From positions 1 to 35,535 of the forward strand of contig JAFSMW010000130.1 in assembly GCA_017447745.1 (NCBI GenBank): DNA of 35,535 nucleotides, in the 5' to 3' direction. Both the position numbers and the translations under genes were made by a program. Shown piece by piece: positions 1 through 35,535 of this stretch. The notes under the pieces are model-generated. The model was not told the origin of the DNA. It was given only the letters and a program-made list of their open reading frames with translations, and did not search any database. This DNA is from Thermoguttaceae bacterium. Its GTDB lineage: Bacteria; Planctomycetota; Planctomycetia; Pirellulales; Thermoguttaceae. How positions within the stretch are numbered: position 1 is the stretch's first letter; each line of letters opens with the position of its first letter.

Positions 1-957
1 GGTAAACTGCCAGCCGGAAAGAATTCCAACGTTGTTTTCATTTAAATAAGCGTGTCCGTTATGTCCATCGTTGGGTAAATGAGTAACGTCCGCTTCAAAG
101 CTGCCGTTATAAAGAGTTGGCGTTGTGGGCTTAACCTGTTCCGCATTAGTTTCGATAAGCATAACGCCATAATGATGCCACGCTCTGTTGTCTGCGCTGC
201 CAGAGAGAAGGTTAATCGTTGCCGTATTGCTTTGAGCGGTAAATGTAAAATCAACCGAGTATGCGCCAGTATAGCCGATTTCCCCTGCATATCTAAACGG
301 ATCGTCTTCGCTAACAAGCTGTCCCGTAACGTTTGAATTTGTTACATTAGAATAAAATTGATCTCCAACGCCGTCTGCATTAGTATCAATTGAAAACGTT
401 TGTAGACGTTCATCTGATCCAGCAGACCAGGAACGAGCCAGAATTCTGGCGGTATACGTTTTTCCAGCTTCCAGATTGCCAAACGTCATAACCGCATTTG
501 AATTTTTAGGTTCTCCATCATTGAAGATCATCGACCACAAGAGATCATTAAGCGCTGAAACGCTTGTACCGGAATAAGAGCCTCCCCCGTGGTTTACTAT
601 ATTTTTGACGTTGCGTGAATTAAACGAAAGTTGAGGCGTGCTGTACCCGTTGAGCACGGCAGTATCTCCATCTTGATGAGTATATTCCGTATAGTAGCTG
701 GCGCCGTGGTTGACGAATGTTACGCCGTCAATAGGAGCGGAAACTGTATGCTGCCCGTAGTTAATGGCGTACTTGACGCTGCTGGCATTGGGCACGTTGG
801 TATAAACATCCTGCTCGGTTGTAATCTTGTTGATCGACATGACAATGTCCGCTTGAGCGACAGCCGTTATCAGCGCAAACGCTGTTACAACCAAAACAGC
901 CAAACGACTAATCAGGTTATTGTTCCGTCCTGTAGTGAAATCGAATTTTCTCTTCAT
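1..957 (-). CDS. Secreted protein with DUF642-like NGSFE motif, partial
   Basis: The reading frame is open from an ATG at 957 to the left edge (319 codons), so the C-terminus is missing. The start is supported by a GAGG ribosome site six bases upstream and a good promoter about 135 bases upstream. Residues 1-36 form a signal peptide: a basic KRKFDF start, the hydrophobic core LAVLVVTAFALITAVAQA, and mature protein from about D37. The mature part is rich in N, T, S, G and Y and lacks Cys, as is usual for extracellular beta-rich proteins. Around residue 283 the segment LYNGSFEAD resembles the NGSFE start of DUF642/carbohydrate-binding-like domains, so a second beta-sandwich probably begins there. 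No catalytic motif is visible. The role is unknown; a surface or polysaccharide-binding protein is an inference. Confidence 0.75.
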   Translation of the reverse strand, partial: MKRKFDFTTGRNNNLISRLAVLVVTAFALITAVAQADIVMSINKITTEQDVYTNVPNASSVKYAINYGQHTVSAPIDGVTFVNHGASYYTEYTHQDGDTAVLNGYSTPQLSFNSRNVKNIVNHGGGSYSGTSVSALNDLLWSMIFNDGEPKNSNAVMTFGNLEAGKTYTARILARSWSAGSDERLQTFSIDTNADGVGDQFYSNVTNSNVTGQLVSEDDPFRYAGEIGYTGAYSVDFTFTAQSNTATINLLSGSADNRAWHHYGVMLIETNAEQVKPTTPTLYNGSFEADVTHLPNDGHNGHAYLNENNVGILSGWQFT

Positions 958-1092
958 GGAAAACCTCGGTTTATGAATAAGCTTAAAAAGTTATAAAACA
1001 AACTGTCAGTTACGAAAAGTTTTCAAACGTTCATCCCTCAAATGAATATATATCTATATTTGGACTTACGCTTATACTTCTCCATAACTTAC

Positions 1093-1121
1093 ATTATAAC
1101 ATAAAAATAGATTCCATTCAA
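1093..1121 (-). promoter_or_regulatory. Sigma70-type promoter for the partial secreted gene
   Basis: Read on the minus strand, the -35 box is TTGAAT (1121-1116) and the -10 box is TATAAT (1098-1093), with a 17-base spacer. Transcription would start near 1086 and leave a leader of about 130 bases. The rest of 958-1254 is AT-rich and shows nothing else. Confidence 0.55.
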
Positions 1122-1254
1122 TAATTTTTAAAAAACTTTTATAAAAATGCTAGAAATATTTTCATTACGATATATTAAACAGAAATATTGTTAGATATTA
1201 TTTTTGACATTTTGAGTTATCCTTTTTTAGAATGCTTTGAAGAGTACAGACGTT

Positions 1255-2475
1255 CTATGGCGTTTCCTGAGTCAGCTTGCCGGAATTGCTTCCTGAATTG
1301 GAATCGGAGCCGTCCTCAGAACTCTTGCCGGAAATCTGGTTGACGACTACGGCAATGGCGCCGTCGCCGCAGACGTTGCAGGCGGTTCCGAAGCTGTCGG
1401 TGGCGATGTACAGGGTAATCATCAGCGCGACGTTGTCGGCGTTAAACCCGAGAACAGACTGGAGCAGGGCGGTCGCAGCCATAATCGCTCCGCCGGGCAC
1501 GCCGGGAGCAGCTACCATCGTTATGCCGAGCAGGAAGATAAACGGCGCGAATTGGGTTAGCGTCAGTTCCCCCCCGGAGATCAAAACGACAGCCATCGCA
1601 AATGCCGTGATTTTGAGCGTACTTCCCGCCAGATGGATTGTCGCGCACAGCGGAACGCAGAAATGTGCAATAGCGGGATGAACGCCGTTTTTGAGAACTT
1701 GACGCAAGGTAACGGGAATCGTCGCTGCCGATGACGACGTGCCCAGCGCGGTAGCGTAAGCCGGAAGCATGTTCCACAGCAGTTTGAACGGATTGCGTCG
1801 GGCTATGGCTGCGGCTATGCAATACTGAATCAGAAGTAGCGCCACGTGCAGAATAATCACGACGACAATGACTTTCCCAAAGACCGGCACGATGGATTCG
1901 GTTCTATCCGTTGCCGACATTATCAGAAAGATACCGAAAATAAACAGCGGCAAAAGAGGAATAATCGTGTACTGAATTACGGTTTCGATAATCTTTTGGG
2001 CGTCGTCGATGAACTTTTTCATGGTTTCCGCCTTGCAGACGGCAGCGCCCATTCCGAACATAAACGCCATGACAAGAGCCGTCATAACGCCCATGATGGG
2101 TTCAATATCGACGTCGAAAAAAGGCGCCAGTTTGTCGAGGACTTCCGTCTGTATCTGAGCGCCGACAGTTACGCCCGCCAGCAGTTTAGGAAACGAAAAG
2201 GCGCAGGAGAAATACGTCAGAAAACCGGAAAAGAGCGTCGACCCGTACGCAATGGCGACGGTAATCAAAAGCAGCCGCCCAGACTTTGCGCCCAAGCCGG
2301 CAATTCCCGCCGCAACCAGAGACAGGATAATCAGAGGAATCGTAAAACTGAGGTATTCAGAAAACACGCCGTTGAACGTTACGAATATTCGGACAATGGG
2401 CGTTGGCAAATAGCGTCCCATCAAAAGACCAAAGAAAACGGCGATTATAACCTGAACAAGCAGCGGGATTTTCAT
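1255..2475 (-). CDS. Dicarboxylate/amino acid:cation symporter (DAACS family)
   Basis: A 406-residue polytopic inner-membrane protein, the usual length for bacterial GltP/DctA/SstT-type sodium- or proton-coupled symporters. The hallmark segments are present: the serine-rich hairpin-1 loop TSSSAATIPV near residue 246, the hairpin-2 segment MVAAPGVPGGAIMAA, and the transmembrane-8 signature DSFGTACNVCGD. Hydrophobic stretches cover almost the whole chain; the last 25 residues are a Ser/Asn/Gly-rich soluble tail. In glutamate transporters an Arg three residues after the Asp of the last motif binds the substrate side-chain carboxylate. Here that position reads Gly by my alignment, so a neutral substrate is more likely than glutamate. 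An AAGG ribosome site lies just upstream of the ATG. The gene stands alone, with no clear terminator. The family call is firm; the substrate is unknown. Confidence 0.9.
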   Translation of the reverse strand: MKIPLLVQVIIAVFFGLLMGRYLPTPIVRIFVTFNGVFSEYLSFTIPLIILSLVAAGIAGLGAKSGRLLLITVAIAYGSTLFSGFLTYFSCAFSFPKLLAGVTVGAQIQTEVLDKLAPFFDVDIEPIMGVMTALVMAFMFGMGAAVCKAETMKKFIDDAQKIIETVIQYTIIPLLPLFIFGIFLIMSATDRTESIVPVFGKVIVVVIILHVALLLIQYCIAAAIARRNPFKLLWNMLPAYATALGTSSSAATIPVTLRQVLKNGVHPAIAHFCVPLCATIHLAGSTLKITAFAMAVVLISGGELTLTQFAPFIFLLGITMVAAPGVPGGAIMAATALLQSVLGFNADNVALMITLYIATDSFGTACNVCGDGAIAVVVNQISGKSSEDGSDSNSGSNSGKLTQETP

Positions 2476-2571
2476 GGATTGACCTTACGATTCCTGAAGT
2501 ATATGTAAAATCATCTCGCCAGCGCATTACTGACGATTTATCTACTTATTCTACTTGAAGAAAAGGTTTTG

Positions 2572-3160
2572 TCAATACGGTGATATGGAAGGCGCTGGCG
2601 AGCCGGGGGCGTAAGCGAAGCGAACGAAAATGAAAGGCGGTAATGGAGCGACCAACGGGAGCGGAATTACGCAGTTCGCCGAAGGCGAACCAAAAGTTTG
2701 AATTGCGCATACCAAATTGACGCAGCCGAAAACCACTCTGGATCGCGGAGGATGTTCGCAAAAGAAAGCCTCACGCAAAGTCCACAAATTATTGAAAGGC
2801 GGTAATGGAGAGAGCGAAGCGAACGAAGTTCCGCTTAGGCGAGCCACGGGTGTAAACCCGTGGGTGTGAGTGAAGCGAAGAAAAGCCTCACGCAAAGTAC
2901 GCAAAGTTCGCGAAGTTATCAATTGGTGAACGTTTGCGGCGGAAGCCTCCAAAAATCTCATTCGCAGTCCCAAAACTCCGACCTGCTGGATCGCGGCTGT
3001 CTCAGCCGCCGATTATTTTAAGCCGCAAAGAACGCAAAGGAATATTTAAACTTTGCGAACTTCCTCCGCGCCTCCGCGTGAGATTTTTCCGGGGAGTTAC
3101 GCGTCCCAGCTCGCCTTTTACGTTCGCTTCGCTCACGCCCGGGAACTCACGTTCCCGACT
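2572..3160. repeat. Intergenic repeat block A (mosaic of dispersed modules)
   Basis: The 690-base gap between the symporter and the kinase has no credible gene. It is built from modules that recur elsewhere in the window: TGAAAGGCGGTAATGGAG (2631 and 2793), CGCAAAG arrays (for example 2885-2910 and 3023-3040), GCGGCGGAAGCCTCC near 2935, and CTTCCTCCGCG...CCGCGTGAGAT at about 3058-3090. Perfect hairpins occur at 2674-2690 (GTTCGCC, loop GAA), 2844-2863 (CCACGGGT, loop GTAA), 2993-3009 (GCGGCTG, loop TCT) and 3140-3157 (CGGGAAC, loop TCAC). The last hairpin lies just past the stop of the kinase gene and could help to end its transcript. Short open frames here are by-products of the repeats. Confidence 0.75.
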
Positions 3161-3168
3161 CGCCTAAA

Positions 3169-3921
3169 CTATTCTTTTGCAACGGGGAATCGGAGCGTGA
3201 ACGCGGTGCCTTTTCCGACGGCAGAATCGACGCGAATCTTGCCGCCGTGTTTTTGGATGATTTCTTTACATGACGCCAAGCCGACGCCTGTGCCGCCTTT
3301 TCCAGACGCGTCCGGACCTTTCTTCGTCGTAAAGAACGGCTCAAAAATATGCGGAAGAACGTTTTCCGGAATCCCTGTTCCCCAGTCGCGAACGAGCCAG
3401 ACGACCTGGTTTTCCTTCTCGTCATAGCCAATGCGGATTTGAAGACGTCCGCCGTCCGGCATAGCCTGACGAGCGTTAATCACAAGATTGAAGATGACCT
3501 GCTGAATCTGGTTGCCCCGCGCCATGATTTTGGGGACGTTGGGTTCGTAGTCCTTCTCCAGCTGAATGTGATATTTGTTCAGTTCCCGTTCCAGAAGCAG
3601 CATGGCGTCGTCCGTAAGAGCGATAATATCTGTCGGTTCCATGTCTTGAGATCGATTTCGCGCCTGACCCAAAATACATTGAGTAACCTTCGCCGCCTTT
3701 TGACTGGCTTCCAGAATGATATTGAACGCCTTTTCCCGCATCGCGTCGTCTTTATGGCGAAGCCCGAGTTTGGCGTAGTTCATCACCGTCATGATGATGT
3801 TGTTGAACTCGTGAGTTGTTGTGCCCGCCAACTCGCCTAATGCAATCAAGCCCTCGCTGTTTTTCAATTGCTCTTTAAGCTGTTCGTTCTCTCGTTCCAG
3901 AGCCGCCAGTCTGTCGTCCAT
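3169..3921 (-). CDS. Soluble sensor histidine kinase
   Basis: A 250-residue two-component-type kinase that autophosphorylates on His and should pass the phosphate to a response regulator. Residues 1-22 are a short charged coiled coil. The H-box GELAGTTTHEFNN places the phospho-acceptor at H37. The ATP-binding domain follows with the N-box QVIFNLVINARQAM (N145, N149), the G1 box DWGTGIPE (179-186), the F-box FEPFFTTK (193-200) and the G2 box GGTGVGLA (209-216), so all catalytic boxes are intact. There is no transmembrane segment and no recognisable PAS or GAF sensor domain, and no response regulator is encoded nearby. It is therefore an orphan cytoplasmic kinase that probably takes its input from a partner protein. 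The HD-domain gene lies 102 bases upstream on the same strand and may be co-transcribed. Confidence 0.9.
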   Translation of the reverse strand: MDDRLAALERENEQLKEQLKNSEGLIALGELAGTTTHEFNNIIMTVMNYAKLGLRHKDDAMREKAFNIILEASQKAAKVTQCILGQARNRSQDMEPTDIIALTDDAMLLLERELNKYHIQLEKDYEPNVPKIMARGNQIQQVIFNLVINARQAMPDGGRLQIRIGYDEKENQVVWLVRDWGTGIPENVLPHIFEPFFTTKKGPDASGKGGTGVGLASCKEIIQKHGGKIRVDSAVGKGTAFTLRFPVAKE

Positions 3922-4023
3922 CGCTTTTACCTGTTTTAATAAACCTGAACTATATAATATTACATCAGATATATTATCGGCTGTTTTCCCTAAAATGATA
4001 AACCCGGCAGGCAGCTGGAAAAC

Positions 4024-4632
4024 TCAATCCAAATTGCCCCAGTCCCCAAACGGACAGACCAGCTGGACAAACTGCGTATACGCGTCCTTGAGGTCGTCCA
4101 GGGCAGGGCATTGCCCGACTTCTTCCAGAACGTCAATAATTGTCATATAATACCAGAGAAAATCGTCCTGATTTGAATTGAAATTCGTCCAAAATGCCGG
4201 ACCTTGAACTCGAAACGAACTAATAGAACAACGCAGATTGTCTAATTTATCGCACGCTGAAATCAAACGGCTTTCTTGCGGGGCAACTTTAAGATGATTG
4301 ATGTACGCCTCTTTGCGCTCTTTCCACGGAGCTTTTGCCTGTTTCTTTTGACGAGTGGAATCTGAACAGTCGAGAACAAATCCTGCAACTCGGTCGCCAA
4401 ATTTGTCTCGAATCAGTTTTGCTGTTTCCATTCCGCCCTGATCCTCAACGGAATCGTGAAGCAAAGCCGCAATGGCGGTGTCTTCGTCAGCCTGATATTC
4501 AATTGTCAAACCGGAAACGCGAAGCAGATGACCTATGTACGGAATTTGAAAAGGCGATTTCCGCGTTTGTTTGGCATGAAGATTATATGCTAATTGAATA
4601 GCGTCCACAAATCGTTGAGTCATTTGAGACAT
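4024..4632 (-). CDS. Single-domain HD phosphohydrolase, (p)ppGpp hydrolase-like
   Basis: A 202-residue protein matching the hydrolase half of RelA/SpoT and the small alarmone hydrolases (MESH1-like). Visible metal-ligand motifs are H35 in YIGHLLRVSG, the HD pair H59-D60 in AALLHDSVED, and D128 in ACDKLDNLR. The catalytic-site ED of the family is seen in SVED. No synthetase, TGS or ACT domain is present. The expected reaction is Mn-dependent removal of the 3'-diphosphate from (p)ppGpp, but other nucleotides are possible for this family. No strong ribosome site precedes the ATG at 4632; a second ATG lies at 4623. The kinase gene follows 102 bases downstream. Family assignment is good; the substrate is inferred. 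Confidence 0.82.
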   Translation of the reverse strand: MSQMTQRFVDAIQLAYNLHAKQTRKSPFQIPYIGHLLRVSGLTIEYQADEDTAIAALLHDSVEDQGGMETAKLIRDKFGDRVAGFVLDCSDSTRQKKQAKAPWKERKEAYINHLKVAPQESRLISACDKLDNLRCSISSFRVQGPAFWTNFNSNQDDFLWYYMTIIDVLEEVGQCPALDDLKDAYTQFVQLVCPFGDWGNLD

Positions 4633-4770
4633 GGCAAGTCAATAACAGTAAAAAAATAACCAGCTCACCAACGTGCAAGGTTTCGCGCACTATTGTATAT
4701 TGCTGGTATTTTTCCCAGCTATATCTAACGAATTAGAACGGCTGGGTACAAGTGTGAGTTTTGTTAATAA

Positions 4771-5199
4771 CTATGGAGCAGCCGTTTTAACCGGAACGCT
4801 GCTTTCTTTATATGGAGGCTCTCCGTATTCTGAAGAAGGACATTCCAGCCAGAGGAATAAAATAGCTCCCAAAAGCGTTAACCAGGAAATCAGCAACAGC
4901 CAGCTGAAAAGATCCCAGCACGGAGCTTTTTTATATTCAACGGTAACTACCTCTTCCTCCGAATCCTGCGCCGTCTCTTCCGAATTTAGCATAGCATCAG
5001 GATTTTCACCGTCTGCTGGCTGTTCGGTAAAGTCAACGCCGCCTTCTTCCGGAGCGGGAGAGAAGTTGTCTGCTTCTCCCTCTGGAACGCCTGGATCTGT
5101 ACCAACGGACATGTCTTCAAAACCATCTGAAGCTATGCCAGAGGCGCCAAAGGGATCATCCAGTCCTTCAAATTCGTTATTTGAGTTTTGGGACGACAC
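4771..5199 (-). CDS. Acidic protein with one C-terminal membrane helix
   Basis: A 142-residue protein of no recognised family. Residues 1-90 are acidic, Pro/Gly/Ser-rich and probably disordered. Residues 96-118 (WDLFSWLLLISWLTLLGAILFLW) are one clear transmembrane helix, followed by a short tail of about 25 residues. The layout suggests an acidic domain held at the membrane by a C-terminal anchor. Its start lies 23 bases inside the end of the upstream coiled-coil gene, so the two are almost certainly translated from one transcript and may act together. The opposite strand is also open here, but that frame has no start signal or family features. Confidence 0.65.
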   Translation of the reverse strand: MSSQNSNNEFEGLDDPFGASGIASDGFEDMSVGTDPGVPEGEADNFSPAPEEGGVDFTEQPADGENPDAMLNSEETAQDSEEEVVTVEYKKAPCWDLFSWLLLISWLTLLGAILFLWLECPSSEYGEPPYKESSVPVKTAAP

Positions 5200-6046
5200 G
5201 GTCTTTCACCTGGAATGTATTTTGTTGTTTCTCTTTAATGATTTTACAAATTGAACGATCGGGAGTAACTTCTCGAACTTCAATTCTTCCAACGTAAGTA
5301 TTGCCGCGGGTAACCTCGAGCGTGTGACCGATTCTCAGCCCGTCGTCAGCTCCGCAAGAGATAACGACCAGGTCTGGCGTGGCGCTAACGACGACGGCAT
5401 TGAGCGTCGCTGGCGGATTGGCGGTTTCGAGGTAGTACGCCGGATTGTTGGTGTATCCCAACATTCGCAACAGCTTCATAGCGTTGGCGCTTTCGGAAAT
5501 GAGGTCTTTGTTTCGACGGTTGAGCTGATCCAGTTCGTTAACCTTGGCGTGAAGCTCTTCTGTTCGTTTAACCATCTGATCGAACTGCTTGTCGCGATCT
5601 TCCTGAATCTTTTTGACGTCAGTTCGCAGTTTTTCGTTTTCGGTTTTCAAACCGTCGAGATGTTCCGTAACAGCGTTGAGCTGAGCGACTGCTTCGCGCT
5701 GAGATTGGGTTAAACTCGCCAATTCTTTTTCTCGGGCTTCGAGGTTTTGTCGCAATTCAACATTTTCGGTTTCCAGCTTGGCGCGAACCTGTTCCTTAAT
5801 AATTGTTTCTCGGTCCAAATTCTGCTGAACCTTTAAGAGCAGTTCGTTCAATTCAGCCTTTTGCTTTTCAGCTTCTTCAAGGCGGAATTTGTACCCAACT
5901 GGATGTTCCGGCGTGGCGTTGGCTTCCGGGTTTTCAACCAGCAATCGCCAGTTGGTATGCGTTGCGTACAACGTCATTACCAGCGACATTAAAACAAGGC
6001 TCATAACGAATATAAGCACCGTAAAAATTTTTCCAACCAAATTCAT
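5177..6046 (-). CDS. Membrane-anchored coiled-coil protein with C-terminal beta domain
   Basis: A 289-residue protein. Residues 5-27 are an N-terminal membrane helix. Residues about 50-195 form a long Glu/Lys/Gln/Leu-rich coiled coil. The C-terminal 75 residues (VVISCGADDGLRIGHTLEV...YVGRIEVREVTPDRSICKI) resemble the small beta-barrel repeats of FlgT-C or MreC type. The topology suggests an envelope protein with the coiled coil outside the membrane, comparable in plan to MreC. An AAGGAG ribosome site lies ten bases before the ATG, and a TTGACA/TATATT promoter lies upstream. The acidic membrane protein overlaps its 3' end. The function is unknown; a structural envelope role is inferred from architecture only. 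Confidence 0.75.
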   Translation of the reverse strand: MNLVGKIFTVLIFVMSLVLMSLVMTLYATHTNWRLLVENPEANATPEHPVGYKFRLEEAEKQKAELNELLLKVQQNLDRETIIKEQVRAKLETENVELRQNLEAREKELASLTQSQREAVAQLNAVTEHLDGLKTENEKLRTDVKKIQEDRDKQFDQMVKRTEELHAKVNELDQLNRRNKDLISESANAMKLLRMLGYTNNPAYYLETANPPATLNAVVVSATPDLVVISCGADDGLRIGHTLEVTRGNTYVGRIEVREVTPDRSICKIIKEKQQNTFQVKDRVVPKLK

Positions 6047-6132
6047 GGGAGATGCACTCCTTTTTATACAATTTTACTAATGTGGCATTTGAACGCCAAA
6101 CTTTCGTTTGGTTTTCTATAATACTAACTTAT

Positions 6133-6162
6133 AATATAACAACAAAATCGGGTTGTTGTCAA
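6133..6162 (-). promoter_or_regulatory. Promoter for the coiled-coil/membrane protein pair
   Basis: On the minus strand there is a perfect -35 TTGACA (6162-6157), an 18-base spacer and a -10 TATATT (6138-6133). The transcript would carry a leader of about 80 bases. Near its end GGAG-TGCAT-CTCC can fold over the ribosome site. Confidence 0.55.
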
Positions 6163-6500
6163 TAACTAAATGAAAAATTTTGAAATTTTCTTAAAAAACA
6201 TTGCCAACTAATCAATTTTTACAACTTAATCGGCATATTCGGAACAAATTCCAGACTTTTATACGTACGAATTTGATTTCCGGTTTGGCGTTATGTTTTA
6301 AAAATCTGTCAAACAGTTTTCAAAACCTGCAACGCCATATGCCTGTTCCATTTCTAAGAAGGGGAAAATCCCCGCAGTTTGAATGGAAACAAAAACTGAT
6401 TTATTGGATAGAAATGTCTATCCTGCTGACTGATATAAAGTTAAATTTTTATATTGTCCTTTTTATTATAATTCAAAATTTGAAATATTGCGATATTATT
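6163..6500. other. AT-rich intergenic stretch, no gene seen
   Basis: This stretch of about 340 bases lies between the coiled-coil gene's promoter and the 3' end of the next minus-strand gene. A 101-codon plus-strand frame opens at a TTG (6201), but it has no ribosome site or family resemblance. GGGGAAAATCCCC (6361-6373) is a small palindrome. Nothing else stands out. Confidence 0.5.
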
Positions 6501-6524
6501 TTCTGAAATTTTATTTTTTCAGAA
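6501..6524 (-). terminator. Weak stem-loop over the stop codon of the acidic secreted gene
   Basis: TTCTGAAA and TTTCAGAA form a perfect 8-bp AT-rich stem with an eight-base loop that overlaps the stop codon of the 6519-7442 gene. No strong T-run follows on the minus strand, so termination is uncertain. Confidence 0.3.
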
Positions 6525-7442
6525 TTCGTCCCCAAAACCTTCAAAATCTTCATCTTCCGTTTCCTCTGGCTGCTGTTCATTTTTCTTTTGAGCTTTGTTG
6601 GCTTCTTCCATCTTTTTAGCCGACTGCCGCGGGTCTTCATCGTCGTCGAATTCGGAAGCCGTCTTTTTGTCGGAAGCTTTTGCGGATGTATTGTTTTTTA
6701 CGCCCGACCATTTGAAAGTTTCTTCCCAAACGACAACGTCGTCGCTGAGAAGCCATATTTTAATAGTGCAGGGCTTTTCGAATTCTACGTATTTATCTGA
6801 CTTGTCGTTCATGTTGTCAGAAACTTTTTTGCCATGAAGTTCGATAGCCAAACGTCCGCTGTCCACAGCCCACTGTTCCAGATCGTGAAAAACAAGCGTT
6901 GTTTCCCGTTCATTTATATCTGGATTGATCAGAACCATATAGAAATAATCCGCTCTGGCGCCAGCTGGCGGTTTGATAGTTGACAAAAAAATGCTTTCCG
7001 GCTCTGGAAGTCCGTATTCATGAAACAGACTCTTGGGGTATTCGATGTCGTTGGCAAAGCGCTGATTTCCAATTTTTTTATTGGAAATGTCCTGGTCGAT
7101 TCTTTCCAGCTTTCCGTATATCGCCTTAAAAAAGACGGGTCTGCAAAATTGCGGCTGTTTTTCTGCTTCTGGACCGATAATTCGAACTTCCAAAGTCGCG
7201 TTTGTAATTTTCGACCATGGATACTCGATCATCAAGTATTGTTTGAACGTCGCTCCCTTTTTCCCCTTTCCCAAACACTTTTCCGCAGAGAAAATCTTCG
7301 GTCGCGAAACGTCCGGCTCAATGGATGCGCCTGATTCGACAGCGTTATCCTCATTTTCTCCGACAAAGTCCTGAGCCGGAGTCGTCAAAGCAAAGCTCGA
7401 ACTCAATAATATGGCGAAAATAAAACAAATATGCTTTCTCAT
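6519..7442 (-). CDS. Secreted protein of unknown function with acidic/charged tail
   Basis: A 307-residue protein counted from the ATG at 7442. An in-frame TTG at 7469 would add nine residues, but it places uncharged residues before the signal peptide, so the ATG is preferred. Residues 1-24 (MRKHICFIF...ALTTPAQ) are a clear signal peptide. The middle (about 45-235) has alternating hydrophobic and polar segments with motifs such as YLMIEYPWSKI, TLVFHDLEQW and IKIWLLSDDVVVWEETFKW, suggesting beta-sandwich folds. From about residue 240 the protein is Lys/Glu/Asp-rich low complexity ending in EDEDFEGFGDEF. No catalytic motif or family is recognised. It is probably periplasmic or surface-exposed and transcribed alone. 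Confidence 0.72.
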   Translation of the reverse strand: MRKHICFIFAILLSSSFALTTPAQDFVGENEDNAVESGASIEPDVSRPKIFSAEKCLGKGKKGATFKQYLMIEYPWSKITNATLEVRIIGPEAEKQPQFCRPVFFKAIYGKLERIDQDISNKKIGNQRFANDIEYPKSLFHEYGLPEPESIFLSTIKPPAGARADYFYMVLINPDINERETTLVFHDLEQWAVDSGRLAIELHGKKVSDNMNDKSDKYVEFEKPCTIKIWLLSDDVVVWEETFKWSGVKNNTSAKASDKKTASEFDDDEDPRQSAKKMEEANKAQKKNEQQPEETEDEDFEGFGDEF

Positions 7443-7638
7443 AATCAAAACTTGAGTATTCAATATCAATATACTATAATCTTGTTAAACGAAGCATTCC
7501 CTCCAACAATACGACGAATAAATCGTTTCTTTTATCTATTTTGCCACAAAAATCGGATTTCGTCAAGTAAATAGGCGAATTTTTTTAAAAAAAATCGAAA
7601 AGAATTCGAAATTTCTCCGATTATTCGGGTTTAGGGGC

Positions 7639-7666
7639 TTGAGGAATTTTAAAAAACGGATATAAT
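7639..7666 (+). promoter_or_regulatory. Promoter of rpmB
   Basis: TTGAGG (7639-7644), a 16-base spacer and a perfect TATAAT (7661-7666) lie about 60 bases before the rpmB start. Confidence 0.7.
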
Positions 7667-7726
7667 GCCTCTAAAATTTTTGCAAAAAATTACTCCAGAC
7701 AAATTTACATAACAGGAGGAATTATT

Positions 7727-7990
7727 ATGTCTCAAGTATGCAGCGTTTGCGGAAAACGCGCCCAAGTTGGCAATTCCGTTACGACTCGCGGTCGCGCCAA
7801 GTATTTAGGCGGCGTTGGTACGAAATGCACTGGCATTACCCGCCGTTTGTTCAAACCCAATTTGCAGACCGTTCGTATTTCGACTGAAAACGGTACGCAC
7901 AAAACCGTCAGAGTTTGCACCGCTTGCCTTCGCAGCGGGGCTGTTACTCGCGTTGTTCGCGTTCAGCCGTTCAAAATCGACAAGGACTAA
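7727..7990 (+). CDS. rpmB: 50S ribosomal protein L28
   Basis: An 87-residue protein of the large ribosomal subunit, near the usual length. It has the family's opening CSVCGKRAQVGNSV, the Arg/Lys-rich centre (ITRRLFKPNLQTVR) and the C-terminal segment VRVCTACLRSGAV. The four cysteines C5, C8, C64 and C67 make this the zinc-binding (C+) form. A strong AGGAGG ribosome site sits eight bases before the ATG, with its own promoter upstream and an excellent terminator downstream, so it is a single-gene unit. Other ribosomal genes are not in the window. Confidence 0.97.
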   Translation: MSQVCSVCGKRAQVGNSVTTRGRAKYLGGVGTKCTGITRRLFKPNLQTVRISTENGTHKTVRVCTACLRSGAVTRVVRVQPFKIDKD

Positions 7991-8011
7991 GTTCCTGTGA
8001 AATCACGTTTT

Positions 8012-8049
8012 AAGAACAGAAAGATAATATGTCTTTCTGTTCTTTTTTT
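8012..8049 (+). terminator. Rho-independent terminator of rpmB
   Basis: AAGAACAGAAAGA (8012-8024) pairs perfectly with TCTTTCTGTTCTT (8032-8044) around a seven-base loop, followed by a T-run to 8049. Confidence 0.92.
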
Positions 8050-8085
8050 GTATTGACTTATAAACAATACGATACAGCGCTTTAC

Positions 8086-8124
8086 GCTAATTACTAATTA
8101 CTCATCACTAATTACTAATTAATC
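8086..8124. repeat. TAATTAC heptamer tandem repeat
   Basis: Imperfect tandem CTAATTA/TAATTAC heptamers interrupted by CTCATCA fill the last 40 bases before the SAM hydrolase start. Related TAATTAC text recurs at about 26985-27000. The repeat occupies the place where a ribosome site would be expected. Confidence 0.7.
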
Positions 8125-8127
8125 AAA

Positions 8128-8937
8128 ATGTTTCCATCCGGATTTATCACCCTGACGACGGATTTCGGTATTGACAGCCCTTACGTTGCCGCTATGAAGG
8201 GCGTTATTTTGACGATCTGCCCGACGGCTCGGATTTTCGACGTGTGCCATAGCGTCAAACCGCAAAACATCTACCAAGGCGCGCTGACGTTGGAAAAGGT
8301 CGCGAGGTTTTTCCCGCCGGGAACGGTTCACATTGCCGTTGTTGATCCCGGCGTCGGGACAAGCCGCGATATCATCCTGGCGCAAATCGGAGACTATTAT
8401 TATATAGCGCCCAATAACGGGCTGCTGACCCGGGTTATTCGTCAGGCGGAATTGGATAAAGTATCCATGAAGTTCCGTTCTCTGGAAAATCGCGGGTACT
8501 GGCGCGAGGCGATTTCCAACACGTTCCACGGGCGCGACGTCATGGCGCCTGCGGCGGCGCATTTGCTGTGCGGGATGGCTCCCCAATACATGGGCGTGCT
8601 CACAACGTCAATTGTCAAGCTGGAAATCCCGGAACCGGCTGTTTCCCCGACTGAAATAATCGGGATTGTCGAGGACGTCGATTCGTTTGGGAATCTGATT
8701 ACCAATATTAGCGCCAAGCTCCTTGCGGGACGCGCGACTGACGATTCTGTTCAAATCTCGCTGTCAGGCAGAGTCGTTACCCAGGGCGTCTGCCGAACGT
8801 ACGGGGACAAGCCTGCCGGAGAGGTAATCGCCATTATTGATTCCTCAAACAGCGTGGAAATCGCCGTCGTCAACGGAAACGCCGCTCAAACGTTCAAAGC
8901 CGCCGTTGGAGATACTGTTGTTTTGTCGTGGGCGTAG
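8128..8937 (+). CDS. SAM hydroxide adenosyltransferase (DUF62 family)
   Basis: A 269-residue enzyme of the family formerly called DUF62, which hydrolyses S-adenosylmethionine to adenosine and methionine with an activated water; its fluorinase and chlorinase relatives use halide instead. Family motifs are TTDFG (10-14), VVDPGVGT (71-78), PNNGLL (95-100), FHGRDVMAPAAAHL (133-146) and the C-terminal DSFGNLITNI. Length matches the family. The start at 8128 is the first residue of a typical N-terminus (GFITLTTDFG), yet no Shine-Dalgarno site precedes it, because heptamer repeats run up to four bases from the ATG. It is cytoplasmic, with no operon partner; it converges with the minus-strand gene 47 bases downstream. 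Confidence 0.93.
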   Translation: MFPSGFITLTTDFGIDSPYVAAMKGVILTICPTARIFDVCHSVKPQNIYQGALTLEKVARFFPPGTVHIAVVDPGVGTSRDIILAQIGDYYYIAPNNGLLTRVIRQAELDKVSMKFRSLENRGYWREAISNTFHGRDVMAPAAAHLLCGMAPQYMGVLTTSIVKLEIPEPAVSPTEIIGIVEDVDSFGNLITNISAKLLAGRATDDSVQISLSGRVVTQGVCRTYGDKPAGEVIAIIDSSNSVEIAVVNGNAAQTFKAAVGDTVVLSWA

Positions 8938-8938
8938 A

Positions 8939-8970
8939 TAGGCAATAGGCAGTAGGCAATAGGCAATAGG
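8939..8970. repeat. AGGCAAT/AGGCAGT heptamer tandem repeat
   Basis: Four to five tandem copies of AGGCAAT or AGGCAGT lie between two convergent genes. The same heptamers recur at 26814-26830 and 26914-26930. They resemble the short tandemly repeated repetitive (STRR) heptamers known from heterocystous cyanobacteria. Confidence 0.8.
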
Positions 8971-8971
8971 G

Positions 8972-8988
8972 TTGACGCTTCGCGTCAA
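8972..8988. repeat. Perfect hairpin TTGACGC-TTC-GCGTCAA
   Basis: A 7-bp stem with a TTC/GAA loop overlaps the stop codon of the 8985-11342 gene. A related GACGC-GAA-GCGTT hairpin occurs at 26846-26858. It belongs to the short-loop hairpin family of the repeat blocks. Confidence 0.7.
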
Positions 8989-11342
8989 TTCCTAACTACC
9001 AAAACAACGGTCGAATTGGGCGCAACTGTTATCTTCTCGGAAGCCGGCTTTCTGGAATCGAACCAGACAAACGCTGCGCCTTGTTCTTTGCTCAAGTCCA
9101 GATCAAACGACTTCTCGCCGCTCGCGTTGACGGCTATTAAATACTGTCCGAAACGCACTTTATAGAACTCGGCGCGACCGGCGTTCCCGTTTTCTTCTCC
9201 GAGGCGGAATTCTTTGTCCCAATCGGGAATTCGAGCGACCGGCAATTCTTCCCCAGCGTGAATCGAGTCCGTTCGTCCGGGATAATGAATATGCCCGAAC
9301 CCGTTGTGATGATCCGCCGTCGTCCAGTTGCGGCGAACCACCGTTTCTCCGCTGGGATCGAATTCCACGTCTTCTCGAAGAACGACGAACTGCTGCCAGT
9401 TCTTCCCGATGTAATGCGCTTTGCCCAGCCGGTTGACGCCCAAGCGCGCCCGCCAGTACAGGGACATATACAGCCGCTCGTCTCCGTTTTGCAGAACCAG
9501 AACCCCGTTTTGTTCATCGGTAAAGAGAGAAGGCTTAGTTGTATGTGAGTTAAGAGTTAGGAGTGAGGAGTGAGGATTTGTATAATTTTTTGCATTGTTA
9601 CAAATATATTCCCAGTAATCTGGAACGTCCATCAAAGCGTAGCTGATACGCAGATTCCAAATCCGACGGAGCTTGTCCAGCTCGTCAAAAATCTGGTTGT
9701 CCGCCAGAGCTTGCGCTGTCGAATTCAGGGCGTTTTTATCGCGAGTGCAGAACGGAATCATCAGCGCGACGCCCTCTTTTCCCGTTCGAGCGCAGTACAT
9801 AACAGGTCCGGTCAGCTCGTTGTCCCGCCAGCCGACAGACCGTTCCAGACGCATGGCGCGATAGCCGTCGTTGTCGATCGACGGGTATCGGAACCATTGC
9901 CGGGCGTTGGTCATTTTGATTAACTGCTGACGAATCTTCTCGTCGCCGTCTAACAGCCCGTCCGGACGCACGACAAGCTGACCGTCTGCGTCCCGCTTGC
10001 AGGTTGACAGGTAAATCCAGCAGCCCCAATCCAGTACCTCGCCGTACATTCCGACGTATCCCAGTTCCCTCGTCAGCCCCTGCCGGGTAATTTGATAGTA
10101 CGATTCCCCACGCGGCAGAGCCGGACCCGATTCTGTTTCCGACCCGCGCCACGGCTCAATTCCCATTGACTCATACAGATACCGCAGCGTCTGCCGTTCC
10201 GGGAACGCCTTGCTTTTGTCAACCAGAATCAACGCTCGATTCATCCGGTGCAGATTCCAGTCGATTATCATAGACTGATTTGTATACCATCGACGATGTT
10301 GTGACAGATGAGCCAAAGCCGCCTGAATCATGTCTCCCCACGCCTGACGACGCGTCAGAGAATCATCCGCCAGCGGCTCGTCGAGACGCTTTTGGAAATC
10401 GGGCGAGTCCATCGTATAAATCGCCTCACACAGCGGCGCGACGCCAAACCAGTCGCCGTTGTACTGACGCGGGTCGTTCTCGATGAGTTTTGGATTCTCC
10501 TGCCAGGCTCGATAAAAGGCGTCGATGCCGTCCACGACGCGGTCAATACACTTTGGGTTATTGTAGACCGGCGACCATTTGATTCGATAGCCCCGGGCGA
10601 GAAACTCGACGTCCTGTTGGGTGAGCGTTTTCCGCCCATTCATGCGCTGTTCCAGCTCTGCGGAAATACGCTCTTTGACCTGTTCGACAACCTCTGCGCC
10701 CGGCGCCGGACGAACGACGTCCGGAACGGTTTTGAACTCAACCGTTTTCGGCTCGAACTTCGCCCCTATGTGCGTGAATGCCGCATAAATCGGCAGGGAG
10801 TCCCCCTCAATGTTGTGCTGGAACCGGTCGAACGTTGGCGCGTACGTCCAAATCTGCCCGACAAGGCGAATCTCGAACTCCAGCTCCGTCTTCCCCTTTG
10901 TTACATTTTCCGGAATGACGGTGGAGATGTAATAGAACTGTCCCGGCGCGACGATCTCGTTTGTCCCGTGATGGAGAATGTCGTAATCGCCAATGTGCCG
11001 ATACCCCAGCAGTTTCCCGTCGATGTACACGTACAGCTGATTGCGATTGAGGTCTTCGCCCCAAAACTGAACCGTCAGATAATTCGTCTTGTCCGGGTCG
11101 ACTTTGAGGGTAAAGAACATCGAGCCGCCTTCCCACGACTCGGTCGCCGGCGCTTTAATCTGTCGGGGCGAATGTCCGAATTGCCCAGCGACGGTTTGCG
11201 TCTGCGCCTCCGGATCGCGGAAAGAGTGCGACTGTTCCGACGCCGGATTCCCAAACTCAATCCCGTCCAACGTCTGAGCGTACAGCGGACAACAGAGCGT
11301 TAGAATTACGAATATACTCGCCAAGCGGCTAATGGATTTCAT
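8985..11342 (-). CDS. Large secreted protein, possible carbohydrate-active enzyme
   Basis: A 785-residue protein. The frame is open further upstream, but the ATG at 11342 is chosen because it starts a signal peptide (MKSISRLASIFVILTLCCPLYAQ) and has an AAGGAG site nine bases upstream and a consensus promoter behind it. Residues about 70-180 look like the beta-sandwich of GH127-type proteins (WEGGSMFFTLKVDP, LTVQFWGEDLNRNQLYVYIDGKLL). Residues about 230-580 are mainly helical and Trp/Tyr/Arg-rich, as in alpha/alpha-toroid glycosidases and lyases. The last 180 residues are again beta-rich and end in IAVNASGEKSFDLDL and VAPNSTVVLVVRN. No catalytic pair can be named. A heptamer tandem repeat is translated near residues 588-601. 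A role in polysaccharide breakdown is an inference from fold impressions. Confidence 0.72.
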   Translation of the reverse strand: MKSISRLASIFVILTLCCPLYAQTLDGIEFGNPASEQSHSFRDPEAQTQTVAGQFGHSPRQIKAPATESWEGGSMFFTLKVDPDKTNYLTVQFWGEDLNRNQLYVYIDGKLLGYRHIGDYDILHHGTNEIVAPGQFYYISTVIPENVTKGKTELEFEIRLVGQIWTYAPTFDRFQHNIEGDSLPIYAAFTHIGAKFEPKTVEFKTVPDVVRPAPGAEVVEQVKERISAELEQRMNGRKTLTQQDVEFLARGYRIKWSPVYNNPKCIDRVVDGIDAFYRAWQENPKLIENDPRQYNGDWFGVAPLCEAIYTMDSPDFQKRLDEPLADDSLTRRQAWGDMIQAALAHLSQHRRWYTNQSMIIDWNLHRMNRALILVDKSKAFPERQTLRYLYESMGIEPWRGSETESGPALPRGESYYQITRQGLTRELGYVGMYGEVLDWGCWIYLSTCKRDADGQLVVRPDGLLDGDEKIRQQLIKMTNARQWFRYPSIDNDGYRAMRLERSVGWRDNELTGPVMYCARTGKEGVALMIPFCTRDKNALNSTAQALADNQIFDELDKLRRIWNLRISYALMDVPDYWEYICNNAKNYTNPHSSLLTLNSHTTKPSLFTDEQNGVLVLQNGDERLYMSLYWRARLGVNRLGKAHYIGKNWQQFVVLREDVEFDPSGETVVRRNWTTADHHNGFGHIHYPGRTDSIHAGEELPVARIPDWDKEFRLGEENGNAGRAEFYKVRFGQYLIAVNASGEKSFDLDLSKEQGAAFVWFDSRKPASEKITVAPNSTVVLVVRN
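9547..9574. repeat. Heptamer tandem repeat inside a coding region
   Basis: Four adjacent heptamers, GAGTTAA, GAGTTAG, GAGTGAG and GAGTGAG, are read through in frame by the minus-strand gene, giving a Ser/Thr/Leu/His/Asn-rich insert near residues 588-601. The flanks look like the normal protein. Confidence 0.8.
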
Positions 11343-11376
11343 ATTTATCTCCTTATTATTCTCTTGTCTATTATAT

Positions 11377-11405
11377 ATTATAACTGTTTTTATGCGTCCC
11401 GTCAA
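11377..11405 (-). promoter_or_regulatory. Promoter of the large secreted protein gene
   Basis: On the minus strand TTGACG (11405-11400), a 17-base spacer and TATAAT (11382-11377) lie 35 bases before the ATG. Confidence 0.75.
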
Positions 11406-11446
11406 GGATGTACGCTGAAATTGAGAAACAATCTCTGTTCTGTCGA

Positions 11447-12485
11447 ACGCTTGCGGCGGAAGCCTCCATAAATCTTGAGAACGTGGAAAGCCCGCCAGAC
11501 CAACCGGCTCGCGGCAGTCCCCTGCCGCCGAAGAAATTTTAATCCGCAAAGATTGAAAGGCGGTAACGGAGCGAACGCAGTGAGCGTAGTTACGCTTTAA
11601 CCAGAGCTACACACGCACAGCGACGCAGCCGAAACCCCTTCTCGGATCGCGGATAAAATCCGCCGAAGAAATTTTAAGCCGCAAAGGACGCAAAGATCGC
11701 AAAGAAATAAATGAAGGTGTTTGAACTCATATTAAAATCTCACGCAAAGTTCGCGAAGTTCGCAAAGTTTTAAAGATAACTTCATTACGTGAACAACAGG
11801 TCAATGATCCCTTGGCAGGCGAGGACGCCTGCGGTCGACGAGGACGTCGACCCTCCGCAGCGCAAAGCGCCTCAAAAACTATCCGTTACCGCCTTCCATT
11901 ACTTCGCGAACTTCCTCCGCGTCTCCGCGGCTCCGCGTGAGATTTTTCGGAGTGCGAGAGGGAAGCGTAAGCGAAACTCTCGCTTTTTTCTAATTAGAAT
12001 CGTTCAAACCGTCAAGCGTAGCTTGATACAGAATATCAATCGGTCTTGACGGCTGAGCCGTCAAGTGTGAAAGCGGCGCCAAGGCGCCGCACTCCGAAAA
12101 AATCATTCAACCGCTACGCGGTTCTGTTGCGGCAGAGACTGCCGCGAGCCGGCGGTTCGGGCAGACATTTCTGCGTAAATGATTTCTCTTGTACTGGCAA
12201 AGTAGCCCGAGGACGGGCTACATCCAGAGGAGGTGTTCCGCTTCGTCGGTTTGGTATGCACGCTTCTCAACGTTTTGTTCGCCGTTCTACGCAAAGAACA
12301 TAATTTTTGAAACTTCGCGAACTTTGCGTGAGGTTTTTAAGAAATACGGTGTCCTCCCCTTCGAACGAAGCGTAACTACGTTCGCTGCGCGAACTCCGTT
12401 ACCGCCTTCCATTACTTCGCGAACCTCCTCCGCGTCTCCGCGTGAGATATTTCCGGGAGCTAGCGCACCCCGGCTCGCCTGAAAA
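11447..12485. repeat. Intergenic repeat block B with a field of perfect hairpins
   Basis: About 1 kb has no credible gene. It shares modules with block A: GCGGCGGAAGCCTCC (11455), TGAAAGGCGGTAACGGAGCG (11553) with inverted copies at 11883 and 12397, CGCAAAG arrays (11688-11775), and CTTCCTCCGCGTCTCCGCG (near 11911, with a close relative at 12425). Perfect short-loop hairpins stand nearly end to end: 11511-11528 (GCGGCAG, loop TCCC), 11815-11832 (GCAGGCG, AGGA), 11833-11852 (GGTCGACG, AGGA), 12012-12026 (TCAAGC, GTA), 12045-12065 (CTTGACGGC, TGA), 12073-12090 (GCGGCGCC, AA), 12109-12123 (AACCGC, TAC), 12129-12145 (GCGGCAG, AGA) and 12202-12221 (GTAGCCCG, AGGA). Short open frames here (for example 11789-12049 and 12046-12303) follow the repeats and are not called. 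Confidence 0.8.
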
Positions 12486-12561
12486 TCTCCTATCTTATCG
12501 GGAAGGATATGAGAATTTCATCTTTTTTTAAAAAATTTCTAAAAAATCGTCATTCAGGCGC

Positions 12562-12590
12562 TTGCAAAGAATTAGAAGATTTATTATAAT
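12562..12590 (+). promoter_or_regulatory. Promoter of the structured leader RNA / giant surface protein
   Basis: TTGCAA (12562-12567), a 17-base spacer and a perfect TATAAT (12585-12590). Transcription would start near 12597, leaving about 358 bases before the ATG of the surface protein. Confidence 0.75.
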
Positions 12591-12596
12591 GCTCAT

Positions 12597-12860
12597 AATT
12601 GAGTTTTATACTTGATTATCGCGTCCCAGATAAAAACTTAGACACTTTTTGCGACGGCTCGCGAAAACAATAAGAGGGGAACTCTGTACATTTTTAACAG
12701 GGTTCGTCCTTATTTGGCATGATTCTATGCAATCATACTTTACTTACACACACGGAAAGATTCTCCGATTATGGGGAGTCTGCCGCGTGTCTGTGTAAGT
12801 GAGGTTGTCTAAGTCCTCTATCTGGGAGACATGTGAGCGCGCTCCCCGTTTTTCTTTCTT
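12597..12860 (+). ncRNA. Candidate structured RNA: riboswitch-like leader or small RNA
   Basis: The region downstream of the promoter can fold into a closed multi-helix domain. P1 is TCCCAGATA (12624-12632) with TATCTGGGA (12819-12827). P2 is ACTTAGACA (12636-12644) with TGTCTAAGT (12806-12814). Inside lie four hairpins: P3 12647-12667 (TTTTGCGA with TCGC-G-AAAA), P4 12669-12714 (AATAAG/CTTATT plus GAACTCTGT/ACAGGGTTC), P5 12719-12736 (ATGATT/AATCAT) and P6 12742-12800 (ACTTACACA/TGTGTAAGT, CACGG with CCG-CG-TG, then nine pairs including two G-U around the loop GATTAT). Linkers are one to five bases, giving a compact five-way junction. It does not match the consensus motifs I know for common riboswitches, 6S, tmRNA or RNase P. 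Whether it is a cis leader of the surface gene or a separate RNA is open. Confidence 0.6.
12824..12860 (+). terminator. Possible attenuator/terminator at the end of the structured RNA
   Basis: GGGAG (12824-12828) can pair with CTCCC (12842-12846), followed by CGTTTTTCTTTCTT. The stem is short and the T-run is broken by C. It shares bases 12824-12827 with the right arm of helix P1, so the two structures exclude each other. Confidence 0.35.
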
Positions 12861-12897
12861 GAGAAAATCTGCAGTACGCTCTTCACGTACATTCAAG

Positions 12898-12909
12898 GGA
12901 AACGTTTCC
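12898..12909. promoter_or_regulatory. Operator-like palindrome GGAAACGTTTCC
   Basis: A perfect 12-bp palindrome centred on CG lies 46 bases before the giant gene's ATG. It sits between a weak -35-like TTCAAG and a -10-like TAATCT, so it could be a repressor site at a second promoter. LacI-family operators often have a central CG of this kind, but no regulator is identified. Confidence 0.35.
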
Positions 12910-12954
12910 TTAATAATCTAACACAGGGTCATTTACACAATCAGGAGAAAAACC

Positions 12955-15900
12955 ATGTCATTCCGTTCATTTTTTGGTTTTGGTAAAGGTCGCAAGTCTC
13001 AGTCTCAGTCCAGCAAACGCTCGCTTCGTATGGAAGCTCTGGAAGAACGCGCTCTGTTGAGCGCCGCGCCGCTTTCCACGTCGGAATACGCCGACTTGTG
13101 CGATCAGTACGCGGAATTCAACCTTCCGGCAAACATGGCTGATCTGAACGTCATAACGCTCGACCTTGCACAAGGCGACGGTCTGTCGCAACTCAAATCC
13201 GCCATCTCTACTGCTGGAACCACAACCAAATCCGACTTGATCGTCGTCCGAACGTTCGACTCAGCAAACACTCTGACGTATTCTACCTCCAGCGACCAAC
13301 TGGCTATTGATATTAACGCCTCTCAGTACGGTTCCGTTACCATCGTTGGACTTGGTTCCCAGTCGTTCACGCTTAACGCAAATCAGAAATGCAGCGGTAT
13401 GGTAATTTCAGGCAGTGCAACTATAGCAAACCTGGGTGGAATGACATTTACCAATGGAAGGGGAGATGTTACTGGCATTTCTGATGGCGTTGAGACTACC
13501 GACGGAGGTGGAATCCGTCAGGCTTCTGGTTTGCTGACTTTAAGTAACAGTACCGTTTCCGGTAACTCGGCAACTTATGGCGGCGGCATTTATTCTTCCA
13601 AGTATTCAACGCTCACGATTAATAACTGTAAGATTTCAAATAACACGGCTTCTTCTTATACTTCCAGCAATAATACTGCTGCCGGCAGTAATGGCGGTGG
13701 AATTAACAGCAGAGGCGTTCTCACGGTAACGAACAGTGAACTGACTGGAAATACAGCTATTTATGGCGGTGGAATTTTAGTATCGGAATCTACTGCCACT
13801 CTTACATTAACGGGTAGTACGCTGTCTGGAAATACCGCGTCATTTAATGGCGGCGGTATTGCCAATTTTGGTACTTGCACCATTGCCGACTGTACAATTT
13901 CAAACAATTCATCCACTGGCAGTGAGTCAACAACTTACAATTCACCTGGCGGCGCTGGAATTTACAATCAAGGCATGATGGAAGTTTCCAACAGTTCGAT
14001 TAAGGGAAACACATCTCAATATGTTGGCGGTGGAATTTACAACAGATACACATTGACAGTATCCAATAGTATTATTCATGGTAATACTGCATCTGAAGGC
14101 GGCGGTGGTTTTTATAATGACGGCTATGACAATACAACAGTCTTAACAATAAACGACTGTGCAATAACAGGAAACTCTGTAACAAATGGTTATGGCGGTG
14201 GAATTCGCAACAATGGAGATAAGGCGACTGTTACAATCTCCAACAGCGAAGTTTCAGGAAATACAGCTAATTATAGCGGCAGCAGTTATGGCGGTGGAAT
14301 TTACAATGGTTTAAGCTCAACGTTCAATGTAATCGGCTGCACGATTTTAAATAATACTGCGGATCAGGGCGGCGGCATTTACATTTACAAAGCAGGAACT
14401 GTTTCGATTGACAGAAGTAAGATTTCAAACAATAGCGCTTCAAATTCTGGCGGTGGAATTTGGATCCGAAGTCAAGCCTCTGTCTCAATTACTAACAGCA
14501 TAATTTCCGATAACCAGACAACGTATTATGGGGGAATTATTTCAGAAAGCGGCTTGGTGACAGTTACCAATTGTACTATTACGGGGAATGCCGCTGGTGG
14601 AGTATTCGCAGGTCAAATCTATAATTCTATTATTGTTGATAACAATGGCAGTGATGTTTATGGTTCTGGCGTTACCGGTTATAACAACCTGTCCACATAT
14701 ACAAGCTGGTCTGGAAGCGGCAATATTACATACAATAACGTCTCTCCCTTTGTTAATGCTGCCAATGGCGATTATCGTCTTGCTGCAGGTTCGCAGGCGA
14801 TTGGCAAAGGTTCCAATACGTATGCCAGCAATGCCGGTCTGACATCATCCTCGAAAGACTTGGCTGGCGCTTCACGTATTGTCAATTCGACTATTGATAT
14901 TGGAGCGTATGAATTTCAAGGCGTTGAACTTCAGGGCGTCATATATAATGCAAATGACATTGCACACCTGCAGGCTTTTCTCGAACAAACCAATAGTTCA
15001 GGTCAAAAGAACGGGATAACGCTTAATAGCAGTTACAACAAGGATAATCCAAGCTCCTGGACTGGCGTAACATGGACTGAAGTTGGCGGCATAAAGTGCG
15101 TTTCCAGGATCGATTGGATGAACAAACGTCTTGTTGGTTCGTTGGACATGTCCGGTTCAACCAGTCTGACGTATCTTAGAGTATGGGACAACAACCTGAC
15201 GTCGCTGAATGTGCGGGGTTGCACAGCTCTAACGGATTTAAACTGCGTTGCCAACGAACTGACGTCGTTGGATGTATCGCAAAATACGGCGTTGACGTCG
15301 TTGAATTGCTGGGGCAACGATCTGACTTCTCTGGACGTATCGAAAAACACGGCGTTGAAATCGTTGTATTGTTATAGCAATCAGCTAACCAGTCTGGACG
15401 TGTCGAATAATACCGAGTTGACAGCGTTGTATTGCTCTTCCAACCATTTGACCGAACTGAATGTTTCAGTTAATACGGCTCTAATGAATTTGGAATGTTA
15501 CAGCAATCAGTTGACCGAACTGGATGTATCAAACAATACCGCTCTGACAACGTTGAATTGCTCGTCTAATCTTCTGACCGCATTGGACGCATCTAATAGT
15601 ACCGCGTTGACAACGTTGAATTGTTCTTCAAACCAGCTGACCGAGCTGAATATATCCAACAACATGGCGCTGAAATCGTTAAATTGCTCTTCCAACCAAC
15701 TGGACGAACTGGATGTATCAGATTTCACGGCGATGACGTTGTTAAATTGCTCTGACAATCAGCTGACGGAACTGGATGTATCACATAATACGGCTTTGAC
15801 AACGCTGGAATGCGCTGACATTCAGCTGACCGTACTGGATATTTCCCACAACACAGCTCTGACAACGTTGAATTGCTCTTCCAACCAGCTGACTGAACTG

Positions 15901-18900
15901 GATATCTCAAATAATACGGCGCTGAAAACGCTGCGCTGCTTTTCCAATCAGTTGTCAGAACTGGATGTAACAAATCATCCGTCGATTTCATTGTTATATT
16001 GCTATGACAACCATCTAGCCGAATTGGATTTACTCGACTGTCCTTCAATTCTTTATCTTTCTGTTGGCGATACGACTGAGAATGTTTATTTGAATTTGCC
16101 ACCAGATAATGGGTGGATTGATATTTCTGTCAACAGTTCTGGCGAATCATCGTCTGATTGGTCGTTCATTGACAGTGAGGGTAACACACTTAATACAGGA
16201 TCGCGTTATTACATGCGATCAACCGATACTCTTCCGATTTTTGCACAGAACGAAACCTCTGGTAAGTCGATAGCATTTTCTTCTACCCCTTCTTTGCAAT
16301 CGCCAACTCTGACAGTTCAGACGCTTGATTCCAATTCCGTTACCGTTACAGTCGGCGAAGTGGATAACGCCTCTGGTTACACGCTTGAATATGCAACCAG
16401 GGACGACTTCTCAGACGCGACAAGTCAGGACGTTTCCGCCGGTTCTACAGTCATTACCGGTCTGAACGCGAATACGACGTATTATTTCCGAACATTTGCT
16501 ATCGGTTCTGACGATTACAGCAACTCGGATTACAGCGAAACGGCTTCGGCAACGACACTGGCGGAGCCGGTAACGGTAAACGCAGTAGTCAACGCCTGCA
16601 TCGTGTTCCGAGATACTCTGACAACCGACGATATTGCTGCGGAACTGCCGACAGGCGTCAGTTCTATCCGTGCCGGAAAGACGGTCTATGCCGAAATCTG
16701 GGTCAAAGACGTTGAAAATACCGATCCAGCCATTGTTGGCGGTTATCTGAATTTGCTGTATGACAACGACGCACTGACGGTTCAGGACGTAACTTACGGT
16801 ACTGTGTTCAATTCGCTGACGGGATATCAGACGTTTGAAGACGGCAAGATTTCTACGATCGGCGGCGTTACTGCTACTGGCGTTCTCGATAAAGGAGACG
16901 ATGAATGGGTTCGTCTTGCAACGGTCAGCTTTATTGCTGAAACAGAAGGTTCAACCACGGTTACTTTGGGCGCTCCAGAGAATAATACACACAATCTGAC
17001 TCGTACAGACGCGCTTACTCTTTCTAACGATCAAATTTTCTACGGCAGCGCCGATCTGGATATTACAGCGGCGTGTCCGATGGACATCGATGGAGACGGC
17101 TATATTGCAGTATCCGATTACGCTCAATTGAGCAGAGCGTGGTTCTCATCTCCTGGCAGCGCCAACTGGAATCCAGCGTGCGACTTCGACGGCGACGGCG
17201 TTGTTGCAGTTTCGGATTACGCCATCCTGAGCCGCAACTGGCTGAAATCGGTAGACGACCCTGACTTGTATTTTCCTGTCGTGAACGCCAGCCCGGCAGC
17301 TGCAGTCGGTTCCGAATTAATTGTCAGTCCGTACAATCAGATTGCCTATTCAGATAACGCCGTTGTTGACGTTCGTTTGGCGGCAGTTTCGACCAAGTCC
17401 GCAAGCGATTCCGCATCTGACGTGCCGGCGTCGCTGGAACAGGTTGCTCCTGGGGACAGTTTCTTCGTAGAAATCTGGGTTCGCAACTTCAACGGTTATG
17501 AAAATTCTACGCTTTGCGGTCTGACGGGCGGATACGTCAACATGAGCTACAATTCAGATCTTTTAAGCGTTGACGGCGTTACCTACGGTTCTGTGTTTTC
17601 ACAACTCAACAATATGCAAAACGCCAGTACGCCGGGATACATTGACACGATTGGCGGCACGGTTTCTCCGGGCGTTATGGACAAGGGAGACGACGAATGG
17701 GTTCGTCTGGCAACCGTTGCGTTTACCGCTACCGGCGGCGAAGGCGATGCCGCAATTGAATCGTTAGCGCCGTCGATTACTCCATATAACCTTACTCTGA
17801 CGTCTGGAAAGACGCTCAAGAATGACGAGATCGATTTCGGTTCGCTGAATCTTTCAATTAGTTCGTCGCTTGGACAGCTATCGACTCCAACTTTGACTGC
17901 CAGCGCAACCGGTTACAATTCCGTTTCTGTTACCGTTGGCAGCGTTGAACACGCTTCTACATATACTGTAGAGTATTCAACCAGCGACGATTTCGCCAAC
18001 GCGTCAACAAAGACGTTTACCGCAGGAACGACAGCTATTACCGGCTTAACCGCAGAAACGACGTATTATTTCCGAGCGTTTGCAAACGGTTCTGGCGATT
18101 ACAGCAATTCGAACTACAGCGAAACGACATCAGCAACAACGCTGGCTGCTCCGGTTTTGGACGCTGAAGTTAACGCCCGCGTTGTATTCCGGGATTCGCT
18201 GACAACCGTTGATACTTCTGCTGAACTGCCGGAAGGTATCAGTTCAATTCGTGCAACGAAAACAGTCTATGCGGAAATCTGGGTTAAAGACGTTGAGGAT
18301 GCTGATCCGGCAATTGTCGGCGGTTACTTGAACGTGCTGTATGACAACGACGCTTTGACTGTTCAAGAGGTAACCTACGGCGATGTTTTCAGCCAGATGA
18401 CGGGTTATCAGACTTACGAAGACGGCGCTATTGCCACCGTTGGCGGCGTAACCGATTTTGGCGTTCTGGACAAAGGCGACGACGAATGGGTTCGCTTGGC
18501 AACGGTAACTTTTGTCGCAGATATGGAAGGATTCACCACGGTTTCTTTGGGCGCTCCCAACGATTATCACGACAACCTCACCCGTACTGACGGCGTCATT
18601 CTTTCAAATGGTCAAATTGATTACGGCGTTACGGTTCTGGAAGTAACAGCGGCGTGTCCGATGGACATTGACGGGGACGGTTATATTGGCGTTTCCGATT
18701 ACAGTCTGCTGAGCAAAGCGTGGCGTTCTTCTCCTGGAAAAGACAACTGGGATCCAGCATGCGACATTGATGGCGACGGTTACGTAGGCGTTTCCGACTA
18801 TACGTATCTTAGCAGAAACTGGCGTAAATACGCGACCGATCCTGACCTGGTATATCCGGACGCGCCTTCCAGCCCGTCAGCACAGGTTAGCGAAGTTGTC

Positions 18901-20799
18901 GTTGGCGTTTTTGAAAATCAGCCGGTTTTGGAACCGGAACCGGTTGCCGTCAGCGCTGCGGCGTCTGCGGCTGTCGAAGAAAATTCTGGCGATTTGAATA
19001 ATCCAGTCGCTTTGGAAGCCGACGAAACGGTTAACGTTCGCCTGACGGCTGTGTCGAGCAAAACGGCAAGCGACGTCGCGGCTGACGTCCCGGCTTCGAT
19101 GACGGAAATCAATCCCGGCGACAGTTTCTTTGTTGAAATCTGGGTTCGCAACTTCAACGGATACGAAGGAACAACGCTATGCGGTCTGACGGGCGGGTAT
19201 CTCAACGTGAGCTATCCTTCAGACCTGCTTACCGCAGGAAATATAACATACGGTTCTGTCTTCTCACAGTTAAACAATCTTCAAGAAGAAATCGAGTCGG
19301 GCTTAATTGATTTGATTGGCGGAGTTGCCAGAACAGGCGTTCTGGACAAAGGCGACGACGAATGGGTTCGTCTGGCGACTGTGGCGTTTACCGCGTCTGA
19401 AAAAGGCGACGCGTTAGTCGAGTCCCTTCCGCCGACGGATTCTCACGACAATCTGACGCTGACTTCCGGCAAGACGCTCAAAAACGACGAAATCAGCTTC
19501 GGCTCGCTGACGCTGTCAATCGGTTCCATCGTAATTCAACTGACGGTTCAAAACGATTTCGTCAAAACGACGCTCAACAATCCGGTTGTAATTGATTATC
19601 GTGAAAACGACACTGTATCCGACTGGTCTGAAACGACGGTTCAGTTTGGCGACGCGTCCTACGGCGAATACGCCGTCAACGCTGATGGAACGATTTCCTA
19701 TACGCCGGAAGATGGCTTCTACGGAACGGACGCTGTTTCCTACGCTGTAGTTGCTCCATCGGGCGAGCTGGCAACGGGCGCGATTGTTATCAGCGTCGGG
19801 CTTCCGATTGCAGCGTCTGTTCAGACGACGGCTGGCAGTCATTCGCCGACGTCAGCCATGGCGGCAAGCATTCCCTCTGTAACGGACTGGGATGATTGCT
19901 ATGTTGAACTGTGGGCGCAGGGCGTTACTGAACTCAATCCGGGCGAAACGACTTTGACGCTGGAATACAATCCCGCCGTATACGACGCTCCAACGTTCTC
20001 CGCCTGTGCGGACGGCGTGGCGCTGACCGTCTCTCAAAGCTCTGTTCTTCCCAACGGAAACGTTCAGGTGGAATTGACTGCTCAGGTTTCAGAGGCTCTT
20101 GCCAGCCAAACGGACAACCTGTTCCTGGGAACCGTCGTTCTGACGCCGTCAATGGACGAAGACGCCGGCGTTGTCGGATCTGCCGTTCCTGTTATTGGTC
20201 TGGACGGTTCTGAATCGTCAACTACTGTCAAGGCGATGCCGTACGACCTGATTCGCAACGGCGCCGTTGACGTCAACGACTTTGTTGCTTTCGCGACCGT
20301 CTATGGGTATGTTCCCAGCAGCGTATCGCCGGAAAACCCGCTTTACGCTCAAACTGTCAAGGCGGACTTCAACAACGACGGAAATATCAACGTTGACGAC
20401 TTTGTTCTCTTTGCGATTAACTATGGTGCAACGAAAAAGACGGCTGACAAGCCAGCGGCGCAGGGGGCGTTGCAAGTTCAGAGCGAGGAGTTGGTTATTC
20501 TGACTGCGGAATCTGATAATTCCCAATTCGAAACCTCCAGCGCTCAACTTATCAATGACAGCAGAGTCGAATCCGTCCAGACGCTGCGTCAGGCTCATTC
20601 GTCCGCTCTGCTTGACCTGTACGACAATCAGAACGGCTCGGATGTTACTGCTGAACTGTCTGCCCCGGCAATCGACGCGGCGCTTTATCAAGACGACGAT
20701 TTCGATTTCCTGTTTGACGAAACCGATTCCGATTCCGCCGACAGTTCCGACGTAGACCTGGCCCTCGTTCTGGACGAATTGGAATTAGAGTTTGCGTAA
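12955..20799 (+). CDS. Giant planctomycete surface protein: LEPR-XLL, beta-helix, LRR, Fn3, cohesin-like, dockerin
   Basis: A 2614-residue protein. Residues 25-37 (RMEALEERALLSA) are the LEPR-XLL-type motif found near the N-terminus of large planctomycete surface proteins. Residues about 160-655 are a right-handed beta-helix with repeated GGGIYN...NSTISGNTA rungs. Residues 738-1031 are 14 leucine-rich repeats of exactly 21 residues (type LTTLNCSSNQLTELDVSNNTA). Two copies of a tandem unit follow: Fn3 (about 1116-1202 and 1639-1733), cohesin-like domain (EIWVKDVE...GGYLN), paired dockerin EF-loops (DIDGDGYIAVSDY; 1374-1433 and 1901-1959) and a second cohesin-like domain (FFVEIWVRNFNGYE). A cadherin/VCBS-like domain lies at 2196-2282. 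A last cohesin-like/dockerin pair (to about 2492) has one degenerate loop. The C-terminus is acidic. An AGGAG site is eight bases upstream. Cell-cell or polymer adhesion is a likely role. Confidence 0.93.
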   Translation: MSFRSFFGFGKGRKSQSQSSKRSLRMEALEERALLSAAPLSTSEYADLCDQYAEFNLPANMADLNVITLDLAQGDGLSQLKSAISTAGTTTKSDLIVVRTFDSANTLTYSTSSDQLAIDINASQYGSVTIVGLGSQSFTLNANQKCSGMVISGSATIANLGGMTFTNGRGDVTGISDGVETTDGGGIRQASGLLTLSNSTVSGNSATYGGGIYSSKYSTLTINNCKISNNTASSYTSSNNTAAGSNGGGINSRGVLTVTNSELTGNTAIYGGGILVSESTATLTLTGSTLSGNTASFNGGGIANFGTCTIADCTISNNSSTGSESTTYNSPGGAGIYNQGMMEVSNSSIKGNTSQYVGGGIYNRYTLTVSNSIIHGNTASEGGGGFYNDGYDNTTVLTINDCAITGNSVTNGYGGGIRNNGDKATVTISNSEVSGNTANYSGSSYGGGIYNGLSSTFNVIGCTILNNTADQGGGIYIYKAGTVSIDRSKISNNSASNSGGGIWIRSQASVSITNSIISDNQTTYYGGIISESGLVTVTNCTITGNAAGGVFAGQIYNSIIVDNNGSDVYGSGVTGYNNLSTYTSWSGSGNITYNNVSPFVNAANGDYRLAAGSQAIGKGSNTYASNAGLTSSSKDLAGASRIVNSTIDIGAYEFQGVELQGVIYNANDIAHLQAFLEQTNSSGQKNGITLNSSYNKDNPSSWTGVTWTEVGGIKCVSRIDWMNKRLVGSLDMSGSTSLTYLRVWDNNLTSLNVRGCTALTDLNCVANELTSLDVSQNTALTSLNCWGNDLTSLDVSKNTALKSLYCYSNQLTSLDVSNNTELTALYCSSNHLTELNVSVNTALMNLECYSNQLTELDVSNNTALTTLNCSSNLLTALDASNSTALTTLNCSSNQLTELNISNNMALKSLNCSSNQLDELDVSDFTAMTLLNCSDNQLTELDVSHNTALTTLECADIQLTVLDISHNTALTTLNCSSNQLTELDISNNTALKTLRCFSNQLSELDVTNHPSISLLYCYDNHLAELDLLDCPSILYLSVGDTTENVYLNLPPDNGWIDISVNSSGESSSDWSFIDSEGNTLNTGSRYYMRSTDTLPIFAQNETSGKSIAFSSTPSLQSPTLTVQTLDSNSVTVTVGEVDNASGYTLEYATRDDFSDATSQDVSAGSTVITGLNANTTYYFRTFAIGSDDYSNSDYSETASATTLAEPVTVNAVVNACIVFRDTLTTDDIAAELPTGVSSIRAGKTVYAEIWVKDVENTDPAIVGGYLNLLYDNDALTVQDVTYGTVFNSLTGYQTFEDGKISTIGGVTATGVLDKGDDEWVRLATVSFIAETEGSTTVTLGAPENNTHNLTRTDALTLSNDQIFYGSADLDITAACPMDIDGDGYIAVSDYAQLSRAWFSSPGSANWNPACDFDGDGVVAVSDYAILSRNWLKSVDDPDLYFPVVNASPAAAVGSELIVSPYNQIAYSDNAVVDVRLAAVSTKSASDSASDVPASLEQVAPGDSFFVEIWVRNFNGYENSTLCGLTGGYVNMSYNSDLLSVDGVTYGSVFSQLNNMQNASTPGYIDTIGGTVSPGVMDKGDDEWVRLATVAFTATGGEGDAAIESLAPSITPYNLTLTSGKTLKNDEIDFGSLNLSISSSLGQLSTPTLTASATGYNSVSVTVGSVEHASTYTVEYSTSDDFANASTKTFTAGTTAITGLTAETTYYFRAFANGSGDYSNSNYSETTSATTLAAPVLDAEVNARVVFRDSLTTVDTSAELPEGISSIRATKTVYAEIWVKDVEDADPAIVGGYLNVLYDNDALTVQEVTYGDVFSQMTGYQTYEDGAIATVGGVTDFGVLDKGDDEWVRLATVTFVADMEGFTTVSLGAPNDYHDNLTRTDGVILSNGQIDYGVTVLEVTAACPMDIDGDGYIGVSDYSLLSKAWRSSPGKDNWDPACDIDGDGYVGVSDYTYLSRNWRKYATDPDLVYPDAPSSPSAQVSEVVVGVFENQPVLEPEPVAVSAAASAAVEENSGDLNNPVALEADETVNVRLTAVSSKTASDVAADVPASMTEINPGDSFFVEIWVRNFNGYEGTTLCGLTGGYLNVSYPSDLLTAGNITYGSVFSQLNNLQEEIESGLIDLIGGVARTGVLDKGDDEWVRLATVAFTASEKGDALVESLPPTDSHDNLTLTSGKTLKNDEISFGSLTLSIGSIVIQLTVQNDFVKTTLNNPVVIDYRENDTVSDWSETTVQFGDASYGEYAVNADGTISYTPEDGFYGTDAVSYAVVAPSGELATGAIVISVGLPIAASVQTTAGSHSPTSAMAASIPSVTDWDDCYVELWAQGVTELNPGETTLTLEYNPAVYDAPTFSACADGVALTVSQSSVLPNGNVQVELTAQVSEALASQTDNLFLGTVVLTPSMDEDAGVVGSAVPVIGLDGSESSTTVKAMPYDLIRNGAVDVNDFVAFATVYGYVPSSVSPENPLYAQTVKADFNNDGNINVDDFVLFAINYGATKKTADKPAAQGALQVQSEELVILTAESDNSQFETSSAQLINDSRVESVQTLRQAHSSALLDLYDNQNGSDVTAELSAPAIDAALYQDDDFDFLFDETDSDSADSSDVDLALVLDELELEFA
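15166..16047 (+). repeat. Fourteen 63-bp tandem repeats coding leucine-rich repeats
   Basis: The coding repeat has a strict 63-base period with no insertion or deletion. Units 6-8 and 12 are the most alike, which points to recent duplication or gene conversion within the array. Confidence 0.9.
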
Positions 20800-20835
20800 T
20801 CGTCGGTCAGCGGCGCGCTGGTAATCGTTCCTGTT

Positions 20836-20885
20836 GACGCCTGCGGTGAGGAAAGCCCCCCTCGTCGCAGGCGTCCTCTTTTCAA
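20836..20885 (+). terminator. Terminator of the giant surface protein gene
   Basis: GACGCCTGCG (20836-20845) pairs perfectly with CGCAGGCGTC (20866-20875), followed by CTCTTTTC. The loop contains a further GAGG/CCTC pairing. Confidence 0.8.
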
Positions 20886-20959
20886 AAACAGGAAAAAGGG
20901 TATAATAAATATATCGAGTCAAATAGTAATACTAACCTGTTAACCGTGCCAACCCTGTC

Positions 20960-22087
20960 ATGACAACGCCCTCGAAAGTTTATTTTATCGGCATTAGAGC
21001 CAACGGCTCTCACAATTTGCTGGACAACATGGAAAAGCTCGTTCGCAAGGCGGGCATTGAAAAGCTGCCGCTGGACGGCAAGTTCGTTGCTCTGAAAATC
21101 CATTTCGGCGAGCTGGGAAATCTTGCCTATATTCGCCCAAACTACGTCGCCCGCATGGTTAAGATTCTCACCGCGCTGGGCGCCAAACCGTTTCTGACGG
21201 ACTGCAATACGCTCTATTCTGGAAGCCGTCAAAATGCAGTTGACCATCTTCAAACCGCCATGGTCAACGGGTTTAATCCGCTGTCCGCAGGCTGTCAGGT
21301 GATTATCGGCGACGGCTTGAAGGGCTTGGATTATCGGGAAATTCCCATCGATGGAAAGTACTGTCCCGCGCCTAAAATTGGCTCGGCGATTGCGGATGCT
21401 GATATTCTTATAACGCTGACGCATTTCAAAGGACACGAAGCGGCGGGAATCGGCGGAACGATTAAGAACCTCGGCATGGGCTGCGGCGCTGTGCCCGGCA
21501 AACTCGAAATGCACTCGGCGTCCAAGCCGGTTATTCACGACGATTCCTGCCGCGGCTGCGGACTGTGCGTCAGACATTGCCGTCACAAAGCGATTTCACT
21601 CAACAAGCAGACGAAGAAAGCGGTTATTGATCACAGCAAATGCGTCGGCTGCGGACAATGCATCGCGATTTGCCAGTTTCAGGGCGCGTATCTGGAATCG
21701 TACGACGACTCCCGCTCGCTCAACGCCCGTATTGACGAGTACGCCAAGGCGGTTTTGAAAGACAAGCCGAACTTCCACGTCAGCTTTATTATGGACGTTT
21801 CCCCGGAATGCGACTGCTGGGGACACAACGACGCCCCGATCGTTCCCAACCTTGGCATTGCGGCTTCCTTTGACCCCGTCGCCCTCGACGCCGCCTGTGC
21901 CGACCTGGTTCTCAACGCTCCGGCTTTGAAGTCCGAAAACATGCTGACAGAAAAACATCCCAACTGCAAATGCCGTCAGGACAAGTTCAAGCTCCTCCAC
22001 CCCGACACCGACTGGAAGTTCGGGCTGGAATACGCTGAAGAAATCGGGATCGGAACCCGGCAATACGAGCTGATTAAGCTGTCGTAA
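20960..22087 (+). CDS. DUF362 protein with two 4Fe-4S ferredoxin clusters
   Basis: A 375-residue protein with the DUF362 domain (residues about 5-185: VALKIHFGELGN, GAKPFLTDCNTLYSG, ILITLTHFKGHEAAGIGGTIKNLGMGC) and a bacterial ferredoxin insert. The cluster ligands are C197, C200, C203, C207 (CRGCGLCVRHC) and C228, C231, C234, C238 (CVGCGQCIAIC), both complete. A C-terminal DUF362 part contains SPECDCWGHNDAPIVPNLGI and FDPVALDAACADL. There is no signal peptide, so it is cytoplasmic. A redox or electron-transfer role is expected; the substrate is not known for the family as a whole. A TATAAT at 20901-20906 may be its -10 box, but the -35 and ribosome site are weak. It is a single-gene unit with terminators on both sides. 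Confidence 0.92.
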   Translation: MTTPSKVYFIGIRANGSHNLLDNMEKLVRKAGIEKLPLDGKFVALKIHFGELGNLAYIRPNYVARMVKILTALGAKPFLTDCNTLYSGSRQNAVDHLQTAMVNGFNPLSAGCQVIIGDGLKGLDYREIPIDGKYCPAPKIGSAIADADILITLTHFKGHEAAGIGGTIKNLGMGCGAVPGKLEMHSASKPVIHDDSCRGCGLCVRHCRHKAISLNKQTKKAVIDHSKCVGCGQCIAICQFQGAYLESYDDSRSLNARIDEYAKAVLKDKPNFHVSFIMDVSPECDCWGHNDAPIVPNLGIAASFDPVALDAACADLVLNAPALKSENMLTEKHPNCKCRQDKFKLLHPDTDWKFGLEYAEEIGIGTRQYELIKLS

Positions 22088-22112
22088 GAATAGTATTAAA
22101 AATAGCTGAATA

Positions 22113-22152
22113 GGCAAGTCAGATAATCAAGTTTCTGACTTGCCCGTTTTTT
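22113..22152 (+). terminator. Terminator of the DUF362 gene
   Basis: GGCAAGTCAGA (22113-22123) pairs perfectly with TCTGACTTGCC (22134-22144), followed by CGTTTTTTATT. It lies between convergent genes. Confidence 0.9.
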
Positions 22153-22167
22153 ATTGGGCGTCAAGCG

Positions 22168-22776
22168 TTATGTAAGCCAATCTTCCAAACGTTCGACAGT
22201 CCGTTTTAAGCTGGAAGAACATTCAACCGCATTGGATATATTCCAAACGTTTTGAATAAAGTATCCCAACAACGCGTTGTAATCGTAACCTTGAACGGCA
22301 TACTGGTCTTTTGGGGGAATTCCTTCGCGAACGGCTTTCTTTTTCGATTTTCGCGCCAGATTGCAAATCAGTTGTTTGGGATCTGGAATTGAATCTGTTT
22401 CAACAGGGATTTTTGAAATTGGGATGCCTAGATACTCAGCAATATTTTCCCTGTCAGCCAAAATCCATGATTCGACTTCACGCACCGCAACGCGAAAGAG
22501 CAGATTCGGATTTAATGGGATATGTTTTGTCCAGTCGTCAATTAATTGCGGAGCGCAAAGAGCAGCATCCAAATCCGTTAAAATAAAGTAAGGGAATTCT
22601 GGTTTAGCCGTCTTATTGTATCCAGGAAGATTCTTTTTAATCTTGCCGAAACCATAGCATGGAATGTGCTTATGAACTGATATATCTGGTCTGTATGTCG
22701 ATAGAATTCGATCTATGACGGTTCCGCTCAGCTCGTCCTCATAAACGGTTGTTATTGGTTTAGGTTGAACCTTCAT
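22168..22776 (-). CDS. TOPRIM-like protein (DUF4276/OLD-nuclease-type), partner of ATPase
   Basis: A 202-residue protein whose conserved acids follow a TOPRIM pattern: E13 in VYEDELSGTVI, D68 and D70 in YFILTDLDAA, and E100 and E102 in VREVESWILAD. This spacing is seen in DUF4276 and related OLD-type nuclease domains that work with ABC-class ATPases. The expected activity is metal-dependent nucleic-acid cleavage, or sensing by a TOPRIM fold. The start ATG overlaps the stop of the ATPase gene by four bases (ATGA), so translation is coupled and the two proteins are likely to form one complex. PARIS (AriA/AriB) and OLD/Gabija-like systems have a comparable ATPase + TOPRIM plan, but I cannot assign this pair to a named type. 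The family call is by motif only. Confidence 0.65.
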   Translation of the reverse strand: MKVQPKPITTVYEDELSGTVIDRILSTYRPDISVHKHIPCYGFGKIKKNLPGYNKTAKPEFPYFILTDLDAALCAPQLIDDWTKHIPLNPNLLFRVAVREVESWILADRENIAEYLGIPISKIPVETDSIPDPKQLICNLARKSKKKAVREGIPPKDQYAVQGYDYNALLGYFIQNVWNISNAVECSSSLKRTVERLEDWLT

Positions 22777-23957
22777 TTGCTCAATTCCGGAAACGTTAGT
22801 TGAGTCAATTTTTCGATATTCTTCGGAGCAGTTTGCGGAAAGACAATTTCGGAAAGTGGAATTCCATTGTTAAATTCTTCAATGCTTTGTTTGTCTTCAC
22901 ATGCAGGCATGCAGATTGTACCATGATCCGAAGGCAAGAATAACAAAACGTCAGAAAGCGAAATGCTCTTATCTGTCAACAAAGCGTCGCTGTGCGACGT
23001 TATAATAAACTGACGTTTCGTTTTCGACGAACGCTGAGCTTGAGTAAACAAATTCGGCAAACGCGCGACAATTTCCGAATTCAAGGAAAGCTCTGGCTCT
23101 TCAAGCAATAAAACGCCGCGATTTTCCAGAATCGACCATAACAACGCAATTAAACGGAGCGTACCGTCCGAAAAGTCAGCTTCCTGTTGTTTTCCAGCTT
23201 TAGGACGCCAATGCTGATACAACGCCTGAAGATGGGGACGTCCACCTTCATCGGTTGTCAATTCAAGTTCTTTCAGCTGCGGTACAGCAACATTTAGATA
23301 TTCGTTAATTCGTTTGAGTCTGCTGTTTCTCGTCTTTTCCGGGGTATTATTGATTTTCTCCAAAAAGCCTTGACCAAACGGATCGTGAGGCAAATCATGA
23401 CCGCTATATATTGAAGGATGCCTGAGAAGTTGAGGAACTAAATGATAATAACTGATATTATTAAACGCCGAATGCAAAGCGCGAAATTCCTGATTACGGC
23501 TCGTCTGTTCCAACCACGTTTCAGACATTTTCAACGGGTCGTTTATATCATCCGAATTTGGACGCTCAAGAATCAACTTATCGTCTTTCCAAATTTTTTC
23601 AAACGTTAACAGCGTATTGTGAGCGCCTTTTGTTTCCTGGACAAATCCAATGCTGTATCTCCATTCAGGAGGAAGAGATTCAGTTTTGGAAATAGACGAC
23701 GACAGTTCAACTGTAATTTCGACTTCAGGATCCTTACGTGCATACAGACAACGAATCTTTTTCATCCCGCCGCGGGCAGAAATTGCAGACTGAAAACCGC
23801 CGGTATTAGATGCTATGTCCCGCAAAAATCGAATTGCGTCCAAAAAATTGGATTTTCCAACGGCGTTGGGACCGATTATAAACGTTTTGTCGCTTAACGG
23901 AACTGAAACAGAGGAAAAATTACGCCAGTTTTTCAGTTCAACTTTTGTAATGTACAT
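22773..23957 (-). CDS. AAA/ABC-class ATPase (RecF/OLD-like, AAA_21)
   Basis: A 394-residue ATPase. The N-terminal KVELKNWRNFSSVSV is the start typical of RecF/OLD/SMC-related ATPases. The Walker A motif is GPNAVGKS (29-36), the ABC signature DFSDGTLRL (261-269), Walker B LLLEEPE (283-289) and the switch His H322 in IITSHSD. The inserted middle (about 90-250) is helical and unlike the short SMC coiled coil. Such stand-alone ATPases commonly act in phage defence or DNA repair with a nuclease partner. Here the partner is the TOPRIM-like gene, overlapping by four bases. No clear ribosome site precedes the ATG at 23957. The H1-tail gene ends 62 bases upstream on the same strand, so read-through from it is possible. 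Confidence 0.88.
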   Translation of the reverse strand: MYITKVELKNWRNFSSVSVPLSDKTFIIGPNAVGKSNFLDAIRFLRDIASNTGGFQSAISARGGMKKIRCLYARKDPEVEITVELSSSISKTESLPPEWRYSIGFVQETKGAHNTLLTFEKIWKDDKLILERPNSDDINDPLKMSETWLEQTSRNQEFRALHSAFNNISYYHLVPQLLRHPSIYSGHDLPHDPFGQGFLEKINNTPEKTRNSRLKRINEYLNVAVPQLKELELTTDEGGRPHLQALYQHWRPKAGKQQEADFSDGTLRLIALLWSILENRGVLLLEEPELSLNSEIVARLPNLFTQAQRSSKTKRQFIITSHSDALLTDKSISLSDVLLFLPSDHGTICMPACEDKQSIEEFNNGIPLSEIVFPQTAPKNIEKLTQLTFPELSK

Positions 23958-24019
23958 GATCTATCAAAAATGGTTAATCGTAAAAATTTTCGTTTACGCT
24001 ATGTCAGTCCTTCAACGCG

Positions 24020-24787
24020 TTACCAAATCTTCTTTATTGTCGGCTTTTTTGCCGTTGTCTTTTTAGCGGTCGTTGACCGGGTTGTCGTCTTTTTCGCCGT
24101 TGTCTTTTTAGCTGTCGTTGTTCTGGCGGGGGTCTTTTTGGCTGTCGTCTTTTTAGCTACGGTCTTTTTGGCGGTTGTTGACCGCGACGTCGTCGTCTTT
24201 TTCGCCGCGGTTGTTCTGGATCTGGACGTTGTCTTTTTGGCGGTTGTTTTTCTTCTGGTTGTTCTTCTTTTCTTTGAAGACCAGAGTTTTTTCACTTCTT
24301 TGTAGACTGTGTCCAAAACCCAAAGAACTTTTTTCAGCTGTGGATTGCTGGTTTGCTTCATCAAGGAGCCGATATCAAACTTGCCCATTCCAAAGCCGCC
24401 GGCAGACGTCTTCTTTGCAGGCTGCTTTTCTTCTTGAGCGTCGGGGAACCCCAACAATTTTTTGCCCCATGTCAGAACGCTGTCGGTAATAGAGGCTCCT
24501 TGTTGAGGATTATCTTCCTTGCCCTGACCGCCCAGCGTGTTAAACCAGTCAACGACAGAGGAATAATCAATGCCAAGGTTCCCAAAGGAACCGCCGGAGG
24601 TATTCTGAATGGCGTCCCCAAAGAACCTGTTGACTTTGTCCTGAGAGAACTCGTCCGGATTCGAATCGTCTACAAACAGTTCCTCGTTATCCCGAACCCA
24701 CTGCGCGACGTCGTCTTCTGAACAGTCGGGGTTGTCTACAAGGTTTTGTAACGAAACGTTTCTAAAATCGTTTTGGAAAGTAGTCAT
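24020..24787 (-). CDS. Protein with histone H1-like Lys/Thr/Ala tail
   Basis: A 255-residue protein with two parts. Residues 1-170 are of ordinary composition and include an acidic N-terminus (DNPDCSEDDVAQWVRDNEELF), a Gly/Asn-rich centre and a helical segment before residue 170; no family is recognised, though the layout recalls DUF937-like proteins. Residues 171-255 are a basic low-complexity tail of repeated TTAKKT, TARSTTAKK and KKTTAKKTPA words, like the C-terminal tails of eukaryotic histone H1 and of bacterial H1-like proteins. The tail should bind DNA or another polyanion without sequence specificity. The coding DNA is correspondingly repetitive (24020-24275). It is cytoplasmic, with no ribosome site seen. 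It lies between the pRiA4b-type gene (84 bases) and the ATPase gene (62 bases), all on one strand. Confidence 0.75.
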   Translation of the reverse strand: MTTFQNDFRNVSLQNLVDNPDCSEDDVAQWVRDNEELFVDDSNPDEFSQDKVNRFFGDAIQNTSGGSFGNLGIDYSSVVDWFNTLGGQGKEDNPQQGASITDSVLTWGKKLLGFPDAQEEKQPAKKTSAGGFGMGKFDIGSLMKQTSNPQLKKVLWVLDTVYKEVKKLWSSKKRRTTRRKTTAKKTTSRSRTTAAKKTTTSRSTTAKKTVAKKTTAKKTPARTTTAKKTTAKKTTTRSTTAKKTTAKKPTIKKIW

Positions 24788-24871
24788 AATATGTAAATTG
24801 AAGTTGCGAACAAGACAAACAATACATCAAATTAGTACTGATATGTTTTAACTGAACTTGTGAAAACGTTA

Positions 24872-25918
24872 TTATTTCTTTCGTTTCTTTTTAGACGAAT
24901 TCTTTTCTTGCTTTTTCGTGGTCTTTGTTGGAAGATCGACTTGACCGAAAATCTGCTGAAGATGCCAAATGAGTATAAATTCGTCATAAGCCTCTTTGAG
25001 TTCACTTGCCTTGGCTCGGATTTCAGGATCCGAATTCTGTTCTAATATTTGGATAATAGCTTTGAAGTCATCAGAAGTAAAATACTGGTTGTCTAAATCA
25101 ATGCCTTTGCAAGATATGTTGTTAGACTTGCATAGATTGACTACAGAAGAAATCAGAATATTCATCTCCGGCTCGTCGACCATCTCAAATTCGCCTTCTT
25201 CGCACTCGGAAGTAAACACATCGTCTAAATAACCAGAACCCAGTTGTTCAACCATTTCTGAATATTTGCCATTGAACTCGTCAAGCTCGTTCTTGATCGT
25301 TTCCTTTAGATTGTTCAGGCGTCGGTTTGCCTCGTCAAGATTGAATTCACCAGGCCAGCTCCCGTTAATGTCGAGTTCATTGTCTTTGATATACTCGTCA
25401 ACATCCTGTTTAGTTTCAGGATCAACTTCAGGATCATGGCTCAGGCAATAGATTTTATTAAATTCGTACGCCCCCGGGAAAAAACTTGAAGGACAAGCCC
25501 CTTCGCCTTCAAGACATTCAAAATTAAAAAGATCAAGATCAACGCTGACTTTTTTTAACACGGTAACTTGAACAATCCATGGATCATTACTCTCTAAAGA
25601 CATCCGGAACTTCTTGCTGTAGCCAAGCAAATCTCCCAAACTGTCAATTATTATCTTTGAATCGGGGCCAGGCTGAAATTCCAAGTGATGAAGCTTTCTG
25701 ATAATGCCTTCTTCTGGATTACCGCAATAAATATCATTCTTAATACCGAAACGGAATTCATAATCTTCATCCCAACCAAACGCTTCATTAAAAATACGGT
25801 AAACGTCTCTCAAAGAATAAAAATCCGGGACGGTAACTACACGCCAAATTGGAATACACGTCTCCAAAAGTTCGACGCGAAGTGTAAACAATTTCATACG
25901 TTCTTTTCTGGGACTCAT
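24872..25918 (-). CDS. Plasmid pRiA4b ORF-3 family-like protein
   Basis: A 348-residue protein. The ATG at 25918 is preferred over an in-frame GTG at 25924, because the AAGGAG site lies five bases before the ATG and would overlap the GTG. Residues about 8-130 follow the pRiA4b ORF-3 pattern: FTLRVELLETCIPIWRVV, then DFYSLRDVYRIFNEAFGWDEDYEFRF, and later a block (KIIIDSLGDLLGYSKKFRMSLE) where the family usually has its DYGD-W motif. The match is divergent. The rest is acidic and helical, and the last 15 residues are Lys-rich (KKKRKK). The biochemical role of the family is unknown. It may head a minus-strand run that includes the H1-tail, ATPase and TOPRIM genes. Confidence 0.65.
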   Translation of the reverse strand: MSPRKERMKLFTLRVELLETCIPIWRVVTVPDFYSLRDVYRIFNEAFGWDEDYEFRFGIKNDIYCGNPEEGIIRKLHHLEFQPGPDSKIIIDSLGDLLGYSKKFRMSLESNDPWIVQVTVLKKVSVDLDLFNFECLEGEGACPSSFFPGAYEFNKIYCLSHDPEVDPETKQDVDEYIKDNELDINGSWPGEFNLDEANRRLNNLKETIKNELDEFNGKYSEMVEQLGSGYLDDVFTSECEEGEFEMVDEPEMNILISSVVNLCKSNNISCKGIDLDNQYFTSDDFKAIIQILEQNSDPEIRAKASELKEAYDEFILIWHLQQIFGQVDLPTKTTKKQEKNSSKKKRKK

Positions 25919-25972
25919 AATCACTCCTTGATGTATTGGGCTAATTTGACATATATTAGCATAGAATCCTAT

Positions 25973-26806
25973 TTATGGCAATCGCAGTTTCTTCGCGACC
26001 TTGTCCGCGATAATATCCGTAATCGCGTCGAGGTCGACGGCGTTGCCGAATCCGTTGGACTTCGTTCCGGGCGGGACAAAGGCGCGGTGTCCGAACCCGG
26101 CTTTTTCCCACAAGTCGCGAAAGACGTCGTTGTCGCCGATGTCGATGCCCTCCATGAACGTGCGCGGGTCTGGTACATTCCAGCGCTTTTTGAGTTCCAA
26201 AAGGTCTTGAATGTCCTGGCGTGAAAAATAGCCGACGTTGCCGAGGTTGTGCGCCAGCATGAGCAGACGGCAGTATCCGTCGAGCATTTCCGTCCACCAG
26301 TAGGCGTGTTCGACCGTATCGCCCCAGGAAAGCGTGCCGTGGTTGGCAAGGACGCAAACGCGGGACTTGTGCGCTATTGGCAGAATCGTATCCGCCAGTT
26401 CCTGACTGCCGGGAATGGCGTAATGAACTATCGGGACTTCGCCCAGCTGAACTTCGATTTCCGGCATGACGCCCAGCGGAATCAGCTCGCGCGCAATTCC
26501 AAACGCGGTCGCATACGGCGGGTGACAATGCACGACCGACTTCACCTCTGGCAGTTCCTTCATGAGCGTCAAATGCAGCTTGATTTCAGACGTCATTTTA
26601 CGCTTGCCGGCGATCTGTTCGCCGTTCATAGTGACGATGCACAGGTCGTCCGGGGTCATAAACCCTTTGGAGATCATCGTTGGGGTGCAGACGACTTCAT
26701 TCTCGTTGAGACGATACGAAATGTTGCCGTCGTTGCCGGTGGCGAACCCTTTTTTATAAATGCGGTCGCCGATGTCGCAGATTTCTTTTTTGATTTGTTC
26801 CAGCAT
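25973..26806 (-). CDS. Class II aldolase/adducin family protein
   Basis: A 277-residue zinc-dependent sugar-phosphate aldolase/epimerase-type enzyme (L-fuculose-1-phosphate aldolase, L-ribulose-5-phosphate 4-epimerase group). Family marks are FATGNDGNISYR (21-32), MTSEIKLH (71-78, with E74 the likely catalytic acid), the zinc histidines H93 and H95 in VVHCHPPYATAF, and the third ligand H156 in VLANHGTLSWG. The C-terminal 60 residues extend beyond the core. Cytoplasmic. No Shine-Dalgarno site precedes the ATG; heptamer repeats begin within a few bases. The substrate cannot be told from sequence alone; fuculose-, rhamnulose- or ribulose-phosphate are candidates. Confidence 0.88.
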   Translation of the reverse strand: MLEQIKKEICDIGDRIYKKGFATGNDGNISYRLNENEVVCTPTMISKGFMTPDDLCIVTMNGEQIAGKRKMTSEIKLHLTLMKELPEVKSVVHCHPPYATAFGIARELIPLGVMPEIEVQLGEVPIVHYAIPGSQELADTILPIAHKSRVCVLANHGTLSWGDTVEHAYWWTEMLDGYCRLLMLAHNLGNVGYFSRQDIQDLLELKKRWNVPDPRTFMEGIDIGDNDVFRDLWEKAGFGHRAFVPPGTKSNGFGNAVDLDAITDIIADKVAKKLRLP

Positions 26807-26811
26807 GGGGG

Positions 26812-27000
26812 AAAGGCAATAGGCAGTAGGGAAAAGGGAAAAACAGACGCGAAGCGTTCTTCTAAAACCGCGTAGCGGTTTAATATTAATAGCCGTGGGT
26901 TTTAACCCACGGAAGGCAATAGGCAGTAGACAATAGGGAATGGGGAATAGGGAAATAGGGAGTAGAAATATCTACTCCCTATTCCTATTAATTACTAACT
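26812..27000. repeat. Heptamer repeats and hairpins between aldolase and oxidoreductase genes
   Basis: AGGCAAT/AGGCAGT heptamers occur at 26814-26830 and 26914-26930, and AGGGAAT/AGGGAGT-type units at 26932-26962. Hairpins are at 26846-26858 (GACGC-GAA-GCGTT, one G-T pair), 26865-26881 (AAACCGC, loop GTA; its core is the inverse of 12109-12123) and 26893-26912 (CCGTGGGTT, loop TT). The heptamers meet in head-to-head orientation and make a perfect 13-bp stem, 26954-26966 with 26971-26983. TAATTAC text closes the region. Confidence 0.8.
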
Positions 27001-27023
27001 AAACTCAAGCTACAAATTGCCAA

Positions 27024-28334
27024 TTACGGATTGACAAAGTTGTTGCCAGCGAACGGGCTGGTAACGCCGGGGATAGCAATGTTGTAGGGTTCCGGACCGC
27101 CTTTGCCGTTGGGCTGAACCGGGGCGGGAGAATCCATGGTGAGCTTTTCGTGATCTTCGTAGATCATCAAAGCCGGTCCCTTGTTGACGGCGTCGTCCCA
27201 GGAAACGACTTGTCCGGAATAGGACGCCATACGTCCCAAAACGGCGATCATGCAGGAGTGAGCGGCATACCAGCCTTCGTTGTAAGGCTTGCCTTCGCGA
27301 ATCGCTTTGCACAGATCCTGATGTTCGTTGTCGTACGGGTTACCTTTGCGACCGCCGCGAGCGGTAACGCCTCCGCCGCCTTTGGTTCCGTGGACGTTTT
27401 CCCAAACTGCGCTCCAAGCGCCTGGAATGTGACGACACTGCGAGTACATTTTTTTGCCGTCTGCATAGGTGAATTCGACAAAGTGATGGTCGAAGATTTC
27501 GCCGTAGTTGACGTTGTTCTTACGAACTTCACGTCCGCCCATGGCGTTGGCGGAAACCGGGTGATACATCTTGTCGCCCTTGCCGAGGAACCAGTTGCCG
27601 ACGTCGAGGTTGTGAACGTGCTGTTCGCAAATATTGTCACCGCAGAGCCAGTTGAAGTAATACCAGTTGCTCATCTGATAATGCATTTCAGTCTGCCAAT
27701 CCTGACGTCCGCGAACCCAAACGCCTCCGCCGTTCCAGTAAACGTTAGCGTAAATCAGATCGCCGTATTTTTCGTCAACGCAAACTTCCTGGAAGCCTTT
27801 TTCGTAGTCGCCCTGATGGTGTCTCTGAAGACCAACGCCGACAGCCAGACCTTTTTCGTCTGCCAGTTTGTTAACTTCCATGAGCATTTTGAAGCCGGGG
27901 GCGTCAACGCAACAGGGTTTTTCCATGAAGACGTTGAAGCCTTTTTCGATAGCGTATTTATAATGAATCGGGCGGAATCCCGGAGGCGTGGCGAGAATGG
28001 CGTAACGAGCGCCGTTTTCCCAGCCGTAATCCAACGCCTTTTTGAACCCGTCAAAACCCCAGAAGATGGCATCCTCCTTCAGTCCCCAGCCGCCGCCAGC
28101 ATGCTTGGCGGGATCCGGAAAAGCGTCCGCGCAAGCGATAATTTGAGTATTGGGGGCGGTAAGGAAGTTACCAACAGCGCCGCGTCCGCGACCGCCGCAG
28201 CCGACCAGAACGGCTTTAATGGTTTCATCGGTTCCTTCGCCGTGAGCCAGCTGAGCTACGCCCAGGGTCATGGCAGCTGCGGAAGCCGATAATACTGACG
28301 ATGTCTTGAGAAAATCTCGACGGGTCGTTTTCAT
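27024..28334 (-). CDS. Tat-exported Gfo/Idh/MocA family oxidoreductase
   Basis: A 436-residue NAD(P)-dependent oxidoreductase-family protein. Residues 1-32 are a twin-arginine signal (TTRRDFLKTSS...AAAMTLGVAQLAHG), so it is exported folded with its cofactor. The Rossmann motif is VLVGCGGRGRG (42-52), and the family's EKP motif is at 138-140 (VFMEKPCCVDAPG), where Lys takes part in catalysis. The second domain has GVGLQRHH and the later DICEQHVHNLDVGNWF. Planctomycetes carry many such Tat-exported copies, generally linked to sugar or sugar-derivative metabolism; the substrate is unknown. An AAGGAG site is nine bases before the ATG. The leader holds two palindromes. Confidence 0.95.
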   Translation of the reverse strand: MKTTRRDFLKTSSVLSASAAAMTLGVAQLAHGEGTDETIKAVLVGCGGRGRGAVGNFLTAPNTQIIACADAFPDPAKHAGGGWGLKEDAIFWGFDGFKKALDYGWENGARYAILATPPGFRPIHYKYAIEKGFNVFMEKPCCVDAPGFKMLMEVNKLADEKGLAVGVGLQRHHQGDYEKGFQEVCVDEKYGDLIYANVYWNGGGVWVRGRQDWQTEMHYQMSNWYYFNWLCGDNICEQHVHNLDVGNWFLGKGDKMYHPVSANAMGGREVRKNNVNYGEIFDHHFVEFTYADGKKMYSQCRHIPGAWSAVWENVHGTKGGGGVTARGGRKGNPYDNEHQDLCKAIREGKPYNEGWYAAHSCMIAVLGRMASYSGQVVSWDDAVNKGPALMIYEDHEKLTMDSPAPVQPNGKGGPEPYNIAIPGVTSPFAGNNFVNP

Positions 28335-28394
28335 TTTGAACTCCTTAATCTAAAAGGTGGGATTAATAAATAATGAATGAACAGCGCGCTTGCT

Positions 28395-28443
28395 GAAATG
28401 AATCATTTCTAATAGGAAACGCAGCCTCAATTTGAGGCGTTTC
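28395..28443. promoter_or_regulatory. Palindromes in the leader of the Gfo/Idh/MocA gene
   Basis: GAAATGAATCATTTC (28395-28409) is a perfect inverted repeat around one base. GAAAC/GTTTC with an inner GCCTCAA-T-TTGAGGC (28416-28443) is a strong hairpin. Both lie between the promoter and the gene, where an operator or mRNA structure could act. Confidence 0.4.
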
Positions 28444-28472
28444 ATTCATCCATAACTTTTTACTTTACTTTG

Positions 28473-28501
28473 TTTTTAGCATAATCAAAAATTGATTGCA
28501 A
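28473..28501 (-). promoter_or_regulatory. Probable promoter of the Gfo/Idh/MocA gene
   Basis: On the minus strand TTGCAA (28501-28496), a 17-base spacer and TAAAAA (28478-28473), giving a leader of about 130 bases. Confidence 0.5.
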
Positions 28502-28859
28502 GACGTTTAAGAAAGATTTTGGGAATTTTTTAAAAATTTTTTCAGATTATAAGGGTTATTAATGAGAGACGGGCGGCGTACGAACGATTCAGGAGCAGCC
28601 CGGAAGTAAAACCATAGGGATGAGTGAAACGAACATATTATCGCATTGAACTGAGCGTCGGTTCAACGTTTTCTCAGGTTTGCACTGGTTGAATCTGGTT
28701 CGTGGACGTCTTCGCCCGCACGCCTGGCGCACGGTTTATGTCGAGTCGGGTTGCGTAAGCCTAGGCTGACCAGTCGGTTTCGATATTTTTGAGTTCGGCG
28801 GAAGTTATCGATCAATTGACAAAAACTTTGGATTTTTTTCTGAATTTGATTTCTAACCA
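28502..28859. other. Intergenic stretch, no gene seen
   Basis: About 360 bases lie between divergent genes. It has a GC-rich core (28560-28810) with GCCTAGGC and a TTGAAC/GTTCAA stem at about 28648-28668, and a weak echo of the repeat-block text (GATGAGTGAAACGAAC near 28619). A 67-codon minus-strand frame (28663-28866) has no family resemblance. A decayed element is possible. Confidence 0.4.
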
Positions 28860-28887
28860 TTGACAAACTTTTTACTTTATGTAAAAT
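28860..28887 (+). promoter_or_regulatory. Promoter of the first caspase-like gene
   Basis: Perfect TTGACA (28860-28865), a 16-base spacer and TAAAAT (28882-28887), about 57 bases before the ATG. Confidence 0.65.
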
Positions 28888-28943
28888 TTAATTACATGGA
28901 TTATTGTTTAATGAGTTAAAATTGACAAAATTGCGGTCCTTGA

Positions 28944-29843
28944 ATGATGAACGTTCAAAAACTATATATTTGGGTAATTATACTGTTGACAGTCCTGGTT
29001 TTAAAGACTGGAAACTCTGCCTGTGCGCAGTACGCATCAGATCCTGGTCCTTATCGGGTTTATGTCTTGTGTATTTGGGGAGACGCTGACAAAAACCGGG
29101 ATAATGTGAGGACGGTAAAAACCACGGAAGAGTATCTGATGAAGTTCTTTGCCGATATTCAAAAGAAATGGAAAAAGGATGATGAAAAATCAGGTAAAAT
29201 CCGCTCCTTTTCGATTGAATCTCTGTACGGTTCCAAGACGTCTCGAGATGAAATCCTGAAAAAATGCCGCGAAGTTTCGGAAAAAGCAGGACCTGACGAC
29301 GTTGTTTTTATATATGTGCTTTGTCACGGCGGTCATGTCAAAGGAAGTTTAGAACATACGCATTTTTTTACTCCAACCGCTTTGAGTGCGGATTCCTGGA
29401 CTAAAGACGATATTATTTATCGAAGGGAAATTCAGGAAATCCTGAATGAAAATGAGCATCGCCTCAATATTTTGATTACAGACACCTGCGCGCATGTAAC
29501 GTCCAAGAAGAGCGTTGGGTCGTCCAAACGCGGGATTTTGACAACGGTTCCGGAGTTTCCCGCCTACGACTCCATTTTTAACGACTTTGTAGGAACAATT
29601 AATATCAATTCCACATCTTGGAAAGGCGGAATGGGTAAAAAAGGCGAAATGGCTATCGGAAGCAGCGACTATGGAACTGCTTTTACCCGAGCGCTAATTT
29701 CAACCTTGCAGCAGGAAACGCAGCCGTCCCGATACACAAAACCGAAATTTCTGGATGCGCTTCAAATGGAAACAAATCAGTCATTTAACGAGCTGAAAAG
29801 ATCTTTTAAAAAAACAATGATGGATTATTCTACTCGATTTTAG
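28944..29843 (+). CDS. Secreted caspase-like cysteine protease (clan CD)
   Basis: A 299-residue protein. Residues 1-29 are a signal peptide (LYIWVIILLTVLVLKTGNSACAQ). The caspase/metacaspase fold is indicated by the strand-then-His motif VVFIYVLCHGGHV (catalytic H128) and the second strand ending in ILITDTCAHV (catalytic C182 after D180). The order, spacing of about 54 residues and DxC pattern fit clan CD. The rest of the family's usual N-terminal strand motif is changed to YRVYVLCIWGDADKN. No accessory domain is present. The expected activity is cleavage after Arg/Lys or Asp outside the cytoplasm, with the target unknown. The gene begins a plus-strand trio with a DUF2330-like gene (143 bases on) and a second caspase gene. 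Confidence 0.8.
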   Translation: MMNVQKLYIWVIILLTVLVLKTGNSACAQYASDPGPYRVYVLCIWGDADKNRDNVRTVKTTEEYLMKFFADIQKKWKKDDEKSGKIRSFSIESLYGSKTSRDEILKKCREVSEKAGPDDVVFIYVLCHGGHVKGSLEHTHFFTPTALSADSWTKDDIIYRREIQEILNENEHRLNILITDTCAHVTSKKSVGSSKRGILTTVPEFPAYDSIFNDFVGTININSTSWKGGMGKKGEMAIGSSDYGTAFTRALISTLQQETQPSRYTKPKFLDALQMETNQSFNELKRSFKKTMMDYSTRF

Positions 29844-29986
29844 AGCAGGAAACCCAAAGCATATCGGAATATGACGAAGATGGAAACGCTATTGAAAGGA
29901 AATAAAATTACCGTTCTAATAACGCGAATCCAATATTCGTCAGTTGAAACAATTTTTTAATAACACTTTCAATTCAGGAGAACGCA

Positions 29987-31261
29987 ATGAAACTCAACCA
30001 TTTATTGCGATTTATTATCTTCTTGTTCACAATAGCTCTGACGCTTGAAGCGTTTGCAGACAGCGGAAAGTTCTGGGTTGGACGTCCCGGCGCGAATTGG
30101 CGCTGGCCGGAATATCAGACGTACTATCCTCCGCAGCCGATCGATTCTCAAAATTTGCCGCCAAACTATTATAACAACTGGCAGAATCAGCAAAACCAAA
30201 ACAACTCGCTCAATTCCAATCTTTCCGGAATGAGACAGTCTGAACCTGAGCCTTCCGATTCTGTGGAATTTGATGGCGACAACAGTCAAGACCAGTCGGG
30301 CGACGAGGTCGATCAATATCAGGATCCGAGAGGAATGGTCATTGAAGAAGACGGAGACGAAAACGGCGGCGGAGATGTCGACGGGGATTTCGACGGAAAC
30401 GACGGCGTGGGCGGTGGCGCTGGTTTTGGGCTTTTCAGCGAAGAACGCCAGCAGGCGATAATTGCGTGGAATGGTCGTACAGACGAGTATGGCGAGGAAG
30501 TCCTGATTCTCACAACCAACGAGCAAATCAATGAAAAGATCGGCAAATCCGCCATTACGCTCAACGTTGTGCCTCTTCCCGGCAGACCGATTGACATTCA
30601 GCCGGCGGATTCCAAAATTTTTGAGAAAACCAAGGAATTGCTGAGTAAAAAATACACAGCCGCTTCTTTAGGGGGCGGTTTTCCTGCCGTTATGTATAAA
30701 AAAGTTGGTTCTCACGAGATTTTCGTTTGGAGAATTGACAAAGAGGAAAACTTCAAAAACGCCATTATGACCTACGTGAAACAAAAGTTTAAGGGCAAGT
30801 ATGTTATTAAATTCACGAAGGGAATGGAAGAAGTAATTAACTCCTATTACAAGCGCGGATTCCGGTATTTCGCATTCGATCTTTCTCACGTTGAGGAAGA
30901 CAACACTACTCGAGAAGCGATTGCGTATCATTTCAAGTCCCGCTTCGTTTATTTCCCGCTTGTCATCAGTCAGATCGGGGGCATGCCGAACACGTCGACC
31001 ATCGTCGATATGATTGTTATGACGCCGGGAAGAATCACGATGAAACCAATTAAAACCAACAAAGGAAATGTCATTTCGGATAACAATCTCTTTGTTGTAC
31101 ATAAACAATCGGTTAAATTCACCCAGAATGAAATCAGAAAGCTGGATCCGACTCTGGCAAAAGTCCTCAGTGGATACCCGGAAGTAACCGTCCGAAATAT
31201 ACTTCTTCATGGCGACCTGGTGGGATTCCATTATGATTTCATGGCTACCAGACTTAAATAA
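29987..31261 (+). CDS. Secreted DUF2330-like protein with long acidic linker
   Basis: A 424-residue protein. Residues 1-24 are a signal peptide (LLRFIIFLFTIALTLEAFA). Residues about 45-148 are a Pro/Gln/Asn-rich then Asp/Gly-rich low-complexity region, probably disordered and perhaps Ca-binding. From residue 155 the text QQAIIAWNGRTDEYGEEVLI, LNVVPLPGRPIDIQPADSKIFEKTKELL and YYKRGFRYFAFDLSHV resembles DUF2330, a family of exported proteins of unknown role. Known members often carry Cys-rich regions; this one has none. An AGGAG site lies six bases before the ATG. It sits between two caspase-like genes and might be a partner or substrate, which is inference from location. Confidence 0.65.
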   Translation: MKLNHLLRFIIFLFTIALTLEAFADSGKFWVGRPGANWRWPEYQTYYPPQPIDSQNLPPNYYNNWQNQQNQNNSLNSNLSGMRQSEPEPSDSVEFDGDNSQDQSGDEVDQYQDPRGMVIEEDGDENGGGDVDGDFDGNDGVGGGAGFGLFSEERQQAIIAWNGRTDEYGEEVLILTTNEQINEKIGKSAITLNVVPLPGRPIDIQPADSKIFEKTKELLSKKYTAASLGGGFPAVMYKKVGSHEIFVWRIDKEENFKNAIMTYVKQKFKGKYVIKFTKGMEEVINSYYKRGFRYFAFDLSHVEEDNTTREAIAYHFKSRFVYFPLVISQIGGMPNTSTIVDMIVMTPGRITMKPIKTNKGNVISDNNLFVVHKQSVKFTQNEIRKLDPTLAKVLSGYPEVTVRNILLHGDLVGFHYDFMATRLK

Positions 31262-31364
31262 TTTTGATCAGTTTTTATATAGAGTATTCGCAACCCGGAT
31301 TTGAATTATGATCGGCAGCCGGATTTTCGTCTGGCTGTCGGCGAGTTGTTCAGGAGCAAATTTA

Positions 31365-33212
31365 ATGAAACGTTTTTGCCTTCAATATCTGCTATTTATC
31401 CTGTTTACAGGTTTCGCGTTTTTGGTTTTCGCGGAGGGAAACGCTCAGCGTCAATGGAAATCAGTCTCTGGACGAGTTGTCATGACCGGGACGTTTGAAA
31501 AATTCAAACCGACAGATCCCAGTTGGGTTTATTTTCGTTCATCTAACGGAAAGCTTTACCAATACCCGTTTGATAAACTTTCCAAAGAAGATCGGGAATT
31601 CATTCAGTCGCTTGATAATGAAGACCCCGACCTGGTGGAAGTGGAAGAAGCTCCGGAGGAAACAGTCAAGAATACTGCCAAATCCAGGGGAAGCCGCAAT
31701 TCCAATTCCAACTCTGCCAGAGAAATGGGAAAACGATACGCTCTTTTAGTGGGGGTAAATCATTATTTGGACTTGAATCAGCTGGAATGCGCCGTGGCGG
31801 ACATTCAGTTGATTCAGGAAAAACTGTTTCAACTCGGGTTTGAGTCTGAGAATATTAGAATGTACATCACGGGCAATTCCATTGGAAAGTACCCAGACAA
31901 AAAAACCGTTGAAGCCGGATTCAGAGAAATCTTAAAAGAGGCAGACGAGAATTCCCAGATATTCATTGCGTTTGCCGGTCATGGTTTTGAAATTGACAAC
32001 GTCTCCTATTTTGCCGTTGAGGACACTCGAACGGACTCAAATGACTCTTTAAAGAAAACCGCCATCAATGTTAACGCCATGTTGGAAGAACTGCATAATT
32101 GCAAGGCGTCTTCCAAGTGGTTTATTGTTGACGCTTGCCGTGAATACATGATTCCAAAGCGCAGTTCCCGTCTGCCCAAAATCAGCCGTGGAATTAATTC
32201 CGCCGGAAACGGGAATTTGCCGGAAGGCGTGTTCTTCCTGCAAAGCTGCAAAACCGGCGAGTCGAGCTACGAAGACAATGGGAATGGTTTGTTTACCCGC
32301 TGTTTTGCGGATGCACTGGATGGAAAAGCCGACGCGAACAACAACGGCGAATTGACTGTTTTGGAGGTCTTTGAATACGTTTACACGAACGTCAAAAAAG
32401 ACGCTCTGAATAATCTTAGCAAAAGGCAGACGCCTACTTTTTCCATTCCTGAAAATACGCCCAACTTTACCATCGCTTATACAGCAAATCTCCTGCAGCA
32501 TGGTCTGCCTAATAAAGAATGGGACAGAGTTCAAAAACTGTATGACAAAAGTTTGAAACTGTTTGCGGATAACAAAAAGGAAGAAGGATTGGAATTGTTG
32601 GATCAAGCAATGGATGTTATGAAAAACGCCGATGACGATGCGCCTTTGAAAGAAAGAATCAAAATCGTGTCGAAGCAGGTGCGAAATTCGATAGCAGAAA
32701 GAAAAAAGCTTGAAGAGAATTTTGAAAAAGAAAAAGCTTCATTGAGAGCTCAGATAGAACTTGAAAAAGAGAACGCGATTTTAAAGGCTCAACTCGAAGC
32801 GGAGAAGCTGAGAATAGCGGAGGAATCGAAGAGAGCGGCGGAGGAAGCAAGAAGAGCGGCTGAAGAGGCGAGAAGAGCAGAGGAAGCCAGGAAAGCGGCG
32901 GAAAAGGCGAATGTAGTCAGAGAACAGCCAAAACCACAGTATCATTTTCCAACTCAGTTCGTTTACCTCGGAAAGGTTCCAAGCATTCGAGGAGATAACA
33001 GTCAGGCGAGAGCGTTTGCTGCTCAGTATGGCTACAGACTTCCTTCGCCTAGTGAACTGTCGCAGATATCCCGTAACGACATTTCCGGAATTCCAAGCGA
33101 TGGCTGGATTGAGACGTCAGACCCCAATGTTGTATGCGATATCTTTTTCCAGCAATTGAATCCTGTCCAAAAGAGAGGAACGGGAATGAATCTGGTTGTT
33201 GGTTGCCGATGA
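31365..33212 (+). CDS. Secreted SHD1-caspase (peptidase C14) protein with coiled coil
   Basis: A 615-residue protein counted from the ATG at 31365, chosen because it has AGGAG eight bases upstream and starts the signal peptide MKRFCLQYLLFILFTGFAFLVFAEG. An upstream in-frame ATG at 31308 would add 19 residues. Residues about 35-80 resemble the SHD1 domain common in planctomycetes (WVYFRSSNGKLYQYPFDKLSKEDREFI). The caspase domain follows: RYALLVGVNHYLDL (about 124-137), FIAFAGHGFEID with catalytic H206, and WFIVDACRE with catalytic C258. Its end has DGKADANNNGELTVLEVFEYV, the loop usual in bacterial C14 proteins. Then comes a charged Ala/Glu/Arg coiled coil (about 420-545) and a globular C-terminal region of about 75 residues containing YGYRLPSPSEL. 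Confidence 0.85.
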   Translation: MKRFCLQYLLFILFTGFAFLVFAEGNAQRQWKSVSGRVVMTGTFEKFKPTDPSWVYFRSSNGKLYQYPFDKLSKEDREFIQSLDNEDPDLVEVEEAPEETVKNTAKSRGSRNSNSNSAREMGKRYALLVGVNHYLDLNQLECAVADIQLIQEKLFQLGFESENIRMYITGNSIGKYPDKKTVEAGFREILKEADENSQIFIAFAGHGFEIDNVSYFAVEDTRTDSNDSLKKTAINVNAMLEELHNCKASSKWFIVDACREYMIPKRSSRLPKISRGINSAGNGNLPEGVFFLQSCKTGESSYEDNGNGLFTRCFADALDGKADANNNGELTVLEVFEYVYTNVKKDALNNLSKRQTPTFSIPENTPNFTIAYTANLLQHGLPNKEWDRVQKLYDKSLKLFADNKKEEGLELLDQAMDVMKNADDDAPLKERIKIVSKQVRNSIAERKKLEENFEKEKASLRAQIELEKENAILKAQLEAEKLRIAEESKRAAEEARRAAEEARRAEEARKAAEKANVVREQPKPQYHFPTQFVYLGKVPSIRGDNSQARAFAAQYGYRLPSPSELSQISRNDISGIPSDGWIETSDPNVVCDIFFQQLNPVQKRGTGMNLVVGCR

Positions 33213-33485
33213 GAGGCGAGCCACGGGTGTAAACCCGTGGGCGTGAGCGCAGCGAACGTAAAAGGCGAACCGGGAACGTGTAAACTCCCGGGACTAATCC
33301 GACCTGTACGAAACCTGAGAGGAACGCTTGCGCGGGAACGATTACTGGCTGCGTCTCAGATTTTCAGCGGGGCACGGCGTTTTGTTCGCCGTTCCGGCGA
33401 ATGCGTAATTCCGCTCCCGCTGGTCGCTCCATTACCGCCTTTCAATCAATCGGCTCAACCGAGTTTTTCCCGGTCTTTTTCTTAA
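33213..33485. repeat. Intergenic repeat block C
   Basis: The block starts right after the stop of the SHD1-caspase gene. It opens with GAGCCACGGGT-type text and the hairpin CCACGGGT-GTAA-ACCCGTGG (33221-33240), identical to 2844-2863. Near its end, 33381-33449 is an inverted copy of 2630-2697 in block A, including ATTACCGCCTTTCA. No gene is seen. Confidence 0.8.
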
Positions 33486-33515
33486 AATTTCTCTAAAATT
33501 TTTCTAATTGCCCTA

Positions 33516-33544
33516 TTGCAATGAAATTCCGGTTCTGGTAAAAT
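33516..33544 (+). promoter_or_regulatory. Promoter of the HzsA-like gene
   Basis: TTGCAA (33516-33521), a 17-base spacer and TAAAAT (33539-33544), about 67 bases before the ATG. The -35 box and spacer length match those of the giant surface gene's promoter. Confidence 0.65.
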
Positions 33545-33610
33545 GAGATTAATCGGAGTATAACTGAAATGTAAACCGTATCATATTTTATCATTTTGAA
33601 AGGAGAGAAC

Positions 33611-35535
33611 ATGCCTCGATTTGTTCAAACATTTGCAGTCATGATCGCTATGTGCTGCGCGGCTGCCTGGGCTGGATACACGCCCTTTGATCAGCTAAGT
33701 CCGGAAGCGCAGCAGCAGATTCTAGACGACTGGTCATTCCAGGCGGACAACGCCTTCGACGCTGGCAAAGTCGCCAACGAAATCAAGTGGGCTAAAGAAG
33801 CGGCGGAACGCATCGCCGACATGGACGACGACATCGACCTGTCCGACAAAGTCGCGAAGCTGGACGAACTTCAGAAGAAGCTCGACGCCGACCCCAATCA
33901 GGATTTCAAGGCTCTGTATTTTGAAGTCCGAAAAGTCAAACGAGACATTCTGTTCTCCAACCCGTTGATTGACTTCGATTCCATTTTGATGGTTTCCAAC
34001 CCGTATCCGAAAGGAAAGCCGGGCGACGCCACCGACGAATGGGGACACGAAGCTCGTCACCGCAACGGCTACATGGCGGTTGACGGCGGCAAACTGCTCG
34101 TTGTCGGTTTGAACCCGCTGGAAATCAAAAAGGACATTCTCAAAGACGTTACCATCGACGGCAAAACCATGGACGGCGCGTTCTGGCGTCCCGACCTGTC
34201 GTTCGACGGCAAAGAAGTTCTTTTCTGCTATCGTCCGCTGGGAGAAAGATCTTTCCACCTGTACAAAGTCAACGTTGACGGAACCAACTGCCGTCAGCTG
34301 ACCAAGGGCGACTACGACGACCTCGACCCGATTTACACGCCGGACGGTCACATCGTCTTCTGCTCGTCTCGTCAAGGCAGCTACGTTCGCTGCATGCCCA
34401 TGACGCACGCGTTCGCAGTTACCCGCTGTGACGGCGACGGAAAGAACATCTACGTCATTTCCGCCAACGGCGAACCGGAATACATGACCAACATGCTTCC
34501 TGACGGCCGCGTTATCTACACCCGTTGGGAATACACCGATAAAGCTCTGTGGCGCGTTCAGTCCCTCTGGACCATGAACCCGGATGGAACCAACACGCAA
34601 ACCCTGTGGGGCAACCAGTCCACCTGGCCGGACGTCTTGACCGAAGCCCGCGCCATTCCGGACTCCAAAAAGATCGTCTTCACCGCTGTTGGGCACCACG
34701 CCTGGTTTAACGGCTCAATTGGATACGTTGACCCGACTCGCGGTTTGAACTACCCGGACGGCTTGGAACGCATTACTCGAGAAGTCGCCTGGCCGGAAGT
34801 CGGCAACGGACCGCAAGACCCGGCTCCTTCTTACGATTACCATCAGGCGGGCAAGTACTTCGCGTACAAGTCCCCGTATCCGCTGTCTGAAGAATACATG
34901 CTCGTTTCCGCTCGTTACGGCGGACACCTTTACAACGGTCCGCACAACGGCTGGTTCTTCATGGTTTATCTGCAGGACGTCTACGGAAACAAGGAACTGA
35001 TTCACAAGTCCGAAAACGCCAACGCGTGGTACGCGATGCCGCTCAAACCGCGTCCGGTTCCGACTGTCGTTCCAGACAAAGTCGACTGGCCGAAAATCGG
35101 TTCTGGCGAACAGCCCAAACCGGGATATCTGTACTCCAACAACGTCTTTGACAACGCTCCGGAAATCCTGAGAGAAAAAGGCAAGGCGATTCGCGTTGTT
35201 CAGATGGACCCGAAAAACTACACGACCTGGGTTAAAACTGTTCAGCACGACGGTCCCGCCGTTTCCGTCTTCCAGGCTGAAGGCGTCAAACGAATCCTCG
35301 GCACCGTTCCGATTGAACCGGACGGAAGCATTTACTTCGAACTGCCCGCCGGCAAGTCCGTCTACTTTGAAATGTTAGACGAAAACGGCATGGCGATTCA
35401 CGTTATGCGAACCTTCACCAACGTCATGCCGGGCGAAACCCGCGGATGCTTTGGCTGCCACGAATCCAAGCTCAACACAAAGAGCAACCCGCAAGCCAAA
35501 AACATGAACATGGCTATGAAGAAAGGCCCGCAGAA
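33611..35535 (+). CDS. Secreted HzsA-like protein with beta-propeller and c-type haem motif, partial
   Basis: The frame is open from the ATG at 33611, with an AGGAG site six bases upstream, to the right edge (641 codons plus two bases), so the C-terminus is missing. Residues 1-21 are a signal peptide (MPRFVQTFAVMIAMCCAAAWA). Residues about 190-400 have TolB/PD40-like propeller blades: FRPDLS-type and FDGKEVLFCYRP, DLDPIYTPDGHIVFCSSRQ and MLPDGRVIYTRWEY. Then follows a region like the middle domain of hydrazine synthase alpha, with VPIEPDGSIYFELPAGKSVYFEMLDENG, and C613-F-G-C616-H617, a c-type haem site. Non-anammox planctomycetes carry many such homologues, so hydrazine synthesis is not implied. 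Periplasmic electron transfer or oxidation is likely. Minus-strand frames of 321 and 177 codons over this gene are shadows. Confidence 0.85.
   Translation, partial: MPRFVQTFAVMIAMCCAAAWAGYTPFDQLSPEAQQQILDDWSFQADNAFDAGKVANEIKWAKEAAERIADMDDDIDLSDKVAKLDELQKKLDADPNQDFKALYFEVRKVKRDILFSNPLIDFDSILMVSNPYPKGKPGDATDEWGHEARHRNGYMAVDGGKLLVVGLNPLEIKKDILKDVTIDGKTMDGAFWRPDLSFDGKEVLFCYRPLGERSFHLYKVNVDGTNCRQLTKGDYDDLDPIYTPDGHIVFCSSRQGSYVRCMPMTHAFAVTRCDGDGKNIYVISANGEPEYMTNMLPDGRVIYTRWEYTDKALWRVQSLWTMNPDGTNTQTLWGNQSTWPDVLTEARAIPDSKKIVFTAVGHHAWFNGSIGYVDPTRGLNYPDGLERITREVAWPEVGNGPQDPAPSYDYHQAGKYFAYKSPYPLSEEYMLVSARYGGHLYNGPHNGWFFMVYLQDVYGNKELIHKSENANAWYAMPLKPRPVPTVVPDKVDWPKIGSGEQPKPGYLYSNNVFDNAPEILREKGKAIRVVQMDPKNYTTWVKTVQHDGPAVSVFQAEGVKRILGTVPIEPDGSIYFELPAGKSVYFEMLDENGMAIHVMRTFTNVMPGETRGCFGCHESKLNTKSNPQAKNMNMAMKKGPQ

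Follow-up and report, generated by a model that had tools for sequence, protein, structure and literature searches.

We find that a structured RNA encoded ahead of a giant surface protein gene in a Thermoguttaceae bacterium is laid out, like its relatives, in the manner of a cis-acting 5′ leader. Comparative sequence analysis suggests that it represents a class of transcription attenuators absent from Rfam, probably working as a riboswitch-like ON switch. In most copies a strong promoter comes first and a putative transcription terminator last; a second conserved pairing would break this terminator, and the RNA therefore probably determines whether polymerase goes on to transcribe the following gene. 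The window, by which we mean the whole stretch of DNA analysed, comprises 35,535 nucleotides (assembly GCA_017447745.1, contig JAFSMW010000130.1, positions 1-35,535, forward strand), and the RNA stretch within it covers positions 12597-12860. The earlier observation of a compact structured RNA at this site is confirmed, while its interpretation is partly supported.

RESULTS

A compact structured RNA directly downstream of a promoter

The strong folding anticipated by the original prediction was borne out against dinucleotide shuffles. The minimum-energy fold of the 264-nt stretch reaches -99.1 kcal/mol, compared with -63 ± 4.7 for the shuffles (z -7.68), and none of 200 shuffles folded as low. 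The antisense strand folds more weakly (z -5.8). Both nine-pair helices that had been proposed (P1 and P2) are exact to the nucleotide, the four hairpins placed within them are present in the minimum-energy fold of the window copy, and the promoter with a 17-base spacer indeed lies directly upstream (Table 1). A terminator-like hairpin with a T run, located directly after P1 and clear in relatives, had been overlooked.

Table 1. Features of the RNA in the window and of its surroundings (coordinates are positions in the window)
Feature	Position	Strand	Basis or remark
Sigma-70-type promoter, TTGCAA-17-TATAAT	12562-12590	+	10/12 consensus positions
P0 hairpin, AATTGAGT/ACTTGATT, likely transcript start	12597-12617	+	Fold; P0 covaries across the family
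5′ linker TCGCG, one side of proposed pseudoknot P9 (partner CGCGA, 12660-12664)	12619-12623	+	Own-versus-swapped test
P1, TCCCAGATA (12624-12632) with TATCTGGGA (12819-12827)	12624-12827	+	Fold; 7/8 pairs change on both sides
P2, ACTTAGACA (12636-12644) with TGTCTAAGT (12806-12814)	12636-12814	+	Fold; 7/7 pairs change on both sides
P3 hairpin	12646-12667	+	Fold; relatives keep a GCGA-like loop or strand
P4 hairpin, variable in the family	12669-12715	+	Fold; L074 and L079 without P4
P5 hairpin, variable in the family	12717-12730	+	Fold; L074 and L079 without P5
P6 long hairpin, conserved 3′-side bulge strand CGTGTCT (12786-12792)	12737-12805	+	Fold; P6a, 7/7 pairs change on both sides
P7, AGG (12802-12804) with CCT (12815-12817), encloses the P2 3′ strand	12802-12817	+	Covariation
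P8, CGTGTCT (12786-12792) with AGACATG (12827-12833), excludes the terminator	12786-12833	+	Column scan, covariation, own-versus-swapped test
Terminator-like hairpin, GGGAG (12824-12828) with CTCCC (12842-12846), T run 12849-12853	12824-12853	+	Covariation of inner and outer pairs across the family; window copy weak
Downstream gene, giant LEPR-like surface protein, 2614 aa	12955-20799	+	LRR, right-handed beta helix, dockerin and bacterial Ig domains

A family of related RNAs with patchy distribution

When the window and 15 homologous loci were scanned against Rfam 15, no family reached its curated gathering cut-off for the RNA itself, in keeping with the original view that the motifs of no common riboswitch or housekeeping RNA could be recognised. 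The GEMM covariance models, the T-box model and the ribosomal leaders in Rfam likewise gave no match in the window or in the homologous loci scanned. Integron attC sites, type III toxin-antitoxin RNAs, 6S, tmRNA and RNase P were rejected on account of wrong position, other downstream proteins and the lack of an Rfam match. An Acido-Lenti-1 RNA (RF01687) lies near one copy (L016:2407-2452, minus strand).

A DNA search identified a second copy in the same genome (C27:535-801) that shares 74% identity and also precedes a giant ORF with a LEPR-like start. Its P1 carries compensatory differences (CCCAGAUA/UAUCUGGG versus UCCUGAUGA/UCAUCAGGA). Three copies fold beyond their shuffles, with z of -7.7 (window), -6.2 (C27:535-801) and -5.6. 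DNA similarity alone recovered only this second copy and one relative; further blastn matches (L011-L014) proved on inspection to be chance.

Covariance models were built from the window and the second own copy (R1), from eight copies (R2) and from 22 copies (R3), and this stepwise refinement was used because MAFFT misaligned one sequence (G050) within P6. The covariance-model search of planctomycete genomes envisaged in the original prediction was productive: at E ≤ 1e-5, R2 returned 42 matches in 15 genomes belonging to four genera of the window's family, and R3 added a second copy in G117 to give 43. At the same threshold the window's own genome holds five copies and another genome (G055) sixteen. 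The majority of matches lay outside the training set, for example L073 at 205 bits.

Applied to 40 genomes of the window's family (six genera), R3 found copies in G104 and G117 only, and an order-wide search gave one weak match outside the family. A phylum-wide search of 392 genomes, with follow-up, yielded diverged copies in three further families of Planctomycetota (genus g192, in G433 and G556; G721; and G200) at 17-41 bits. Because these scores are so low, the weaker of the diverged copies rest on their structural parse, in which the 5′ side reads P1-AA-P2 and the 3′ side GG-P2′-CC-U-P1′ followed by a terminator, with helix sequences that are wholly different. Within the family of G433, copies are confined to genus g192. 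The spread over the Planctomycetota is patchy, with the proviso that the large searches ran with stricter filters and copies may be missed. Exact matches to the terminator pattern in Armatimonadota (L060) and Olsenella (L065) were rejected, there being no model match, as was one on a viral contig (L067), where the model matched only the terminator stretch selected by the pattern (18.9 bits, E 0.0057).

Covariation supports a conserved core

Alignment of the copies points to a conserved core made up of P0, P1, P2, P3, P6, a GGN/NCC helix (P7) around the P2 3′ strand and the final terminator hairpin. The five-way junction described originally is specific to some copies and does not characterise the family: hairpins P4 and P5 are variable and sometimes missing, and in two relatives both are wholly absent.

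Compensatory changes in P1, P2 and P6, on which the original prediction had staked its fold, are seen across the aligned relatives. In an alignment of 42 rows (A8), three of them weak or chance (L105, L106 and L067), 92.9% of the cells in P0, P1, P2, P6a, P6b and the terminator are paired, versus 71.8% in shuffled and 36-53% in slid controls; 35 of the 39 pairs show changes on both sides. A8 was fitted to the model and leans towards the structure, and the MAFFT alignment agrees for P1.

P7 and P8 were derived from the alignments, not from the fold. P7 joins GGY before the P2 3′ strand to RCC after it; the third pair is U-A in 26 copies, C-G in 9 and another combination in 2, and the distant copies carry GGG/CCC, GGC/GCC or GGU/ACC. 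The geometry of P7 and P2 is a structural question in its own right, a strand inside the loop of a three-pair hairpin also forming an eight-pair helix. For P9, the proposed pairing of the linker after P0 with P3, own pairings beat swapped pairs (p 0.002). Its partner is the P3 loop in most relatives and the P3 3′ strand in the window, where P9 is weaker for that reason.

The terminator and P8 are mutually exclusive

The 5′ arm of the terminator can instead pair with the 3′ strand of P6 (P8), and both pairings are conserved. P8 covaries and was ranked by a blind de novo scan of column pairs that did not assume it. Across 42 sequences the own-partner score for P8 is 14.1, compared with 12.5 ± 0.35 for swapped partners (p<1e-4), a signal to which the relatedness of the copies may also contribute and part of which could be terminator conservation, because P8 and the terminator share letters. 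The two structures are close in energy (about -8 kcal/mol for the terminator and about -10 kcal/mol for P8) and thus form a balanced pair. The terminator of the window copy is weak (z 0.15); it overlaps four P1 pairs, and a terminator scan finds none there. Judged by energy, the terminator hairpin is nearly absent from three other copies (L080, L099 and L107). Conserved, mutually exclusive pairings are the trace that attenuation would be expected to leave, and comparison of the copies finds both an intrinsic terminator, weak in the window copy, and a conserved pairing that excludes it.

Nine copies from genus g192 (L118-L121, L126, L128, L129, L132 and L133) carry a second terminator-like hairpin (GCCCGAATCC...GGATTCGGGC) with a T run after the RNA. 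In the same nine copies, a stretch past the first T run (e.g. TTCGCGTC) is complementary to the terminator 5′ arm (GACGCGAA), and L120 has a matching change.

The RNAs lie between a promoter and a same-strand gene

The copies are typically positioned between a promoter and an ORF on the same strand. A sigma-70 promoter that matches at least 9 of 12 positions precedes P0 in 86% of copies, mostly at a constant distance, versus 5% of random stretches. Of 36 downstream neighbours, 32 share the strand of the RNA (p 1e-6), compared with 21 of 36 upstream neighbours (p 0.41). From the RNA to the start codon the median distance is 70 nt; 17 of the 34 gaps do not exceed 69 nt, and few contain a promoter-like site. 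Two copies in G556 (L134 and L136; G556:C39:1278-1762) stand in tandem, each with its own terminators, before a single exported-protein gene. At L119, a ribosome site and a lipoprotein-like reading frame follow the second terminator after about 20 nt, and therefore there is no room for another promoter. The exceptions are L085 and L086, whose next gene is on the opposite strand, and L120 and L121, which have no close ORF.

Surface, exported, membrane and repeat proteins account for many of the downstream gene products. Pfam assignments comprise giant LRR/beta-helix/dockerin proteins, BspA-type LRR, beta-helix, Sel1, ankyrin and FGE-sulfatase, the rest being glycosyltransferases, PMT_2, zinc ribbon and PATR. 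The N-terminal sequences of further proteins point to signal peptides, as judged by eye, to lipoproteins or to Cys-rich peptides encoded near radical SAM genes. Many of the downstream proteins are short (70-300 aa). The protein behind the window copy joins a LEPR-like start to beta helix, LRR, dockerin and Ig domains. The proposed link to surface proteins holds for the two own-genome copies before giant LEPR-like ORFs and for many relatives before exported or membrane proteins, and fails for other copies, which precede ankyrin or zinc-ribbon proteins, glycosyltransferases or RiPP-like peptides.

Downstream of L094, L096 and L098 are small Cys-rich or Tat-type peptides, those of L096 and L098 beside radical SAM genes, in arrangements resembling RiPP clusters. 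In G055, a repeated intergenic element (translated ...ECLRLTELNTLRK...EELATRHGVTL...) with several occurrences in the genome is found downstream of L086 and L092.

DISCUSSION

Comparison of the copies shows the helices and the two pairings that compete, as well as the promoter and the placement in front of genes on the same strand. In the mechanism that we propose, a strong sigma-70 promoter would start the RNA at P0, and P1, P2, P3, P6 and P7 would form a compact sensor-like core, perhaps held by P9 (linker with P3). The nascent 3′ tail would then have two options. It could fold into the GGGA...UCCC hairpin followed by the U run, at which RNA polymerase would stop. Alternatively, the P6 3′ strand could capture the terminator 5′ arm (P8), in which case no terminator would form and polymerase would reach the gene. 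The ON signal would be whatever stabilises the core together with P8. We infer that competition between P8 and the terminator controls read-through, and that it does so in the ON direction. The copies have a conserved core and an expression platform upstream of an ORF; the core would serve as an aptamer, and what it senses may be a small molecule, perhaps a second messenger or another global signal, and not a protein or another RNA.

That the downstream genes belong to no one pathway speaks for a global signal or against the sensing of a metabolite; the lack of a shared pathway is unusual for a metabolite riboswitch. Such diversity would also fit the same attenuation responding to a protein, a tRNA or another RNA, which might contact the conserved single-stranded linker and the P3 loop. 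We regard this version as rather unlikely, since a core as compact as this one, held by several tertiary pairings, appears more typical of an aptamer and Rfam gave no T-box or ribosomal leader match.

Less plausible is a multigene family of stand-alone, trans-acting small RNAs, to which the genes behind would be mere neighbours. Possession of its own promoter and terminator, the many copies per genome, the lack of a common downstream pathway and the missing same-strand neighbour of some copies would all suit such an RNA. However, the strand bias of downstream genes, with none upstream, the gaps that are often too short for another promoter, the tandem copies before one gene in G556 and the layout at L119 favour a leader, making a free small RNA improbable. 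Processive antitermination by a put or EAR-like element, whereby a modified RNA polymerase would pass its own and later terminators, would suit the very long surface ORFs of the window genome and the second terminators of the nine g192 copies, but it is very unlikely given that P8 offers a simpler local mechanism, that many downstream genes are short and that an unsystematic look noticed no second terminator in the window's family.

A cis-acting attenuator would have several counterparts among known systems. Riboswitches that act by transcription attenuation consist of a promoter, a structured leader, a terminator and a competing pairing ahead of an ORF; the new RNA has the same order of parts, and its downstream genes differ in sharing no metabolic pathway. 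EAR and put RNAs are structured leaders before long or surface-related genes, a position like that of the new RNA, which differs from them in size and structure and has a local competing pairing. GEMM riboswitches occur in several copies per genome, and the new RNA is similar in outline to these cyclic-dinucleotide sensors, as leaders before varied genes in which an alternative pairing would decide expression. Unlike them, it has no GEMM match in Rfam, a larger and different architecture, and pseudoknot-like P7/P2 and P9 pairings. The genes associated with GEMM-type riboswitches (c-di-GMP or cGAMP) relate to the environment, membranes and motility (PMC9262584). The Rhodopirellula-1 motif, likewise a candidate cis-regulatory RNA in Planctomycetes, is listed for Proteobacteria and Planctomycetes in a table that gives it no Rfam accession (PMC2864571); it may be identical to the RNA described here. 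Our best reading is of an RNA class absent from Rfam whose mechanism is of a known kind.

Almost nothing was found in the literature on RNA-based control in the Planctomycetota, about which little seems to be known, and we know of no described regulation of planctomycete giant surface proteins. As a tentative extension of the attenuator reading, the RNA could be an undescribed riboswitch class, patchily distributed in the Planctomycetota, in which one global signal sets a regulon of surface and exported proteins (up to 16 leaders per genome) through a P8 pseudoknot that captures the terminator arm. The many-copy leader family provides ready constructs for studying ligand and mechanism in vitro. 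That one leader is reused so many times within a genome suggests that the cell surface of planctomycetes living in the gut is under the control of a global signal.

Follow-up and report, generated by a model that had tools for sequence, protein, structure and literature searches.

Background

The described systems closest to the locus reported here combine an ATPase with a second enzymatic activity, and they differ in how the two are distributed over genes. In OLD proteins the ATPase and the TOPRIM domain are carried by one chain, as they are in Gabija and class 2 OLD, where a UvrD-like helicase gene adjoins, while PARIS (AriA-AriB, class 4 OLD) encodes ATPase and TOPRIM on separate genes. In Septu the partner of the ATPase PtuA, which is also known from retrons, is not a TOPRIM protein: this partner, PtuB, is an HNH nuclease. 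The two-metal site of OLD has been described for the protein of B. pseudomallei, where metal A is assigned to E400, D455 and D457 and metal B to E404, T506 and E508, with K562 in addition (PMC7049728). The TOPRIM nuclease of PARIS is reported to be retained by a ring of the ATPase and, once a phage protein has been sensed, to cut tRNA (PMC11455837; PMC12409363).

A further set of systems goes by the name HEC, for Hma-embedded candidate (PMC12988326), and several of these, with HEC-06 being named, were active in assays of a preprint according to the same source. For HEC-01, one member of this set, we found no experiment or mechanism study in the literature searched (preprints and most subscription papers lay outside the search), and a literature search for the associated domain DUF4276 returned no paper. 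In the following we describe a gene pair of a Thermoguttaceae bacterium (assembly GCA_017447745.1, contig JAFSMW010000130.1, positions 1 to 35,535 of the forward strand; this whole stretch of 35,535 nucleotides is referred to as the window), which by its profile matches is assigned to HEC-01, a catalogued but little-studied candidate system, and which is thus real but not of a new kind.

Results and discussion

Gene pair and family assignment

Both genes lie on the minus strand of the window. The upstream gene (22773..23957; P0002) encodes a RecF/OLD-like ABC ATPase of 394 residues (HEC-01A) and the downstream gene (22168..22776; P0001) a protein of 202 residues with a predicted TOPRIM fold and similarity to DUF4276, a putative nuclease (HEC-01B, in the following the effector). 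The stop codon of the ATPase and the start codon of the effector overlap by four bases, ATGA (22773..22776). Reading the sequence directly confirms the coordinates and the overlap given in the first-pass annotation, which had been made from the letters and their open reading frames.

That annotation had considered the pair a possibly new or divergent variant and had proposed a search with defence-system profiles. This search places both proteins almost end to end in an existing family: the ATPase matches PADLOC HEC-01A (PDLC04180) with 475 bits over residues 1-385 of 394, and the effector matches HEC-01B (PDLC04194) with 198 bits over residues 6-200 of 202. The idea of an unclassified new system is ruled out by these near full-length matches. 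The HEC-01B model likewise matches all 81 aligned partners. Pfam DUF4276 is matched by the effector of the window with 24 bits, which is under the cut-off of 30.2, and by 79 of the 81 aligned partners at E up to 1; NCBIfam holds no model for this protein. The window copy was found to differ from other HEC-01 pairs in one respect only: its branch in the ATPase tree is long (1.55).

Relatives were collected with a peptide pattern from one genome per species, which yielded 285 sequences, the best 80 of which were used. These best 80 of 285 are spread over many bacterial phyla and archaea, and at 79 of the 80 loci the ATPase lies directly upstream on the same strand; at the remaining locus the effector begins 42 bases from the contig end. 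A four-base overlap as in the window is present in 37 of the 79 linked relatives and a one-base overlap in another 10, and the spacing between the two genes falls between -40 and +15 in 75 of the 79. Since gene order and coupling are maintained across bacteria and archaea, the pairing is far beyond chance. The distances in the ATPase and effector trees are correlated as well (Spearman 0.78, 54 pairs, none of 999 permutations as high), a value to which host relatedness contributes too. Two copies (loci L070 and L086) are decayed or cut: one genome (one of 20) has three stops in the ATPase, and in the other the match is limited to the C-terminal part of the ATPase.

The ATPase

The sequence motifs of HEC-01A, all on the minus strand, were assessed in an alignment of 56 rows (A6), which takes in 47 of the 79 linked ATPases. 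They comprise a Walker A motif GPNAVGKS (residues 29-36; 23850..23873), the ABC signature SDGT (residues 263-266; 23160..23171), which is present in all 56 rows, a Walker B motif LLLEEPE (residues 283-289; 23091..23111), with E286, E287 and P288 in all 56 rows, and a switch histidine, H322 (22992..22994), in 55 of the 56 rows. Invariant throughout are G34, K35, S263, D264, G265, E286 and E287. The earlier reading of these four motifs as intact agrees with their conservation in 55 to 56 of the 56 rows.

The protein matches Pfam AAA_21 with 129 bits, and its AlphaFold2 model has a pLDDT of 91.4. The best fold matches of this model are PtuA and the heads of SMC and Rad50, with PtuA at the top in Foldseek, while the first matches of the ATPase profile are OLD and GajA chains. 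HEC-01A is an ATPase of the sensing and gating type, as are those of OLD, PtuA and AriA.

Fold of the effector

HEC-01B was modelled with AlphaFold2 from an alignment of 81 rows (A5), which omits eight of the 80 loci (odd or redundant ORFs) and several further copies. The model (pLDDT 96.6, pTM 0.91) has strands at residues 6-12, 32-39, 63-68 and 92-97 with helices between them, and it satisfies the beta-alpha-beta-alpha-beta core of TOPRIM, E13 following strand 1 and D68 and D70 following strand 3. In Foldseek, the sole match under 0.001 is the C-terminal region of an OLD protein (6nk8_B, E 5.9e-4). In VIA-align, OLD (6nk8_A; Z 9.1, rmsd 4.0, 160 residues aligned) is tied with AriB (8ux9_A; Z 8.8, rmsd 4.0, 164 residues aligned), followed by the Pyrococcus protein PH0156 (2p62; Z 8.4), and retron Eco2 (Z 5.8) and GajA (Z 6.9) occupy lower ranks. 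JetD is absent from the VIA-align list, which excludes nothing. Because lumazine synthases come next after PH0156 in the same list, at Z 7.0, the fold match taken alone is modest. The structure match, the order of the residues described below and the ATPase partner all agree, however, and on the basis of the model we are confident in assigning HEC-01B a TOPRIM fold. The outcome that the first-pass annotation had named as speaking against its reading, a predicted structure with no TOPRIM fold, did not occur. Such a fold is no proof of nuclease activity.

A link from HEC-01B to a solved structure was also sought by sequence only. With 11 rows nothing credible was obtained, and with 81 rows the profile matched just 30 residues of Crov588 (E 1.5e-6), which was judged unrelated.

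Putative active site

The candidate site residues of HEC-01B are likewise encoded on the minus strand. E13 (22738..22740), placed at the end of strand 1 in the model, and the DLD motif with D68 and D70 (22567..22575), at the end of strand 3, are putative ligands of metal A; E13 and D68 are present in all 81 rows and D70 in 78, with Asn in the other three. An ExE motif with E100 and E102 (22471..22479) is the putative site of metal B. Here E100 is present in 72 of 81 rows and E102 in all 81, but 72 of the rows were found with the peptide pattern, which itself demands E102 and W104; E13, D68 and E102 are invariant also in 13 relatives found without any pattern. K134 (22375..22377), present in 80 of 81 rows, may correspond to the catalytic Lys/Arg in the OLD site, a role suggested by residue order only. 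The acids E, DxD and ExE thus occur in TOPRIM order, as the first-pass annotation had described.

The succession E13, D68, D70, E102, K134 is that of the two-metal site of OLD, as an order in sequence and not as a spatial superposition, and the spacing of E13, D68 and D70 (55 and 2) equals that of E400, D455 and D457 in the B. pseudomallei protein (PMC7049728). At position +4 from the first Glu, where OLD has an acid, 67 of the 81 effectors carry Ser and seven carry Asp. In 74 of the 81, Asp occupies residue 14 but not residue 17; the other seven have Gly at residue 14 and Asp at residue 17, as in OLD, and among the 81 effectors Asp is never found at both positions and never missing from both. 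As the seven Gly14/Asp17 effectors may be one lineage, this swap may represent a single event.

Comparison with described systems

The pair resembles PARIS in having ATPase and TOPRIM on separate genes and in that AriB shares the best fold, but the effector has no AriB profile match and is about 100 residues shorter than AriB; by these two measures the pair is not a member of PARIS. With OLD it has in common the type of ATPase, the TOPRIM fold and the site order E, DxD, xxE, K, while it differs from OLD in being split over two genes and in carrying mostly Ser where OLD has the acid at +4. In contrast to Gabija and class 2 OLD, the window pair consists of separate genes, with a DUF362 ferredoxin-type gene on one side and a histone-like gene on the other. 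Finally, PtuA ATPases of Septu and retrons are the best Foldseek matches of HEC-01A, but the partner of PtuA is no TOPRIM protein, unlike HEC-01B. By membership the pair falls outside PARIS, Gabija and single-chain OLD, in line with the earlier statement that none of these is clearly matched.

Insertion and spread

The pair is held by an approximate insert (22088..24011) that is absent from three genomes of the same genus. At E below 1e-20 the ATPase is found in five of 40 relative genomes, that of the window being counted, and in none of the three same-genus genomes, although the flanking DUF362-type gene is present in all three with 95-98% protein identity, as is the histone-like gene. Between these flanks, two of the sister loci (L037 and L036) have about 80-100 bp, and the third holds a different ORF, which is membrane-protein-like (L038:4638-5297); for this reason the place of the insert may represent a variable site of small size. 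The G+C content is 0.41-0.42 for the pair, 0.54 and 0.47 for the two flanking genes and 0.48 for longer stretches on either side.

Matches to the effector were found in 14 of 294 genomes of the phylum, its own included, and 10 of these are strong. A tree that unites the window copy with three copies from its family in one clade is rejected (p-AU 7e-64), and a clade with just one of these three is borderline (p 0.049); the nearest kin of the window copy is unsure owing to its long branch. Given the absence from all three same-genus genomes that retain the flanks, the lower G+C and the same-family copies not forming one clade, the pair is an acquired insert that moves horizontally. A vertically inherited housekeeping pair, which would have spoken against a defence role according to the first-pass annotation, is ruled out by the patchy presence, the absence from the genus and the rejected clade.

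No relative of the pair was found in phage records, plasmid records or viral contigs, and no direct or inverted repeats bracketing the insert were found. Promoters and terminators are predicted about as often as in shuffled sequence. Nearby, a gene with a PRiA4_ORF3 domain (24872-25924, minus strand; G+C 0.39) has no counterpart at this place in the three same-genus genomes and is a second, separate insert. The repeat tail of the histone H1-like protein (24020-24787, minus strand) is rich in Lys and Thr and differs between the same-genus genomes.

Genomic neighbourhood

Among 140 proteins neighbouring the relatives, 163 PADLOC models were matched below 1e-15, compared with eight among 140 control proteins, these being counts of matched models and not of proteins, with many models overlapping. 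Of the 220 neighbouring ORFs at 57 usable loci, 140 were used, following the order of the list; the controls were 140 of 191 ORFs from 20 stretches in 20 of the genomes. Of these stretches, 19 were located on contig 5, and the remaining one shares a contig with the pair, at a great distance from it. Matches of the neighbours include type III methyltransferases (four proteins), type I specificity subunits (two) and Cas6 (two), those of the controls mad3 in three proteins. When ten larger neighbours, picked by size, were scanned singly with PADLOC, four were matched, namely a type III-D CRISPR protein, a type III methyltransferase and two SNF2-type helicases. With Pfam, the same 140 neighbours also contain many housekeeping genes, for example CTP synthase and ketol-acid reductoisomerase (four each), and the defence islands around the relatives are thus partial. 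In the window itself no defence gene stands beside the pair: nine of the ten other window proteins scanned gave no PADLOC match, and the tenth matched a caspase model. The location in defence islands, which the first-pass annotation had put forward for checking, accordingly holds in part for the relatives, whose neighbours are rich in defence genes, but not for the window pair, which stands alone.

Elsewhere in the window, caspase-type proteins are encoded on the plus strand at 28944-29843 (Pfam Peptidase_C14) and 31308-33212 (the PADLOC caspase model). A repeat-rich protein of 2614 residues (12955-20799, plus strand) carries an N-terminal LEERALLS motif, which is typical of planctomycete proteins.

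Proposed mechanism and alternatives

The pairing and coupling of the genes, the motifs of the ATPase, the modelled TOPRIM fold with its conserved site residues, the sporadic and horizontal distribution and the defence-rich neighbourhoods elsewhere are the observations from which we infer that in HEC-01, a horizontally moving module, the ATPase probably detects infection and controls a two-metal TOPRIM nuclease that ends it. By analogy, HEC-01 is expected to work on the plan of PARIS. HEC-01A, most likely as a dimer or higher oligomer, would bind HEC-01B and keep it inactive; a trigger borne by the phage, or a changed state of nucleotide or DNA, would alter the ATPase and thereby free or activate HEC-01B. 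The predicted nuclease would then end the infection by cutting nucleic acid, with tRNA as its target in the manner of PARIS or DNA in that of OLD and Gabija. The first-pass designation as a candidate defence system of coupled ATPase and TOPRIM proteins is thus borne out by the HEC-01 match and the TOPRIM model, with defence as the presumed outcome.

Other readings of the pair differ mainly in what the nuclease would attack and for whose benefit. It is rather unlikely that the pair is a split OLD nuclease directed at DNA, whose ATPase would load its TOPRIM partner onto DNA that is invading or damaged, to be nicked or degraded without cell suicide. The top fold from class 2 OLD (its C-terminal region), the fit of the E/DxD/ExE/K order to the OLD site (PMC7049728) and the first rank of OLD and GajA chains for the ATPase profile all point this way, but the tied Z values of OLD and AriB mean that the fold is unable to tell a DNA from an RNA target. 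We regard it as improbable that the pair is PARIS itself or a diverged form of it, which would sense anti-restriction proteins and cut tRNA-Lys: the layout is the same, AriB is second by Z, and the ATPase matches the PADLOC AriA model (PDLC02980) with 118 bits, yet this match equals the generic AAA_21 match in length and range and is far exceeded by that to HEC-01A, no AriB model is among the 12 PADLOC matches of the effector at E up to 10, and AriB has 305-306 residues in solved chains as against 202.

Two small, coupled and mobile genes that at times decay could also make up a selfish module of the toxin-antitoxin or addiction type that plays no part against phages, and PARIS has itself been called a toxin-antitoxin system (PMC11455837); the defence-rich neighbourhoods and the search of plasmid records, in which none was found, make this reading unlikely. 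For a service in DNA repair or the cell cycle there is a precedent in the archaeal Cran1, an OLD-family ATPase-nuclease that PMC12796447 characterises as apparently essential and not antiviral. Such a role is highly improbable for a pair that is missing from all three same-genus genomes, is strongly matched in so few genomes of its phylum and has copies within one family that do not form one clade.

Returning to HEC-01 as an infection-sensing module, we tentatively raise the possibility, itself rather doubtful, that alongside PARIS it represents another class of split OLD-type systems, having a trigger and a target of its own and a short TOPRIM nuclease in which one metal-binding acid has moved, as the exchange of Asp between residues 14 and 17 would suggest. 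The TOPRIM assignment and the short list of site residues offer a direct test of HEC-01, and if the pair is PARIS-like, HEC-01 would be a second split ATPase-TOPRIM immune system.
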